Shown: piece by piece, positions 1 through 64,000 of the stretch | Layout: each line of letters opens with the position of its first letter | How positions within the stretch are numbered: the stretch's first letter is position 1 | DNA from: Rosa chinensis | Lineage: Eukaryota; Streptophyta; Magnoliopsida; Rosales; Rosaceae | Assembly (NCBI RefSeq): GCF_002994745.2 | Contig: NC_037088.1 | Coordinates: 48,885,897 to 48,949,896 of the forward strand | DNA: 64,000 bases | Reading direction: 5' to 3' | Notes under the pieces: generated by a model | Database searches by the model: none | What the model was told of the DNA's origin: nothing | What the model saw: the letters and a program-made list of their open reading frames with translations, nothing else | Program-made: the position numbers and the translations under genes

Positions 1-82
1 AAATACATATAAGGAAGGCTACAGCTAAATGATAAATCAATCTGCAATAATATGGGAGATATGGCTGATTACTTTCCTTACA
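1..82 (-). repeat. Ty1/copia 3' LTR, cut by the window edge
   Basis: The first 82 bases are nearly identical to 10214-10295, which is the far end of the other LTR of the same element. On the minus strand the LTR begins TGTAAGGAAAG, the usual TG start. The polypurine tract follows at once at 83-98. The rest of this LTR and the outer target duplication lie left of the window. Confidence 0.85.
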
Positions 83-98
83 CTCCCCCTTAAGTTGG
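83..98 (-). promoter_or_regulatory. Polypurine tract of the copia element
   Basis: On the minus strand this reads AACTTAAGGGGGAG directly before the LTR start TGTAAGG. That is the expected place and composition for the plus-strand primer of an LTR retrotransposon. Confidence 0.7.
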
Positions 99-3000
99 AG
101 AGTGGATGTCTTGCACTCCCAACTTGCGAATCATAGGAACAAAGATATCTATCCCCAAAGGTTTAGTAAGAACATCGGCAAGCTGATAAGCTGATTTCAC
201 ATACCTTGTGGTCACAGTACCATCTAGAATTTTGTCCCTAATGTAGTGGCAATCCATCTCGATATGCCTAGTTCGCTCATGGAATACAGGGTTGGCAGCA
301 ATGTGCAGTGCAGCCTTGTTATCACAAAATAGTAGAGCCGGTTCACGGAGGGAGAAACTGAGATCTCTGAGCAGATAACGTAGCCAAGTTAGCTCACAAC
401 ATGTTCCTGTCATAGCACGATATTCCGCCTCTGCTAAAGACAAAGATAATGTCTTTTGACGTTTTGACCTCCAAGAAATTAAGGAAGGTCCAAGAAAAAC
501 AAAGTATCCAGTGGTAGACCTTCTAGTGACAGGGCATCCCGCCCAATCAGAGTCACAATAAGCCCTCAATTTTAGATCATTGGTGGAAGAGAAAAACACA
601 CCTTGTCCAGGAGCACCTTTTAGATAGCGTACTACTCTCAGAGCTGCCTCCCAATGCATTTTTCTAGGTTGGTTCATGAATCTGTTAAGAACATGAACTG
701 CATAAGTGATGTCAGGGCGTGAAACAGTGAGATATATAAGTCTCCCAATTAACCTTCTGTACTGTCCAGGGTCTTTGAGCAAATCACTGTGATCAGATAA
801 CTTTAGACCTTTTTCCATGGGAGTATCCACAGGTGCAGCTCCTAGTAAACCTGTATCTTCAATAATCTCTAGTGCATACTTACGTTGACATATAAAAAAC
901 CCCCGTCTGGAAGTCGAAACTTCAATACCAAGAAAGTATTTTAAGTCTCCAAGATCTTTGAGACGAAATTGACTATGTAAGAAAGCTTTAAGTGCAGCAA
1001 TAGTCTCCAAATAATTTCCAGTAATCAATATGTCATCAACGTAAATCAAAAGTGCAGTGAATGAATTCCCATGTTTTCTAGTGAATAATGAATAATCAGC
1101 TTTAGATTGGACGTACCTAGCTGATCGTACAGCATCAGAAAACTTCTCAAACCACTGCCTTGAAGCCTATTTCAAACCATATAAGGACTTATGTAATCGG
1201 CATACCAGATTCTCCTCCACCTGTCGTCGAAGACCAGGCGAAGGAGACATGTAAATTTCCTCAGACAAATCTCCATGGAGGAATGCATTATTCACATCCA
1301 ATTGATGCAATGGCCAACCACGAGCTGCAGCCAAAGCCAACAAACATCGAACAGTAATGATTTTGGCAGTAGGAGAAAACGTTTTGTGATAATCGACCCC
1401 CTCCAACTGAGTAAAACCTTTAGCAACCAGGCGGGCTTTATATCATTCCACAGAACCATCAGCCTTGTGTTTCACCTTATAAACCCATCGACAACCAATA
1501 GGGACCTTACCGGCCTGAAGAGGAGTCAGTGTCCAAGTTCTATTGGCTTGAAGAGCCTGTAATTCGGAAAGCATAGCAGCTTGCCATTCAGGATGACCAG
1601 CAGCCTCAGAATAGGTGCGGGGCTCGGGAACGTGGCTGAGCATGGCTGTGAAAGCGAGGTGCTGCGGCAAATACCGATGATAGGAAACATAATTGGCCAA
1701 GGGATAGCGGGTACCTTTGGTTGGACCAGGCAACAAAGAAGACGATTGGGCCGAGGGAACGATGGAGCAGACATGGTAGGTGAGGCGGTTTGGGGGACGT
1801 GTCAAGTGGTCGGAGCGATGGAGGGGAGCCGGATTGGGATTGGGCATGGGTGCTGGATCGGGTATGGGTTCGGGAGCTGGTGGGGGGTCGGGTATATGGT
1901 CAGGAATGGGCACGGCAGGCATGGGGAGAGGGGAAGGAAGTGGCGGGAGTAGCGACGGCGGCACTGAGGTAGAGACCGACGCCGGAGGAGAAGGAGAAAC
2001 AGGCAAAGGAGAGTGGGATGGACCGAGAAGGACGGAGTCGGGGACAGGAGGTTTTGTCAAACGACGACGAGAATAAGTATGGAGAGAGGGCAGTGGAGGC
2101 GGTGGGGACGGCGAAGAAATAGGGGACTAGGAGATGCAAATGGAGAGAAGGGAAAGTCAAAGTCAGAGGATGAAGTGAATGGGTCAGGGAGCAAGGGAAC
2201 AGTGGAGCCCAGTTGGTGGCCTAATGATGAGACCACAGAACTGGGCAGAGTGGAATAGGGGAAAATATGCTCATGAAATTTGACGTCGCGGCTAGTAAAG
2301 ACCCGCTTGCGGGATAAATCAAACAACTTGTAAGTCTTTTGAACGATGGGATACCCGATGAAAATGGACTGAATGGCACGTTGATCGAATTTATGAGCGG
2401 GATTAACGTTAGTAGCGTAAGCTAAACAGCCAAAAACACGTAGGTGGGAGAAAGAAGGAGGTTTTGAATAAAGAAGTTCGAAGGAAGTTTTGAAAGATAG
2501 AATGGGAGAAGGTAAGCGGTTGATGATGTGGACTGTGGTAAGAGCACACTCCCCCAAAATTGAGAAGGGAGGTGTGCTTGAAATTTGAGGGCACGAGCCA
2601 CTTGAATAATGTGTTGATGTTTACATTCCACAACCCATTTTGTTGGGGCGTGTAAACGCAAGAATGTTGGAAAACGACACCATTATCATTAAAAAAGATC
2701 GAAGGGATAAGAATTCGCTACCATTATCACTACAGAAAGTTTTAATGCGAGAATCAAATTGAGTGATAGCATAGCTAAAAAATTGTTTAATGAGTGATTG
2801 GACTTCAGCTTTATGGCGCATTAAAAAGATCCAAGTAAAACGTTTATAGTCATCAACAATGGTAAGAAAATAATGAGCACCAGAAATAGAAGGAAATCGA
2901 TATTGACCCCAAATATCGCAATGAATAATATCAAATGGTTTGACGGAAGATATGGTACTAATACTAAAAGGTAGATGACTCTGCTTGGCCAAAGGACATA

Positions 3001-4748
3001 TATGGCAAGCATTATTATTGGACGGAAAGGAAACAAGCAAAAAATTCTTAGCAATGAAACCTAAACAAGAGGATGACACATGCCTTAAGCGGTTGTGCCA
3101 TAAATTGCTGGAGGTGATGGTAAGGTGACAGGCTGGGAGTGTGATGGAAAAAGAAGGACTGGTTTTAGACTTCTCCATCGCTAAGGCCATCAAATAATAT
3201 AATCCATTGCGTTGTTCACCCAAATCAATCGTCCTCCTCGTAGCCAGATCCTGCAAAATAAACCAATATAGATAGAAGGTCACTGAACAATTTAATCCTC
3301 TCGTCAATCGGCTAACCGACAATAAATCGACTTTGAATTTAGGCACAGATAACACATCATGAAGATAAAACATGGTACTGAGAGGTAATGATCCTTTAGC
3401 AGCAATATTAATTTTATCTCCGCTAGGCAATAGAACATGTGGTAATGAGCAATTATTATTTTTGTGTAATAATTGCGTAGATGAAGTAATGTGATCAGTC
3501 GCACCGCTGTCAAGGATCCAATTGCGGGAACGACCTTAGACAAACCTGGTTTTGTGACGGCGTCTGCTTTGGAACTTGCGCTGGTATTGGAATTGGGCTG
3601 CAAAGTCTGATTTCTAAGAACAGTCAAAAACTGTTTAAATTGGGCCGCAGTGAGTGTCACAGTTGGCCCACCACCATCTTCAACAGTCATGCAGACTTGG
3701 TTTGCCGAAGGAGCTACTCTTGGTTGCTTCGAAAAACCTGTGCCTTGCCTCGCTTTGGGGTGACCTGGGGGATACCCAATCAGTTGATAACAAGTCTATA
3801 CCCAATGTCCTGGATCTCCACAATAGGTACAATGAGGTCTACCCTTGCCGGAGCCTTGTCGTCGTTCAGTATCAAGAGGGAGTCCTTCTTGGGACGCAAA
3901 ATTGCATTCTGGATGCTGGATATGCCGATCAGTCTTCTCAAAGCGTCCACTTCATCTTGAATTGAAACTGGGTCTGCCAGGATTGCACACTGCCATTGCA
4001 GCGCTTGAAGATGATTCTGCTGCCAGATGAGAGGCGCCAAGTGAACGTTGTTTCTCGTCCTGAGAGACAGCTGCATATGCCTAACCGACTGTTGGCAAAT
4101 GACTCATCAGAAGAATCTGTCCACGTACAATACTGTAAGTATCATTCAGCCCCATGAGAAATTGCATAAGTCTTTGTTGTTCTGCCTGTGCTCCTTGAGA
4201 TATCTCAGAATAGGAAGCTAATTCATCCCATAAGCCTTTCAATTTTGTATAATAAGCTGAAACTGACAATTGATCTTGTCGGAAACAAGCGATTTCTCGC
4301 TAAATTTCAAAAATGCGTGGAGCATTACCTTGGGAGAATCGTTCACGAAGATCTTCCCATACTTCGTGTGCAGTAGGATAGTAGATAACATTGTCGGTGA
4401 TTTCTGAATCAACAATGTTGATGATCAATGAACCATATCATTACAACGCGACCAAGTCGCATAGCCTTCTGGGTCTGTCTCTTCTGAGGGAGCCTTTATT
4501 GTGCCATTCACAAAACCAAGCTTGTTCTTAGAATTCAAAGCTAGAGTCATAGCCCTTTTCCATCCCGCATAATTGTCTCCATTCAGGGGCTTAGAGATTA
4601 GGACTAGACCTGGATGATCTGAATGATGAGTGAAAAAGGGATTCGAGAGGTCAGATTTTGACATCTCAGATGTAGGAGGATTGGAGGAATCGGCTTTTGA
4701 TTTGCTGTGATCCTTGGGTGATGGTGAGAGGACATCATCGTTGCCCAT
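90..4748 (-). pseudogene. Ty1/copia gag-pol, decayed
   Basis: Read on the minus strand, the pieces follow copia order: gag start at 4748-4425 (with NGDNYAGWKRAM), more gag at 4269-3780, GAG-pre-integrase and integrase at 3430-2621 (HNRLRHVSS, CHICPLAKQ, FCSDNGSEF), integrase C-terminus and a proline-rich linker at 2557-1443, reverse transcriptase at 1406-1167 (NAFLHGDL), then the YVDD box and RNase H at 1049-90 (AYCDSDWAGCP, LADVLTKPLG). The reading frame changes or stops at least seven times, so no full polyprotein can be made. Integrase before reverse transcriptase separates copia from Ty3/gypsy. Confidence 0.92.
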
Positions 4749-4821
4749 GTTGGCTGGAACGATGAGAGAATGGAGGTTAGGCTACACGAGAGGTTAGAGT
4801 GTAGCAGATGAGAAGAGTCGG

Positions 4822-4844
4822 GATCAAATCCTGCTCTGATACCA
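4822..4844 (-). other. Primer binding site of the copia element (tRNA-iMet type)
   Basis: The minus strand reads TGGTATCAGAGCAGGATTTG immediately after the LTR end TTTTCA. This matches the 3' end of initiator methionine tRNA, the usual minus-strand primer of plant copia elements. It sets the inner LTR boundary at 4845. Confidence 0.88.
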
Positions 4845-4907
4845 TGAAAAGAAGGAGAAACTGATATGCTGAAGTGATAATTTCATTAACATAGACTCGT
4901 ATCTTTT
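4845..4907 (-). repeat. Copia 5' LTR, inner part, split by LINEs
   Basis: On the plus strand the LTR runs from TGAAAAGAAGG at 4845 to CTCGTATC near 4903, where LINE poly(T) begins. It resumes at 10147 beyond the two LINEs. The two parts together give an LTR of roughly 210 bp. Confidence 0.75.
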
Positions 4908-5169
4908 TTTTTTTTTTGAAAGGGGTTTGGAACCCAACCTAACTGGAAGGCTCAGCCCCACTCCCGGTTCTATTTATTATATTAATAGTAGAATTTTGCA
5001 ACGGGGGGGACATAAAACCTAAACCCCGTGCTACATTAGCAACATTACAAATATCCTCATAGGGTACATCCTGAATAATACCAGGAGTCTCCTCTAACCA
5101 TACATCATCAAGTCCTACAACACTAGCAAGGTGTGCAAGCCTATGTGCATCACCATTTGCTTCACGGTA
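4908..5169 (-). mobile_element. 5'-truncated LINE copy (3' end only)
   Basis: This short LINE tail starts with poly(T), meaning a poly(A) tail on the minus strand. The 3' UTR motif GAAAGGGGTTTGGAACCCA and a C-terminal RNase H remnant (REANGDAHRLAHLAS, WLEETPGIIQDV) follow. It belongs to the same family as the much longer LINE beginning at 5183, whose corresponding tail is similar but not identical. It was probably the first of two insertions into the copia LTR. Confidence 0.8.
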
Positions 5170-5177
5170 GAATCTTT

Positions 5178-5208
<31 letters not shown>

Positions 5209-5242
5209 GAAAGGGGTTTGGAACCCAGCCAAGCTGGGAGGC

Positions 5243-6931
5243 TCAGCCCCACGCCTGACTTATTATATTAATAATATTAGTGTGCACAGAGGGGGACATA
5301 AAACCTTGACCTCGAGCACCAGTACATAAATCCTCGTAGAGAACATCCTGGATAATCACAGGAGCCTCCTCTAACCAAATATCATCAAGATAATTAAGAC
5401 TAGCAAGGTGAGCCAATCTATGGGCTACACCATTTGCTTCACGGGGAATATGTCTAATCTGAATACAGCGAAAAGTTGTCAAATATGACTTACAATCATC
5501 GATAATACGCCCTATGTCAGATAGATCATCCCCACTTTGTTGTAGCGCAGCCACCACAAGTGAGCAATCACTCTCAAGATCAAAAGTGTCCCAATCGTGG
5601 TGAAAAGCCAAAAGAGCTCCGGCTCGACAAGCCTCTGCCTCCATATGGTCAGCAGAGAGAACATGAGGGAAATAGCGTGCCATAGCTACAATACAAGTAC
5701 CAACCTCGTCTCTGACAACAACTCCAATTCCACCATCTCCAAATTCCGGCCTGAAACTACCATCTACATTCACCTTGAGGCGCCCAGGTGGGGGCAGCTG
5801 CCATTTAGCCTTGACTCTTGTCTTCTTCTTCAATCCCACCACATGAAGCTTCTTATAATCAGTTAAAAATTGAGAAGCCCATTGTGATACGTTGCATGCA
5901 TTAAAGCATGCTGACTTCCAAACACAATTGTTCCTCTCCATCCAGATTACCCAAAGGTAAATGAAGAAAGCCTCACGTAGATCGCCATGCAAAACATCCA
6001 AAACATTGAGCACCCATTCTTCCAAATTTCTTCCAGGAACATGTTTCACAGTCAAACCCACTGAGCTAATAAGCCAAAGGTCCCCAGTGACATCACAATC
6101 TCTAAATAAGTGAATACCATCCTCTATTGCATTAGCACAAAACGCACATTTCATATTGGGGAGGGCAACACGCCTAGCAAGAGAGACCTTAGTGGGCAAA
6201 ATACCTTTTACAACGCGCCAAATAAAAGAACGTACCTTAGGTGGAATGCAAGCATGCCAAATACCCTTCCAATATGATCTATGGACTCCAAACGAGCCAT
6301 TAGAGCTAGATGCCCTAGATTCACGTTCAGCAGCTGTACGCGCTACATGGTACCCACTACGAACAGTGTAGCAGCCCATCCTATCATAGTGCCAAATAAG
6401 TCTATCCTTCGACTCACGCACACTAAGAGGGATCCGCCCAATGACCTCAACGTCTGATGGGGAAAAGAGAGACTTAAGTAAATCCATATCCCACTCGTGC
6501 ATATCCAGGTCCAAAAGGTCAGCAACACATAAGTCACCCAAGCCTTCAGGGGGTCTAGTGAACGGTCGAAAACTATATGGGAGAGGTACCCACGGGTCAG
6601 ACCATACTGCAATATTCCTTCCATCCCCCACTTGGTAGCGCAACCCTAGCTTCAATAGCTCCCTTCCATGAATTATACTCCGCCAAGCATAGGAAGAGCC
6701 ATTCGGAACCTTCGCATCTAAGAAACCACAATTTGGAAAGTATTTAGCTTTAAAGAGACAAGCAATTAGAGAAATAGGATTCTGTAATAGACGCCAACCC
6801 TGCTTTGCAAGTAAAGCTTGATTGAAGAGTACCATATTGCGAAACCCTAAACCTCCCTCTTCTTTAGATACACAAAGCTTCTCCCATGCAAGCCAATGAA
6901 TCTTCTTTTCATCCAATTTATCCCCCACCAA
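5243..6931 (-). pseudogene. LINE ORF2, C-terminal part after a frameshift
   Basis: 562 residues continuing ORF2 in a different frame. It holds the end of the reverse transcriptase thumb (KIHWLAWEKLCVSKEEGGLGFRNM), the zf-RVT region (KVRSFIWRVVKGILPTKVSLARR, CAFCANAIEDGIHLFRDC) and an RNase H domain (VNVDGSF, MEAEACRAGALLAF, LESDCSLVV). It overlaps the upstream frame by 85 bp. A single frameshift separates the two, so this LINE cannot make a full ORF2 unless the ribosome changes frame. Confidence 0.88.
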
Positions 6932-9465
6932 AATTTGGCCATTAGACTATGCATCTCCATACACAAGTGTTTTGGGAGCTCAAAGCAGCTCATGATGTAG
7001 GTAGGAATAGATTGAGCAACAGCCTTAATCATGATTTCCTTACCGGCAATACTCAAAGTCTTCTCTCTCCATCCGCTCATCCGCTTCCTAATCTTCTCCG
7101 TTAAAAAAACAAACGCCTCAGTCTTTGAATAGCTAATTTCAATAGGTAAGCCCAGGTACTTGTCGTGCTTGTCAACTCGCAAGACACCCATGATTGCAGC
7201 GAGTTCGTCTTGCTTGTCTCGCCCAACATTCTTGCTAAAAGCCACGGAGCTTTTCTGATAATTGATCATCTGACCTGAAGCCTCTTCATACCGCTTGAAT
7301 ATATCTTTCAAGACAAAGCACTCTTCTGGTTCTGATTTGAAGAAAATAAATGAATCATCAGCGAAGAAAAGGTGTGATATGGAAGGTGCACCTGGACAAA
7401 TTCGGATACCATGAAGTTGACCCGACTCCTCTGCATTCAATACCAACCTGGACAAGGCCTCCGCACAGAATAAGAAAAGATATGGTGAAATAGAATCCCC
7501 TTGCCGTAGGCCTCTAGAGGGCACCACCTTACCTCTGGGTAAGCCGTTGACGATAAAGGAGTAAGACACTGTAGATACACACCTCATTACCCAATTGACC
7601 CAGATAGGGCTGAACCCCAGTTGTAACAATACCGCCTTCAAAAAACTCCACTCAACACGGTCATAGGCCTTGCTCATATCAAGTTTCAATGCACCAAAAC
7701 CATTGTCCCCCCGTCTTCGATTCTTCAAGAAGTGAGCTATCTCAAAAGCTGCCAATGAGTTGTCGGAAATTAATCTACCGGGAACGAATGCACTTTGGAA
7801 CGGGGAGATCATCTCATTCAGGAATGGCTTGATTCTGTTGGCAAGAACTTTAGACCCAAGCTTGTAAAGAACATTGCATAAGCTAATAGAACGTAATTGA
7901 GAAATATTCTCTACGTCTTTAACTTTGGGAACCAAAGTAACATTCGTCCCATTTATTTGCTTCATCATAACATCAGACTCCAGAAAGCGGCACACAGCCC
8001 TAGTAACGTCTGCTCCCACCAAATGCCAAAAGTGCTGATAAAAGCACGGAGCAAAACCGTCCGGACCAGGTGCTTTGGCCGGATGCATTTGTTTCAAAGC
8101 ACACCAAACCTCACTCTCAGTAACCTCACTCGCCAACACCACATTCATATCATCCGAGACACATCTTGGGAGAACAGTAGCCACCTCATGGACGCCACGG
8201 GGCTGAGAAGTCGTAAAAAGAGATCTGTAGAAGTTAAGAACAATGGCCTCTATTTCACTATCAGCAGTACACCACACCCCACTCTCATTAAAAAGACCCT
8301 TAATTCTGTTCTTCTTCCTACGATTGCTAGCACGCTGGTGAAAAAATCGTGTGTTCATATCACCATCAGTCATCCAAAAAACCTTGGACCTTTGTCTCCA
8401 GAAGTCGTTCTCTTTCTGAAGTAGATCGTTCAACTTCGCTTCCAATTCCAAACGCACCTCCTCCGGAGGTGAAGACAGGGAGAAGTCATAGAAGATAGAT
8501 AATTTTTCTCGTAGGGCAGCAATATCTTTATGCAAATAGGCAAACTTTTTTTCACTCCATTCAATAAGTACCAGCCGAGTTTGCTTAATTTTGTTGCAAA
8601 CGAGACTGAAAGGATCTGACCCCTCATCATGCTTCCATCCCAACTCCACCATTCTACTGCACTCCTCCTCTCTCAGCCATAATTCTTCAAAACGGAACCG
8701 CTTTTTCTTTTTCTTTTTTTTCTTCACCGGTCTAGCATCTCGGACCTCAAGCACAATGGGAAGATGATCCGATTTGTTTGGGTGTTGGTGAACAACCCTA
8801 GAAACAGGGAAAAGATCAGTCCAACTTGGGGAGGCCAAACAACGATCCAACCTTATTCTAATCTCCTCCCCCCCACGTTTCCCCCTCCAAGTAAACCAAG
8901 TCCCATGAAAAGCAATGTCCTTTAAAGACAACAGCTCGACTACATCCCGAAAGCCATCCATCTGACGATCACTCCGCAATGGGCCACCTTCTTTCTCATC
9001 GACCCGTAGAATCTCGTTAAAGTCACCCCCTAGCACCCAAGGTAGAGAGCATTGTAGTCCTAGGGTTTTAATTAGCGCCCAAGTCTTATGTCGATCTTCC
9101 ACTTTGGGGAACCCGTAGATACCCGTAAACCTCCACCGTTTCGGATCCTCCGGCCTACCAACAGTAACATCCACATGATTGTCAGAGTAACTTCGTAAAG
9201 AAATCGGAAAATCCTCATTCCACAGAATACACAAGCCACCAGCTCTACTTACGCCCTTACCCTTCTTTCTCTGTTTAAATTTACATGGGACAGCGAACGC
9301 ATTCCGCCACCCAATCTGCACCTTAATCTCAACCATTTCATCTACCGTACATCTAGTCTCTGATAAGAAAATTAAATTGGGATGAGTTAGGGAAATCAAC
9401 CCTTTAAGCCCTTTCACTGTCCAAGGGTTCCCAATCCCCTGGCAGTTCCAACTTAAAACATTCAT
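6847..9465 (-). CDS. LINE ORF2, endonuclease and reverse transcriptase part
   Basis: 872 residues. The N-terminal 230 residues are an apurinic-type endonuclease (start MNVLSWNCQGIGNP; GGDFNEIL near 150; NKSDHLPIV near 230). The reverse transcriptase follows from about residue 430, with PAKAPGPDGF, FVPGRLISDN, LDMSKAYDRVEW, GLRQGDSISPY and the catalytic FADD box near residue 698. The frame shifts close to 6850-6930. The remainder (zinc-binding and RNase H region) is open in another frame at 5243-6931. Apart from that break the copy looks well preserved, so it is probably young. Confidence 0.9.
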   Translation of the reverse strand: MNVLSWNCQGIGNPWTVKGLKGLISLTHPNLIFLSETRCTVDEMVEIKVQIGWRNAFAVPCKFKQRKKGKGVSRAGGLCILWNEDFPISLRSYSDNHVDVTVGRPEDPKRWRFTGIYGFPKVEDRHKTWALIKTLGLQCSLPWVLGGDFNEILRVDEKEGGPLRSDRQMDGFRDVVELLSLKDIAFHGTWFTWRGKRGGEEIRIRLDRCLASPSWTDLFPVSRVVHQHPNKSDHLPIVLEVRDARPVKKKKKKKKRFRFEELWLREEECSRMVELGWKHDEGSDPFSLVCNKIKQTRLVLIEWSEKKFAYLHKDIAALREKLSIFYDFSLSSPPEEVRLELEAKLNDLLQKENDFWRQRSKVFWMTDGDMNTRFFHQRASNRRKKNRIKGLFNESGVWCTADSEIEAIVLNFYRSLFTTSQPRGVHEVATVLPRCVSDDMNVVLASEVTESEVWCALKQMHPAKAPGPDGFAPCFYQHFWHLVGADVTRAVCRFLESDVMMKQINGTNVTLVPKVKDVENISQLRSISLCNVLYKLGSKVLANRIKPFLNEMISPFQSAFVPGRLISDNSLAAFEIAHFLKNRRRGDNGFGALKLDMSKAYDRVEWSFLKAVLLQLGFSPIWVNWVMRCVSTVSYSFIVNGLPRGKVVPSRGLRQGDSISPYLFLFCAEALSRLVLNAEESGQLHGIRICPGAPSISHLFFADDSFIFFKSEPEECFVLKDIFKRYEEASGQMINYQKSSVAFSKNVGRDKQDELAAIMGVLRVDKHDKYLGLPIEISYSKTEAFVFLTEKIRKRMSGWREKTLSIAGKEIMIKAVAQSIPTYIMSCFELPKHLCMEMHSLMAKFWWGINWMKRRFIGLHGRSFVYLKKREV

Positions 9466-10142
9466 TGCTCGTGATGGGTCGAAACCGGACCCATCACGGA
9501 CGAGCGTTCACGAGTACGCCCATTACTCTTCTTCGGAGAAATTGAACCCACACCCACCTTACTCATCACATACCCTTTCCTCGCCACCTTGTTAGTACGT
9601 ACAGAAGATGCATGGGATGCATGGGATGCATGGCCCCCACCCTTCTGCCTACAATCATTAACCACTTCTAGCCCAATCTCGCTGACTTTCTTATCATCAA
9701 AATGAGAAACACTCTTTTTTGTTCTCGTGGGCCTCGCTGCAGATGAAGACCCACTCAACCCATTAACATTCAAAACCCCATAGTCCCGCCTAGGAAAATT
9801 CAAAAAAGACGCAATGACAGGCTCAATCACAGATGGTGGACGCACGGGATCCGGATCTAGACAAGGGACATTAATCAACTCCACCCCAACCTCACGCTTC
9901 TTCCCTATCTCAGTCCCCCCAATAGGGAAATTAATTAAAGCAGACTCCACATTCGGCGCCATGAACACAGGCACATCCCTCAAAACATTCCCAGAATCAT
10001 GATTCGCCGCCGTATCTGAATTCCGGTCACCCAGCGCCACCGTTTTCCTTTTCTTTGCTACCGGTTGTGCCGGCTCATCCTCCTGAGAGGCCACCAGATC
10101 CACCTCCATTGCTCCAGCGGAAACAGACCCATGCTCCGACAC
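9462..10142 (-). CDS. LINE ORF1 (gag-like), 5'-truncated
   Basis: An open frame of 226 residues, rich in basic and polar residues, with the likely nuclear-localisation run KKRK near residue 33. No zinc knuckle is visible, so this looks like the C-terminal half of an L1-type ORF1. The start is set by the 5' truncation of the LINE (10146) and is unlikely to be the native one. Its last bases overlap the ATG of ORF2 in an ATGA arrangement, as in other plant L1 elements. The role as RNA-binding ORF1 is inferred from position. Confidence 0.6.
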   Translation of the reverse strand: MSEHGSVSAGAMEVDLVASQEDEPAQPVAKKRKTVALGDRNSDTAANHDSGNVLRDVPVFMAPNVESALINFPIGGTEIGKKREVGVELINVPCLDPDPVRPPSVIEPVIASFLNFPRRDYGVLNVNGLSGSSSAARPTRTKKSVSHFDDKKVSEIGLEVVNDCRQKGGGHASHASHASSVRTNKVARKGYVMSKVGVGSISPKKSNGRTRERSSVMGPVSTHHEQ

Positions 10143-10146
10143 GTCG

Positions 10147-10295
10147 GAATCTTTTCTTTATACAAGTGTGATTACAAGTTGTTCCTACAAGTCAGGAATC
10201 TATTTACTATCTAAAATACATATAAGGAAGGCTACAGCTAAATGATAAATCAATCTGCAATAATATGGGAGATAAGGCTGATTACTTTCCTTACA
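10147..10295 (-). repeat. Copia 5' LTR, outer part
   Basis: This continues the LTR broken at 4907. Positions 10214-10295 repeat bases 1-82 with one visible difference (GATAAGG against GATATGG). It ends ACTTTCCTTACA, the TG...CA end of the LTR. The two LTRs being nearly identical over 82 bp suggests the copia insertion is not very old, in spite of its broken coding region. Confidence 0.85.
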
Positions 10296-11336
10296 CAAAA
10301 TAGATATAATGAACCTCAAGGATGAATAGAGGTAAAAATAGCTTTGAAGGTAGTGGCTTCATATGCTTGGGGACTAAAGGTAAAATAACAGATTTAATGA
10401 ACCTCTCTCTGAGTGAAATTTATAGTTATATACGTTGCTCTTATGCTATACTATTTTCCAAAGCATTTGTTGAGTTTTGACATTATAGGCTCTACTCTTT
10501 CACTAGTTTCAAGCCTTGAGGCTTAGCATTTTCACCAAAATAAGGTATAAACTTGGTACAAAACAGAACCAGATTGGAGTAACAAAAATGCAAACCCCAA
10601 CAAGAGAAAAAGACTGAAAGAGATACAATAAACTAAAGAAAGAAGAGAAAAGACTGACCTTGAAGCCTTGAAGAGGAATAGGAAATGCAGAGCTCTCTTA
10701 AGTGTAAACTCTGAAAGTTAAAATTAGAATTCCTTTAATTAGTTTGTGCTAGTTCCAAGGAAATATAAAGATGAAGAAGAAGAAGAGTAAGAATGAGAAA
10801 GTAAAGTAGCTACATTCCAGTCTGGTATACATAAACTACATCAAATCACATAACATATTTATATGCTACTAAAAAAAACCTCGTTTGCACAGATTACTAA
10901 AACTAAATAACAACAGAAGCTCTTATTTTTGAACTTGATCCATGCCAAAGTAACAAACTTGAAACAAATTACATTACAAATGTAAGTCCCAAGCAATTCA
11001 TCAATCCAAAATACACATAAAGTTTCTCTCTAATCAAGAATAAATAAATCAATAACATTCAAGATTCCAAATAATCGAATATCACAAAATTGTCTATTCC
11101 AATTTTATCAGCAGAATTAATCCAGCAATGGAATGAGAAAAAAAACTATCATAATTTTTCTGGTACACAAAATTAGGTAGGGGGTGCAGATTACATAGTT
11201 TCCTAGATTAAAACAATGATCAAAGTAGTGCAAAATATGGCCAAAAATTGAAAGTGAGGTCAAGAGTTTCATACCTTTTGGGAGTTGTTTTTTAGCTCTG
11301 AGGATGGTCTATTTGTAATGTAAATACAGTAAAGAA
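10296..11336. other. About 1 kb with no recognisable gene
   Basis: AT-rich sequence between the copia LTR and a Helitron-like terminus. I see no long open frame, no repeat structure and no protein motif on either strand. Confidence 0.6.
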
Positions 11337-11366
11337 CTAGAAATTTTGCCCGCACTTGCCGCGGGT
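11337..11366 (-). mobile_element. Helitron-type 3' terminus (minus strand)
   Basis: On the minus strand a hairpin, CCCGCGGCAAGTGCGGG (plus 11349-11365), is followed by CAAAATTT and the terminal CTAG at 11340-11337. A T comes next, as expected for insertion between A and T. This is the classic Helitron 3' end (hairpin then CTRR). The body would extend to higher coordinates and may include the beta-galactosidase exons and the CACTA element. I could not find the matching 5' TC end. Confidence 0.5.
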
Positions 11367-11510
11367 TTTGGAGCTAACACAATGTTATTTAAGGACTAAA
11401 TTCAAAAGTATAGAAAATATAGTTGACATGATCATTATATTAACCATGAAACATTCCATGTCCGAGTTGCAGCTTAATGCTAAGAAACCAAAACATTTAA
11501 TAAGGGCAGC

Positions 11511-11566
11511 AGATTACATACCTATCATAGATAAATTTTATTACCTCATCTGAGATAAAGTCCTCA
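11511..11566 (-). pseudogene. Second copy of the last beta-galactosidase exon end
   Basis: The stretch ATTACATACCTATCATAGAT and on through AAATTTTATTACCTCATC at 11515-11550 repeats 17596-17633 almost exactly, including the splice donor. Before the CACTA insertion the two copies lay about 80 bp apart, so the exon end was already tandemly duplicated. Confidence 0.6.
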
Positions 11567-11577
11567 CACTATGCCAA

Positions 11578-12420
11578 AAAGTTAATCAGACGACAGAGTT
11601 TATCTGTCGTCTGATTGCATGATTTTCTGTCGTCTGAGGCGCTGCCGTCTCTTGTGCAATCAGACGACAGATAAACTCTGTCGTCTGATTGCACTCAGAC
11701 GACAGACATGTTTTTGGTCTTCTGTTGTCTTATTGATTACTCACATGTAAAGGTGTGTGTTATGAAGATTTCAGACGACAGAAATGTGTTACCTTATATA
11801 TAAACAGACATCAACAATCTTTATCTTCTATTGTTTAATAGCCATTTCAAAGACAGTATTCATGATCTTTCTATGGTATGAATGAACTGAAGTATTAGGT
11901 GCTGAGAACTTATTTGTTGTCTGTAATGGTTATAAACTACAAATAATTGTGGTCTTAAGTATGTTTCAATTACATATACTGCAGTCTGAAAAGATAAGAA
12001 ACATCAATTATTTGTTGTTGTAGCTACATATATAATTCGTTTTTATGTTGTCTGAATGTGTATAAAACAACAAATAATCCAACTATTATGTTGTCTATGT
12101 CTATTAAATATAACAAATATTTGTCGTGGTTTTTTAGTTAAGATTACATTTTTATGTTGTCTTAACCAATATAGGAGGATACTTATTTATGGTTCTATGT
12201 ACCTTTGAGCGACAACTATCTGTTGTCTTAACCAATATAAGAGGATACTTATTTGTGGTTCTATGTACATTTGAGCGACAATTTTATGTTGTCTTAATCA
12301 ATATCAGAGGATAGTTATTTGTGATTCTATTCTATTGTTTCTCAGCTGTTCCAACAACATATTGTTTTTCAAGTTTGTTGTTGCCTTGTATTTCAGATGA
12401 CACATATAAGTTTGCTCTTG
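11578..12420. repeat. Left subterminal repeat array of the CACTA element
   Basis: At least seven copies of CAGACGACAG or its complement lie in 11585-11785, some nested as perfect inverted pairs around AGATAAACTC. More diverged GACAAC/GTTGTC units spread to about 12400, including a direct repeat of AACCAATATAAGAGGATACTTATTTGTGG-like units at 12160-12330. Confidence 0.75.
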
Positions 12421-13031
12421 CCATTCTTTGATGTTCACATTCATTCTGAAAACTCCAATGTCATTACAACCATCAAAATACATCTACAATAGTCATTAAT
12501 TGTTCCATGAGACCTAACTATTGAAGCTAACTAGCAAAATAATTTACAATGTACTCTAGAGCTTGGCCATTTGTTTTTTCTTCTCCTCCCGTGGCTTGGC
12601 TGTAGAATATATTAAATGCTCCTAGCTCCTTCAAGATGCCAATCACTTACCTTCAGAGTTTGCATAGAATTTTTCACTGCATATGCTGAAACTACAAGGT
12701 ATAAAGCAAAACCCAAACAATTATCAGGCTAATGATATCATCAAAAGAACAAAACATGGGCATGCTTGATGCATTTTTGAATGAGAACCAAACATTCCAG
12801 CAACTATTGTTCCATGACTGAGAAATCTAATCAGATATTTACATACGCAAATGAAGAACAAATGTTTTGAGCACTAAGACCCAATATCGTCTATCAGCTC
12901 TCAATGTGTTTTCTGTACCTTGAATTTGAGCCATAATCAAGGCCATTGGGCTCAAAAGACATGACAATACAGTTACATTTTGCACAGCCTCTGATCAAAA
13001 CTTGTCAACTTATGTCAAAGAGAGCAGTCGC

Positions 13032-13064
<33 letters not shown>

Positions 13065-15895
13065 AGCAAATTAACATCATAACCATACTTTGGTAACCTG
13101 ATGTGCCCAAAATTTCATACCATACCAAGCTCTGTGTAAATTATGTTTTATATTCTAATATGTGGGACTGTAAATACTTGATTTTGGACCAGAAGCTACT
13201 CAATACATATGAAGAAAGAAGCATCAAGTGATTAACAGAATAATCTGAAATTAAATAAGGCATCTCCAATCAATATAATTAGAAAAACTTTACATGAAAT
13301 GAAGAACCCAAAAACAAAACAAAACAAAACGCTTCTATTAGCTCAACTGAAAAACAAATAAGATTTCAAATCAAGAAAACAAAGACAGATTAATTTCCAA
13401 TCAAATAAACTGTTTAGTCTATTTGGGGTCCAAGCACCATACCTTCCCTTTCGAATAATGCTGATGCTTTTGGAACCAAACATAGGGAAGCCTTCCACCA
13501 AAGCCCCAGTTGGTAATGAGTTTACAAGGGGTTTCTTCAAACTAAAATTACAAGTATTCAAGCTAAGCCCAAGACTGCAACAAGCCATAGTTGTCAAAAT
13601 TTCTACTATAACTGCAGCATGACTTCCTACGAATGGAGTGAATGTGTAGCGTGAAAATAAACTCTGTGAGGAGGCATAGAGAAAAAGCCTAACGCAAAGA
13701 AAGTACAATAAGTACCATATTTTCATGACACTTAACTAACTGAATAGCATACTTCATGAAGCTGAGTACTGACCAAGTCTTCTTCACCGGATTCAACAAT
13801 GGCATCAATATTACTGTATGGTAGAGGACAAAGAAACCAATTGTCAGGGATGATGTAAAAATAATTATTTAAAATATGCTTATTTGAGGATTGCAGAACT
13901 AGCCCTCATATAGGATATGGTTTTGGTTTACATATTCTTGTTAACTTTGGGATTAATTTCTCTTTAATTTACCTAAAAAAATTAGGGTTTAAAGCCTACA
14001 GAAAGGCCTACTATTTTGGATAACATGAAAGCAATGAAGTATTGACATCCATAAGTACTTTACAAATATACAGTAGCTCGTACGTAATAGATTTGATTAT
14101 AGTTCAGGAACATATATCTAGAAAAAGAACAAAAGCAAAGGCTTGCCTTCTTTCTACTTGCAGCTCGTTCTTCAATTCTTAAGTTGAATGAGGCAGATGA
14201 AGAAAGAAGCGAAAGCTGCACTGAAAGGACCTTGTGACATCCAAAATAATATTCAACCAACAAACAATGTCACTATTAGCTTAACTTCCTGTACATAAAA
14301 TTGTTGAGCAACAGTTCAAGTACATAGTAGTGAAAGATCCTGCTATAGATACATTTAACTATAGGAGTGTAACCCAACATTTTAGTAAGTAGTAATTATA
14401 ACATGAACATGTTCTGTCATTTATGATTAGGAACAGAATAAATGATGACTTTTGATCCTTACTGAGATATCTTTCACCTCCTCATCACCCTAATCCTATA
14501 AAGGAAAATACTAAAGACCCCTTAACACCAATGATTGAACTCCCTATCTGCAACAAAATGCAGGACATTATGTACTATACGAGAATGGGAGCTTACTGGG
14601 TTGGTGAATGATAAGATGTTGGCCATAGCTTGAATTGTTCTTCCCACTCTTCTTTTGATAATGGACCATACTTGCAGTTTTACAATCGAGTTGATAGAAA
14701 TGTGAAACATGGCTGGTTCTTCTAAAGGAAAAGGAAACAAACACAATCATAGCAAGTCTGGGAGATACAAGCTCAAGAGTAGGCTATTCCAAAATAATAA
14801 CAAATAATCTCAAAGTAAAATGTAATAGTCAAACCAGGTAGCAAGTACAATTGAAAGGGATACATAAAAGAAAGTTTAACAAGGATGCATGGCATTGAAT
14901 TTACAAAGCAGTGTCTGGGGTAACTTGTGAAAGAAAGTTTAACAACAAGCTCAGCAAACTTCTTTTGGTAGGAAACTCGACTAGAGAGAGGGTGTACACT
15001 TCATCTATAGATTACAGGAGAGGGAATCCACCTTCTCCTATCAATCTATTCTAGATGGGACAAGCATCACTCACTCGATTTAAGATAATAGTGTAATGAG
15101 TTCCTCAACTTACAGGTCTTTAGGTTTATCGAAGCCTGAAATCCCAACTCAGAGGAAGGACATACATTATAGGAGTTGACACACATTCTGGCAATTAAAA
15201 AACTATCATTTTTGAGATTATCTGCAAATAACAAAAGGAATGAAAGAAAAATATTCCCCCCAACCCATTTCTCTTCCCAAAACCCACTCTTTCCCCATTC
15301 CCTATTTACGAATCTCATTCACTGAAGCAGTTATAATTGCTAATAACAATTGAAATTTTCAATCAAGGAAAACTTAAAAGAAACAAACAGTCAACATTAA
15401 AGCAACTGCTAACATTCCTTTCCATGCCATCACATTATAACACACAGAAGTTGACACACTTTGAAATAGAAACAAAGACTTCTACTACATGACTTTTTCT
15501 GTGGGAAATCAGAAAGAACCAAAAACCATTCATATTTACTAGATATGAAAGTCATAACAAACATTGCGGGTTTCATCAAAGTCCAATTGAGTTTGTACAG
15601 CTCACGGAAACCAAAATATGCACTGAAATTCCACAATTTTCATCCAACACCTGGAATTAAAACATAGAGTGGTGGTTTTGGACCCCAAAACCACCATTCC
15701 CATAGATAATAAACCTCAAAGTTTCAACCTTTAAACTCAATTCAGAACAGACAACTAATAACTTGATGAGACTAAACCAATCAAAATCAAAAACCCATTT
15801 AACCCAACACCAAATTGAAATCACATTCAGACTAATTTACACACACACTCCACCAAAACAAAAACCAACAAAGAAAAAAAAAGACCCGAAATTTA
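12421..15895. other. CACTA interior of unknown origin
   Basis: About 3.5 kb of AT-rich sequence with short open frames only. A minus-strand stretch at 14150-14220 reads SASFNLRIEERAASRKK, which faintly recalls TPX2-type microtubule-binding repeats. Another at 13430-13560 reads LVNSLPTGALVEGFPMFG and could be exonic, but I do not recognise it. A (TA)n run lies at 13034-13058. Further captured exons are possible but not proven. Confidence 0.35.
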
Positions 15896-15896
15896 C

Positions 15897-16178
15897 CTCG
15901 TCGTTCCCATTTGGTTGCTTCTGAAACCAATTGATATTCAGCACCTAAACAAACAAAACAATCAAAATCAGAACCAAAAACCCAACTGGGTATTTCAAAT
16001 TCACAATCTTTGAATCCTAGATCTACCCAGAAAAGAAAAAAAAAAAAAAAAAAAACCTGGACTTGAGAAGTGGGAGATGGGGTGTTGAAATTGTCAGACA
16101 TGGAGGCCATGGCGCACATGAGGGCGAGAATTGTGACTGCGAAGGTGAGCAAAGCATTGGCTCTGTACCCAAAAGAAT
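15897..16178 (-). pseudogene. Signal peptidase complex subunit 3 fragment (exons 1-2)
   Basis: On the minus strand, exon 1 (16178-16057) reads [16 protein letters not shown] and then [14 protein letters not shown], ending PTSQVQ at a GT donor. Exon 2 (15944-15897) follows an AG acceptor with [16 protein letters not shown] and a GT donor. This matches my memory of the N-terminal membrane anchor and first luminal residues of plant SPCS3 (22-kDa subunit of the ER signal peptidase). The initiator Met-His is missing: a 19-bp copy of the downstream GACTGCGAAGGT region (16131-16149, also at 16178-16196) has replaced it. Later exons are absent. It is a captured fragment, not a working gene. Confidence 0.8.
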
Positions 16179-16257
16179 TGTGACTGCGAAGGTGGGCAAC
16201 ATACATAACAAAAATGTTGAAAGCACATCATGATAACAAGTCCATTGAAATAATACC

Positions 16258-16815
16258 TCAGGGTGGTACTGCAGCCCATAGAACCTCCACTCCCTGGCGG
16301 CCACCACTCCCTGCTGGCTCTGCGCCATCACCCGGAACCCCTGGGGCAACTTAGCCACCTCATCCCCATGGCTCATCCACACCACCTGCCTATCCCCAAC
16401 CCTCTTGGGCCTGGAAAATCCCCGAATTGCTCTCCACCACAATCTCCATCTTGCCATACTCCTGCTTCTCCCCAACCCTAACCACCCCGCCAAGCCTCTG
16501 CACAATCAGCTAGCTGCAAGCCGTAGCAGATTCCGAGGACGAAGAAGCCATGGACCTCGGCCCACTCGGTGAACCCGGCGGGGAAGCTGGGGGAGTCGTC
16601 GGTGCGGACGGAGTGGGGACTGCCGGAGAGGATGACAACGCTGGGGTTGAGGTCGGTGATGGCCTTGAGGGGGCTGGTGCAGGAGATGGTGAGGGAGAAG
16701 ACGGAGAGGGATCGAATGCGGAGAGTGACGAGGTGGGTGTATGGGAGCCATAGTCGAGGATGAGGACCAAGTCTGATTTCACGGCTTTTGGGTCTATGGC
16801 AGCGATGGTCATGGC
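16258..16815 (-). pseudogene. GMP synthase fragment (glutamine amidotransferase part)
   Basis: Reading the minus strand across frames gives DPKAVKSDLVLILDYGS, then THLVTLRIRSLSVFSLTIS, VVILSGSPHSVRTDDSPSF, the nucleophile motif GICYGLQL, then [17 protein letters not shown] and [11 protein letters not shown]. This is the class I amidotransferase half of GMP synthase, with the catalytic Cys and the His of YHPE still present. The frame is broken just after DYGS (one base appears lost), after the Cys motif (about four extra bases, AGCTAGCTG) and again before the VGDRQ stretch. The segment stops at an intron donor after CCTGAG. It starts at the native-looking Met, so capture took the 5' end of the gene. 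Confidence 0.85.
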
Positions 16816-17129
16816 TACTGCAACTAATCTTAGTTTTCTACGATTCTAGGGTTGGACGAACATGTGACCTAGCGAGAAAAGAGAAAAAAAAATGTAGTTG
16901 GGCCTTTTGGATTCGAGTACCCAAAAGCTACCCTAGTTCCTTGTTCATAGATCCGATGAGGGAAAGAAACAGCTAGAGCGGAAGAGTGATGGAGAAGGGG
17001 TGAGTGGGTGACCTAAGGAGAAACTCTACTCGAGACTTGAGAGTTTTACACCAAATGAAAAAAATATCAGGGGGCAATTAAAAAAAAAAATATCAGGCTT
17101 AAGGACATGGGACTTTCAAAGGAAAAAGA

Positions 17130-17556
17130 AAAAAAAGAAAATTAATTGATCAGACAACACAATTTCTTTAAATCTGTTGTTTGAATGTTACTGGTCTTTT
17201 GACTCAACTAGGTTTTAACCATTTTGAGAGGGAAATGGTCAAACGAGCATGGAGGGAGAATTCTAAAATTTCAACAATCTATATTCAGACAACAGAATTT
17301 TCTTATCACCGTTGTCTGAATATGACTACCTTCTCGGCTTCAGATGAATGAAAATGATAGCTATATTTCTATCTTGAGCTAAGAACTTTATTATGTTGTC
17401 TGAATGCCACCCTCTTATTCAAAATGAAAAAAGTGTGTTTCAGTGAGTATTTAGACAACATAGTTACATTTTTATGTCGTCTAAAAAATTGAGACGACAA
17501 AAAATTAGGCTTCTGTCGTCTGATGTGTGTCGTATGATTAACTTTTTGGCATAGTG
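17130..17556. repeat. Right subterminal repeat array of the CACTA element
   Basis: Units such as CAGACAACACAATTTC, CAGACAACAGAATTTTC, TTATGTTGTCTGAATG and TCTGTCGTCTGATG recur in both orientations up to the terminal inverted repeat. The right array is sparser and more diverged than the left. Confidence 0.7.
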
Positions 17557-17604
17557 TCAACAGTGAAAGGACTTTATCCCACAATGGCTCAGTTAATTAC
17601 ATAC

Positions 17605-18192
17605 CTATCATAGATAAATTTTATTAGCTCATCAGTAGCCACTAAAGCTGGCTCACCTAATTTGATGGCCTTGTGCAAATATTTCAAATGGCTATATTTT
17701 GGTTCCCTGGTAGTCTTGGAATAAATAGGAAAAAGCATGTGTTAGATAAGTAATAGACTTCACGTAAGATGATGTTAGGTTTATAACCAACTCCCTTACT
17801 TTACACATTTAACATTAGGGAAATCTTAAATATGTAAAGCAAGGGTTATGAGCCAAAATTTACAAAGAACCTAGTCAAGATGCTAATCCTCTATTTGCAT
17901 ACCATATTCATCTAGAGGTGCATCATAGTCATAGCTAGTTGCAATGAAGAGACAGCCAGCAGTTAGGCCAAAATCCGTTCCTCCATGGTACTGTAACAAA
18001 ATCAGAGTAAAAGATGGTTAAGTCAGATCATTTTACCAACATCAGCAAAGATAAAATTAGCTTTGAAATTTAGAGGAGAATAAGTACCATGTAGTAGTTG
18101 GCAAAAGAACCACCATTTGTATAAACCTTGCAATTGAAAATGCCAAGTCCTGTGCAAGTCTAGTAGGAACTGCTCCACGAAATTCTGTATAC
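17605..18192 (-). pseudogene. Beta-galactosidase (GH35) exon remnants
   Basis: Three consecutive minus-strand exons with proper splice sites: 18192-18088 (FRGAVPTRLAQDLAFSIARF), 17990-17903 ([12 protein letters not shown] then [15 protein letters not shown]) and 17706-17605 ([26 protein letters not shown]). They match the middle of plant beta-galactosidases, cell-wall enzymes removing terminal galactose. The first exon has lost one base near 18115-18122 relative to the family, shifting the frame before the expected NGGSF. The usual LLR before EPK is also missing. No upstream catalytic exons or downstream domains were found. This is a fragment, possibly carried by the Helitron whose terminus lies at 11337. 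Confidence 0.82.
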
Positions 18193-21100
18193 CTGTAGAG
18201 TTTACATAAAAGAGTCAGAATTAGAAAGAGAGAAAGAAGGAATAATGGTTACAAAAAACAAAAAAACTTGAGTGAGGAACCATGACTGACAAACCCAAGC
18301 CCAAAGCCGTTCTCTTCTCCTTTGCTCAATCACTAGTCTGCTGCAAATTGAAGCACAATCAATTCTCATACTAAATTCCCATGAGAAAAAAACATACTTA
18401 AACACAGAAAATAGCAATTAGCATCACAGACATTCTCACTGACCATAAAAAAGGAAAAAGAAAATTGAGAATATTAGCTGCTTCAAAGCAAGAAACTGTG
18501 CAACAAACCAAAGGTTACAAATGTCCAAACAAAATCTATTGTCCAAAAGTGAAATCTATCACCCAAAACCTATCCCTGGCTCACATGTTCCTTTCTAATC
18601 ATAATACATCAGTGCCCTTGTACTGTCAACTTCTAATTACAACATATACTTGTAAGTCTACTTGCCACAAAGCCCATCACAAACAAAACTAAGAGAAGAA
18701 GAATATCTTCACACACAACTAGAAGGCTATATCAGAAGCATATATTCACTCCCTCACTAACCAAACAGAGCTCCACACACAATCAAATCCCTCAAATCGA
18801 AGATAAAGCCGTAGCAAATGAAAACAATCCAAAAAATAAAAACTATTTGAACCCAATAATAATGATAGCGATAGTGATTTGAATCAAGCAATCAAAAAAA
18901 CCCGAAATTTCAAGCTTCTGTTCAAGTTCTAGTTTCTAATCACATCAAAAAGCAAAGCAATCAAAAGACACACAGAAAACCTAGAGGGATAGAGAAGAGA
19001 GAGAAACAAATCAGCATACCTTGTAAGCTAAGAATGAGCAAGTTTTGTTGCCATTATTACTAATGGCCTCCTCGAGTTGGAGTTGATATCTATGCTTCTT
19101 ATATGCTTCAGTTTCCTGCAAAAGATGATGTTGGTAATGAGATCAAAAGCCAACAAATTTTGTAATGTTTATGAGTCTCAGTAAAAGCAGAGATACAACT
19201 CACTGGGGGAATAAGTATAGTACTTACCCCTATCGGAGTACCTTGATGTGTCTATATTTACGATATCTTTTACAGGAGATGTTTAATTTCATCATCGAGC
19301 ACTAACTTGTTCAATTGTTTCTGAAGATTCTCTGAAACCTCCTCCATCGCTTATGCCTTGATAACAATATATAAGATCAGTAAATAATTCAACTCAAATC
19401 AATATACTATAAAATATCAAGCAAACAAATGATAAAAGAGGTGCTGGACATATACCTCTAAAGTGTAACCGAGTGAACTCTAATCAATGATAAAAGCCAA
19501 TACCTCAAAGTTCTCATTGGGACTTATTCTCCACCTTCTCCAACGCTTTAGCTTCAAGGGTTTCTGAGTTCAGTATTATTTGTTTCATTCCTTATCGAAG
19601 CATATTGCAGGCATATCTGGAAGCAAGATAAAGAAAAAGAAGCATGTGACTACATTTCAAGAAATATTCATATACAGTACAGTACCCTTTGAGTCTCTTT
19701 CACCAAATGTATAGATTATGTTTTCTCCATCTATTATTCTTATTCATGAAGTAGGTAATGAGGACACACACACACACACACGATATTTCTATACACCAAG
19801 TAATAAGCCCCACAATCATAATCTAACCACAATCTAGAAAGCATACCTAAAAGGCGGCTACTATGTCAGATCTATTGCGTTGGAAATGCCCAGGCTGCAA
19901 GAAAAACATAGAGAAGATAAATTAAACATAATAATAATTTCTAAAAGATAGACAATGTAATAACCCGATTCAACTATGATCTACAATCACTAAACCCCAA
20001 TCATCATATAAGTACATAGTAAAAAGAAACTGAAATAATTCCAAATTATCTTAGCTCAAAGTCACCAAGTTCATTGATAAAGGAACCAAAGACAAATATC
20101 ACTTTTCATAATCCTATAACCAAAGTATAGATCCAAAAATACCAAAGAGAATAAATTTTGTTTATAAGCTTGTAATATCCAGATAATATCTACCCCTATC
20201 ATATGCAAAAATAGTTTGATAAATGTAGGCTGGAGTCGACCATCTCATTTTTTACTCATCCTATCAAAATCAACCTTATTATTTTAAAACATATTGAAAG
20301 AGAAAAGGATTGATTACTAACCATAAAACAAAAATCTTTTCAGGAGAAACTGAAAATCCATAACACATGATAATAAAAAGCAAAGGCAAGTATAAAATCG
20401 AAATCCAAACTGGACAGGGAGATCCTCCTCCTCAACGTACCTACTCAAATGCAGGTAAAGTATATAACAAAGGATCAAATATGAAAAGGTCACCAGAATA
20501 TCATTAAATACATGCATAATTAAGGTACAATTTCTCACTTGGAACCAAGCGGAGCAACATTAAGGAAAATGCCATAGGCAGCAGCAGTTGCTTCCATCTC
20601 ACTGGCAATCTCTATTCTGTTCACCCCATTCATCGTCCAACTCAGTATAGGAGAAGGTGGACAGCCTTGCAGAACTAGAAAAAGCATCCACCAATACCTC
20701 CATGGTCCTAGCTAAAACCTCATCTAGCTTCATCTTCAGAAGCTTTCCAATATCAGTGTAACAATTTGAGTGCTCACACGTTCTGGCTCAAAGTACACCA
20801 AAAAATTACAGGAACAAACCATCACAACAAAGCACAAAAGCCAAACAGAAACAAGTCAAAACCAAAAACTCTATTCCTAAACTCTAAATCACCTGATAGA
20901 GATGAAGAAGGCAGAGATTCGCATCGAGATTGTAGGTTCGTGACGAAACCTAAAAATTGAAAATAGAATTCACTTAATTCAATCAATTAAAACCAATTAA
21001 TCAATGAATCGAATCAAATAGAAACAAGCCTTGCTCGTAGACGTAGCTCAAATGGATCATCATTTGGGTCGTCCAATCACCACTGTGGTCTCCTCCGCCT

Positions 21101-21400
21101 CCTCTTTCGAAATTTACGTTGACCTCAAAGTACTTCGACGCTGTGTTCTTAACCAAGTGTAGCAACCCTAAAACAAATAGAGTGAATATCAACTGAAGGA
21201 CCCAGTTCAGATCCAAGCTCACTCCGGCGACATGCATGTATCGCCTTTCCCAATTTGCTGTCGATTAAACAATAGAAGCTCAAATTAAACCCGAACCTGA
21301 GATCTCACCATGTGACATGATTTACCTAAGCGAATGAGGCTGATTGAATTGACAAAGGAGAAAGAGAGCGCAGATGTATTCCGATATAAGATTTTTTGAA
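18193..21400. other. 3.2 kb without a supported gene
   Basis: Only short possible exons are seen, all on the minus strand: 19030-19120 (ETEAYKKHRYQLQLEEA, between AG and GT), 19280-19350 (MEEVSENLQKQLNKLVLDDE) and 20520-20720 (IASEMEATAAAYGIFLNVAP). A minus-strand frame at 21001-21237 starts MHVAGVSLDLNWVLQLIF with one likely membrane helix. I recognise none of them. They could be exons of one unknown gene or gene fragments inside a transposon. Confidence 0.3.
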
Positions 21401-21461
21401 TTCTAATCTACGGTGAGAGCAGCTGAAGAGCAAGCGGATGAGGTTTTGGTGATAGAGAAGG

Positions 21462-21467
<6 letters not shown>

Positions 21468-21506
<39 letters not shown>
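21468..21506. repeat. (GA)n microsatellite
   Basis: About 39 bp of uninterrupted AG repeat. Confidence 0.95.
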
Positions 21507-21509
<3 letters not shown>

Positions 21510-21599
21510 GAAGAATACGAGGAGAACTGTGGAGAAGTGAGTTTGGGATTTTCTTTGTTTTTTTTTTTTTTTTGTTTTAAGAAACTCATACATCATGAG

Positions 21600-21787
21600 A
21601 TGATTTTTCCCTTTAGTCGCAATTTGTCTGAAATTATGCGACGACAATACAAATTCCGTTGCAAAAAATTGTAAGCGGTACTACGGAAAGATAACCGTGG
21701 CAAATACAATTGCAAATCATGGCTTTCGCGACGGAAAGTCATGTCGTGGCAAATTTTCGAAGCAATTGCAATTGTTTTTAGTAGTGG
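21600..21787. mobile_element. Possible CACTA-like element terminus
   Basis: The stretch contains short inverted motifs (TTGCAATTG, CGACGGAAAG, GTCGTGGCAA and relatives) and runs to TTTTTAGTAGTG at 21776-21787. Read from the other side this starts CACTACTAAAAAC, the form of a CACTA end with subterminal repeats. The partner end was not found, so this is probably a truncated copy. Confidence 0.4.
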
Positions 21788-22068
21788 CATTTTGATTTTG
21801 GAATCGAGGGGGAAGGCCAGTAGGATCGGGTTCTGAAGCGGGTGGCCTGCAACCCGATTTGCCCCTTGAATCTGCCCGAATCCAGGTTTGATTTTGGAAT
21901 GGCAATTGGGGTCGGCGGCGAGATTACGGTGGAGAGGGTTGAGAATTGGTGGAGATTTGCGGCACTGTGTTTGTGGACATTCAGGCTCTGTTTCGAGTTT
22001 TTGATGAGGTTGATGGGGCTATGAAACTTGTGGGTTTGAAAGAGAGTGGGTTCTTTCACCTCTTGCCC

Positions 22069-22072
<4 letters not shown>

Positions 22073-22150
<78 letters not shown>
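22073..22150. repeat. (GA)n microsatellite, about 78 bp
   Basis: A near-perfect AG dinucleotide repeat. It makes spurious RE-repeat or SL-repeat open frames on the two strands. Confidence 0.95.
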
Positions 22151-22154
<4 letters not shown>

Positions 22155-22256
22155 GCCCGGGCCAGGGGAGGGCTAGCACTTCCGAGAGCTGAGCGACGGT
22201 GACGGGGCCGTAGAAGAGGTACCCAACTTGGATAATTTTGGTTGTAGAGAACAGTG

Positions 22257-22258
22257 TA

Positions 22259-22310
<52 letters not shown>

Positions 22311-22311
22311 G
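22257..22311. repeat. Compound (TG)n(AG)n microsatellite
   Basis: A GTGTGT run passes directly into an AGAGAG run. Confidence 0.95.
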
Positions 22312-22638
22312 ACCTTGGTGGTGGTCTGAAGAGAGAGGGGAGGGGAGAAAGAGAGAAGAAAAGACCCGAGGGTGTTTTAGGAAGTATAAAGAGAGAGACA
22401 TGAAATATTATTTAAAAAATGAAAGGTGGGTGTGGTTTGCAATTTTGGGGGTGAAAATTTCACCCCCCTTGATGAAATTCATTCCCAACTCGGTTTCATG
22501 TCTAAGCTTCAGACAATTGATTTTGACCATAATAATTTTACTGGAGAATTCCTTCCTTCCTTTGGGAGTCTTTCTCCTCTTACGCAGCTCAGTGCAACTG
22601 TTAACTACTTGGTGGGTATCATCCCTACGTCGTTAGGC

Positions 22639-23197
22639 TGTTGGAGAGGAAATATCTCACATTGGAAAAGTGACAAATAAAATATAACTTATAAGTGGGT
22701 GACTGTTATCCAATTGTACCGAAGCCTTTTGTGATTAAAAACCCAACACCTATTGGGTGATTAAGTTGAGACAGTATCGGTACAACGATGGGCTACGGGC
22801 CACTCTTGTCGCTGTTTAACTTGGTATCAGAGCAGGTCCCTCTCTAATTGCGTCTCCAATTATCATGGGCCTGAATTTGGGTTCTTTATATTGCCATCGA
22901 AATATTCCGATTGGATTATTACCAAGTGTCCGATATCGGCCTTGGATTGTATTGACCAAGTCTCCGATATGAGGCTTGTGTCCCAATTAGAGCTAGGTTG
23001 CACGTGAGGGGGTGTGTTGGAGAGGAAAGATCTCACATTGGAAAAGTGACAAATAAAATATAACTTATAAGTGGATGACTCTTACCTAATTGTACCGAGA
23101 CCTTTTATGATTAAAAACCCAACACCTATCTGGTGATTAAGTTGGGACAGTATTGGTACAACGGTGGGCCACGAGCCACGCTTGTCGCTGTTTAACA
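22639..23197 (+). mobile_element. TRIM (miniature LTR retrotransposon) inside the LRR region
   Basis: Two 183-bp LTRs (22639-22821 and 23015-23197), both starting TGTTGGAGAGGAAA, flank only about 190 bp. That interior has a primer binding site TGGTATCAGAGC at 22822-22833 and a purine-rich tract (GTGAGGGGG) just before the second LTR. The flanks TAGGC (22634-22638) and TAAGC (23198-23202) look like a 5-bp target duplication with one change. Removing the element joins two leucine-rich repeat segments. No coding capacity, so it depends on another element. Confidence 0.92.
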
Positions 23198-24590
23198 TAA
23201 GCCAATTGAAAAAATTAACTTTCTTTTCATTGGGTGGTAATATGCTGTCTAGTACCATGCCTCCCTCCATTTTTAACCTATCTGCCATTGTTACTTTTTC
23301 CATACTACAAAACCAAATTCAAGGAAATCTTCCCTCAAACTTTAGTAATGCTTTTCCAATCATCAAGGTCTTTAGCATTTCGGGAAACAAATTTACTGGA
23401 GGCATTCTTTTGTCAATATCCAATGAGTCTAGTGTCCTTCGAAGTCTCCCGGAACAATCTAACAGGACAAGTGCCCAGTTTGCTATAACTTCATTACCTC
23501 ATGGTTTTCTTAGTTGCAGATAATCATCTTGGAAGTGATAAAGAAGGTGACTTGAGTTTTGTCTTGGAAATGATCAATGCCACACAGTTAATGTGGGTGT
23601 TTTGAGCTTACAACAATTTTGGAGGGACATTTCCCACATCAGTATCTGATCTCTCAACCAATCTTGAACAGCTTTGGGTTCAAGGAAACAACCTACATGG
23701 TAGCATCCCAAATGAGTTGGGAAATCTTGTCAACTTGCAATCATTGTGTATGGAGGAAAACTCCTTCAAAGGTAACATCCCCAATAACATTGGGAAGCTT
23801 ATAAGGCTTGGGGTATTGTTTCTTCATAGCAAAAAACTATCGGGGAGCATTCCATCATCTCTTGGAAATTTAACCATGTTAACCTTTCTTTACTTGCAAG
23901 GAAATAATCTTATGGCACCATCCCTTTAAGCCTTGGGCAATGCTAGGGGTTACTTGAATTGGATCTTTCTCAAAATAACATTGATGGCACAATACCCCAA
24001 CAACTACTTATTGACCTCCCTTTTTTATTTCTTTGAACTTATCGAAAAACCACTTTTATGGTTCTCTCCTATTGGGGATAGGAAATTTGAAGAATCTAGG
24101 TGCATTGGATGTTTCAGACAACTTGTTATTCGGAGAACTTCCTACTATCCTCGATAGTTGTAAAAGTTTAGAAGTCTTACACTTGCAAGGTAACTTATTT
24201 CACGGGCTTATTCCTTCATCTATGAGTGAATTGAGAAGAATTCAAGATTTACACTTTTCTCCTCGCAACAATTTTTCAGGATATTTCACATTTCCTAGAG
24301 GCCCTTAGTAACTTGCAGAATCTGAACCTGTCCTTCAATGATTTTTGGGGAGTAGTACCAATTGGGGGTGTTTTTAAGAATACAAGTTCCATTTCAGTTG
24401 TGGGAAACATTGGGCCATGTAGCGTCACTGCTAATCTTTGACTTCCTTTGTGCAAGTCTAAGGAGTCTAAAGGAGGAGGATTCTCTCGTAGAATGAAAAT
24501 AATGATCTCTTTAGTATCCAGATTTATTCTTTTGGCAATTGCTGTGGTGATCTATATTTATTTTGTTGTTCAAGAAAGAAAATGAAAGAA

Positions 24591-25004
24591 GGGCTAAATA
24601 CAAATTACTACCCTGTGGTTTAGGTCCAAAATCAATTCAGTCCCTGAACTTCTAATTTCATCAAAAACACCCCTGCACTTTCAAGTTTGATCTAATAGGT
24701 CCAATTTGTTAGTTTTCAAACAATTGAGTTATTTAACTTGTTAATGTGGCTCATATATGGCCTATGTTTTATGATGTGGTGTCGAGGTGGTCTGCATAGT
24801 CAATTTAGGAGTGAGTCCTACTAATAAAAATAAATAGTTTTTCAACAATAATCCAACTATAACTTGAACTCATAACAAAATATTAACGAATTGGACCTAT
24901 TAGATCAAAATTGAAAGTGCAGGGGTGTTTTTGATGAAATTAGAAGTCCAGGGACTGAATTGATTTTGGACCTAAACCACAGGGTACTAACTAGTATTTA
25001 GCCC
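24591..25004. mobile_element. MULE-type MITE in the receptor kinase pseudogene
   Basis: Inverted arms of about 115 bp begin GGGCTAAATAC and share the stretch CCCTGTGGTTTAGGTCC. A perfect 9-bp duplication ATGAAAGAA flanks it (24582-24590 and 25005-25013). A 9-bp duplication is the signature of Mutator-like elements. It sits between the membrane segment and the kinase domain and has no open frame. Confidence 0.93.
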
Positions 25005-26169
25005 ATGAAAGAAATTGAATTGAGCACTTTGGGGAACTCTATGTTGCAAGTTTCATATGCTAGTCTCCTAAACGCTACTGATGGGTTTTCTTCAACTAAT
25101 TTGATTAGCATTGGCGCTTTTGGGTCTATGTACAAAGGAATTCTTACTGATGATGCACTTACTGTTTCTGTGAAGGTGTTTAACATATTACATCGAGGAG
25201 CTTCTAAGAGTTTCATCTTCGAATGTGAGGCATTATTGAGAAACATCAGACATCGAAATGTGGTCAAGATTCTAACTGCAGGCTCAACTATTGATTTCAA
25301 TGGTAATTAATGATTTTAAGGCTCTAGTTTACGAGTTCATAGACAATGGGAGCTTAAAGGAGTGGTTGCATCCATATACTGGAACCGAAGAGCTAATAGA
25401 ATCACCCAAAAGTTTAAATCTTTAAAGGTTTGACATCGCCATTGATGTTGCTAGGGCATTGGATTATCTTCACAACCACTGTGAAACACCGATTGTTCAT
25501 TGTGATCTTAAGCCAAGTAATGTTCTTTTGGACACTGACCTAACTGGAATTGTTTCCAACTTTAGGTTGTCATGGTTTCTCACAAAACGAACCACTAATG
25601 TTTATGGAAATCAGTCAAGCTCCATTGAAATTAGAGGATCGGTTAGTTATGCTGCCCCTGGTAATTTTTCTTATATGCTTCAGAATTTTCTCTTTCCTAT
25701 TTTACTCTTACATATTTCAATTAGAGCTATTTGATTTATGCACAGATGTAGTTACATATTTTTGTGATATATACTTTTGGAATTGTAGATCGAGTATGGT
25801 ATCGGAAGTGAGGTGTCCACATATGGGTATGGTCTACAGCTTTGGGATTATTCTGTTAGAAATGTTTACTGGGAAGAGACCACTGATCATATGTTCAATG
25901 ATAGCTTGAATCTTCATAATTATGTGAAGATAGCTCTCCGTAAACTTGTTTTCAAGATTTCATAATCAGTATTAGTTCTACAAGAAGGCACCGCTAATGT
26001 CACTGAAGCTCACAGCCAATTAAGTGTGAGAGCACAAAAAATTGAAGAGTGCTTGACTTTGATATTTGGAATTGGAATTGCATGTTCTACCGGCTCCCTA
26101 ACAAACCAAAAGGATATCAGTGATGTTGCAGCTGTATTGCAGTCCATTAGGGACAAACTTCTTGGCTAA

Positions 26170-27347
26170 GAAGGTTTAAAGTTATTACTGTTTTGTGAAG
26201 GCTTTTAGACAAGTTGACGTATTGTTGTATGCTTCAGATCGATATCTCCTTTGTTTTTCAGTTGTCATATGTTTTCTATGAAGTTTTCTTGCTGATATTA
26301 CAATGTCTGAAGAAATTACAGGTTATTACGGGAACGTACTACACCTTGTACTTGAACTATCTGATTGATGCCTTGAGCTAATTAAGAAAAGATTTTATTA
26401 CTGCTACATCTTGTATAAATTTTGGAGGTAATTTTAAAAGCATCTCCTATGGAGATGTCTTTAGGCTTGCGTCAAATTCCAATTTGACATGCGACATGAC
26501 AACCTTCATTTTTTGTTAATCTTACTCTAATCAATATGTCAAAATTGTATGTTATTTTAATATATTCTATTCTATTTATTTTTGTTTTGCTTATTTTGTT
26601 TGGGCTTGTGTAATTAATTTTTATCAAAATAAAATAGCAAACAGATCGCATCCTCCTCAACATTCAAAGGCTTTTATATAAACAGAACTGAAAAGAGAAA
26701 ATTTGACCGAAGGAAAAACCACAATGCAAAAAGAGGCCTTCTCTTTTCAGTAAATAATGATATAATCATCAAGGGTTAGCATCTCTCATAGGTAGTACAA
26801 GCTACGATCTTTGGCATTAACAACTTTTGAAATCTCATATCAGCTGGGTAGCCATTTCGTTACTGCGGCAACCATGGCCTCCTCCTCGAGTTCTCTCGAT
26901 GGAGAGTGAAACTTAAAAAATATGTTCTTTTTGTTTTTTACAGAAACATAAAATAAATGGTATGTTTTTTACAGAAACATAAAATAAATGATAAATGCTA
27001 ATGGGGGTTAAAGCCTGTTAACATAATTGACAGGTGTCGAATTTTGATTGAATTGACTTTTTATAATTGCAGATTTAGGAAGAAAGATATGTTCAACTGT
27101 TGTATTCTAGACTTCTTGGAGTCCGCAAATTAAGTTGTCAACTCAATTTATGCAAGTCAAGTCTTATTTTAGAATTCCTCTCCTGTTAGTCCTGTATATT
27201 TAATTGGCTACAAGTCAAGTCTTCTATGGAAAAGTCAACCTGCAACTGTTAAGCGAACCTTTCTAGCTCCTGTATAATATTTAGTTATATATGAATGCGC
27301 GCATCTGATGGAACTAACCAAGTCCACAACCAAAAATATCATCTGTC
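26170..27347. other. Intergenic, no gene seen
   Basis: AT-rich sequence between the two kinase genes. A small inverted repeat (CTGAAAAGAGAA at 26688, TTCTCTTTTCAG at 26740) could form a hairpin. Nothing else was recognised. Confidence 0.5.
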
Positions 27348-28696
27348 TTGAACTCACTCTCTCCACCATCCCCATCCGATGGTGCTCTCTTCGTTATTTC
27401 TTTGTTTCATAGGAAAGAAGAACAGAACAACAGGAAAAACTATTCTTACTTCTTAAAAGTTTCATATGAAACTCTTTCAAAAGCAACCGATAGTTTCTCT
27501 TCTGCAAATTTGGTTGGTGTTGGTAGTTTCGGGTCTGTGTATAAAGCTGTTCTTGTCATGCCATCCCATAAAGCTCAACTTGTTGCTGTGAAGGTGTTTA
27601 ACATGTTACGCTGGGGAGCTTCTAATAGTTTTATAGCCGAATGTGAGATGTTTAGAAATATCTGGCATCGCAACATCGTTAAGATTGTAACATCATGTTC
27701 AAGTGTTGATTTTAGTGGTAATGATTTCAAAGCTCTGGTTTATGAGTTCATGGAGAATGGAAGCTTGGAAGAGTGGTTGCATCCAACATTTGGAACACAA
27801 AATCCGGCCAAGAATTTAAATCTTCTTGAGAGGCTAGACATCGCTATTGATGTTGCTTGTGCACTGGATTATCTCCACAATCATTGTAAAACACCGATAG
27901 TTCATTGTGATCTCAAGCTGAGCAATGTTCTTTTGGATAACGAGTTGACTGGACATCTTTCTGATTTTGGATTGGCGAGATTTCTCTCGAAAACAAATAA
28001 CGTTGCTGCAAATCAATCGAGTTCAAGGGGGTCTGTTGGTTATGTTGCGCCAGGTAATTAGTTTTCTTCATATTCTGCACTACTTCCTTTCTCCTTTTGC
28101 TTTGGCTGAATTTGCTTTACTGGTAATTAATAATCAACATTGACACTTAATGCATGTTACAATACATGGTCTAATACTATTTGCAATGATCGATAGTGAC
28201 AAGTTCTAATTTTTGAATGGTAGAGTACAAAAAGGGAAGTGAGGCATCAACATATGGGGATGTCTATAGCTTTGGCATTCTATTGTTAGAGATGTTTACA
28301 GGAAAGAAGCCCAGTGACCACATGTTTCGTGACGACTTGAACCTTCATACTTTCGTGAAGATGGCTTACTTTGAGCGAGCTATAGAGATTGCAGATTCAA
28401 GACTATTTCTTCAAGAAGACAACCATAATACTACCACCAAGTACTGTGAGAGATTCTCATCGGAAATTGAGGAATGCTTGTGTTGGATATTTGGAATTGG
28501 AATTGTGTGTTCTAGCAAGTCTCCAAGAGAGAGAATGGATATGGGTTATGTGGTAACTAAATTGCAATACATTAGAAACATTCTGAACGCACTACATGGT
28601 TGTGCAAGGTCGAATTGCAACTGCATGGTTTGTCGACGCAAGATGAACGAACTAGCCGCACGGGCACAAAATCGTCTCAAACTTTTTTTTCTTTGA
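27348..28696 (+). CDS. Receptor-like kinase, kinase domain only
   Basis: Exon 1 (27348-28053) and exon 2 (28224-28696) join across a GT-AG intron so that APG changes to the normal APEY motif. The kinase looks complete: GVGSFGSVYKA, VAVKVF with the catalytic Lys, HCDLKLSN (non-RD, with Leu in place of the usual Pro), DFG, and YGDVYSFGILLLEMFTGKKP. The C-terminus is longer than usual and cysteine-rich (CARSNCNCMVCRRK). There is no LRR or membrane segment, and the first 37 residues do not look like a signal peptide, so the start may be wrong or the gene may be a 5'-truncated relative of the upstream pseudogene. If expressed, the product would be a soluble kinase. Confidence 0.72.
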
Positions 28697-29251
28697 TAAT
28701 AAGAGGAATAGCATGTTTCATAATTGTATGAGAGTATGATTTCTTCTCTATTCTGTATAGTTGACTTGCGTTAATGTAATTAGGATTTCTTATTGTTACT
28801 GGTATCTCTGTGCATGAATACCTCTTAACGGAGAAGAATACATCAAAAAAAAATTAATTAAAAAAAATCAGTAACTCGTTTGATAAATTTTTCAAAACAT
28901 AATATGTTTTTTTTTATTTGGTCAAAACATAATATGTTGATTTTGTCGTTTCAATGATGTCATGACACCATCAATTACAAGACAAACTCACTACCACAGC
29001 GAAGGAAGATCCTTATAGTCAAAATCAAAGCAATATCTTCTCTTTTTGGTGTGACAGGTTGATAGACATTATGTTGTGTTTCTTACTTGTATGCTTGTTT
29101 GAATAAACGAGCTTAGAAGACTTAATGAGGGGTGTTAATCACGTCTTTTGTTTTGCTTGGTCAAGAGACATGATCCAAACCGTGGAGTTGATGTAATACG
29201 ACGTTTTCAGGTCTCTATCAATGATAGTATTCTCTTCATCTAAAAAAAAAA

Positions 29252-29285
<34 letters not shown>

Positions 29286-29326
29286 ATATATAATTTCAAT
29301 GCTCTCATCTATCAACTTTATATAAT
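28697..29326. other. Intergenic with a direct repeat and (TA)n run
   Basis: CAAAACATAATATGTT occurs twice at 28892-28937. A (TA)n stretch lies at 29251-29292. No gene is seen. Confidence 0.6.
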
Positions 29327-30339
29327 GGACTAAATATTATTTACTTCCTATACTTATAGGGTCTCGACGTTTCAATATCTCGCTTCTCAATTTCAACCGG
29401 ATACTCCCTAAACGATCTCTAATTTCACACAATTTGTCATTACCGTTAACCTTCAGTCAAAATCAGAGTTAAATCGCTGACGTGGTATATATTTCACGCT
29501 AAAAAGTCTATTATACCCTCACTTACTTTTTTTTTTTTTAATCTAGTTTTTTCTACTCTTTTTTTTGGGTGGTTCTATTCATACCTCACAATTTACTCTT
29601 TGGACCTCCCATTTTAATTTTTACCATTAAACTTCTTATTTTACCCTTATGTTCATTTTAATTACCTTTTCGATCTTCGTTCTATGACTTCTATCGACCT
29701 CCACATGAGTCACCAGCCACCATCCTTATATTACCTTCTCAATTCGATACAGTAGGTGCGAAATGATCAAATGTTGTGTTGAGCAAAAATAGTCCTTGAT
29801 TAATGCATGGAGGAGTCGATCTGTTCTACTGCAAAAGAAAATATTAATCCACATGAGAAAACCATTTCCTCAAGACTCAAGCTGAAGCTCCGTTCATAAT
29901 ACAAAGTTTCCCTAAGATATGCCAAGCTTTCCGTATTAGATATGTCATAATTACCCAAGATCAATTAAGTCCCACAAGGCCGGAAGCCTAGAACTTCATA
30001 GTTTATAAACAAGTCTAAGTCTTCAACAACGAGAAAATAATAAATTTCTATCCATATAGTTTGAAATCTAGAAAAAATTGCATTCGACAACTGATAAACT
30101 TCCACCTTCCAATGATAATTTAAGCTTCAATCAGAGAATGGGGAGAGGGAGAGAAGATTGTTGCGCTGCTTCTTCTGTTATAATCTTCATTTTTTTTTTT
30201 TTGCTTGAGGGATAAAATGGAGATTAAATTTTTACAAAAATTAAGAGAGGTCTAAAGAGAAAATTTGGAGGTCTGACTAGAATCACTTTTTTTTTTCTTT
30301 TTCTTTTTACCTCTTCTTCTATCTCCTCCGCAAAGTAGT

Positions 30340-30423
30340 TCTCTTCTATTTCATATCTCCCGATCTTTCTCTCTCTTCGATTTCGTACTTCGTACACACA
30401 ACAATGGGTACCTCACTACCTCC

Positions 30424-30511
<88 letters not shown>

Positions 30512-30815
30512 TCGTTCATTGTTAACCTATTTTCAATTTTTGATCTTCGTTCTTGTTGTTTGAATCTGTAATAGCCAGAATCAAGGTACACGAGCTCAGG
30601 TAGAAGTCAAAGGCTGATCTTTTGGCCAAGTTCAAGGATCTCAAGGCGGAGCTCGCCCTCCTCCGTGTCGCCAAGGTCACCGGTGGAGCACCCAACAGGC
30701 TGTCCAAGATGTAAGACCCTAATTCCGTTTGTTTTCGGTTTTGATTTCTATGTTTTTGTGAATTAGGTGGGTTTGATGTGTTTTGCAGTAAGGTGTACAG
30801 CGATCTGGCATAAGC
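30340..30815 (+). pseudogene. 60S ribosomal protein L35 (uL29) fragment
   Basis: Exon 1 ends ATGG at 30407 before GTACCT. The intron runs to AATAG at 30574 and exon 2 (30575-30710) gives ARIKVHELR, a stop (TAG at 30601-30603 where Ser is expected), then [20 protein letters not shown] and [14 protein letters not shown] third exon begins at 30789 (KV) and then departs from the family, having lost the RLSIAQVLTVI region. The layout with ATG at the end of exon 1 is common in plant ribosomal protein genes. The stop and the deletion make it non-functional. Surrounding MULE ends explain how it came here. Confidence 0.88.
30425..30504. repeat. (CT)n microsatellite in the L35 fragment intron
   Basis: About 80 bp of CT repeat in the first intron of the captured gene fragment. 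Confidence 0.95.
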
Positions 30816-32252
30816 AGAAGGCGGAGGTGGAAAAAAAAAAAAAGGTGTTTGGTTCTGGGCTGGGTTTCGGGTAATCGGAGAGATGGAGAAGAAGAGCTGT
30901 GGAGATTGTAGCGGAGAAGAAAAGAGTGAGGCGGCTCCGATCAGTGCGTCGGAGGTCTGGGTTGAAATCTAGGTGAAGAATCAAGCCTAGAAGAATAGGG
31001 ATTCATGAATCCAATGAATTGGCAATTTTGGGTTCGTGTAAATTGTACTTATGGTGCTGTAGTTCTCGTTGTTTCTGTTGTTAATCGGCCTTGATTATGG
31101 AAATCGAAGACCTGAATTATAGAGGAAAGTCTGTAAGGGATGAGGGCAATGAGAGAGATATGAAGCAACCCAGATAAGAAAACTAGCGGCTTCTAATTCA
31201 AAGACATAGTGGTGAGTCGCTCAACTCAGTTCAATCTTAGTCCCCCTTTTTTTTTTTTCTTCACCTTGCGATATATTTAGTTTAATGTTTGAGGAGTAGT
31301 ATAATTTGTTGGATTACTTATGGATTGGAATTCTCGTTGCAACTCTGAATTGACTCTGGCAATTTGTGATTCTGAGATTGAGCTGGTACTAAGAGTAATC
31401 GTGAACCTAAATGATCGATATTTATTAATTTAGATCTTGTCTCTGGAAATTTGGTGCATTTGTTAAGAGTTTAATTTTGCAAGAACCCGAAGAGCTAGAA
31501 ATCATTCATCAGTTTGTTTCAATCTTCAAAGAAAGCAAGGAACCAAGATAGTTGTTTTGAGAGTTCAACGAGAGGAGGGGAGATACGTGGAAGAAGAAGA
31601 GCTAAAAATAAAAAATAAAAAAATTAATTAAACAAAAAAAAAAAAGTAAGTGAGGGTATAAGAGGCATTTCAGTGTGTGTGGAATGCCACGTCATCGATT
31701 TAACTCTGATATCGACAGAAAGTTAACAGTAAAGGACGGATTGTGTGAAATTAGAGACTTTAGGGAGTATGCGGGTGAAATTGAAAAACGAGGGACTGAA
31801 ACATCGATACCCTATAAGTATAGGGAGTAAACAGTATTTAGTCCTTATATGTGGATCGGGTCAAAATTGTAAGGACAAATTTCGGTTTACTACCCTATGG
31901 TTTACACTCAACATCATATTAGTCTTTCCCTTTTAATTTGATCTGCAACACCCATATACTTTTAATTTCAATCAGCTGTGTCCAAATTTTTTTGAGGCAT
32001 CCAAATCGGACATAAAATGGTGATCTGGCAGCGATCAATTGATTCAGTGGAATCACTGTAAGGGCTAAATTTGACATTTCACTCAATTTTTCTTCCAAAA
32101 CTCACGAACAACCTAACCCAGTTGAAGGAAGAGGCATTTTGCAGAACTCATAACAGCCAAAATGAACACACTCTAAAACTTGGAATAACCCATTATCCAT
32201 TATTCAGTAATTCAAAACAGACTATTGGGTATCCAAAGCCCCTAATTTTTGA

Positions 32253-32657
32253 TTAACCTAGAGTCATCTCCACGCCTTCCATCACCGAAAACATGGTCCT
32301 CGCCGAAACCTCCAACTCCCTCGCCACTAGCTCATGCGGCGGCGGCAGCTCCTCATCCCCGTCGTCGTCGTCATCGTTATCGACCACGTCAGCAAGGTGC
32401 CCGTGGTTTTTGCACCGCTCTTTCATCATCGCCTTGGACATCACATTCATCGACGCTGAGTACTGCTGAAACCTTCTGAAAGGCACCGACTGGGTCTCAC
32501 TGCTACCATCGGAGGTTTCACTCAGCAGAGACAGCCTTGGAATCGAAGGGATGGGTTTGGAGGAGGAGGAGAGGGAGGGAAAGGAAGAAGCTTTTCTTCT
32601 CCAAAAGCTCGATTTGAGATTGTGAGTGTTGAAAGAGATCTTTCTCTCTATACACAA
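32253..32657 (-). pseudogene. S40/DUF584 senescence-regulator-like fragment
   Basis: The open frame contains RFQQYSASMNVMSKAMMKER, an acidic run DNDDDDDGDEELPPPHELVA and TMFSVMEGVEMTLG. This is the order of the plant DUF584 (S40) domain: a short proline/serine-rich start, acidic patch, PPHE motif, then an FSV-EGVGRTL motif that is altered here. The usual C-terminal part (KGRDLSRVRNAV) is missing. Function of the family (senescence and stress-linked, nuclear) is from general knowledge. Lying between MULE inverted repeats, this is a captured piece. Confidence 0.75.
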
Positions 32658-33362
32658 TTGTATCGCTCTGCAGATTGGAGGCTTTTCTCTATTGGCTCCG
32701 TAGGTATGTAAGTGTAGCTCTTTCTCTCTGTCTCTATCTTGCTCTCTTTCTTAATTCAATTTTGAGCTTTTTGGTTCCGGGGTTTGGGATTTTGGGGATT
32801 GGATTTTACTCCAGTATTGGCACATTTGTTTCAGAATTTTGTTGTTTGTTTTTCTTGTCTTCTTATGAATACAGGATTTTGTTTTGGTTTGTGTTTTGGA
32901 ATTGAAAGCAACAGTCTTGAGTAGAATTTGGTTTGGGGTTTGGTTGAAGTTCACAAGCTCGCCGCCAAGCTTAATCTCAGAAATCTACAACCGGTGTGCT
33001 GACTAACCGCTTGGCCATCGTGGTTTTAAAAACCCAGAAAGAGCTTGCAGAGACGACATGTTGAATGGTTAGTTTAGCTTGTGGAGTGAAATGTCAAATT
33101 TAGCCCTATGGTGGGCCCACTGAATCAGTTGATCGCTGTCAGATCACCACTTAAGGTTCAATTTAGATGCCTTAAAAAAATGGAGAAACTACACCCACCT
33201 CCTTGACCAAACTCTAAAACACAAAAAACTCCACTACATTTGTTTTTAGACACTTAAGGACATTTTGTCTTTAGCAAGTTTCACTTTCTCTTCAAGTTTT
33301 TATCTTCCTTTCAGTAAAAAGAAAATTGACGGAGCGTAGTGGGCCCATGCTTTTGAATTTGT

Positions 33363-33683
33363 TTGTTTAACCATATTGCAGGTATAAATCCATCCTCTAT
33401 ACTCGAAGGTAAACGGTTATTTTTACTATTCATAATTTCGATTGTTGATAGACTTGAGTTGATAGCTATCTGCAAAATTACTACTAAGGAACTGCAAAAG
33501 GAGAGAGAGAAATTGAGAAAATTAAAAATCTATAGAGATAATCTTAGTAGAGATTCTCCCAATTACTGGGATATTATCTATAGACTACAGACTAGAATCT
33601 ATAGAATAGAAGAGGAGATAGATAATCTCTTAGAAGTTCTGGAAGAGGAACAAAAACCTCTTGATTATTTGAGCATTGGTTAG
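33363..33683 (+). CDS. Pararetrovirus small ORF1, coiled-coil protein
   Basis: 106 residues. The last 70 are highly charged and helical (KELQKEREKLRKLKIYRDN and on to EEEIDNLLEVLEEEQK), likely a coiled coil. It precedes the polyprotein by 56 bp, with the primer binding site in the gap. Position and coiled-coil character recall the small first ORFs of badnavirus-like members of Caulimoviridae, but I recognise no specific relative. A good 3' splice site (TTTAACCATATTGCAG) falls at 33367-33382 inside the first codons, so the real protein may start later or be made from a spliced RNA. Confidence 0.5.
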   Translation: MFNHIAGINPSSILEGKRLFLLFIISIVDRLELIAICKITTKELQKEREKLRKLKIYRDNLSRDSPNYWDIIYRLQTRIYRIEEEIDNLLEVLEEEQKPLDYLSIG

Positions 33684-33696
33684 ATCCGCACATCAC

Positions 33697-33708
33697 TGGT
33701 ATCAGAGC
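33697..33708 (+). other. Pararetrovirus minus-strand primer binding site
   Basis: TGGTATCAGAGC, complementary to the 3' end of initiator Met tRNA, as used by plant pararetroviruses. It lies just after ORF1 and 32 bp before the polyprotein start. Confidence 0.8.
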
Positions 33709-33739
33709 TTGTAAATAGCTCAAGGAGAACCCCTCCTAA

Positions 33740-36700
33740 ATGGGGACAATGTCAGAATTGTTATTAGAGAAAATAAATTCTCTACTGAAATCTTCTGATG
33801 AGAAATATCAGAAGCTGTTACTAGAAGTATCTAGATGTCAGTCGACTCTAGAAAAATTACCAGCTATAATCCACCAATTAGAAAGATTGGAAAACAAACT
33901 GGATTATATCAAGGATCTTCCAAAAACGGAAGAAGAAAAACTAACAAGTGTTAGTAGAAAAATCAAAGAACAGCAAAAAATGCTAGATTCTATACTGAAG
34001 GACAAGAAAGTGCCTACAGTAAAAAAGAAGACTAATGGATTCAAACCATTAGAAAAACCAGACACAAATCGTGTTCCAAACATGATTTTTCTGGAACCAT
34101 CTACTAGTCAGACTAGTATCCGGTATGAAAACCCGGAAAAAAGAGAAATGAAGATGTTAAGCATCTTTGGAAAAAAGAAAGGAGTACAGCTCCTTAATGC
34201 TGAAGAGTTCGAATTCAACGAAATTGAACAAGAGGTAAAAAACTCCTCCATTCCAAAATTAGATTTCAAACAAATCTACAGAAAAGGAAAGTTTGATTTG
34301 ATGGATAGCCATCATTTTAAACTACTAGAGATTACAACTCCAGCAACAGCGGGTGGAGAGACTGATCTTCTACTAATCACTCCAGCAGAAGTAGCCAGAG
34401 CTCAAGCAAAGAAGTATCAATTTATGCATATTGGAGCAGTCCAAGTAGGCATAAATCTGCTTGCACGCGAAGGCATAAACTGTTCGGTCCTATGTGTTCT
34501 ACAGGACAACAGGTTAACAGACTTCCAAGCTAGTCTGTTTGGGACACTTGAAGCATCCTTGTGCGATCAGATAGCATATTTCAACTGCTTCCCCAACTTC
34601 ACCACCAGCCTGAAAGATGCAGCTCACTGTCTCCGACTGAGAGTCAAGACAGATGGCGTATCCATGAAAGAAGATATGCAAGAACTTGCAATAGTATATA
34701 GAATATACTATAAATTGATGAGTACTACAGTAGCCCCTAAGACAAGGATAACGAATATCCCAGGTCTTACTACTGGATTCCTCACCAATCAGAAGAACCA
34801 TTCACAACAGATCCACAAGGTTACTTGGAATGAAGTGACTTTTCCTCTTGAATGGAAATTATCCGGTCCAAAAAAGCAGCCAGAAAGAGCAAAAGCAAAG
34901 ATCTACGAGAGTAGAAAGACTGGAGAAATTAGTCTTAATTTTGACAGTCACAGAAAAAGTGATGTCTGTCCTGAGAACCTCAGGATAAACAAGAATAATC
35001 TTCTGAGAAGAAGCTACAGCACTAGGGAAGCTAGTGTTAGTGGTATAAAACCCACTATTGAAGAACCAATTTCTGAAGAAGAATTGGAGGCTGATCTGAA
35101 CAGACCAATCAATATGTTCAGAGCTGAGAGGCTCTATGAACTCTATAAAGAAGCTGAGAATTGTGAAAATTCTGAACGATTAGAAAAACTAATCGAGGAA
35201 ATGAAAGAATTCAAAATCAGAAAGACGAGAAAAGTCTTTCCTTATCAGGATATTGAAATGGAAGAAGGAGAAAGCTCCAGAACTTTCATTAGCAGAGAAA
35301 AAGGGAAGGTAAAACTCCCATTACAGAAAGCCCCCACGGGTAAAAAAGGAGAAAGAAATTCCCAAAGATTTGTCCCAGAGGACAATCTGCCTAGAGTTCC
35401 TATCACTAACTACGGCATCTGGTTAAATCTAGATAAGAGTCTAGATAAAAGAAAAACCATTGACCAATGGGTAGATAGCCTGATGATGGCTTCTGCACTT
35501 ACCCTTGGCAAATTTGAAGCACCAGACCTGCAGGTGTACTATGAAACTACTCTCACTGGAGTAGCAAAAAAGTATTACCTATCCTTCAAAGAAACTGCCA
35601 GAGGAAGAGACTGGCTTGAAGAAATCAAAAATTCAAAATCTCCGTATGATTTTGCAGTACCACTGTACGATCAGTTCTGTGGAGATCTTTCAAATCTGAG
35701 TGAAAAAGCCAAAGAAACGGCAAAATCGAATATCTATGCTCTCAAGATCTGTGACATGAGATATTTCGAAGAATACCTTAATGAGTTTCAGGAATATTAC
35801 TGTACAATTGGTGAACTAGAAAATACTGATCTAGTTAATCTGTTGCACAGGAAACTCCCTGAACCATGGAGAACAGCTGTGAGAGAAAGCATAGCTGAAA
35901 AACCAATTGAAAGATTTTCAGTTGGAGGAATTGCCGACAGAATCCGGCAATTACTGAAGGAGCAATGCAAAGCCAATCTTAGAGCTAAGATGGCCAAGAA
36001 ACAACTCAAAGGAGTTGAAAATTTCTGTTATGGAATACTGGATATGCCCACAAACTGGGGATGTCATGAATCCAAATTCCACAGAAAAAAGAAAAAAGAA
36101 AAATATTACTCTAAAAAATTCAAAAAGAGTAATCAGAAAAGAGATTGGAAATTCAATAAGAGTTCCAATTACAAGAAACAAAAGGATGAAGATCCTAAAA
36201 AGAAATTCTTCAAGAAAAAGAAGAATACTAATACTCATCAGCATAAACAACCAAGCAAGAAAGCTTGCAGATGTTGGTTATGTAAAGCTGAAGGGCACTA
36301 TGCCAATGAATGCCCTGAAAAGGGTAAAAGATCTACTAAAGCTCTCTTCGAAGAATATGAGCAAATAGTAGAGGTAGCAAACATGAAAGGCTACGAAATA
36401 GCCTATTCTGATGATGAAGATGATGACAGGTCAGTCTACTCTGCCTGGTCTGAAGAAGAAATTTCATCAGATGAGTCTGAGATCGATTCTGAAGTAGAGT
36501 ACTTCGAATCCAGACAAATGAATGTTTTGAGAATCAAAAATTGGGAAGAAAGCAAGACAGAATCCTTCATGTCTTCTTATCAGGTGAACCCGGGTACATT
36601 CGTTTGTGACTACTGCTTATGTCATGAAAAGAATGGTCTCCCTATGTTTTGTGAAGAGTCTAAGAAGACTTATCATAAAGAATGCTTCATAGCTGAAGCA

Positions 36701-39700
36701 AGAAGAAAAACCAAAAATGGTCTTGTCAGCCAGTTGGTTGAGCAAGAATATGAAGAATATTTCGCTGAACAAAAGGCGAAAGAAGTGGAAACTCTGTTCC
36801 AGGAAACCATGGAACCATCTTCCTCGAAAAAGGAAGAAATCATCGATGAAGAAAAAATCAATGAAGATATTGAACTGGTTGAAATACCAGAAAATAGAGA
36901 ACTGGTGAAACCACCAGAAACTGTTCATCTCTTAGAACGACAAGAGGCTACTGAAACATGGGATCTACTTGGCCAACCATCAGGCAAGTTTGATTATAAA
37001 GTCAGATATGACCCTCCGTCATGGTTCAGTGACCCAGACATCAAAGAGATAATTCCTACAAACTGGGATGATACAAAACCTTCTAGTTCTGATAAATCAC
37101 CTCATCCAGAAAAAGTTCCAAAAGAAGAATGCAAACCATTCATTCCTAAGGAACAAGCTCAGGAAAATGAGCTTCATCAATCGAAAGTCGTCTCTACAAG
37201 TAGATACAGCAACTACATAGAGATTGGACTCAAATTCCCTGATTACAGAAAATATCATCTACATGCCTTTGTAGATAATGGATCAGGTTTTACAGTTGCA
37301 AAAAGATTTGCAATTCCAGATGAACTCTGGAGAGAAGATAAGAAAAAGTCTGCTACTGGTGTTACATTTGATGGAAGCCATCTCACCATGAAAAAAGTAG
37401 CAAAAAATGTTCATATCACCATTGGTGGAGGAACATTTATCATCCAGAATGTTTGGCAATCTGAAGGCCAAGGATCTGATTTCTTGTTGGGAAATGATTT
37501 TATTCTCCAACAACGATTCATTCAGGATGAAGAAGCGATAGGCTTCAGGAAAGGAGAACGGGTGTTCTGGGCAGACCGCCTCACACAAGCCAGAACTGTG
37601 GTCGGTCCCGGTTTTACTACTCAGTATCAGAGATCGCAACAGAATAGTGGTGATCTTACCCCCTACAAACCAAAATTCGAACCCATACTCCAAATCAAGC
37701 AACAAGAAGAATTACTTGTTGAAGAATCTTCTGAAGAAGAAGAAGAAACTAGTGAAGATGAAGAAGCTAGTTTCATCCATGAGCATAACCTCAAACACTT
37801 TCAGAACAAGCTTGAGTCTCAGCAAATTCCCACTCTTGAAAAAATCAAGAAAACACTAGAGCAAAATGTGGATACAAATCCTCAGAAGTTTTGGGAAAAA
37901 GACCCAGTGGTCTGTGAATTGAAATTGCATGACATGAATGCTATCTGCCATGTCAAAGCCATTCCTCATTACAAAGAGGAAGATCAAAAAGAATTCAGAA
38001 AAGATATTGAAGATCTCCTGAACAAGAGATTAATTCAACCTTCCACTAGCCCTCATCATGCTCCAGCATTCTACGTGAGAAATCATGCAGAAAACCTACG
38101 AGGAAAAGCTAGAATGGTTATTGACTACAGAGATGTCAATAAAAAGACTGTCAAAGACGGTTATCAAATTGCTCAAGTAAGAGTATTGATTAACCAGCTC
38201 AGAGGAGCCAAAGTCTTTTCGAAGTTCGATGCAAAGTCGGGTTTCTGGCAAGTCAAGATGCATCCTGAGAGCATACCTCTCACTGCATTTGGAACACCAC
38301 AAGGCCATTACGAATGGCTAGTAATGCCTTTTGGTCTAAAGCAAGCTCCCTCAATCTTCCAAAGAAAGATGGACAACATCTTCAAGCATGTGGCAGAGTT
38401 CTGCGTCGTTTACATAGATGACATCCTAGTCTTCTCCAAAACCAAAGAAGAACACATGAAACACCTCCATGAGGTAGTAAAGCTGATAGTTCAACATGGA
38501 ATCATCCTAGGTGAAAAGAAAATCTTCTTTATCCTTGATGAAGTTGATTTCCTAGGAATAAACATCAAAAATGGAGTAATAAAACTCCAACCTCATATTC
38601 TTGAAAAGATCTGGAAGTTCCCAGACAAAATTCCTGATGCTAAGAGTCTAGAGAGATTCCTTGGTGTCATAAATTATGGGAGAGATTTCATCCCAAAAAT
38701 CTCAGGGTTAACAGCGATGTTATCTCCTAAGACAAGTTCCAAAAGAAAATGGAACTTCACAGAAGACGATGAAAAAATCGTGAAGCAGATAAAAAATCTC
38801 TGCAAGAACCTCCCTCCTCTGCAACAACCAGAAGAGAATGATGAAATTATCCTCCAGACAGATGCGAGCGATAATTATTGGTCCGGTGTGGTTCTGGCAA
38901 AGACGCCTGGAACTAACATTGAAAAGATCTGTAAATTTTGTAGTGGCAAGTTCAGCCCTGCAGAACTAAATTATCCCACAGGGGAAAAAGAAATTTTGGC
39001 TGTCAAGAAAACGATTTTAAATTCTCCAGCTTTTCTTGGAAAACCCTTTACTGTCCGCACCGATTGTGCCAGAGTAAAGAATTTCAAAAATTTCAAACTT
39101 GATAAAGCTGCTGATAGAGGAAGATTAGCAAACTGGCAATTATTTCTTAACCAATATGATTATAATGTTGAATTAATTGCAGGAAACAAGAATTATCTTC
39201 CAGACGCATTGACCAGGGAAATGGCAATGTTCAGCCAGAGAGAAGACGACGAAGGTCGTAATCCCAGAAGCAGAAGGACTGGGAAAGAACATGAGCTTCA
39301 AGAAGATCCTATGGAAACCAAAGAAAAGGTTCTTAAAAGGTTTCTGCTAAGTCCTAAAGGACTAGCCTCAACTGATCAATCCCAGGGTAAAGGATTGGCT
39401 AGCCCGTCTCAAACGGCAGACGGTAAAGGCTCATCAAGACCGTTGATGGCTGCTGCTTTGCCAAAAAGCAGACCAACTCCAACTGGAGTCATAAATGTTT
39501 TTAATTATGAATTAAGAACTTTTGACACTCCTGTGTTCAGAACTGGCAGGAGACTAGCTTATCACCAGAAGGCAATCCTGGATAATCTCTTATTTGCTTT
39601 TCAAGAAAGAAGCAGTGGTCTAATGTTCCCGGCACTCTTTGCACTAGCTGAAGAACTATATGAGAACGCCAGACCACAATTTGAAGAAAGTCATATACAG

Positions 39701-40531
39701 CAGAGTGCTGTAAGAAAAGAAAAAATTCTCTTCCTTGAAAGTCCAGAAAGTGCTAGAGTTCCTGTCATGGCACTTAATGAATCAGACTGGCATGAATTCC
39801 ATAGTCTGATAGGAAGACATAATCCAGAAGACCTAGTTCCTCCAACTCTCTTTATTGTTTCAGGTCCTTATGTTGGAAGATACCTGGTTAATGTTCAGAG
39901 TGAACATCCTCAAAAACACAAGCTCTGGCTTGTTGAAAATGGTTTTGTCCATAATCTGTGGACTAAAACAAATGATGATCTAAAAGGTTTGCCGCCTATC
40001 ATTGTCAATACAGTCAAAAATGTAAGAAAAAATGACTGTATGCTTCGACTGAAGTTCAGATCCACTCCTCCAGAATGGATCCAGAAGGCAAACGGTGAAG
40101 TTGAATATATTCCTCCTTATCATTATGTAAGAATTATTCAAAGGAAATATCTTCAACCAGCCTGTGTAGGGTACAATGGCCAACCAAACTCAAGCATCCC
40201 GTGGATGAAAGCCATGACTCTAGAATATATCAAAAAGATCATCTCTGAGGATACCTACAATACCTTCCTGGCAGCAGGAGAGAAAATTATCATCACTGCT
40301 TACGATCATCCTGACGTAGTCAGCAGTGACTTGTTCCTATCTCTTACCAGAAAAGAGATAGATTCGACACTGGCATGCTTACGATGGGTGGAAAAACTTG
40401 AAACTGACAACCACTACAAGATGTATGTTGATACAGATGTCGAAGACAATGCAACAACAGTAAGGATGGCCCAGGCAGATAACGACTCGTTTGTCCTTGG
40501 TCACAATTCAGAAACCGACGAGAACATGTGA
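33740..40531 (+). CDS. Endogenous pararetrovirus polyprotein, uninterrupted
   Basis: 2,263 codons without a stop. Domains in order: N-terminal coiled coil (about 1-95); 30K-type movement protein (about 150-385); capsid region ending in a basic stretch and a zinc knuckle (C845, C848, H853, C858); a second Cys/His cluster near 953-980; an aspartic protease centred on D1179, where the motif reads VDNGSG; reverse transcriptase with YIDD at 1558-1561; RNase H with its first Asp at about 1708, ending near 1825; then about 430 residues of unknown function. Movement and capsid domains plus RT/RNase H without integrase identify Caulimoviridae. The arrangement is badnavirus-like but with the upstream coiled-coil ORF fused on and an extra tail. 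The open frame suggests recent integration or selection. Confidence 0.9.
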   Translation: MGTMSELLLEKINSLLKSSDEKYQKLLLEVSRCQSTLEKLPAIIHQLERLENKLDYIKDLPKTEEEKLTSVSRKIKEQQKMLDSILKDKKVPTVKKKTNGFKPLEKPDTNRVPNMIFLEPSTSQTSIRYENPEKREMKMLSIFGKKKGVQLLNAEEFEFNEIEQEVKNSSIPKLDFKQIYRKGKFDLMDSHHFKLLEITTPATAGGETDLLLITPAEVARAQAKKYQFMHIGAVQVGINLLAREGINCSVLCVLQDNRLTDFQASLFGTLEASLCDQIAYFNCFPNFTTSLKDAAHCLRLRVKTDGVSMKEDMQELAIVYRIYYKLMSTTVAPKTRITNIPGLTTGFLTNQKNHSQQIHKVTWNEVTFPLEWKLSGPKKQPERAKAKIYESRKTGEISLNFDSHRKSDVCPENLRINKNNLLRRSYSTREASVSGIKPTIEEPISEEELEADLNRPINMFRAERLYELYKEAENCENSERLEKLIEEMKEFKIRKTRKVFPYQDIEMEEGESSRTFISREKGKVKLPLQKAPTGKKGERNSQRFVPEDNLPRVPITNYGIWLNLDKSLDKRKTIDQWVDSLMMASALTLGKFEAPDLQVYYETTLTGVAKKYYLSFKETARGRDWLEEIKNSKSPYDFAVPLYDQFCGDLSNLSEKAKETAKSNIYALKICDMRYFEEYLNEFQEYYCTIGELENTDLVNLLHRKLPEPWRTAVRESIAEKPIERFSVGGIADRIRQLLKEQCKANLRAKMAKKQLKGVENFCYGILDMPTNWGCHESKFHRKKKKEKYYSKKFKKSNQKRDWKFNKSSNYKKQKDEDPKKKFFKKKKNTNTHQHKQPSKKACRCWLCKAEGHYANECPEKGKRSTKALFEEYEQIVEVANMKGYEIAYSDDEDDDRSVYSAWSEEEISSDESEIDSEVEYFESRQMNVLRIKNWEESKTESFMSSYQVNPGTFVCDYCLCHEKNGLPMFCEESKKTYHKECFIAEARRKTKNGLVSQLVEQEYEEYFAEQKAKEVETLFQETMEPSSSKKEEIIDEEKINEDIELVEIPENRELVKPPETVHLLERQEATETWDLLGQPSGKFDYKVRYDPPSWFSDPDIKEIIPTNWDDTKPSSSDKSPHPEKVPKEECKPFIPKEQAQENELHQSKVVSTSRYSNYIEIGLKFPDYRKYHLHAFVDNGSGFTVAKRFAIPDELWREDKKKSATGVTFDGSHLTMKKVAKNVHITIGGGTFIIQNVWQSEGQGSDFLLGNDFILQQRFIQDEEAIGFRKGERVFWADRLTQARTVVGPGFTTQYQRSQQNSGDLTPYKPKFEPILQIKQQEELLVEESSEEEEETSEDEEASFIHEHNLKHFQNKLESQQIPTLEKIKKTLEQNVDTNPQKFWEKDPVVCELKLHDMNAICHVKAIPHYKEEDQKEFRKDIEDLLNKRLIQPSTSPHHAPAFYVRNHAENLRGKARMVIDYRDVNKKTVKDGYQIAQVRVLINQLRGAKVFSKFDAKSGFWQVKMHPESIPLTAFGTPQGHYEWLVMPFGLKQAPSIFQRKMDNIFKHVAEFCVVYIDDILVFSKTKEEHMKHLHEVVKLIVQHGIILGEKKIFFILDEVDFLGINIKNGVIKLQPHILEKIWKFPDKIPDAKSLERFLGVINYGRDFIPKISGLTAMLSPKTSSKRKWNFTEDDEKIVKQIKNLCKNLPPLQQPEENDEIILQTDASDNYWSGVVLAKTPGTNIEKICKFCSGKFSPAELNYPTGEKEILAVKKTILNSPAFLGKPFTVRTDCARVKNFKNFKLDKAADRGRLANWQLFLNQYDYNVELIAGNKNYLPDALTREMAMFSQREDDEGRNPRSRRTGKEHELQEDPMETKEKVLKRFLLSPKGLASTDQSQGKGLASPSQTADGKGSSRPLMAAALPKSRPTPTGVINVFNYELRTFDTPVFRTGRRLAYHQKAILDNLLFAFQERSSGLMFPALFALAEELYENARPQFEESHIQQSAVRKEKILFLESPESARVPVMALNESDWHEFHSLIGRHNPEDLVPPTLFIVSGPYVGRYLVNVQSEHPQKHKLWLVENGFVHNLWTKTNDDLKGLPPIIVNTVKNVRKNDCMLRLKFRSTPPEWIQKANGEVEYIPPYHYVRIIQRKYLQPACVGYNGQPNSSIPWMKAMTLEYIKKIISEDTYNTFLAAGEKIIITAYDHPDVVSSDLFLSLTRKEIDSTLACLRWVEKLETDNHYKMYVDTDVEDNATTVRMAQADNDSFVLGHNSETDENM

Positions 40532-40743
40532 AGCAGCAGGTGTAGAAAACACCGAAAGTCCTTTTGGATTTTTCCTAAAAGTGACTTTTGCTTTTCAAAA
40601 AGCAGGTGAAAAACATTTCACCTAAAAGGAATCTGCTTTTTCCCCGGCCGACCTCCACCAGCAGGAGCACTAAGAAAAGCAGGAAATCACAGAGTCGTTC
40701 TGTACATTTTGTTGTTTTGAATTGTAATTTGAGTTCCGCTCCC

Positions 40744-40750
40744 TATATAA
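40744..40750 (+). promoter_or_regulatory. TATA box of the pararetroviral pregenomic RNA promoter
   Basis: CCCTATATAAGGAGC lies about 210 bp after the polyprotein stop, in the place and form of the main caulimovirid promoter. Transcription would start near 40775. The preceding 200 bp hold repeated AAAAGCAG and GACTTTTGCTTTT motifs that could bind factors, but I cannot assign them. Confidence 0.75.
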
Positions 40751-41004
40751 GGAGCTTTAGCTTCCCTTAGAAGGCATTCGAAGTAGAAAACATCAGTCTA
40801 ATATTCGAAAATTGAGCAGAATCAGATTCTCTCAAAAATAAGGAAGCCATAGTAGCAGCAGTAGCAGGTTTTATATAAATCTCTTTATGCAAGTGTGCCT
40901 CTGATTCCAAGTAAGTATTTGTAATCAAGTTATGAGTAGCTAAGCAGCTTCTAGCTGTTTGCCCAAGAGTGAGGCTCTGGGTTCTGTATCTGTATTTATG
41001 TTTG

Positions 41005-41014
41005 AATAAATAAA
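41005..41014 (+). terminator. Polyadenylation signal of the pararetroviral RNA
   Basis: AATAAATAAA lies about 230 nt after the predicted transcription start. In this virus family the signal lies shortly downstream of the promoter, giving a terminally redundant RNA. A GT-rich stretch (CAGTTTGTGCTC) follows. Confidence 0.65.
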
Positions 41015-41595
41015 TTCAGTTTGTGCTCAGTACCCCGTCACAAAAATATTTTGCTGTTTCTGCATTTATGTTTTGGTAACAGTAGCAGTTAGTAAGCAGT
41101 AGCAAGCTTTCTATTTTATTTTAAAAGCTGACTCTTATCATACTAAGGCAGCAGTGATTCCGCCCTGATAGTAGCCGCTTAGACAGGAAGTCGTTAGGCG
41201 AAGTTGTGGCATGTTGAAGGCTAGTCCTTAGGCTGATACTGTGTTTAGTCTGGAAAAGTAAAATATAAGCTGATACTGTGTAAAGAACAAAAAAAAAAGG
41301 TAAAAGGAGAATAGTGTGTGTCCTTAATTGTATAAGGGAAAAGGTTGTGGACTTTGTTGTCAAAAAATCTATTGTCTGGTAGTGCTTTGTAGTTAACCCT
41401 AAAAAAATTTGGTATGGTTGATTGAAATTGAGAGCATAGAGGTGTTGCTGCTCAAATTAAAAAGGGACGGACTAACATTTGTTAAGTGTAAACCACAGGG
41501 TGATAAATTAAAATTTTTCTAAATTGTAATACCTCACCTCAATTTCATTAAGGTTTAACATCACAATTAAAAGAGAGATATATAAAAAATATGAG

Positions 41596-41898
41596 TGCCT
41601 ACATTTTATTATTTCAATAAAAGGAATTAAGTGGAGAAATAAAAATTTAGCACTGAACCAATAAATTTATCGCAATTAGCAGCTGAAGCTACTGCTTTGT
41701 AAACCTTTGCTAAAGTTTCAATAAATTTCTGACTTCTTTTCCTTCAAAAAAAAATTGATGAACTACTTTATTTTGGTTTATAAAGATTCTCTATTATAAG
41801 TGCGAAAAAAAAAAAAAAGTAGTTCATCAATTCAATTCAATGCTAAATTTTTATTTCTCCATTTAATTTTTCGTACTAAACTAATTAAATGTAGGCAT
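41596..41898. mobile_element. Foldback MITE of about 300 bp
   Basis: TGCCTACATTTTATT at the left pairs with AATTAAATGTAGGCA at the right. Inner segments also pair (GAGAAATAAAAATTTAGCA with TGCTAAATTTTTATTTCTC; GATGAACTACTTT with AAAGTAGTTCATC). Most of the element folds on itself. No clear target duplication. Confidence 0.65.
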
Positions 41899-41918
41899 AA
41901 TTTTGCAAAAAAAAAAAA

Positions 41919-42345
41919 GGTTATTATCACAAATGGTACCTAAACTTATCATCTATTTTATCGATGGTACCTGAACTTCAATTTTGATACAATCAGTACC
42001 TGAACTTTTTCGATTTCATTTTAAATGGTACCTAACGCCACATTCGATCACTATTCCGGCCAAAAAAGCCAAATCTAAAAAAACAAAAAAACAAAAAAAC
42101 AAGTTCAAGGCAAGTCTATTACCAAAAAATCATCACTATATATGATCGCAACCCTCGAAATCATCAAAAATCATCACTATGATCGCCTCCCATGCCGTTT
42201 TTAGTCGTAATAGAGATCGGAGGTGGCTCTAGGTACCATTTAAAATGAAATCGAAAAGTTCGGGTACTGGTTGTGATCAAAATTGAAGTTTAGGTACCAT
42301 CGATAAGATTGAGGTATAGTTCAGGTACCATTTGTGATAATAACC
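41919..42345 (+). mobile_element. MITE, copy A (inverted relative to copy B)
   Basis: Begins GGTTATTATCACAAATGGTACC and ends in its inverse. Repeated GGTACC-TGAACTT blocks lie in both arms. It matches 44201-44627 as a reverse complement along its whole length. Flanks are A- or T-rich, so the target duplication cannot be read. Confidence 0.85.
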
Positions 42346-42647
42346 CTTTAAAAAATGATTATCTTCCACTAAGCAAGAGAAGAGTCAACTTGAATCAATC
42401 TAAGACCATCAACCATTCACAACTGCAATCAAATTCCACAACAACTTCAGTAATGCTTGAGCTCTTTTATCTGCAAAAGTTAAGATTCCTCCGTGCAAAA
42501 ATTTCTGCAGGACGTACATGAAAATCTCTGGATCTATCAATGTAAATGTACATTATAATATGAAGAGATTGTAATTTGCCGTTTGCATAAATTAGCACAT
42601 TCGCAACTGAATAGGGAACAACAACGGCAAGAACAGAGGGTCAGAAG

Positions 42648-44091
42648 CTACTTCAACTTTGTGCTTAAGTCAGAAAGCTGAAGAATCTGAATCCTGGAGA
42701 TTCTAGCAGCTTCGTCTCTCTCTTCCTCTGTATTGTACCCCCAATCCCCTAATACAATTAAACCAGAATCAGCTATCATAGGCGAATAAAGCATAAACAA
42801 CAATTGATGACAGATAAGTGAGAGTAAATGTGTGATAACACAGGGTAGAAAGAAGTGTGCCTAGATACAAGCTCCAACCATCCAATTCAGGTTCTTTGAT
42901 AACATTCTTTAGGGTTGCCAGTCTATCTTCCACAAAGCTGACCAAAGTTGAATATTATTGATCTCATTCGAAGGTACTAGGTTATAGTAATAAGCATTAA
43001 CCAGCATAGAATGCAGAATGTCAGGTCTCAAAACACTCTATCGCGGTCACAATCATATTAGAACATGCTCTGTTATGTTAAATATTTAGCAGAAAATTAC
43101 GTACGGCAGTTTCAGCCCTTGATGTTCTGGTTTCTTCTGAAGCATCTTCAATACTTCTACCTTAGGACTGGAAGAGGAGTTTCATATTACATGCACACAT
43201 ACTAGAGAGACAGTAAAGTTTCATGGTATGGCCACAGGTTAAGTGCCAAAATACCAATAACAGACTAATATCAAATTAATACCATACTCAGAACCAAGAC
43301 CAAAGATTCTTTCAGGTGGTATTGTAACTCCTGCAAGTTCTCGCAGTACTAAAGCGTCAGCAAATCGGCCCTGCAATAGGTATAAGAACAGAAAATAAGG
43401 GGATGGGAAGATGATAAAGGCAAACTGCGTACTGTACCAGAAAGTCCGCTAACTGCTGGTTTAATATAAAATCTGTGAATAAAGAATTGAGGGTCCAGAA
43501 AAAACAGAAACTCTAAAAAAAAGTGCTTGCCTCAGGTTCATACGTGCTTTGTGGTGACTATATATATTGTCGAGCTTGCAAATCTTAGAGCATCAGATAC
43601 ACCTGTATATAATCTGCACGCAAACTGCCTTCTACTCAGTTATGCATAGGGCTCTACCAGCAACTTTGAGAATACAGTAAAACTATGCTAGACAAGAATC
43701 CATTTAACCCAAATTTTGAAATCATACAACAGAAACGAATGCTATTTTCTTTGCTTCAGATTTTGACCATGCAATCTCAAGCAAAGACACATCAAACACA
43801 TATATATACACGATCACTTTGCAAAATATCCGAATTGGGTACCTAGTTGCACCAATCCAAGTATTCAAGTCCTGATCCATCCACTCATCCCTGAACTTTC
43901 CAAACAGATTTACCAGAAGATCCCTTTCCTCACCCCATTCCTCCATAATCACAGGCTTCAATGCTTATCCCCTTAACTGTAAGCCCTTCTGCAACTGAGG
44001 ACTTTCTTATAGAAGGAATTCTCATCTCCAGAAGTAACCTCACAAGTAAAAGATTCTCATACCCAGTTTCCACCACAGGTCTCACGAATAT
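42648..44091 (-). pseudogene. HAD-like hydrolase, 5'-truncated
   Basis: Six minus-strand exons can be followed: 44091-43843 (VRPVVETGYENLLLVRLLLE, RKSSVAEGLTVKG, then after a frame break LKPVIMEEWGE and DEWMDQDLNTWIGATR), 43602-43544 (GVSDALRFASSTIYIVTTKH), 43376-43290 (RFADALVLRELAGVTIPPER, FGLGS), about 43163-43105 (PKVEVLKMLQKKPEHQGLKL), about 42947-42870 (FVEDRLATLKNVIKEPELDG) and about 42750-42648 (GDWGYNTEEERDEAARISRI to a TAG stop). This fits a conserved plant HAD-superfamily protein. The first exon with the DxDG nucleophile motif is missing, and about 15 nt plus the frame are lost near 43965-43975. MITEs flank both sides. Activity is unlikely. Confidence 0.78.
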
Positions 44092-44200
44092 TCTTCACTA
44101 TCAATCACTCAATTCCTAATATACAAAATGGTTTCGAGACATTTTTTTTGTACAATTCCATTTACTTATTTACTCATTCATTCATGACATTTTTTTTTTT

Positions 44201-44627
44201 GGTTATTATCACAAATGGTACCTGAACTATACCTCAATCTTATCGATGGTACCTGAACTTCAATTTTGATCACAACCAGTACCCGAACTTTTCGATTTCA
44301 TTTTAAATGGTACCTAGAGCCATCTTCGATCACTATTACGACTAAAAACGGCATGGGAGGCGATCATAGTGATGATTTTTGATGATTTCGAGGGTTGCGA
44401 TCATATATAGTGATGATTTTTTGGTAATAGACTTGCCTTGAACTTGTTTTTTTGTTTTTTATTTTTTTAGATTTGGCTTTTTTGGCCGGAATAGTGATCG
44501 AATGTGGCGTTAGGTACCATTTAAAATGAAATCGAAAAGTTCAGGTACTGATTGTGATCAAAATTGAAGTTCAGGTACCATCGATAAAATAGATGATAAG
44601 TTCAGATACCATTTGTGATAATAATCC
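44201..44627 (-). mobile_element. MITE, copy B
   Basis: Reverse-complement partner of 41919-42345, with the same terminal GGTTATTATCACAAATGGTACC. The pair brackets the HAD-like fragment. It lies just upstream of the truncated 5' end of that gene. Confidence 0.85.
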
Positions 44628-44889
44628 TTTTTTAAAATTCCCTTAACCTACACTGCCTATGTCCTTCAAAAGCTTAGCAGAAAATCAACCTAAATTTGAT
44701 ACTACTAGGGGGGGCGCAATTTTTTATTAGAGGGTTTCCTTGAAAGAACAAACTTTTAAAAATTTTACGGTAATAGTCGATATTCTAATTATTCTTGTAT
44801 TTGAATAAGAAGAAACGTCAATCTGATCCATTGAGAAGTCTACCTAAATATTACCATGAGAAGTTCACTGTGGCCTGGTAGATAGAAAA

Positions 44890-45923
44890 GGGAGAGTATC
44901 CTCTCCTGAGCAAAGTTTTCACCTGAGCTTCCTGACCTTTTAATCAGATGAAGACACGTGTTATTGTTTAATCCAAAGGTCTACAATTACTCTGCCACTC
45001 CTACCACTCCTCACGTGTCCTTTTCCTCTGCAACTTTCTTTTCTTTCCCTTCCTCTCTCCTGTTCTTCTTTTCCTTCTGTTCTCTGCTCTCACCACCATC
45101 AGTGATTGACCCAGACAAGCACTAAATCAATCCAAAATGCTAACCCCAAATTCGAGGGATGAAGAACAAGCCCAGAAAAACAGGATAAAATCAACCAAAA
45201 ATAATCAAACAAATTGAAGGATCTTGAATCTTAGACTGAAAATCTTACCTGGTGAGAGAAGCTTCAAAGAAGATCTTCTCGCAAATAAAACTGGGTCAAA
45301 ATCATCGCAGAGCAAGACACAACGACCATCACGGCATCACCAAATCCTGAGAAGAAAGCTCGATACCTACTCCAGTGAGTCCATTCGTTGGGAATTAGCT
45401 GATGCATCTTCAGATTGAGATATATAAAATGTTCTCGTGTAGAGCAATTGCAAAAATTCTTTTACCCAATGAACTCTTTGATTTTTTTTTTTTGGGTGAA
45501 GTTGAAATCTTAAATTAGGAACTAAAAACATCTAAACCACAGATGATTAAAGCTTTACTGAAAAAGGAATCTCAGATTATTTTCCTCGAAACAAAGAAAA
45601 TTGAAGGATCTCAAATTTTCTTCCTATCCCCTTTATTTGTCAAGTCAAGTCATAATAAACCTTTTGCAATTCGATGTTACAAATAGTGGGATCGAATTTC
45701 TTCCATGCAATTTTGGTTTGTGAGAGCAAAGAACAGAAGGAAAAGAAGAACAGGAGAGAGGAAGGGAAGGAAAAGAAAGTTGCAGAGGAAAAGGACACGT
45801 GAGGAGTAGTAGGAGTGGCAGAGTAATTGTAGACCTTTGGATTAAACAATAACACGTGTCTTCATCTGATTAAAAGGTCAGGAAGCTCAGGTGAAAACTT
45901 TGCTCAGGAGAGGATCCTCTCCC
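44890..45923. mobile_element. Foldback MULE, 1,034 bp, perfect 10-bp TSD
   Basis: Inverted repeats of about 200 bp (44890-45093 and 45721-45923) begin GGGAGAG and include AAGTTTTCACCTGAGCTTCC and CACGTGTCCTTTTCCTCTGC. AGATAGAAAA occurs at 44880-44889 and again at 45924-45933. Long arms and a 9-10-bp duplication point to a Mutator-like element. The 630-bp centre has no transposase and no recognisable gene. Confidence 0.85.
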
Positions 45924-46064
45924 AGATAGAAAATGGTATGTATATGACCTACCTACTCATGTCATGAACAGCTCTCTTAGTTCGTTTAGCCAGTTCCGAA
46001 ATCAGCAACCTAATTCATAAACACTAATCTTGTACCCCAAGTTACACAAAAATGTATGCATTTG

Positions 46065-47510
46065 CTATGAGTTACATAAGGGGCCATTCCATTGCATTTC
46101 ATAAAATGTGGTAACACAAAAATACAGTTCCTCTTTCACTTGCCTATTGCTCTCTGTTGAACCGTCATTCTCGATTCTCGTTCTCTCATTCTGGAGCTTC
46201 TCAACGACTTGGTCTAAAGGAGGATCTCCAGGTCTTCGAAAAACTTGATCTCCAATCTTTATCTCGTAGGCCTCTGGTTGGTTCAACACGAACTCCTTCA
46301 ACTAGTGAATAGGGAAAGAAGAAAGTAAGAGAACATATTGCAAGAACAAAACAGAGCAGAACCTCACGATCAGTAATGATCAGGTCATCAACTCAGGCAG
46401 AGAGGAGAGGGAATTAGAAATATCTTACCTCTGCCATGTCTTGGCCTCTTTCCATGGTGACCATGATCGTGCTCATATCAACACCCATGAACCGTACCCC
46501 AATAGATCCAGTTCTCAGAACTTTACTCCATTTCGTAGCAATCTCAGCCACCATATCCTGAGAGTGGAAAAGAAACTTGCATAAAATTTACCATTCATTT
46601 GAAGTAATATCAAAACAACCTTCATTTCCATAGCAATCAATCCTCAATGGTTGCAAATGAAAAACAAGCATACAACAACGCCGTTCCTAATACCTAGAAT
46701 CCATCAGATCAACCATAAAGTATAGTTATATCAATGGTTGCTAATGGAATACAAGTATAGAACAACTTCGTTCCTATTACCTTGAATCCATTAGATCAAT
46801 CATAAAGTATAGCTATCTCATCGCAATAGGAATGAATTAACAGGAACCCTATACAATATGTTCCAATCCACAAATTCATTGAAGTATTACTTATCAGTAA
46901 CTTTTCACACATTAGTCCCAAAACTTCAAACTAATGTAAGTTCAAACTAGTATGGTTGCAGTTAAATCATTCGAATCCTTCTACCACCATTGCCATCATT
47001 ACCCTAATTCTTTCACATATTCCCAGTTAAGTTCACAACAGAGTACCATTTGACTTTTCATTAATACACATTTGATTCAAATTCATGCTCAAATAGCTCA
47101 TTTCACACACCCAATTATCCCATTTAGGTTACTCAGGTATGAAATATTATATCAAAAACAATACCCAATAACAAACAACAGCAAAGACAAAGACCCAATT
47201 CACATTAAAGCTGAAAAGAGTAAGATCGGGATTACCCGAGTCCGTTTGACGCCGAGTCAGAGCTTGATGAACCCGAAAACCGGCCCGGAATGCCGCTTCA
47301 TCATCTCGGCCTGGATCTCCGATAACTCCATCTTCGACAAGTCGTTCGGCGGCGGATCGAAGGTTTGTGAGGATTTCTTGCCCCATTCTTTCCAAGTGTC
47401 GTCCTCTTCATCGTCTACGACGTCGTCGAGGTCGTCGGTGATGTGGACTCGCCGCTTTCCTCCCTCGGCGAACAGGACGTACCGAGGAAGGGAATGTTTG
47501 GCATGCTTTG
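46065..47510 (-). pseudogene. MESD-like ER chaperone gene, with an in-frame stop
   Basis: Three exons: up to 47236 (KRRVHITDDLDDVVDDEE, WKEWGKKSSQTFDPPPNDLS, HSGPVFGFIKL, stop, LGVKRTR), 46557-46429 (DMVAEIATKWSKVLRTGSIG, FMGVDMSTIMVTMERGQDMA) and 46301-46065 (LKEFVLNQPEAYEIKIGDQV, FRRPGDPPLDQVVEKLQNER). It matches a conserved plant protein whose core I can align with the MESD/Boca chaperone family. A KEEL that may be an old ER-retention signal is followed here by extra residues. TGA at 47257-47259 stands where Arg is expected (a single C-to-T change). No in-frame Met or signal peptide is seen before KRRV, and poly(A) sequence lies at 47597. Confidence 0.7.
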
Positions 47511-47664
47511 TGTGAAAGCATAAAGAGAAGATTATTTATTTGGGGTGTCTTTATAGGTTTTGGCCGTTTTGCGAGGAGTGATTTTGTGTGCTCTGTAAAA
47601 AAAAAAAAAAAAAAAAAAAAAAGCGCCAATTTCGGTTTGCATGAATCACAATAGCCACTAACCA

Positions 47665-47996
47665 GAGCATCTCAAACAGTATGAATTACTTTTTAGTTAA
47701 ATTTAGTTAAAGATGTGAAATATACCTATTAATTTAACAATTTGCTCCAGCAGTAGTAGCTATTGTAAATAAAATACTAAATTTTATCGAATCATAAACT
47801 GACATGTGGACAAAAGAGAAGAGAGAAATATAACTTTTGCTTTAGCTATGCAATATTCTCTAGATATTTATAGCTAGCCATTTTAGCTAAAGCTAAATTT
47901 AACTTGGGTATAGCTAGTCTGTTGGAGTTGATTTTTGCTTTAAAAATAGTTATATATAGCTAAAAATTGAATTTAGCTAGTCTATTGGAGATGCTC
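47665..47996. mobile_element. Tourist-like MITE
   Basis: Ends GAGCATCTCAAACAG and, inverted, GAGCATCTCCAATAG. Inner TTTAGCTA-rich arms resemble the elements at 58126-58941. The 3-bp target duplication is not preserved. Confidence 0.65.
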
Positions 47997-48211
47997 AAGG
48001 TTTGTGTGGTAAGGTAATTATTCTAGTTATGGAAAATGGTTTATGTGATGGAACTACCCTTAAGAGACGAGCTGGCCTGATTTAGTATTGATGTGAGAAT
48101 ACTATATGAAGTATGAGTAGTCGTGAGAATATTCGATCAGGTGTAGATGGTTAAGTACAAGTTTCGAGAACGTATTGCTTTGATATCATAATAAAATACA
48201 GATAATCAGAC

Positions 48212-49218
48212 TCACATAATTATACATATACTAAAGCCCCTAGAGCTAGCACTGTTCATAGCACTGTTTGGATGAAATGACGGTTTTGCCCCTTTTTTTC
48301 CCCGTGATTTATGACCTGCCATTGCAGTCTATCTTTTTCCGCGAAATCACCGCCCTTCTCAGACCTAAAACAATTTGGGCTCATTAGTTGGGCTTTTTGA
48401 AACTGCAATTGCTGCTGAATACACCGAGTCACCGACAATGATTTTTGTTTTTGTCCATGTGGGAGGATAACTTTAGAATGATCGAGAGATAGTAGAGAGA
48501 GAAAAAGAGAGAGCGAGACAGAGCTTCAGGCTGCGTTCTATCTATCTAGGGATAGAGAGAGAGTTTGAGACTGAAGAAGAGGGAGGCGGGAAGAAGTTGA
48601 TGGTTGATTCGAACATATATTGAGTGAACTGATCATCCCAGGTATTCTATGATGGGTTCGAATTTGTTTGATTTACTTTTTTGTCGGTCTCTCAGCTTTT
48701 CCATCATAATACATCACCGTTTTGGGTTTTTCCTGTTCAAGAACCAATCTAAGTAGGTTTCAATTAACCTGGGTTTGATTAATTATGTGGCAGTTTTTGA
48801 TTAAGTAGTTCTTACAAATAAACGTGACAATTTTTGAATAATTATGTGTTTTGTGTTTCACAGCAATTTAGGGACCAAAGAGAACGAAGATCTTACTGCC
48901 GGTACGCAAGACTCTGTCTATTAGTATTGTTTTTGCTAAATACGGCTAATTTGTTTTTGTTGTGATATGCTATGGCTCTTTTACTTTGTTTGTTTATTTC
49001 TTTTGTGATCCTTTAAGGCAGAAACTCATGTATAAGATCCAGAAATCAAAACGAAGGTTGAGCATATATATAACCACCACCATTGCTGCTGTTCATTATC
49101 TAACATGCTAGGTTAGTTCCTATATTCAGTTTTTTAAATTTATAATGAGTTTGACTTACTCTTGCAACAGTTTGGACTGTATTGACATTTCATACGTACC
49201 TAAAGTTCATTTATTTTG

Positions 49219-49261
<43 letters not shown>

Positions 49262-50848
49262 TTTGAGAAAGTTGTAATGACAGTTTCAGCTCTCTACTCC
49301 TTCACTTTAACCAAAATTGTTAAAGTTCTTTATCTCATTATTGTGTGCAGTAAAATTACAAACAGATCGAGAGCTTGAAAATCTGTAATAATTTGGTTGG
49401 CAACATGGTAAAACATCTCTGTTTTAAATTCTTTTCTTTATATTATTATTATTTTTTTGGCTAAAAGTAGAGTTTCTTATTATTATTATTTTTATGTGAT
49501 CTTATTTGGTGTTCAATTGATTGGATGTGCTCTATGTGTGCTGAATAATTTGGGCATGTGTATGTGCAGTTTAGGGAGGGAGAACATGCTGCAGCTGCAC
49601 CTCATAATCTCACTGGGATGTTACGTGCAGGTTATTTTCTGATGCATTATAGACAAATAAGTAGAATATAAGTTCCTATCATGATGCACGTGAGGTTGAT
49701 TAGGGTTGCTGTAATCTGTTAGTAGTAGTCACTTCTAGAATATTGATATATGGTTTACTTCATCGCTGTATAGTGTATGATATATTGTAAAATTTTGCAA
49801 CTCATTGCCCAGTTATTGAAGTTCACTTGGTGGTTTTGATTCTGGCAACGAATTCCGAGTCTTGCTTTGAACAAAACCATTTGTAGAAAGAATTTCAAGC
49901 TTTTTACTTTGTATACTAAAGCATTGTTTTCATTATTACTTACCTTAAAAGTTATGATCTTAAAGTTGTCCAATGACGTTCTTTCTCAACTATTGAGCTT
50001 GGCCAATTGTTAAGACATTTGCTTAAATTGGTTATGCATTCGTTTGCTTTGCTTATACTTCAATTTTATATTTGCTTGAATTGGTTAAGTATACAGTTTT
50101 TAACTTGCTTTCTTTGCTATCATATTTCTTTTGATGAGTCGATCGTTTATCACAAGGTCACTCTCAGTAAATTTTACTAAGAACTATATTCAAAATGTGA
50201 AATGACTTATTACTTCACCCACTATAGTTCTATTTTAGTAGTCTCTCTAACATTGTGTAGATTTGTCCTTGCAGCAGTTCTATTTTAATAGTTTCTAACA
50301 TTCTGTAAGTTGACTGCAGGTTAACTCTTTCTAAGGCGTCAGATTCTTGAAGTATCAAATGATGAAGAGATTTTTTTTCCCTTTTTTTTTAAGAGGATCA
50401 ACAAATGATGAAGAGGTTGCCTTACTCTCAGAGATGTTTGGATCAAAAGCGAAAAGCAAGCACTAATGAATTGTTTTGGCGTTAGCATGAATAGGATTTT
50501 CTCCTTTTGCTTAACACCTTTTGTGCATATATACCTAGAGCAACTAGAACAACTATTTTTTAGAAGATGCTCTAGCAGCTACTATAACTAAGGTAAGCTA
50601 AAGATAGCCAATTTGTTGGCAGCTACCATAGATATTGAAAAGTATTCATATTGTACTGTTTTGTCGTTTATATTCAGTTTTTTATGTTTAGTTTTATACT
50701 AACAATTGAAGATAATGAACTAGAGGGAGTAGACAAAGCCACAATGGATTAAAGGGAAGCCTTCAGTTTAGAAACAAAGTTGCTTAAACTTAGTACATTT
50801 CATGGTCGCAATTTGCATCCCGCAGCAAAGCGCGGGCACTATTCCTAG
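48212..50848 (+). mobile_element. Possible Helitron
   Basis: The 3' end has the hairpin CCCGCAGCAAAGCGCGGG (50819-50836), eight bases, then CTAG (50845-50848). The 5' part TCACATAATTATACATATAC at 48212 resembles common plant Helitron starts. The base after CTAG is A, not the expected T, which weakens the call. The interior has a GAGA-rich stretch near 48490-48590 that may be part of a captured 5' UTR, a (TA)n at 49221-49257, and no recognised protein. Confidence 0.45.
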
Positions 50849-52053
50849 ACATTACTAATTGCATTAGTCTTCCAAAAACCATACATTAGTAATAATGTAT
50901 GATTTTTGCAATTTAACAATTGTATCTCTAATGTGGAGTTATGTTTTTATGGTAAAATTCAGAATTATCTATATTCAGAGTTACCCTGTTTTTATGGTAA
51001 TGTGGTTACTAGACCTAGTTGCTCATGGTGGATCTGATGCGCTGGAGTTTATTTGGTACCCAACCATTAATTGGAGCCATTGATGGAGGGCTGTAAACCT
51101 TTACCTAGGTTGATTTTCATCAATCTGGTTCCAACCAGATTCATCATTCGATGGTTTGTGCTGAAGAGTTTTGGTGGTGCAATCGGCTTAGGCTCTGTAG
51201 TTGCTGGAGTGGTAGAGCGGTTTCGACCGTCAGCAGGGAAGTCTAGCTATGGTGGTGGCGCAATTGAAGCTACTTGGTGGAGGTGAAACCGTGAAACCGC
51301 TTGAAGAACTTTATGCAAGCTATTCCTTGAGAATGGGATTGGGCCTTTTCTGAAAGGATTTTGGGTTTGGGATTGGGCCTGGTCCTAAGCTCTTCTAGTC
51401 CTGCTTCTAATTTTCTTTCAGCCTATTGTAACAATGTCTAGTTTACTTTAAATTGAAGAGTTTTTAAGTGTACCATAATTGAGTGCATTGGCATTTGGAA
51501 GCATATTATCATTTGATTTTAAGTGGTTTGATTGTGATGTATCTAGGCTTGACGAATAAGTCGAGTTAACCGTTGTAATGAAGACAATTTGTTTCACCCT
51601 GTAATGCTTGGCTGTTATTGGGCACAAGCTTTAGAACATTATGCATGTACCGTTTTGGCTATGGAGATATTGAATGAAATTTTTTTTCTTATAAAAAAAA
51701 AATTCAATATATACGTACAACGAGATACAAAATGGTAGTCATGATAGTTCAACATGTCCAATACAAAGAAGTACATATGTAGCTAGGAAACCATATCATA
51801 TATACATATCAGCAAATTTATTTATCTTTTGCTGAAGAAAAGAACATACAAAGAGAGGGGGACAAAGCCAAAAACCTCTCAGACAAACGTAAAAACATAA
51901 TATGAAAATACAAATTACGGAAATAGAAACTTTAGGAGACCTAAACGGTCATCATACATTTTGACAATTCAGGACTAGGTTGATAGATAGTCCTGATTTA
52001 TTTTTATGACCCAAAGTATAAATACACATATCCCCTCCTTGGATTTGTATGCC
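50849..52053. other. 1.2 kb without a recognised gene
   Basis: AT-rich with short open frames only. TTGAATGAAATTTTTTTTC at 51669 and AAAAAAAAAATTCAA at 51696 form an imperfect palindrome. Confidence 0.5.
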
Positions 52054-52985
52054 TTACATAGAAGCCCACAAAAAACCGGTAGTGGGCAGAAAATGACAGA
52101 CTGGGATTGTATTTCCAGGCTTTATTTTGAGGACTTGAAAGGCCAAATGCTTAGGGTTCCAGCTAGTGGTATCAGTATGGCAAATAGCTACTGCTTTGGC
52201 TTTTGTAACCCCATCAGCACCCACCAACGGAAGCATGTAAGCCCTTGTTGTTGTGCCATAGAATTTGTGGCAGTAAAACACACCATAAACATAGTTCTCC
52301 TTATGGCACACAATCGACCTGTCTCCAATACTTTGGACTCCAGTAATCTCAATGCTATAGTCTTGTTTGTTTTCATTTTCGGCCTCGGTTGCATAAACTT
52401 GGACGTACTTCCCAAGCTTTGAAACTGTGAAATCGAGTCTTCGCCTTTAATGGCCGGTGCCTCACACTCTTCGATTGTCCTTTTCATTATTTCTGCAACC
52501 ACTGATTTGGGTTTCACTCCAAAGTAGGTTAGAATTTCTGGCAACTTGCTACTCGAAAAGGGTATGGACTCTGCAACTCGACGAGGCAAAAGAGTTGCCT
52601 TGTTACTTGTGGGTTTCAAGAATCGCAATGTCACCGTTTTCCCCAAATGCTGAAGATCTTTTCCTTGGAAGAATGTAGTTAAACCTGGCTCCACTTTGAC
52701 TTCTAGAGAGGCAGCAGAATAAATAAATATTTTTGACGGTACATGTGTAAGACTTACAACATCCTTTCCAATCCCAGTGTAACTTCTTTGACCTTGTGAC
52801 AATATATCAGTTCCTTTGATGAGCATACCTGTTTTTGGAAAAACCGTGAAATAATTACAAACATTCTACGACTTTAGTTTTACATTTTTTCTTTTCCTTT
52901 TTCTTAAAATTTCTGGAAGCGTCATAGTTTGAGAAAAAAAAAATCTCATTATATATGTCCTTTACGTTAATTAAGCTCAGTTAGC

Positions 52986-55900
52986 AGAGACGAGCGACTA
53001 GGTCAAAAATATTTAATGTAAATGTTTGATGTCACGTTCGTTCCACGGTTAGTAAGTTAATGCATTCTTATTTGGGTGAAGAAAATTATCATATCATTAA
53101 TTTTGCAATGTTGATTAAATGAATTCTTATTTGGGTGAAGAAATGCACCTGATGGCATTTAGAATCACTTTTTGGCCCTTTAGAGTTTATGAAAGTTTAA
53201 GGATTAAATATTAGTTACTCTATGTATTTTCCTCCATAGAACAGTTTAGTCTCTCATCTTCTATATTAAATATATATTTCTTGTTCTTTCAATTTCTCAA
53301 CCAATAAGTCTAAAATGTCTATTATATCCTTTATTTCCCCCTGTCAATAACACAGCTTCAAATATACAACCAAAAAAAGAGAGCGGCGCTCTAGCAAAAC
53401 GGCAACTTGATTGCTTTAGGCCGATTAGGGTTCCCTACGGCGGCATTAGCACTAGTGAGGAGATGGCTTTTCGCATACTTGCTTGGAATTGCAGAGGAAT
53501 TGTAGGAAACTCCAGGCGACGAGCTCTAATCGATTTGATCCGGCAGGAGAAACCAAAGATTCTTTTTCTCTCGGAGACTCTTTGCGATACAAAACAACTG
53601 GACACTCTACGAGTCAAGGTAGGGTTTGATAACTGTTTGGGTTGGCCTAAAGATGATGAGAATTCAAGGGGAGTGGCTTTCTTATGGATGAATGATGTAC
53701 CGGTGAGGATTAGGAATTATTCTTCAAGGCATGTTGACGTAGCCATTGGGGTAAGAGGAGCACCGGATGAATGGCGTTTAACAGGCATATATGGGTATGC
53801 TCAGACCGCTGATAGGCATGAAACATGGAATTTGATGCGCCAATTGGCATCTCAATCCTCCTTGCCCTGGCTTATTGTGGGGGATTTCAATGAAATCGTT
53901 GACAACTCAGAGAAAACGGGTGGAGTCCCTCGAAGGCATGTGCAGATGCAAGGTTTCCGTGAGGCAATGATGGATTGTTCTCTGCTTGATATGGGTTTTT
54001 TTGGAAGCCCTTACACATGGTCAGACTACCAGACGAAGGAAAGGTTAGATCGGAGCTTATGGAATGTGGAGCTAAGGAATCTGTTCCCATCTTCACGTAC
54101 AACTCACTTGCCGCCAAGTTCCTCTGATCACAGTCCTCTATTAGTTGAGGTAAGTGAAACTCCTATTCCGCAAACTGGGCGTAGAAAACCACTATTTCGT
54201 TTTGAACAATATTGGGCAACACATCAAGAGTGTGAATCAGTGATCCAACGCGGTTGGCAATATGCTTCTGAGGGAGATCCAATGAGTTAGATCTGCCAAC
54301 GTATTAAGCAAACAAGTCGTGAACTAACAGGGTGGCAGAAACAGACCTTTATGTTTCGTCAGGTCGAGATGAAGGCAGTGAGGACGAGGCTGGATGAGTT
54401 ACTGCGACAGCCGTTTAACGCAGCTGATTATGCTGAGAAGCAGACATTGCATGCCCGGTTTCAGGAATTGTTAACTCAAGAGGAGACTGTTTGGATACAG
54501 AGATCTAGGGCATTGTGGTTGAAAGGAGGAGACCGTAATACCGCCTACTTTCACAGACGAGCCTCAAATCGGCAGCACAGGAATCGAATTGTGGGTTTGT
54601 TTGACACTAATGATCAGTGGGTGCATGAGCCGAAGGGGATTGAGAGAGTAGTAAGCACGTACTATCAGCAGTTGTTTCATACAGAGGGAGTTAATATGCA
54701 AGCTATGAATCTGATTCTGGCTACTGTGCAGCCCAAGGTATCTCCTGCTATGAATCAAACTTTGTTGGCCCCTTATTCTAATGACGAAATCAAGCAAGCC
54801 TTGTTTCACATGCATCCTTCAAAGTCCCCAGGACCAGATGGTATGTCGCCTTTCTTCTTTCAAAAGTATTGGAGTACAGTTGGACCTGATGTGTGTACCG
54901 CAGTGCGCTCCTTTCTCTATTCCGGAGTGATGATCAAGGATGTTAATTTTACTCATATTACACTCATTCCAAAGGTGAAAGATCTGAAACATATGACTGA
55001 TCTTTGACCTATAGCACTCTGTAATGTTCTTTATAGAATATGTTCAAAGGTATTGGCAAATAGATTGAAGCAGTTGTTGGGGGATATAATATCGCCATTG
55101 CAGAGCGCCTTTGTACCAGGTCGCTTGATTTCTGATAACACTTTGGTAGCTACTGAGGTGGCCCATCACTTGCACAATAATCGCAGGGAAGGTGATGGTC
55201 ATTTTTCTCTTAAGTTGGATATCAGTAAAGCTTATGATCGACTAGAATGGTCTTTCTTGCAGGCCATGTTGCTAAAATTGGGCTTTGATGAGGAATGGGT
55301 TAATTTGATTATGACGAGTATTCGGACAGTTAGGTACTCCTTCCTGTTAAATGGAGAAGTTCGTGGATATATTCGGCCTACTCGAGGTATTAGACAAGGT
55401 GATCCATTATCGCCTTACCTGTTTATACTCTGTGCTGAAGGTCTTTCCTCTTTGATTGAGCATTTTGTCCAGAACCGGTGGATTAGTGGGATTGAATTGG
55501 CACCATCTGCTATTTGCAGATGACAGTTTTTTATTCGGAACAGCTACCGAAGAAGAATGTCAACAGTTTCGAAATATCTTATATACATATGAATTAGCCT
55601 CGGGACAGAAGATTAATCTGTAGAAAAGTGAGGTCGCTTTCAGTAAGAATGTTGAGATGGTTAAGCAGAATTATTTGGCCAACTTATTAGGTGTTCAGAG
55701 GGTCGATAAACATGAGCGTTACTTGGGGTTACCTACATATGTGGGGAGGAGTAAGACAGCAGCTTTTAGCTATTTGAAAGAGAAACTGACAAAGAAGGTG
55801 GTTAGTTGGCGTGCTAAATTACTTAGTGGAGCCGGTAAGGAAATTTTGATCAAAGCAGTGGCCCAAACAGTACCTAACTATGTCATGAATTGCTATATGT

Positions 55901-57573
55901 TGCCGTTGGGTTTGTGTGAGGACTTGCAGCAGTTGTGTGCGGGTTTCTGGTGGGGAGACTCTGACGAGAAACAAAAAATACATTGGAGGTCTTGGGATCG
56001 GTTATGTGTTCCAAAGAAAGATGGTGGGATGGGTTTCAAGGACTTGCATTGGTTTAATTTGGCGATGCTAAGCAAACAAGGATGGAGATTGGTGAAGAAT
56101 CCGAATTCTTTAATTGCAAGACTGTATAAAGCTTTATATTTTCCTAATGGGGATTTCTTACATGCAGAATTGGGTGCTCACCCTTCTTTTCCATGGCGTA
56201 GTATTTGGGAGGCCAGAGAGGTCTTACTGAAGGGCCTCCGATGGCAGGTTGGAAATGGTGAAGATATTGATGTATGGAGAGACAACTGGTTACCAGATTC
56301 TTACCCACGTAGTCCATGTTCACCGCAACCGAGAGATGCCCCAACGAAAGTGTCTGAACTCATTCTTCCGGGAGCTAGAACTTGGGATGAAGACAAGATT
56401 GCTCAGTGGTTTTCACCGGTGGATAGGGAAATAATTCTTAAAATCCCACTCAGTCGACGTGCTCCAAGAGACAGGTTAGTATGGTATTTTCATAAGAAAG
56501 GTGTCTTTACTACAAATAGTGCTTACTACGTGGCTCGTGATATATTACTGGGTTTAGTTTTGGCTCCTCCATCGATCCCGGATCCCTATTCTAGATTGTG
56601 GGCGGCTATTTGGAATGCCACAGTCCCTAAAAAGGTGGCTCTTCAGGCCTGGAGATCCTGTGTGAATATATTACCGACAAGATCTTGTTTAAGTACAAAA
56701 GGTTATGTGGGGGATATGGTTTGTCCTTTGTGTGGACATGGGATTGAGAATAATGTGCATCTTTTCATCCATTGTAATTATGCACGTGAAGTATGGGCAG
56801 CAGCAAACATTCAAGTACCCGCCATGCATGTCTTGGACGTGAAAGATTGGCTCCTGCAGTTGGTGGGTAGCTTGAGTAAAGAGCAATTTGGCAAAGTTCT
56901 AATTCTTCTCTGGGCTATATGGAAAAATCGTAATACTCAGGTATGGGAAGGGACGAAACAACATCCCTGTGATGCTGTGGTAATGGCTTTTGGCTGGCTA
57001 ACAGAGTTTCTAAAAGCTAATAGTTGTGAAAAACAATCTCGGGTGCAGAGACAAGATTGGGCAGTGCCTCAAGCAGGGTGGCTTAAATGCAATTCTGATG
57101 GAGCTTTTGTTGCGCAAGGTAATAGGGCTGGAATTGGAGTAGTTGTCCGCGACCATGATGGTCAACTTAGAGTAGCAGCAGCAAAGCCTATGAGGCATAT
57201 CACTTCACCATTCCATGCCGAGTTAGCAGCCTTAATGGAAGGGGTCACATTAGCTGAACGAATGAATCTGGAGAAGGTCATATTTGAAACAGATTGCGCC
57301 ATCTTGGCAGCAGCAGTGAACCAGAATGAACATGATCTTTCCCTGCTCAGCTTTGTTCTTGAAGATTTAAAGGATCATGTTCATAGCTCTGTTGATTTCA
57401 AGGTGGTTTATGCTCCCCGTGAAGCCAATAAAATAGCTCATATCCTAGCCAATAAAGCTCTTTGTAATAGTGTTGACCAAACTTGGTTTGGTACTGCTCC
57501 CGAATATATAAGGGATGCCATTCTAAACGAGTGTACTCGTTAATTTTTTCAATAAACCTACTTTTCAAAAAAA
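52986..57573 (+). mobile_element. L1-type LINE in the BURP intron
   Basis: A 13-bp duplication AAGCTCAGTTAGC at 52973-52985 and 57574-57586 and a short poly(A) at 57568-57575 define the insertion. It is antisense to the host gene. ORF2 begins at 53463. The 477 bp before it hold no ORF1, so ORF1 is lost or the element is 5'-rearranged. That stretch contains a direct repeat of ATTCTTATTTGGGTGAAGAAA (53065 and 53123). Confidence 0.9.
53463..57543 (+). pseudogene. LINE ORF2 with stops
   Basis: Endonuclease at 53463-54150 (ILAWNCRGI, LIVGDFNEIV, SSDHSPLLVE), reverse transcriptase from about 54780 (HPSKSPGPDGM, AFVPGRLISDN, LKLDISKAYDRLEW, GIRQGDPLSPY, LLFADDS near 55505), zf-RVT region (KKVALQAWRSCVNILPTR, CPLCGHGIENNVHLFIHC) and RNase H to 57543 (KCNSDGAFVAQGN, AELAALMEGV, FETDCAIL). 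Stops occur at 54288 (TAG), about 55006 (TGA) and 55621 (TAG), with a frameshift near 55500. Inactive, though otherwise well preserved. Confidence 0.9.
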
Positions 57574-57819
57574 AAGCTCAGTTAGCTTAAGCTTTTCTAG
57601 ATCTTGCTCGTGTTTGAATTTAGAATGAATTTAGCTTAAGCCAGTTAATTAAGTTATATTACTATTAACTAAATAATATATACCTGCAGGGTTTAGAAGT
57701 TGTTGTACAGCTTTGGAAGGCAAAGGAGATTTTGGCAAAGCTGAATTCCAGTAAGACATCCAGGACTTGCCATCATCAACTTTATTAGCATACCCAATTC
57801 CCACCACTACTGATGCCAC

Positions 57820-58122
57820 CTGTGCACATGCCACAAATTAACTACAAATGAGTATGTAGTCAAAACATTTTTTGCAATGTTAGACATTTTTTAGTCAAAT
57901 TTTAACTAATTTTAATATATGTCTGCATCAGACATCAGTTCTCTAGTTTAGGTAGTTTTCTTATTCTTTAAGTCTATAAAATATAGTTTTAATGTATATA
58001 TAAATTACACAAAACTACTTTAAAATGAATTTTTTAAATTAACAAAACTAATAGAGAGCTACATCTCACTCTTTATATTTAGATTTACGGGCCGGGTAAC
58101 TAAAAACCAAAATGAAGAGTAC
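57820..58122. other. AT-rich flank or intron upstream of the BURP exon
   Basis: If the BURP gene has an earlier exon, this would be intron sequence. I found no signal-peptide exon up to the right-hand LINE. Confidence 0.4.
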
Positions 58123-58125
58123 TTA

Positions 58126-58941
58126 GAGCATTTTTAACACTCTATTTTGGCTCCTTATTTATTTTAGAGAACATGTTTAATTTTTTTTTATCTATTATAA
58201 CTTTTAGCTATATCGCTCATAAATATTGAAACCGATATGAGACTCTCTATAATTTAAAACATTTATTTTGAGTTATTTTATGTAATGTATAAATATATTT
58301 AAACTATTTAATATTCATTTAAGATATAATTTGAATTCAAAATTAGCTAAAATATAGAGCACTAATACAGACATATTTCTAAGAGCATCTTTAGCAGACT
58401 CTCTATTTTGGCTCCTTAGCTATTTTGGAGAGCATGTTTAACTTTTTATCTATTTTAGCAGCTCCACCAGACTCCTAAGTGACTCTCTATTATAACTTTT
58501 AGCTATCTCGCTCCTAAATATAGAGAGCGGGATGAGGCTCTCTATAATTTAAAACATTCCTTTTAAGTTATTTTATGTAATTTATAAATACATTTAAACT
58601 ATTTAATCTTCATTTGAAAAATAATATAAATTCAAAACTAGCTAAAATAGAGAGCATTGATGCAGACGTAATTCTAAAGTGGCTAGCTAAAATAACTTTT
58701 TAGCTACTTTAGCTAAAATTTAACTCAAAAATGGCTAGCATTGCTAAAGATGCTCTAAAGTAGCCAGCCAAAATGACTTTTTAGCTATTTTGGCTAAAAT
58801 TTAACTCAAAAATGGCTAGTATTGCTAAAGATGCTCGTACTTAGGAGTCTGGTGCAGCCATTAAAATGATTAAAAAAAAAAACTAAACATAATCTCCAAT
58901 ATAGCTAAAGAGTCAAAATAGAGAGTATGCTAAAATTGCTC
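58126..58941. mobile_element. Tourist-like (PIF/Harbinger) MITE, outer, interrupted
   Basis: Ends GAGCATTTTTAACAC and, inverted, GAGCAATTTTAGCAT. TTA duplications lie at 58123-58125 and 58942-58944. The 3-bp TTA duplication and short TIR mark the PIF/Harbinger superfamily. A second member of the family sits inside it. Confidence 0.78.
58383..58755. mobile_element. Tourist-like MITE, inner, 373 bp
   Basis: Ends GAGCATCTTTAGCAGA and, inverted, GAGCATCTTTAGCAAT. TAA duplications lie at 58380-58382 and 58756-58758. The uninterrupted sequence can be read in the inner copy itself (ATTCTAAAGTGGC), confirming the insertion point. Confidence 0.85.
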
Positions 58942-58944
58942 TTA

Positions 58945-59860
58945 GTTACTTAGTTTTGTCTAAAAATTTAGATGAATCAATACTTACTAGCCTCTTGGTT
59001 TGACTTTTCGTTTCTTTTATAGAAATGTGAAATAGTATATAAACAATGAATTATAATGAAAACAAAAATAAATATTTGAATAAAAAAAAGAAAAAAATGG
59101 GTAACGTTTTCACTTTTTGCGATTAATGGTTCGTTTTTCCTATTTTACCATCTTTTGATAAAAATATTTTTCTTTTACATATTAAAAAACCTTAAGCAGA
59201 AAAAGAAGATCTCAATTTAACTATCTTGCATTAGAATTAGAGAGGAGAATTGTATATTGAAAATCTCATTTTGCTATTTTTATTATATTTCTAAATATAA
59301 AAACTAGGTATAACATACTTCCTCTACCTGTAGGTCCACATTTTGAGTTTACAAGTCTTCAAATAGAACTTACTATTCATTCTCAAAAAAGAAAATAAAA
59401 AACAACAACTTACTATTTAACATAGATTGTATTCTTTTATGTCAATATTATTAATTTATTAGATTCGAGTATGCTTTTTGACATTTGCTTTAACAAAGTA
59501 CTATATTTTATTTATGAAATTATCTAATATTTGTAGTTTGTCAATATATTTAACAAAACACTAACATTACTATACACTATACATTTTGAAACAGATACTT
59601 TATTATGGATGCAAAATGACTTGAAGAATTCTTGTATATATATATATATATTGGAATACATATGTGAAAGAAAAGAAATATAAGTAGCAGCAGCCTAGCT
59701 TAGACCAAAACAAAAATAATACTTGATAAAATAAGAAGAAAATAAAAACAAAAATAAAAAAAGAACATAACTGCAGTACATAACTAACGATAAAGTGAGA
59801 ACAGGAAAAGAAGCCGAAACTAATCCACAGTTTTATATAATGATTAATATCGAAGTAGAT
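58945..59860. other. AT-rich, no gene seen
   Basis: Strongly AT-rich sequence with short homopolymers and a (TA)n run at 59634-59650. No coding signal on either strand. Confidence 0.55.
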
Positions 59861-62800
59861 CTTTTTTTTTTTTTTTTATAATTAAATAAGGGATGAGGCG
59901 ATATTAGCTCCTCGGAAGTAGACGATTTAGGGAACAAGTCCCACCCTCAAACCCGAAGGTGAAGGGTCTACCACACTCTGGGAGCCCACCGCCCGTCCCC
60001 TTATTTATTTTTTATTAATAATAAAGCAAAATACAAAAACGAGAAGAGAGGACAAAAGCCAAACCCCAAAAGTATAGACATGACAGATGGAAAACATAAA
60101 ATTCCATCATTGGAACAGAAACAAAATAAAAATAAACTCCAGGAAGCCCAAATCAACATCAAGAAGAAACACGAGAGTAAGGGAACCCCTGGTCATCCAT
60201 TCTCAAGTATGGAGAGATCTCGGGTGGAGGTGAGGCATGCCAAATCAGAGATGAAGAAGCCAAACCCAAATTTGTTAACCTATCTGCCACAGAATTGCCT
60301 TCACGAAGAACATGAGAGCAGTGAAATGTCATTGACCGAATGCGAGATAAACAATTCAGCCAAGCAATGCGCAGTGGGCAAGGAGGTGCAAATGAGGTAG
60401 AGCTAATACATGCAAGAACACTCGTCGAATCACTCTCCAACCAAATACAATGCCAACCCATTCGAAAAGCAATCTCAATACCAATTATAACTCCCATTAA
60501 CTCCGCATAGAAAGCTGAGTGTTGACCCAAACCTTGACAATAACCTCCAAAATATTAGCCATTCGCAACCCATAAAACACCACCGCAAGCTGCGGGGCCA
60601 GGATTACCTTTAGCTAACCCATCAGTGTTAAGCTTAATCCATGGAAAATTAGGGGGATGCCAAAGAACAAACCGCGGAGCAATTGATTTGCGAGAAACTG
60701 GTTGGATTCCCAAGCTCACTAGCAACTGAGAGTCTAACACACCGCGGGAGTAACCAGGCAAATGGTGATTACACGCATTTATATACGTGTAATTATATCT
60801 AAAATACTAGAATTAAGCTAATCTTCATGTCAATTATTTATGTAATTAATTTATTTTTATTTATTTTGTAGTGAATACGCGGAGTGTGGATTTCGGATGA
60901 AATCGTGCGAAAATGATGCTAATTGAAATTACCGATAAAAAGACGAAATTGTCAACATGGTCAACCATGGTCAATGCAAGTTTGAGAGCGAAACCCGACT
61001 AGTCTCTTGAGAATATATATGGAAATATTTGAGACTGTGGAAGAGGAGAAGAAAGAAAAATAGAAAAGAAGAAGAAGAAAATTACAGAAAATAAAGAAAA
61101 GGGTTGTATTAATTGATCATTAGCTTTATCATTTAATATCTCTAGCCATTAACATGCTGCAGTAGACCTTAGTTTAATTAAGCTTTGATTACAATTGAGA
61201 AGTCTGCTGCCATCACGTGCTCAAACCATTACTTCCTTTCTTCTTGCCCACTCCCATATTGACACGTGGCAACCATACTCCTTTCTCTTTTACCAATTGA
61301 TCTCAGCCTCATATGGTGATATATCTGCTATATATTTATGAGAGAAGGGAGGACAGGAGGGCAGCGGCAGACCCAATTTCTCTCACCTCAAACCCAAAAC
61401 AGCCGCAAGGGAGGAGAAGACCCCAGACTCCCAGATCCATTTTTTTCACTCTCCCCATATTTTTATTCTCCCTTGCTGCAGCACACCACCAACACATCTC
61501 CACATCTAATTTCTCTTCTTTTCACTCACACCCATCTATTCTAATCCTCATCAATTTGAAGGAGCTTCAAAAGGAAAAACACTTCAAGCATAAAGAGTTT
61601 AATCACCACTTGGGTAAAAGGGAGAGATTATAATTCCAAGGCTTGTTATGTTTGCTTTTTAGTATTTGTAACTTGTCTTGGTTGTTTTTCCCTCTTCTAT
61701 ACCTTTTCCTCTTTTGTTTGTATGAAATTGATGGAATTGATGATGTATATATTTATGGGTAGTGAGTAGAAATTTTGTTGGGGGTTAGGGTTGTGAAGCC
61801 CTAACTCATCTTGTATAAATATTGATACTTTAATTTTAATAAATGCAATTTTCATTGTGTATGCTTTAAATCCGAATGTATTGGTCCTTAGAAGCATGTT
61901 TCTAGGTTTTGTCACCCTTTGAAATTATGTTGTGGACAATTGTGATGAATAGATTGATAAATTGACAACTTATTAATCTTGTTGTATCTAGGATTTAAGT
62001 GTGGTAACCATTAACTAGCTTAATTGTAGTTAAGCTTGCTTGAGTCTCTATTATCTTGCACTCTAGGCCTTTAATTTTGGATATTGCGGCCTTAACCGGC
62101 GTAATGCCCAAATTAGAGAGTTGATTGTGGCCCTAACCGGCATAATCGATACACCGAAAGGATAATTGGTTTAGTAGCCTTGACCGGTACTAAATACGGG
62201 ACTTAACACATATAGGAAATAAACATGAAATTGGCACCGATATTTGCAAGATAGTTAGTGTGAATCACCCGACATTCCCATATTCCCTTTAATTTGAAAA
62301 TCCAAATTTAATTTCTTGCTTGATAATTAGTTGTTTGTTTTTATTTTAGTTTGCATTTAATTTAGTTAATTCTCAATTCAAAATTCCCAAACAAAATTCT
62401 ATCTTCCATTGTGCATAACTCATTTGGGCTACAAGTTAGTGGCTTTGATTAGGCTTAGTGTGAGCTAAGCCGAGCATTGCCGAGGCTTGGTGCCTTGTGA
62501 ATATTTTATTTTATTTTATTTTATTTTTATTTTTACTTTTTCATTGTATGCTTTTGAGTCACTCTAGCGCCGATTACCTCGATTAGGTCCAACACCTAAT
62601 CCCCGAGGTATGATAATCAAGGTTTTAATACTTCCCTTACTTGACAACGATTCGTACGCTTGCGAAGAGTTTATGAACCAAGTCAAATGGGGAGCAGCAA
62701 ACCGCAACCAAGATTTAATAGAACGAAAAACACGCATAAGAGAAGGCCTCTTATTATGAAAACAAAGCTTATTACGTGTTTTCCAAATAGCCATGAAAGC

Positions 62801-64000
62801 AAACAGACAGCCCGCAAGCCATAAATTTTTCAGTTGAGGAGAAAACGGTTTACCAACAATTATACTCCATAAATCACCAATTGAACCATGAGTTGGTAAA
62901 GAAGTACCAAAACAGCACGACAACCATTGCCAAACATGCTGAGCAAAGGAACAAGAAACAAATAAATGAGTTGAATCCTCAATAGTGCAAAAAGAGCAAA
63001 GCTGACATACTGAAACCAATGGGATGCCGCGTCGTTGTAGTTGGTCATCGGTGGGTAACTTGTTATGGAGGAGGCGCCAAACAAGTATAGAGAACCGTGG
63101 TGGAATAAAATGCCTCCAAACTAGAGGTTGTGATCCATTAGAAGCAAAGTGTGGGCGTAGAAGATTATATCCCTCTTTAAATGAGAAAAATCCATTACTC
63201 GAATCCTCCCAAATTAAAAGATCATCTTCAGGGACAATAGGAAGGGGTAAACTTTGAATCTCATCAACCAGAGCTGGAAATAAAGTAGAGAAACGGTGTG
63301 GCAAACTCCATTGCTGACCAGCAATAAAAGAAGCTACAGTAGTTGTTAAAGGCCTAGGAAAACAATTGACCTGCAACCTATCAAGAAGAGAAGTATCCAG
63401 CCACCGATCAGACCAAAAAAGAACAGACTTACCATCTCCTATAAGCCATCTTGAGTGTTGGAAAATTATTGGAAGAATAGCTTTCAACCCATGCCATAAT
63501 GAAGAACAAAAGTAGCGATAATTCATATGATGGGAGATCGAGAACCTTGTACAAGCAAAAGAACTCCATAAAGAATTCAATGTGATAGTACTCCATCCCA
63601 TGCCCAAGAGAGCAGCCATATTAAGAGTCTGAAGATCCTGCAAACCAAGTCCAGACTCAGCTTTAGGAGCACAAACTTGGCGCCATGAGACGGTAACCAG
63701 TTTCCTAACAGCAATATCTCCAGACCAAATAAAATTTCGTGCACAAGCCGATAAATGTTTCAACAAAGATGGTGGCCACAAATACACTGAGAAGCTATGA
63801 AGAAATAAACTTTGAAAAATATCATGAACCAATTGAACTCGGCCTGCCATGGATAATAATTTTCCATACCACCCAGCAAGACGCGCTTTTGCTTTGTCAG
63901 CAATAGACTGAAGATGAACACGTCGTGGCTTACCCTTGAAGATAGGAACACCTAAATAAGTGAAAGGAGCAGCCCCTGATTTGAACCCCAAAATTCTTTG
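59861..64000 (-). mobile_element. LINE, continuing past the right edge, split by a solo LTR
   Basis: Poly(T) at 59861-59878 marks its 3' end. Read on the minus strand: reverse transcriptase C-terminus and zf-RVT at 63991-62690 (TYLGVPIFKGKPRRVHL, LSMAGRVQLVHD, PPRFSILVWRLLHNKLPT, CQLCSFCTIEDSTHLF), then, beyond the LTR, RNase H at 60765-60159 (FPWIKLNTDGLAKGNPGPAA, AELMGVIIGIEIAF, LESDSTSV, REGNSVADRLTNLG). One stop (TAA at 60556-60558) interrupts the RNase H domain. It belongs to a different L1 lineage from the other two. The endonuclease and the rest of ORF2 lie outside the window. Confidence 0.88.
60766..62685 (+). mobile_element. Solo LTR, 1,920 bp, TSD AATGG
   Basis: Begins TGATTACACGC and ends GAACCAAGTCA, the TG...CA form. 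AATGG stands at 60761-60765 and 62686-62690. Removing it restores the LINE frame (PHLPGYSRG). No internal coding region, primer site or second LTR, so recombination between two LTRs probably removed the rest. A TATA-like TATATATTTATGAGAG lies at 61330 and AATAAATGCAA at 61839 may be its poly(A) signal; the strand is inferred from these. Near the start ATTACACG and CGTGTAAT form a hairpin. The length suggests a Ty3/gypsy family, which I cannot name. Confidence 0.82.

What the first reader, a model, noticed from the sequence alone, without database searches (positions are those of the whole stretch)
33182..41399. A whole pararetrovirus between MULE-like ends with a 9-bp target duplication
Seen: the insert lies exactly between two copies of TAAAAAAAT, and the pre-insertion sequence can be checked against the opposite arm of the host MULE. 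Its ends are diverged inverted repeats about 95 bp long, and nearly all of the interior is caulimovirid. Known: endogenous pararetroviruses integrate by end joining and do not make 9-bp duplications, while Mutator-like elements do. Inference: either a MULE took up a viral genome and moved it, which would make the virus part of a Pack-MULE, or a virus integrated into a small MULE. A MULE spreading pararetroviral genomes would be a new way for such viruses to multiply in a genome.
Basis: partly seen in the sequence, partly recalled or inferred. Interest (0 to 1): 0.9.

Follow-up and report, generated by a model that had tools for sequence, protein, structure and literature searches.

The report
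Plant virus that inserts like a transposon
The window holds one of at least 150 copies of a reverse-transcribing plant virus that sits in its host genome between fixed, transposon-like ends, with a 9-base target duplication at nearly every site checked, which is not how such viruses are thought to enter plant chromosomes.

Summary
In detail: the 8,218-bp insert (33182-41399) has a 9-bp duplication, diverged inverted ends and a visible empty site. It is no one-off. Of 59 distinct loci whose ends I read (33 + 6 + 20), 52 carry perfect 9-bp, A/T-rich duplications. At least 150 reverse-transcriptase (RT) copies at 97% or more exist. Between copies the RT piece is under strong constraint (dN/dS 0.073), its disabling changes are private, and ends and interiors recombine, so copies descend from a replicating virus, not from passively copied cargo. 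Promoter, poly(A) signal and primer site make sense only with the two ends joined in the leader of a circle. Three diverged end families all give 9-bp duplications. No non-viral element with these ends was seen (0 of 20 checked). Most likely a Mutator-type transposase supplied in trans integrates the viral DNA at ends the virus itself carries; that transposase was not identified. Neither 'a Pack-MULE captured a virus once' nor 'a virus landed in a small MULE' fits.

The parts
33173..33181 (.). Left copy of the 9-bp target duplication TAAAAAAAT
33182..33330 (+). Left terminal sequence (family A), inverted-repeat arm, tip GGAGAAACTACA
   Evidence: 34 places matched over essentially the full length, each with a right end about 8 kb away
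33363..33683 (+). Short open frame in the leader; frameshifted in many copies, so probably not a conserved protein
33697..33708 (+). Primer-binding site TGGTATCAGAGC, complementary to plant initiator tRNA-Met (motif recalled)
33740..40531 (+). Viral polyprotein frame (2263 aa): movement protein, coat domain, zinc knuckle (weak, below cut-off), protease, reverse transcriptase, RNase H, then about 430 aa of unknown fold; no integrase or transposase match
40744..40752 (+). Caulimovirid-type TATA box TATATAAGG (type recalled); start of the genomic RNA inferred about 30 nt downstream
   Evidence: read from sequence
41005..41014 (+). Poly(A) signal AATAAATAAA; with the TATA box it bounds an inferred terminal-redundancy region of about 250 nt
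   Evidence: read from sequence
41148..41226 (+). Leader stretch of 79 nt conserved (77-94%) in the other end families, just inside the variable right end
41250..41399 (+). Right terminal sequence (family A), inverted-repeat arm, tip TTTGTAGTTAACCC
41400..41408 (.). Right copy of the 9-bp target duplication TAAAAAAAT
31880..32090 (.). Opposite arm of the older host inverted repeat that received the insert; shows the empty site

Best explanation
This is one integrated copy of a caulimovirid (pararetrovirus) that carries transposon-like ends in its own genome. Shown: whole viral genomes lie in the host chromosomes opened at one fixed point, between terminal sequences that begin as inverted repeats, with a 9-bp A/T-rich target duplication outside. 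Shown: copies descend from lineages whose reverse transcriptase stayed under selection. Inferred: the virus replicates as a circle by reverse transcription of an RNA that runs from the promoter at 40744 across the joined ends, the primer site and the ORF back to the poly(A) signal at 41005, so each replication copies the joined ends. Inferred: a DDE transposase of the Mutator type, made by a host MULE, cuts at those ends and inserts the viral DNA with a 9-bp stagger. The integrated copy is split in its leader, so it could yield genomic RNA only after excision and joining of its ends; whether that ever happens is unknown.
For: Fixed ends: 34 of 34 full-length left ends have the right end at 7.8-8.3 kb and the viral RT piece between. 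Duplications: 30 of 34 perfect in that set (29 of 33 without a duplicate contig), 5 of 6 in a set with diverged left ends, 18 of 20 in a sample drawn by RT, not by ends. Control: 24 of 28 non-homopolymer sites match their own partner, 0 of 756 cross pairs do; 18 of 19 against 0 of 342 in the second sample. Target: the nine positions are 83-100% A/T, flanking positions 34-83%. Selection: mean dN/dS 0.073 over 528 pairs of 33 copies; shared variants 29 nonsynonymous to 130 synonymous and no stop, private ones 74 to 64 with 4 stops. Every stop and frameshift in the 500-codon RT piece is in one copy only. Recombination: L106 is 98.3% like the window at the ORF start and 78% in the left 180 bp, c1-c24 the reverse. 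Layout: TATA box, poly(A) signal and primer site fall in caulimovirid order only across the joined ends. MULEs: at least 150 MULE transposase domains in the genome; MULE duplications are 8-11 bp and some MULE families lack inverted repeats (PMC6446971, passages).
Against: No non-viral element with the family C tip was seen among 20 of the 42 listed tips without a listed RT, so the link to MULEs rests on duplication length, target composition and geometry. Beyond the first 20 or so bases the arms of families B and C align no better than shuffles reach (C 21-22 against shuffled means 21-23; B 26-30 against maxima 33-37), and family A only just exceeds them (53 against 51). Head-to-tail joints that a circle or concatemer would leave were not found: 0 for family A with up to 12 bases between, 0 for family C with up to 20, exact patterns only. 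The 430-aa region behind RNase H lies where retroviral integrases lie and could not be folded, so a viral recombinase is not excluded. Seven of 59 loci lack a perfect duplication at the nominal tips. One single-base deletion in the ORF start is shared by c7 and c30.
Confidence: 0.62

Rival explanations
1. Pack-MULE: a MULE took up a caulimovirid genome once and has since spread it by ordinary DNA transposition; the virus is passive cargo.
For: Precise ends, 9-bp duplications and many copies are what MULE transposition gives; among the closest neighbours nonsynonymous and synonymous counts are about equal.
Against: dN/dS 0.073; no stop in the RT piece in 30 of 34 copies, neither stop nor frameshift in 24 of 34, at up to 6% divergence from the window; disabling RT changes private; ends and interiors recombine; three diverged end families on RTs all at least 97% like the window's. 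Dead cargo would not do this.
Confidence: 0.1
2. The viral proteins include a recombinase of their own, in the 430 aa behind RNase H, that integrates the DNA with a 9-bp stagger; resemblance to MULEs is convergence.
For: The region lies where retroviral integrases lie; its fold is unknown (pLDDT 34.6); the ends occurred only on viruses in what was checked.
Against: No Pfam match at E up to 5 and no PDB sequence match better than E 0.12. Most LTR elements with an integrase make 4-6 bp duplications (PMC12440569 abstract), not 9. Caulimoviridae are described as lacking an integrase (PMC10377300 passages).
Confidence: 0.18
3. A virus integrated by end joining into a small MULE, which then moved.
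For: It would explain MULE-like ends around a virus at one locus.
Against: 34 of 34 places with the full left end carry the viral RT piece, 20 of 20 family C tips checked carry viral sequence, no empty element of this family was seen, and the ends complete the viral leader.
Confidence: 0.03
4. The element is no longer a virus but an intracellular retrotransposon derived from one, which replicates by reverse transcription and re-enters chromosomes through a MULE transposase. This overlaps with the best explanation: it changes what replicates, not how it inserts, so the two confidences do not add up to one.
For: At least 150 copies in one genome, and no episomal relative known to me (recalled); recombination and selection would look the same.
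Against: The movement protein domain is still encoded, although its constraint was not measured.
Confidence: 0.3

Closest known systems
Endogenous caulimovirids (zendovirus, petuvirus, florendovirus groups)
   Same: Domain content, tRNA-Met primer site, promoter and poly(A) layout, many copies in one genome
   Different: They are held to integrate mainly by end joining or together with retrotransposons (PMC10377300, PMC8256270, passages); precise ends with 9-bp duplications are not mentioned in the passages I read. The genus of this one was not tested.
Mutator-like elements (MULEs), Pack-MULEs
   Same: 9-bp duplications, A/T-rich targets, ends that begin as inverted repeats
   Different: No transposase inside; the content is a virus under selection, and the ends were seen only on the virus
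DIRS retrotransposons
   Same: Reverse-transcribing elements that use another class of recombinase than the usual integrase (PMC12440569 passage)
   Different: They encode a tyrosine recombinase and, as I recall, make no such duplication
Teratorn (piggyBac-like transposon fused with a virus, medaka)
   Same: A virus whose spread in a genome runs through DNA-transposon ends (PMC10175614, start of abstract in a search listing; that the virus is a herpesvirus is recalled)
   Different: A DNA virus of fish that carries its transposase (recalled); not reverse-transcribing

Membership tests
Caulimoviridae | MP, coat, aspartic protease, RT and RNase H in caulimovirid order | tested here: met
Caulimoviridae | tRNA-Met primer site, promoter and poly(A) signal giving a terminally redundant RNA from a circle | tested here: inconclusive
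   motifs present in sequence; RNA and circle not seen
Caulimoviridae | Episomal circular DNA in particles | not testable with these tools
   no reads or particles at hand
Mutator-like element | 8-11 bp target duplication outside the ends | tested here: met
   52 of 59 distinct loci perfect 9 bp
Mutator-like element | Terminal inverted repeats (long in many, absent in some families) | tested here: met
   Family A 53 of 90 in register; B and C 13-14 of the first 20, not beyond shuffles over 160 bp
Mutator-like element | MULE transposase inside, or ends shared with an autonomous MULE | tested here: inconclusive
   none inside; comparison with the host's MULE ends not carried out
Pack-MULE | Captured sequence carried as cargo without selection for its own function | tested here: not met
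   RT piece constrained, dN/dS 0.073
LTR retrotransposon or retrovirus | Long terminal direct repeats, integrase, 4-6 bp duplication | tested here: not met
   no direct repeat of 20 bases or more between the two ends, no integrase match, 9-bp duplication
Zendovirus | Place in the RT tree with the Fragaria vesca reference | not tested
   reference sequence not held; protein search switched off. Suggested only because zendovirus RTs are reported from Fragaria, Rubus and Rosa (PMC9794742 passages)

The most novel reading that the evidence does not exclude
A lineage of reverse-transcribing plant viruses has turned the two arms of its own RNA leader into transposon ends, and uses a Mutator-type transposase of the host as its integrase. 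Integration is then a regular, reversible stage of its cycle: circle to chromosome with a 9-bp stagger, and by excision back to a circle, since only the joined ends give a complete leader.
Probability: 0.4. Interest if true: 0.96.

Novelty: categorically new. Interest (0 to 1): 0.92.

Why it matters
How caulimovirids enter plant chromosomes is described as speculative (PMC10377300, passages), with DNA-repair end joining as a favoured view. Here a whole lineage in one genome enters by a reaction that uses fixed ends and duplicates its target, so its copy number, its ends and its target choice become explainable and testable. Beside the LTR integrase and the DIRS recombinase it would be another way for a retroelement to reach the chromosome, and would show a virus using a host's transposase as its integrase. 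It also warns that repeat annotation may file such copies under either virus or MULE and miss the link.

Tried and rejected
Chance ends: rejected by random pairs and cross-pair controls. Recent segmental duplication instead of insertion: 290-bp flanks of the 34 copies are unrelated except for c11/c29 (one locus twice, c29 on a small contig), a repeat shared by c0 and c9, and the two flanks of c18 with each other. Search of viral contigs with an RT piece: 21 pattern matches, none confirmed. Fold of the 458-aa C-terminal piece: unusable, pLDDT 34.6, so no fold search was made. RNA duplex of the two arms as separate strands: -55.9 against -42.4 +/- 4.9, 5 of 500 shuffles as good; suggestive of a leader hairpin, not used as proof. 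Small ORF 33363-33683 as a conserved gene: rejected, frameshifts in many copies, two of them shared by six copies each.

Papers: search listings; passages only, in PMC10377300, PMC9794742, PMC5766536, PMC6786968, PMC9719215, PMC11359110, PMC13308828, PMC8256270, PMC12440569, PMC6446971. None of those passages describes 9-bp duplications or inverted-repeat ends for a caulimovirid. This covers open PMC papers only, not Repbase or subscription journals.

Rows dropped or limits: c29 left out of dN/dS and of the cross-pair test as a duplicate of c11. The RT-drawn sample was every 6th of about 121 listed RT hits not already among the 40, picked by hand from the 150 scored of 5291 candidates, so old, decayed copies are not represented. 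In one search the ends of families B and C were set by where copies stop aligning and by a shared 9-mer near there; a few other chance 9-mers also appeared, and the tips kept were those common to the family; one search then tested fixed places. s11 had a right end but no left end. c5, c10, c25 and c28 have 2, 3, 1 and 5 mismatches at the nominal tips; c25 has, by eye, a perfect 9-mer one base further in, not counted among the 52. L104/L110 gave none.
Full report
What is there. The insert at 33182-41399 lies between two copies of TAAAAAAAT. The opposite arm of an older inverted-repeat element around it shows the same place with one copy only. The two ends are inverted repeats in exact register, 53 of 90 matching, against a mean of 23.7 and a maximum of 42 among 20,000 random pairs. 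Inside is one frame of 2263 aa whose pieces hit movement protein, caulimovirus coat, aspartic protease, reverse transcriptase and RNase H. No transposase or integrase family matches any piece searched.

The host. The window is part of a 515,083,735-base genome in 53 contigs; the contigs C1 to C7 met here are 50-90 Mb long. This fits the Rosa chinensis assembly described in PMC6786968 (512 Mb, seven pseudo-chromosomes; passages), where Caulimoviridae make up 1.25% of the genome.

It is a family with fixed ends. The left 149 bp matched 40 scored places of 142 candidates, 34 of them over essentially the full length. I read both ends of all 34 (loci, fetches). All 34 have the right tip, at an element length of about 7.8-8.3 kb, and the viral RT piece between, 94% or more like the window's. 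30 of 34 have a perfect 9-bp duplication at the nominal tips; c5, c10, c25 and c28 do not, though c25 has one when the tip is read one base further in. c29 is the same locus as c11 on a small contig. Without it, 29 of 33 match, and 12 of 1056 cross pairs do, all among homopolymer sites: of the non-homopolymer sites 24 of 28 match their own partner and 0 of 756 cross pairs match. The nine duplicated positions are 83-100% A/T, the flanking ones 34-83%. The other six hits have a diverged left end with the same right end (cut short by a base or so in L110); 5 of 6 have perfect duplications.

A sample not chosen by its ends. A 220-aa RT piece gave 150 scored matches of 5291 candidates, all 97-100% identical, so at least 150 copies exist. 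I took every 6th of those not already seen, 20 loci, and read both ends. They fall into three end families on nearly the same virus. Family A is that of the window (3 loci and a fourth with the right end only). Family B has left tip GGGATAATGACC and right tip, reversed, GGGGTTGTGCCC (5 loci). Family C has GGGTTAATGCTC or close variants and GGGGTAATTCCC or close variants (11 loci). 18 of 20 have perfect 9-bp duplications: 3 of 4, 5 of 5 and 10 of 11; the eleventh C locus matches at 8 of 9. Own pairs match in 18 of 19, cross pairs in 0 of 342. Altogether 52 of 59 distinct loci have perfect 9-bp duplications.

How strong the inverted repeats are. In B and C 13-14 of the first 20 bases match in register; 20,000 random pairs gave 8 with 13 or more. 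Over 160 bp the local alignment of the two arms does not exceed shuffles in C (21-22, shuffled means 21-23) or B (26-30, shuffled maxima 33-37); family A just does (53, maximum 51) and its variant A' nearly (44, maximum 45). So only the tips are common to all. The ends of B and C are related to each other beyond shuffles, A and B weakly on the left (45 against 42), A and C not.

The ends belong to the virus. The family C right tip, with up to one mismatch, occurs 118 times in the genome, its reversed control 0 times. Of the 100 places listed, 58 have one of the 150 listed RT matches 3.1-3.4 kb inside. Of the other 42 I fetched every second one, 20, and all 20 carry viral ORF end and promoter sequence, at 69-81% identity to the window. 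So in what I checked no element has these ends without the virus. I did not check the other 22 or the 18 unlisted places, and the left-tip count did not complete.

The copies descend from a functioning virus. In 34 copies the 500-codon RT-RNase H piece has a stop in 4, and neither stop nor frameshift in 24. Mean dN/dS over 528 pairs of 33 copies is 0.073; among the closest pairs it is about 0.2. Variants shared by two or more copies are 29 nonsynonymous to 130 synonymous with no stop; private ones 74 to 64 with 4 stops, about half of the neutral expectation. That fits viral selection followed by decay after insertion, with part of the private variation older than the insertion. In the RT piece every stop and frameshift is in one copy only. 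In the ORF start one single-base deletion is shared by c7 and c30, and the per-base count gives one shared stop-type variant there, although only one copy shows a stop codon; both count slightly against strict privacy. (The two insertions shared by seven copies there add up to nine bases and are one in-frame change.) The short leader frame is frameshifted in many copies and is probably not a gene.

Ends and interiors recombine. c1 to c24 are 97-99% like the window in the left 180 bp and 88-92% at the ORF start. L106 is the reverse, 78% and 98.3%. Template switching in reverse transcription would do this; simple copying of chromosomal DNA would not.

Why a circle. The sequence has a caulimovirid-type TATA box at 40744 and a poly(A) signal at 41005, both at the right end, and a tRNA-Met primer site at 33697, at the left end (motif types recalled). 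In the order promoter, poly(A) signal, leader, primer site, ORF, they form the normal caulimovirid plan only if the right end is joined to the left. The terminal sequences then lie in the leader, where caulimovirids have a long hairpin (recalled); in the window the two arms pair better than most shuffles. An integrated copy is therefore cut in its leader and cannot by itself give a terminally redundant genomic RNA. I looked for head-to-tail joints: none for family A with 0-12 bases between, none for family C with 0-20, exact patterns only. The bases at the left tip vary: GGAG, GGGG, AAGT, CAGG, GTGG, GAGG, TAGG and others, while AAACTACA stays. This may be the trace of imprecise joining, or free drift; I cannot tell.

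Which recombinase. MULEs make 8-11 bp duplications, and some lack inverted repeats (PMC6446971, passages); this genome has at least 150 MULE transposase domains over the Pfam cut-off, all that were scored of 816 candidates. Most LTR elements make 4-6 bp (PMC12440569, abstract). That, the A/T-rich 9-bp target and the inverted tips point to a Mutator-type transposase in trans. It is inference. A recombinase in the unknown 430 aa behind RNase H is the main rival; its fold could not be predicted from one sequence.

Against print. The 2023 review calls the integration mechanism speculative, names DNA repair and retrotransposon routes as the two widely held views, and mentions a suggestion of a hijacked transposon-derived integrase (PMC10377300, passages). 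PMC8256270, PMC9794742 and PMC13308828 favour illegitimate recombination or repair (passages). Searches joining pararetrovirus, caulimovirid or Caulimoviridae with Mutator, MULE, Pack-MULE, transposase, target site duplication or terminal inverted repeat showed no report of such ends by title or abstract start. Most listed papers were not opened.

Grading. That this virus family is inserted with fixed ends and 9-bp duplications: about 0.97. That RT-based replication, not DNA copying, links most copies: about 0.85. That a Mutator-type transposase in trans does the insertion: about 0.65. That integration is a regular, reversible stage: about 0.4. I call it categorically new because I know of no kind that joins a reverse-transcribing virus with such an insertion reaction; a reader who counts only mechanisms proved at the bench may prefer 'new variant'.

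Noticed in passing
31880-41530 without the insert: The host of the insert is itself an older inverted-repeat element (78% over 64 nt, 100% over another 24) with a gene-like open frame inside (32253-32657, minus strand); possibly a Pack-MULE with a captured gene fragment.
   Followed up: partly
window 41148-41226; loci L114-L152 and L153-L172: A 79-nt leader stretch is conserved at 77-94% between end families whose terminal 200 bp differ strongly; it may be a packaging or translation signal.
   Followed up: partly
left tips of the copies and L101-L106: The first two to four bases of the left tip vary between copies while the next eight stay almost constant; may record imprecise joining or earlier insertion sites.
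   Followed up: partly
window insert (c0) and c9 (L043, L017): Two copies lie in members of the same host repeat family, each in an A/T run, as if that repeat were a preferred target.
   Followed up: no
41915-44633: Next to the insert lies another inverted-repeat element with arms up to 94% complementary over 293 nt.
   Followed up: no
1-83 and 10214-10296: 83-bp direct repeats, 99% alike, enclose Copia-type (RVT_2, rve) and LINE-type (endonuclease, RVT_1) open frames, perhaps LTR pieces of one nested element.
   Followed up: no
25048-28580: Tandem direct repeats, 71-84% alike, around a protein kinase frame (27348-28058); probably two receptor-kinase-like gene copies (only the second copy was matched to Pfam).
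   Followed up: no
L008 2034-3051: Beside copy c7 lies a second stretch of the same virus (81% identity) in the opposite orientation.
   Followed up: no
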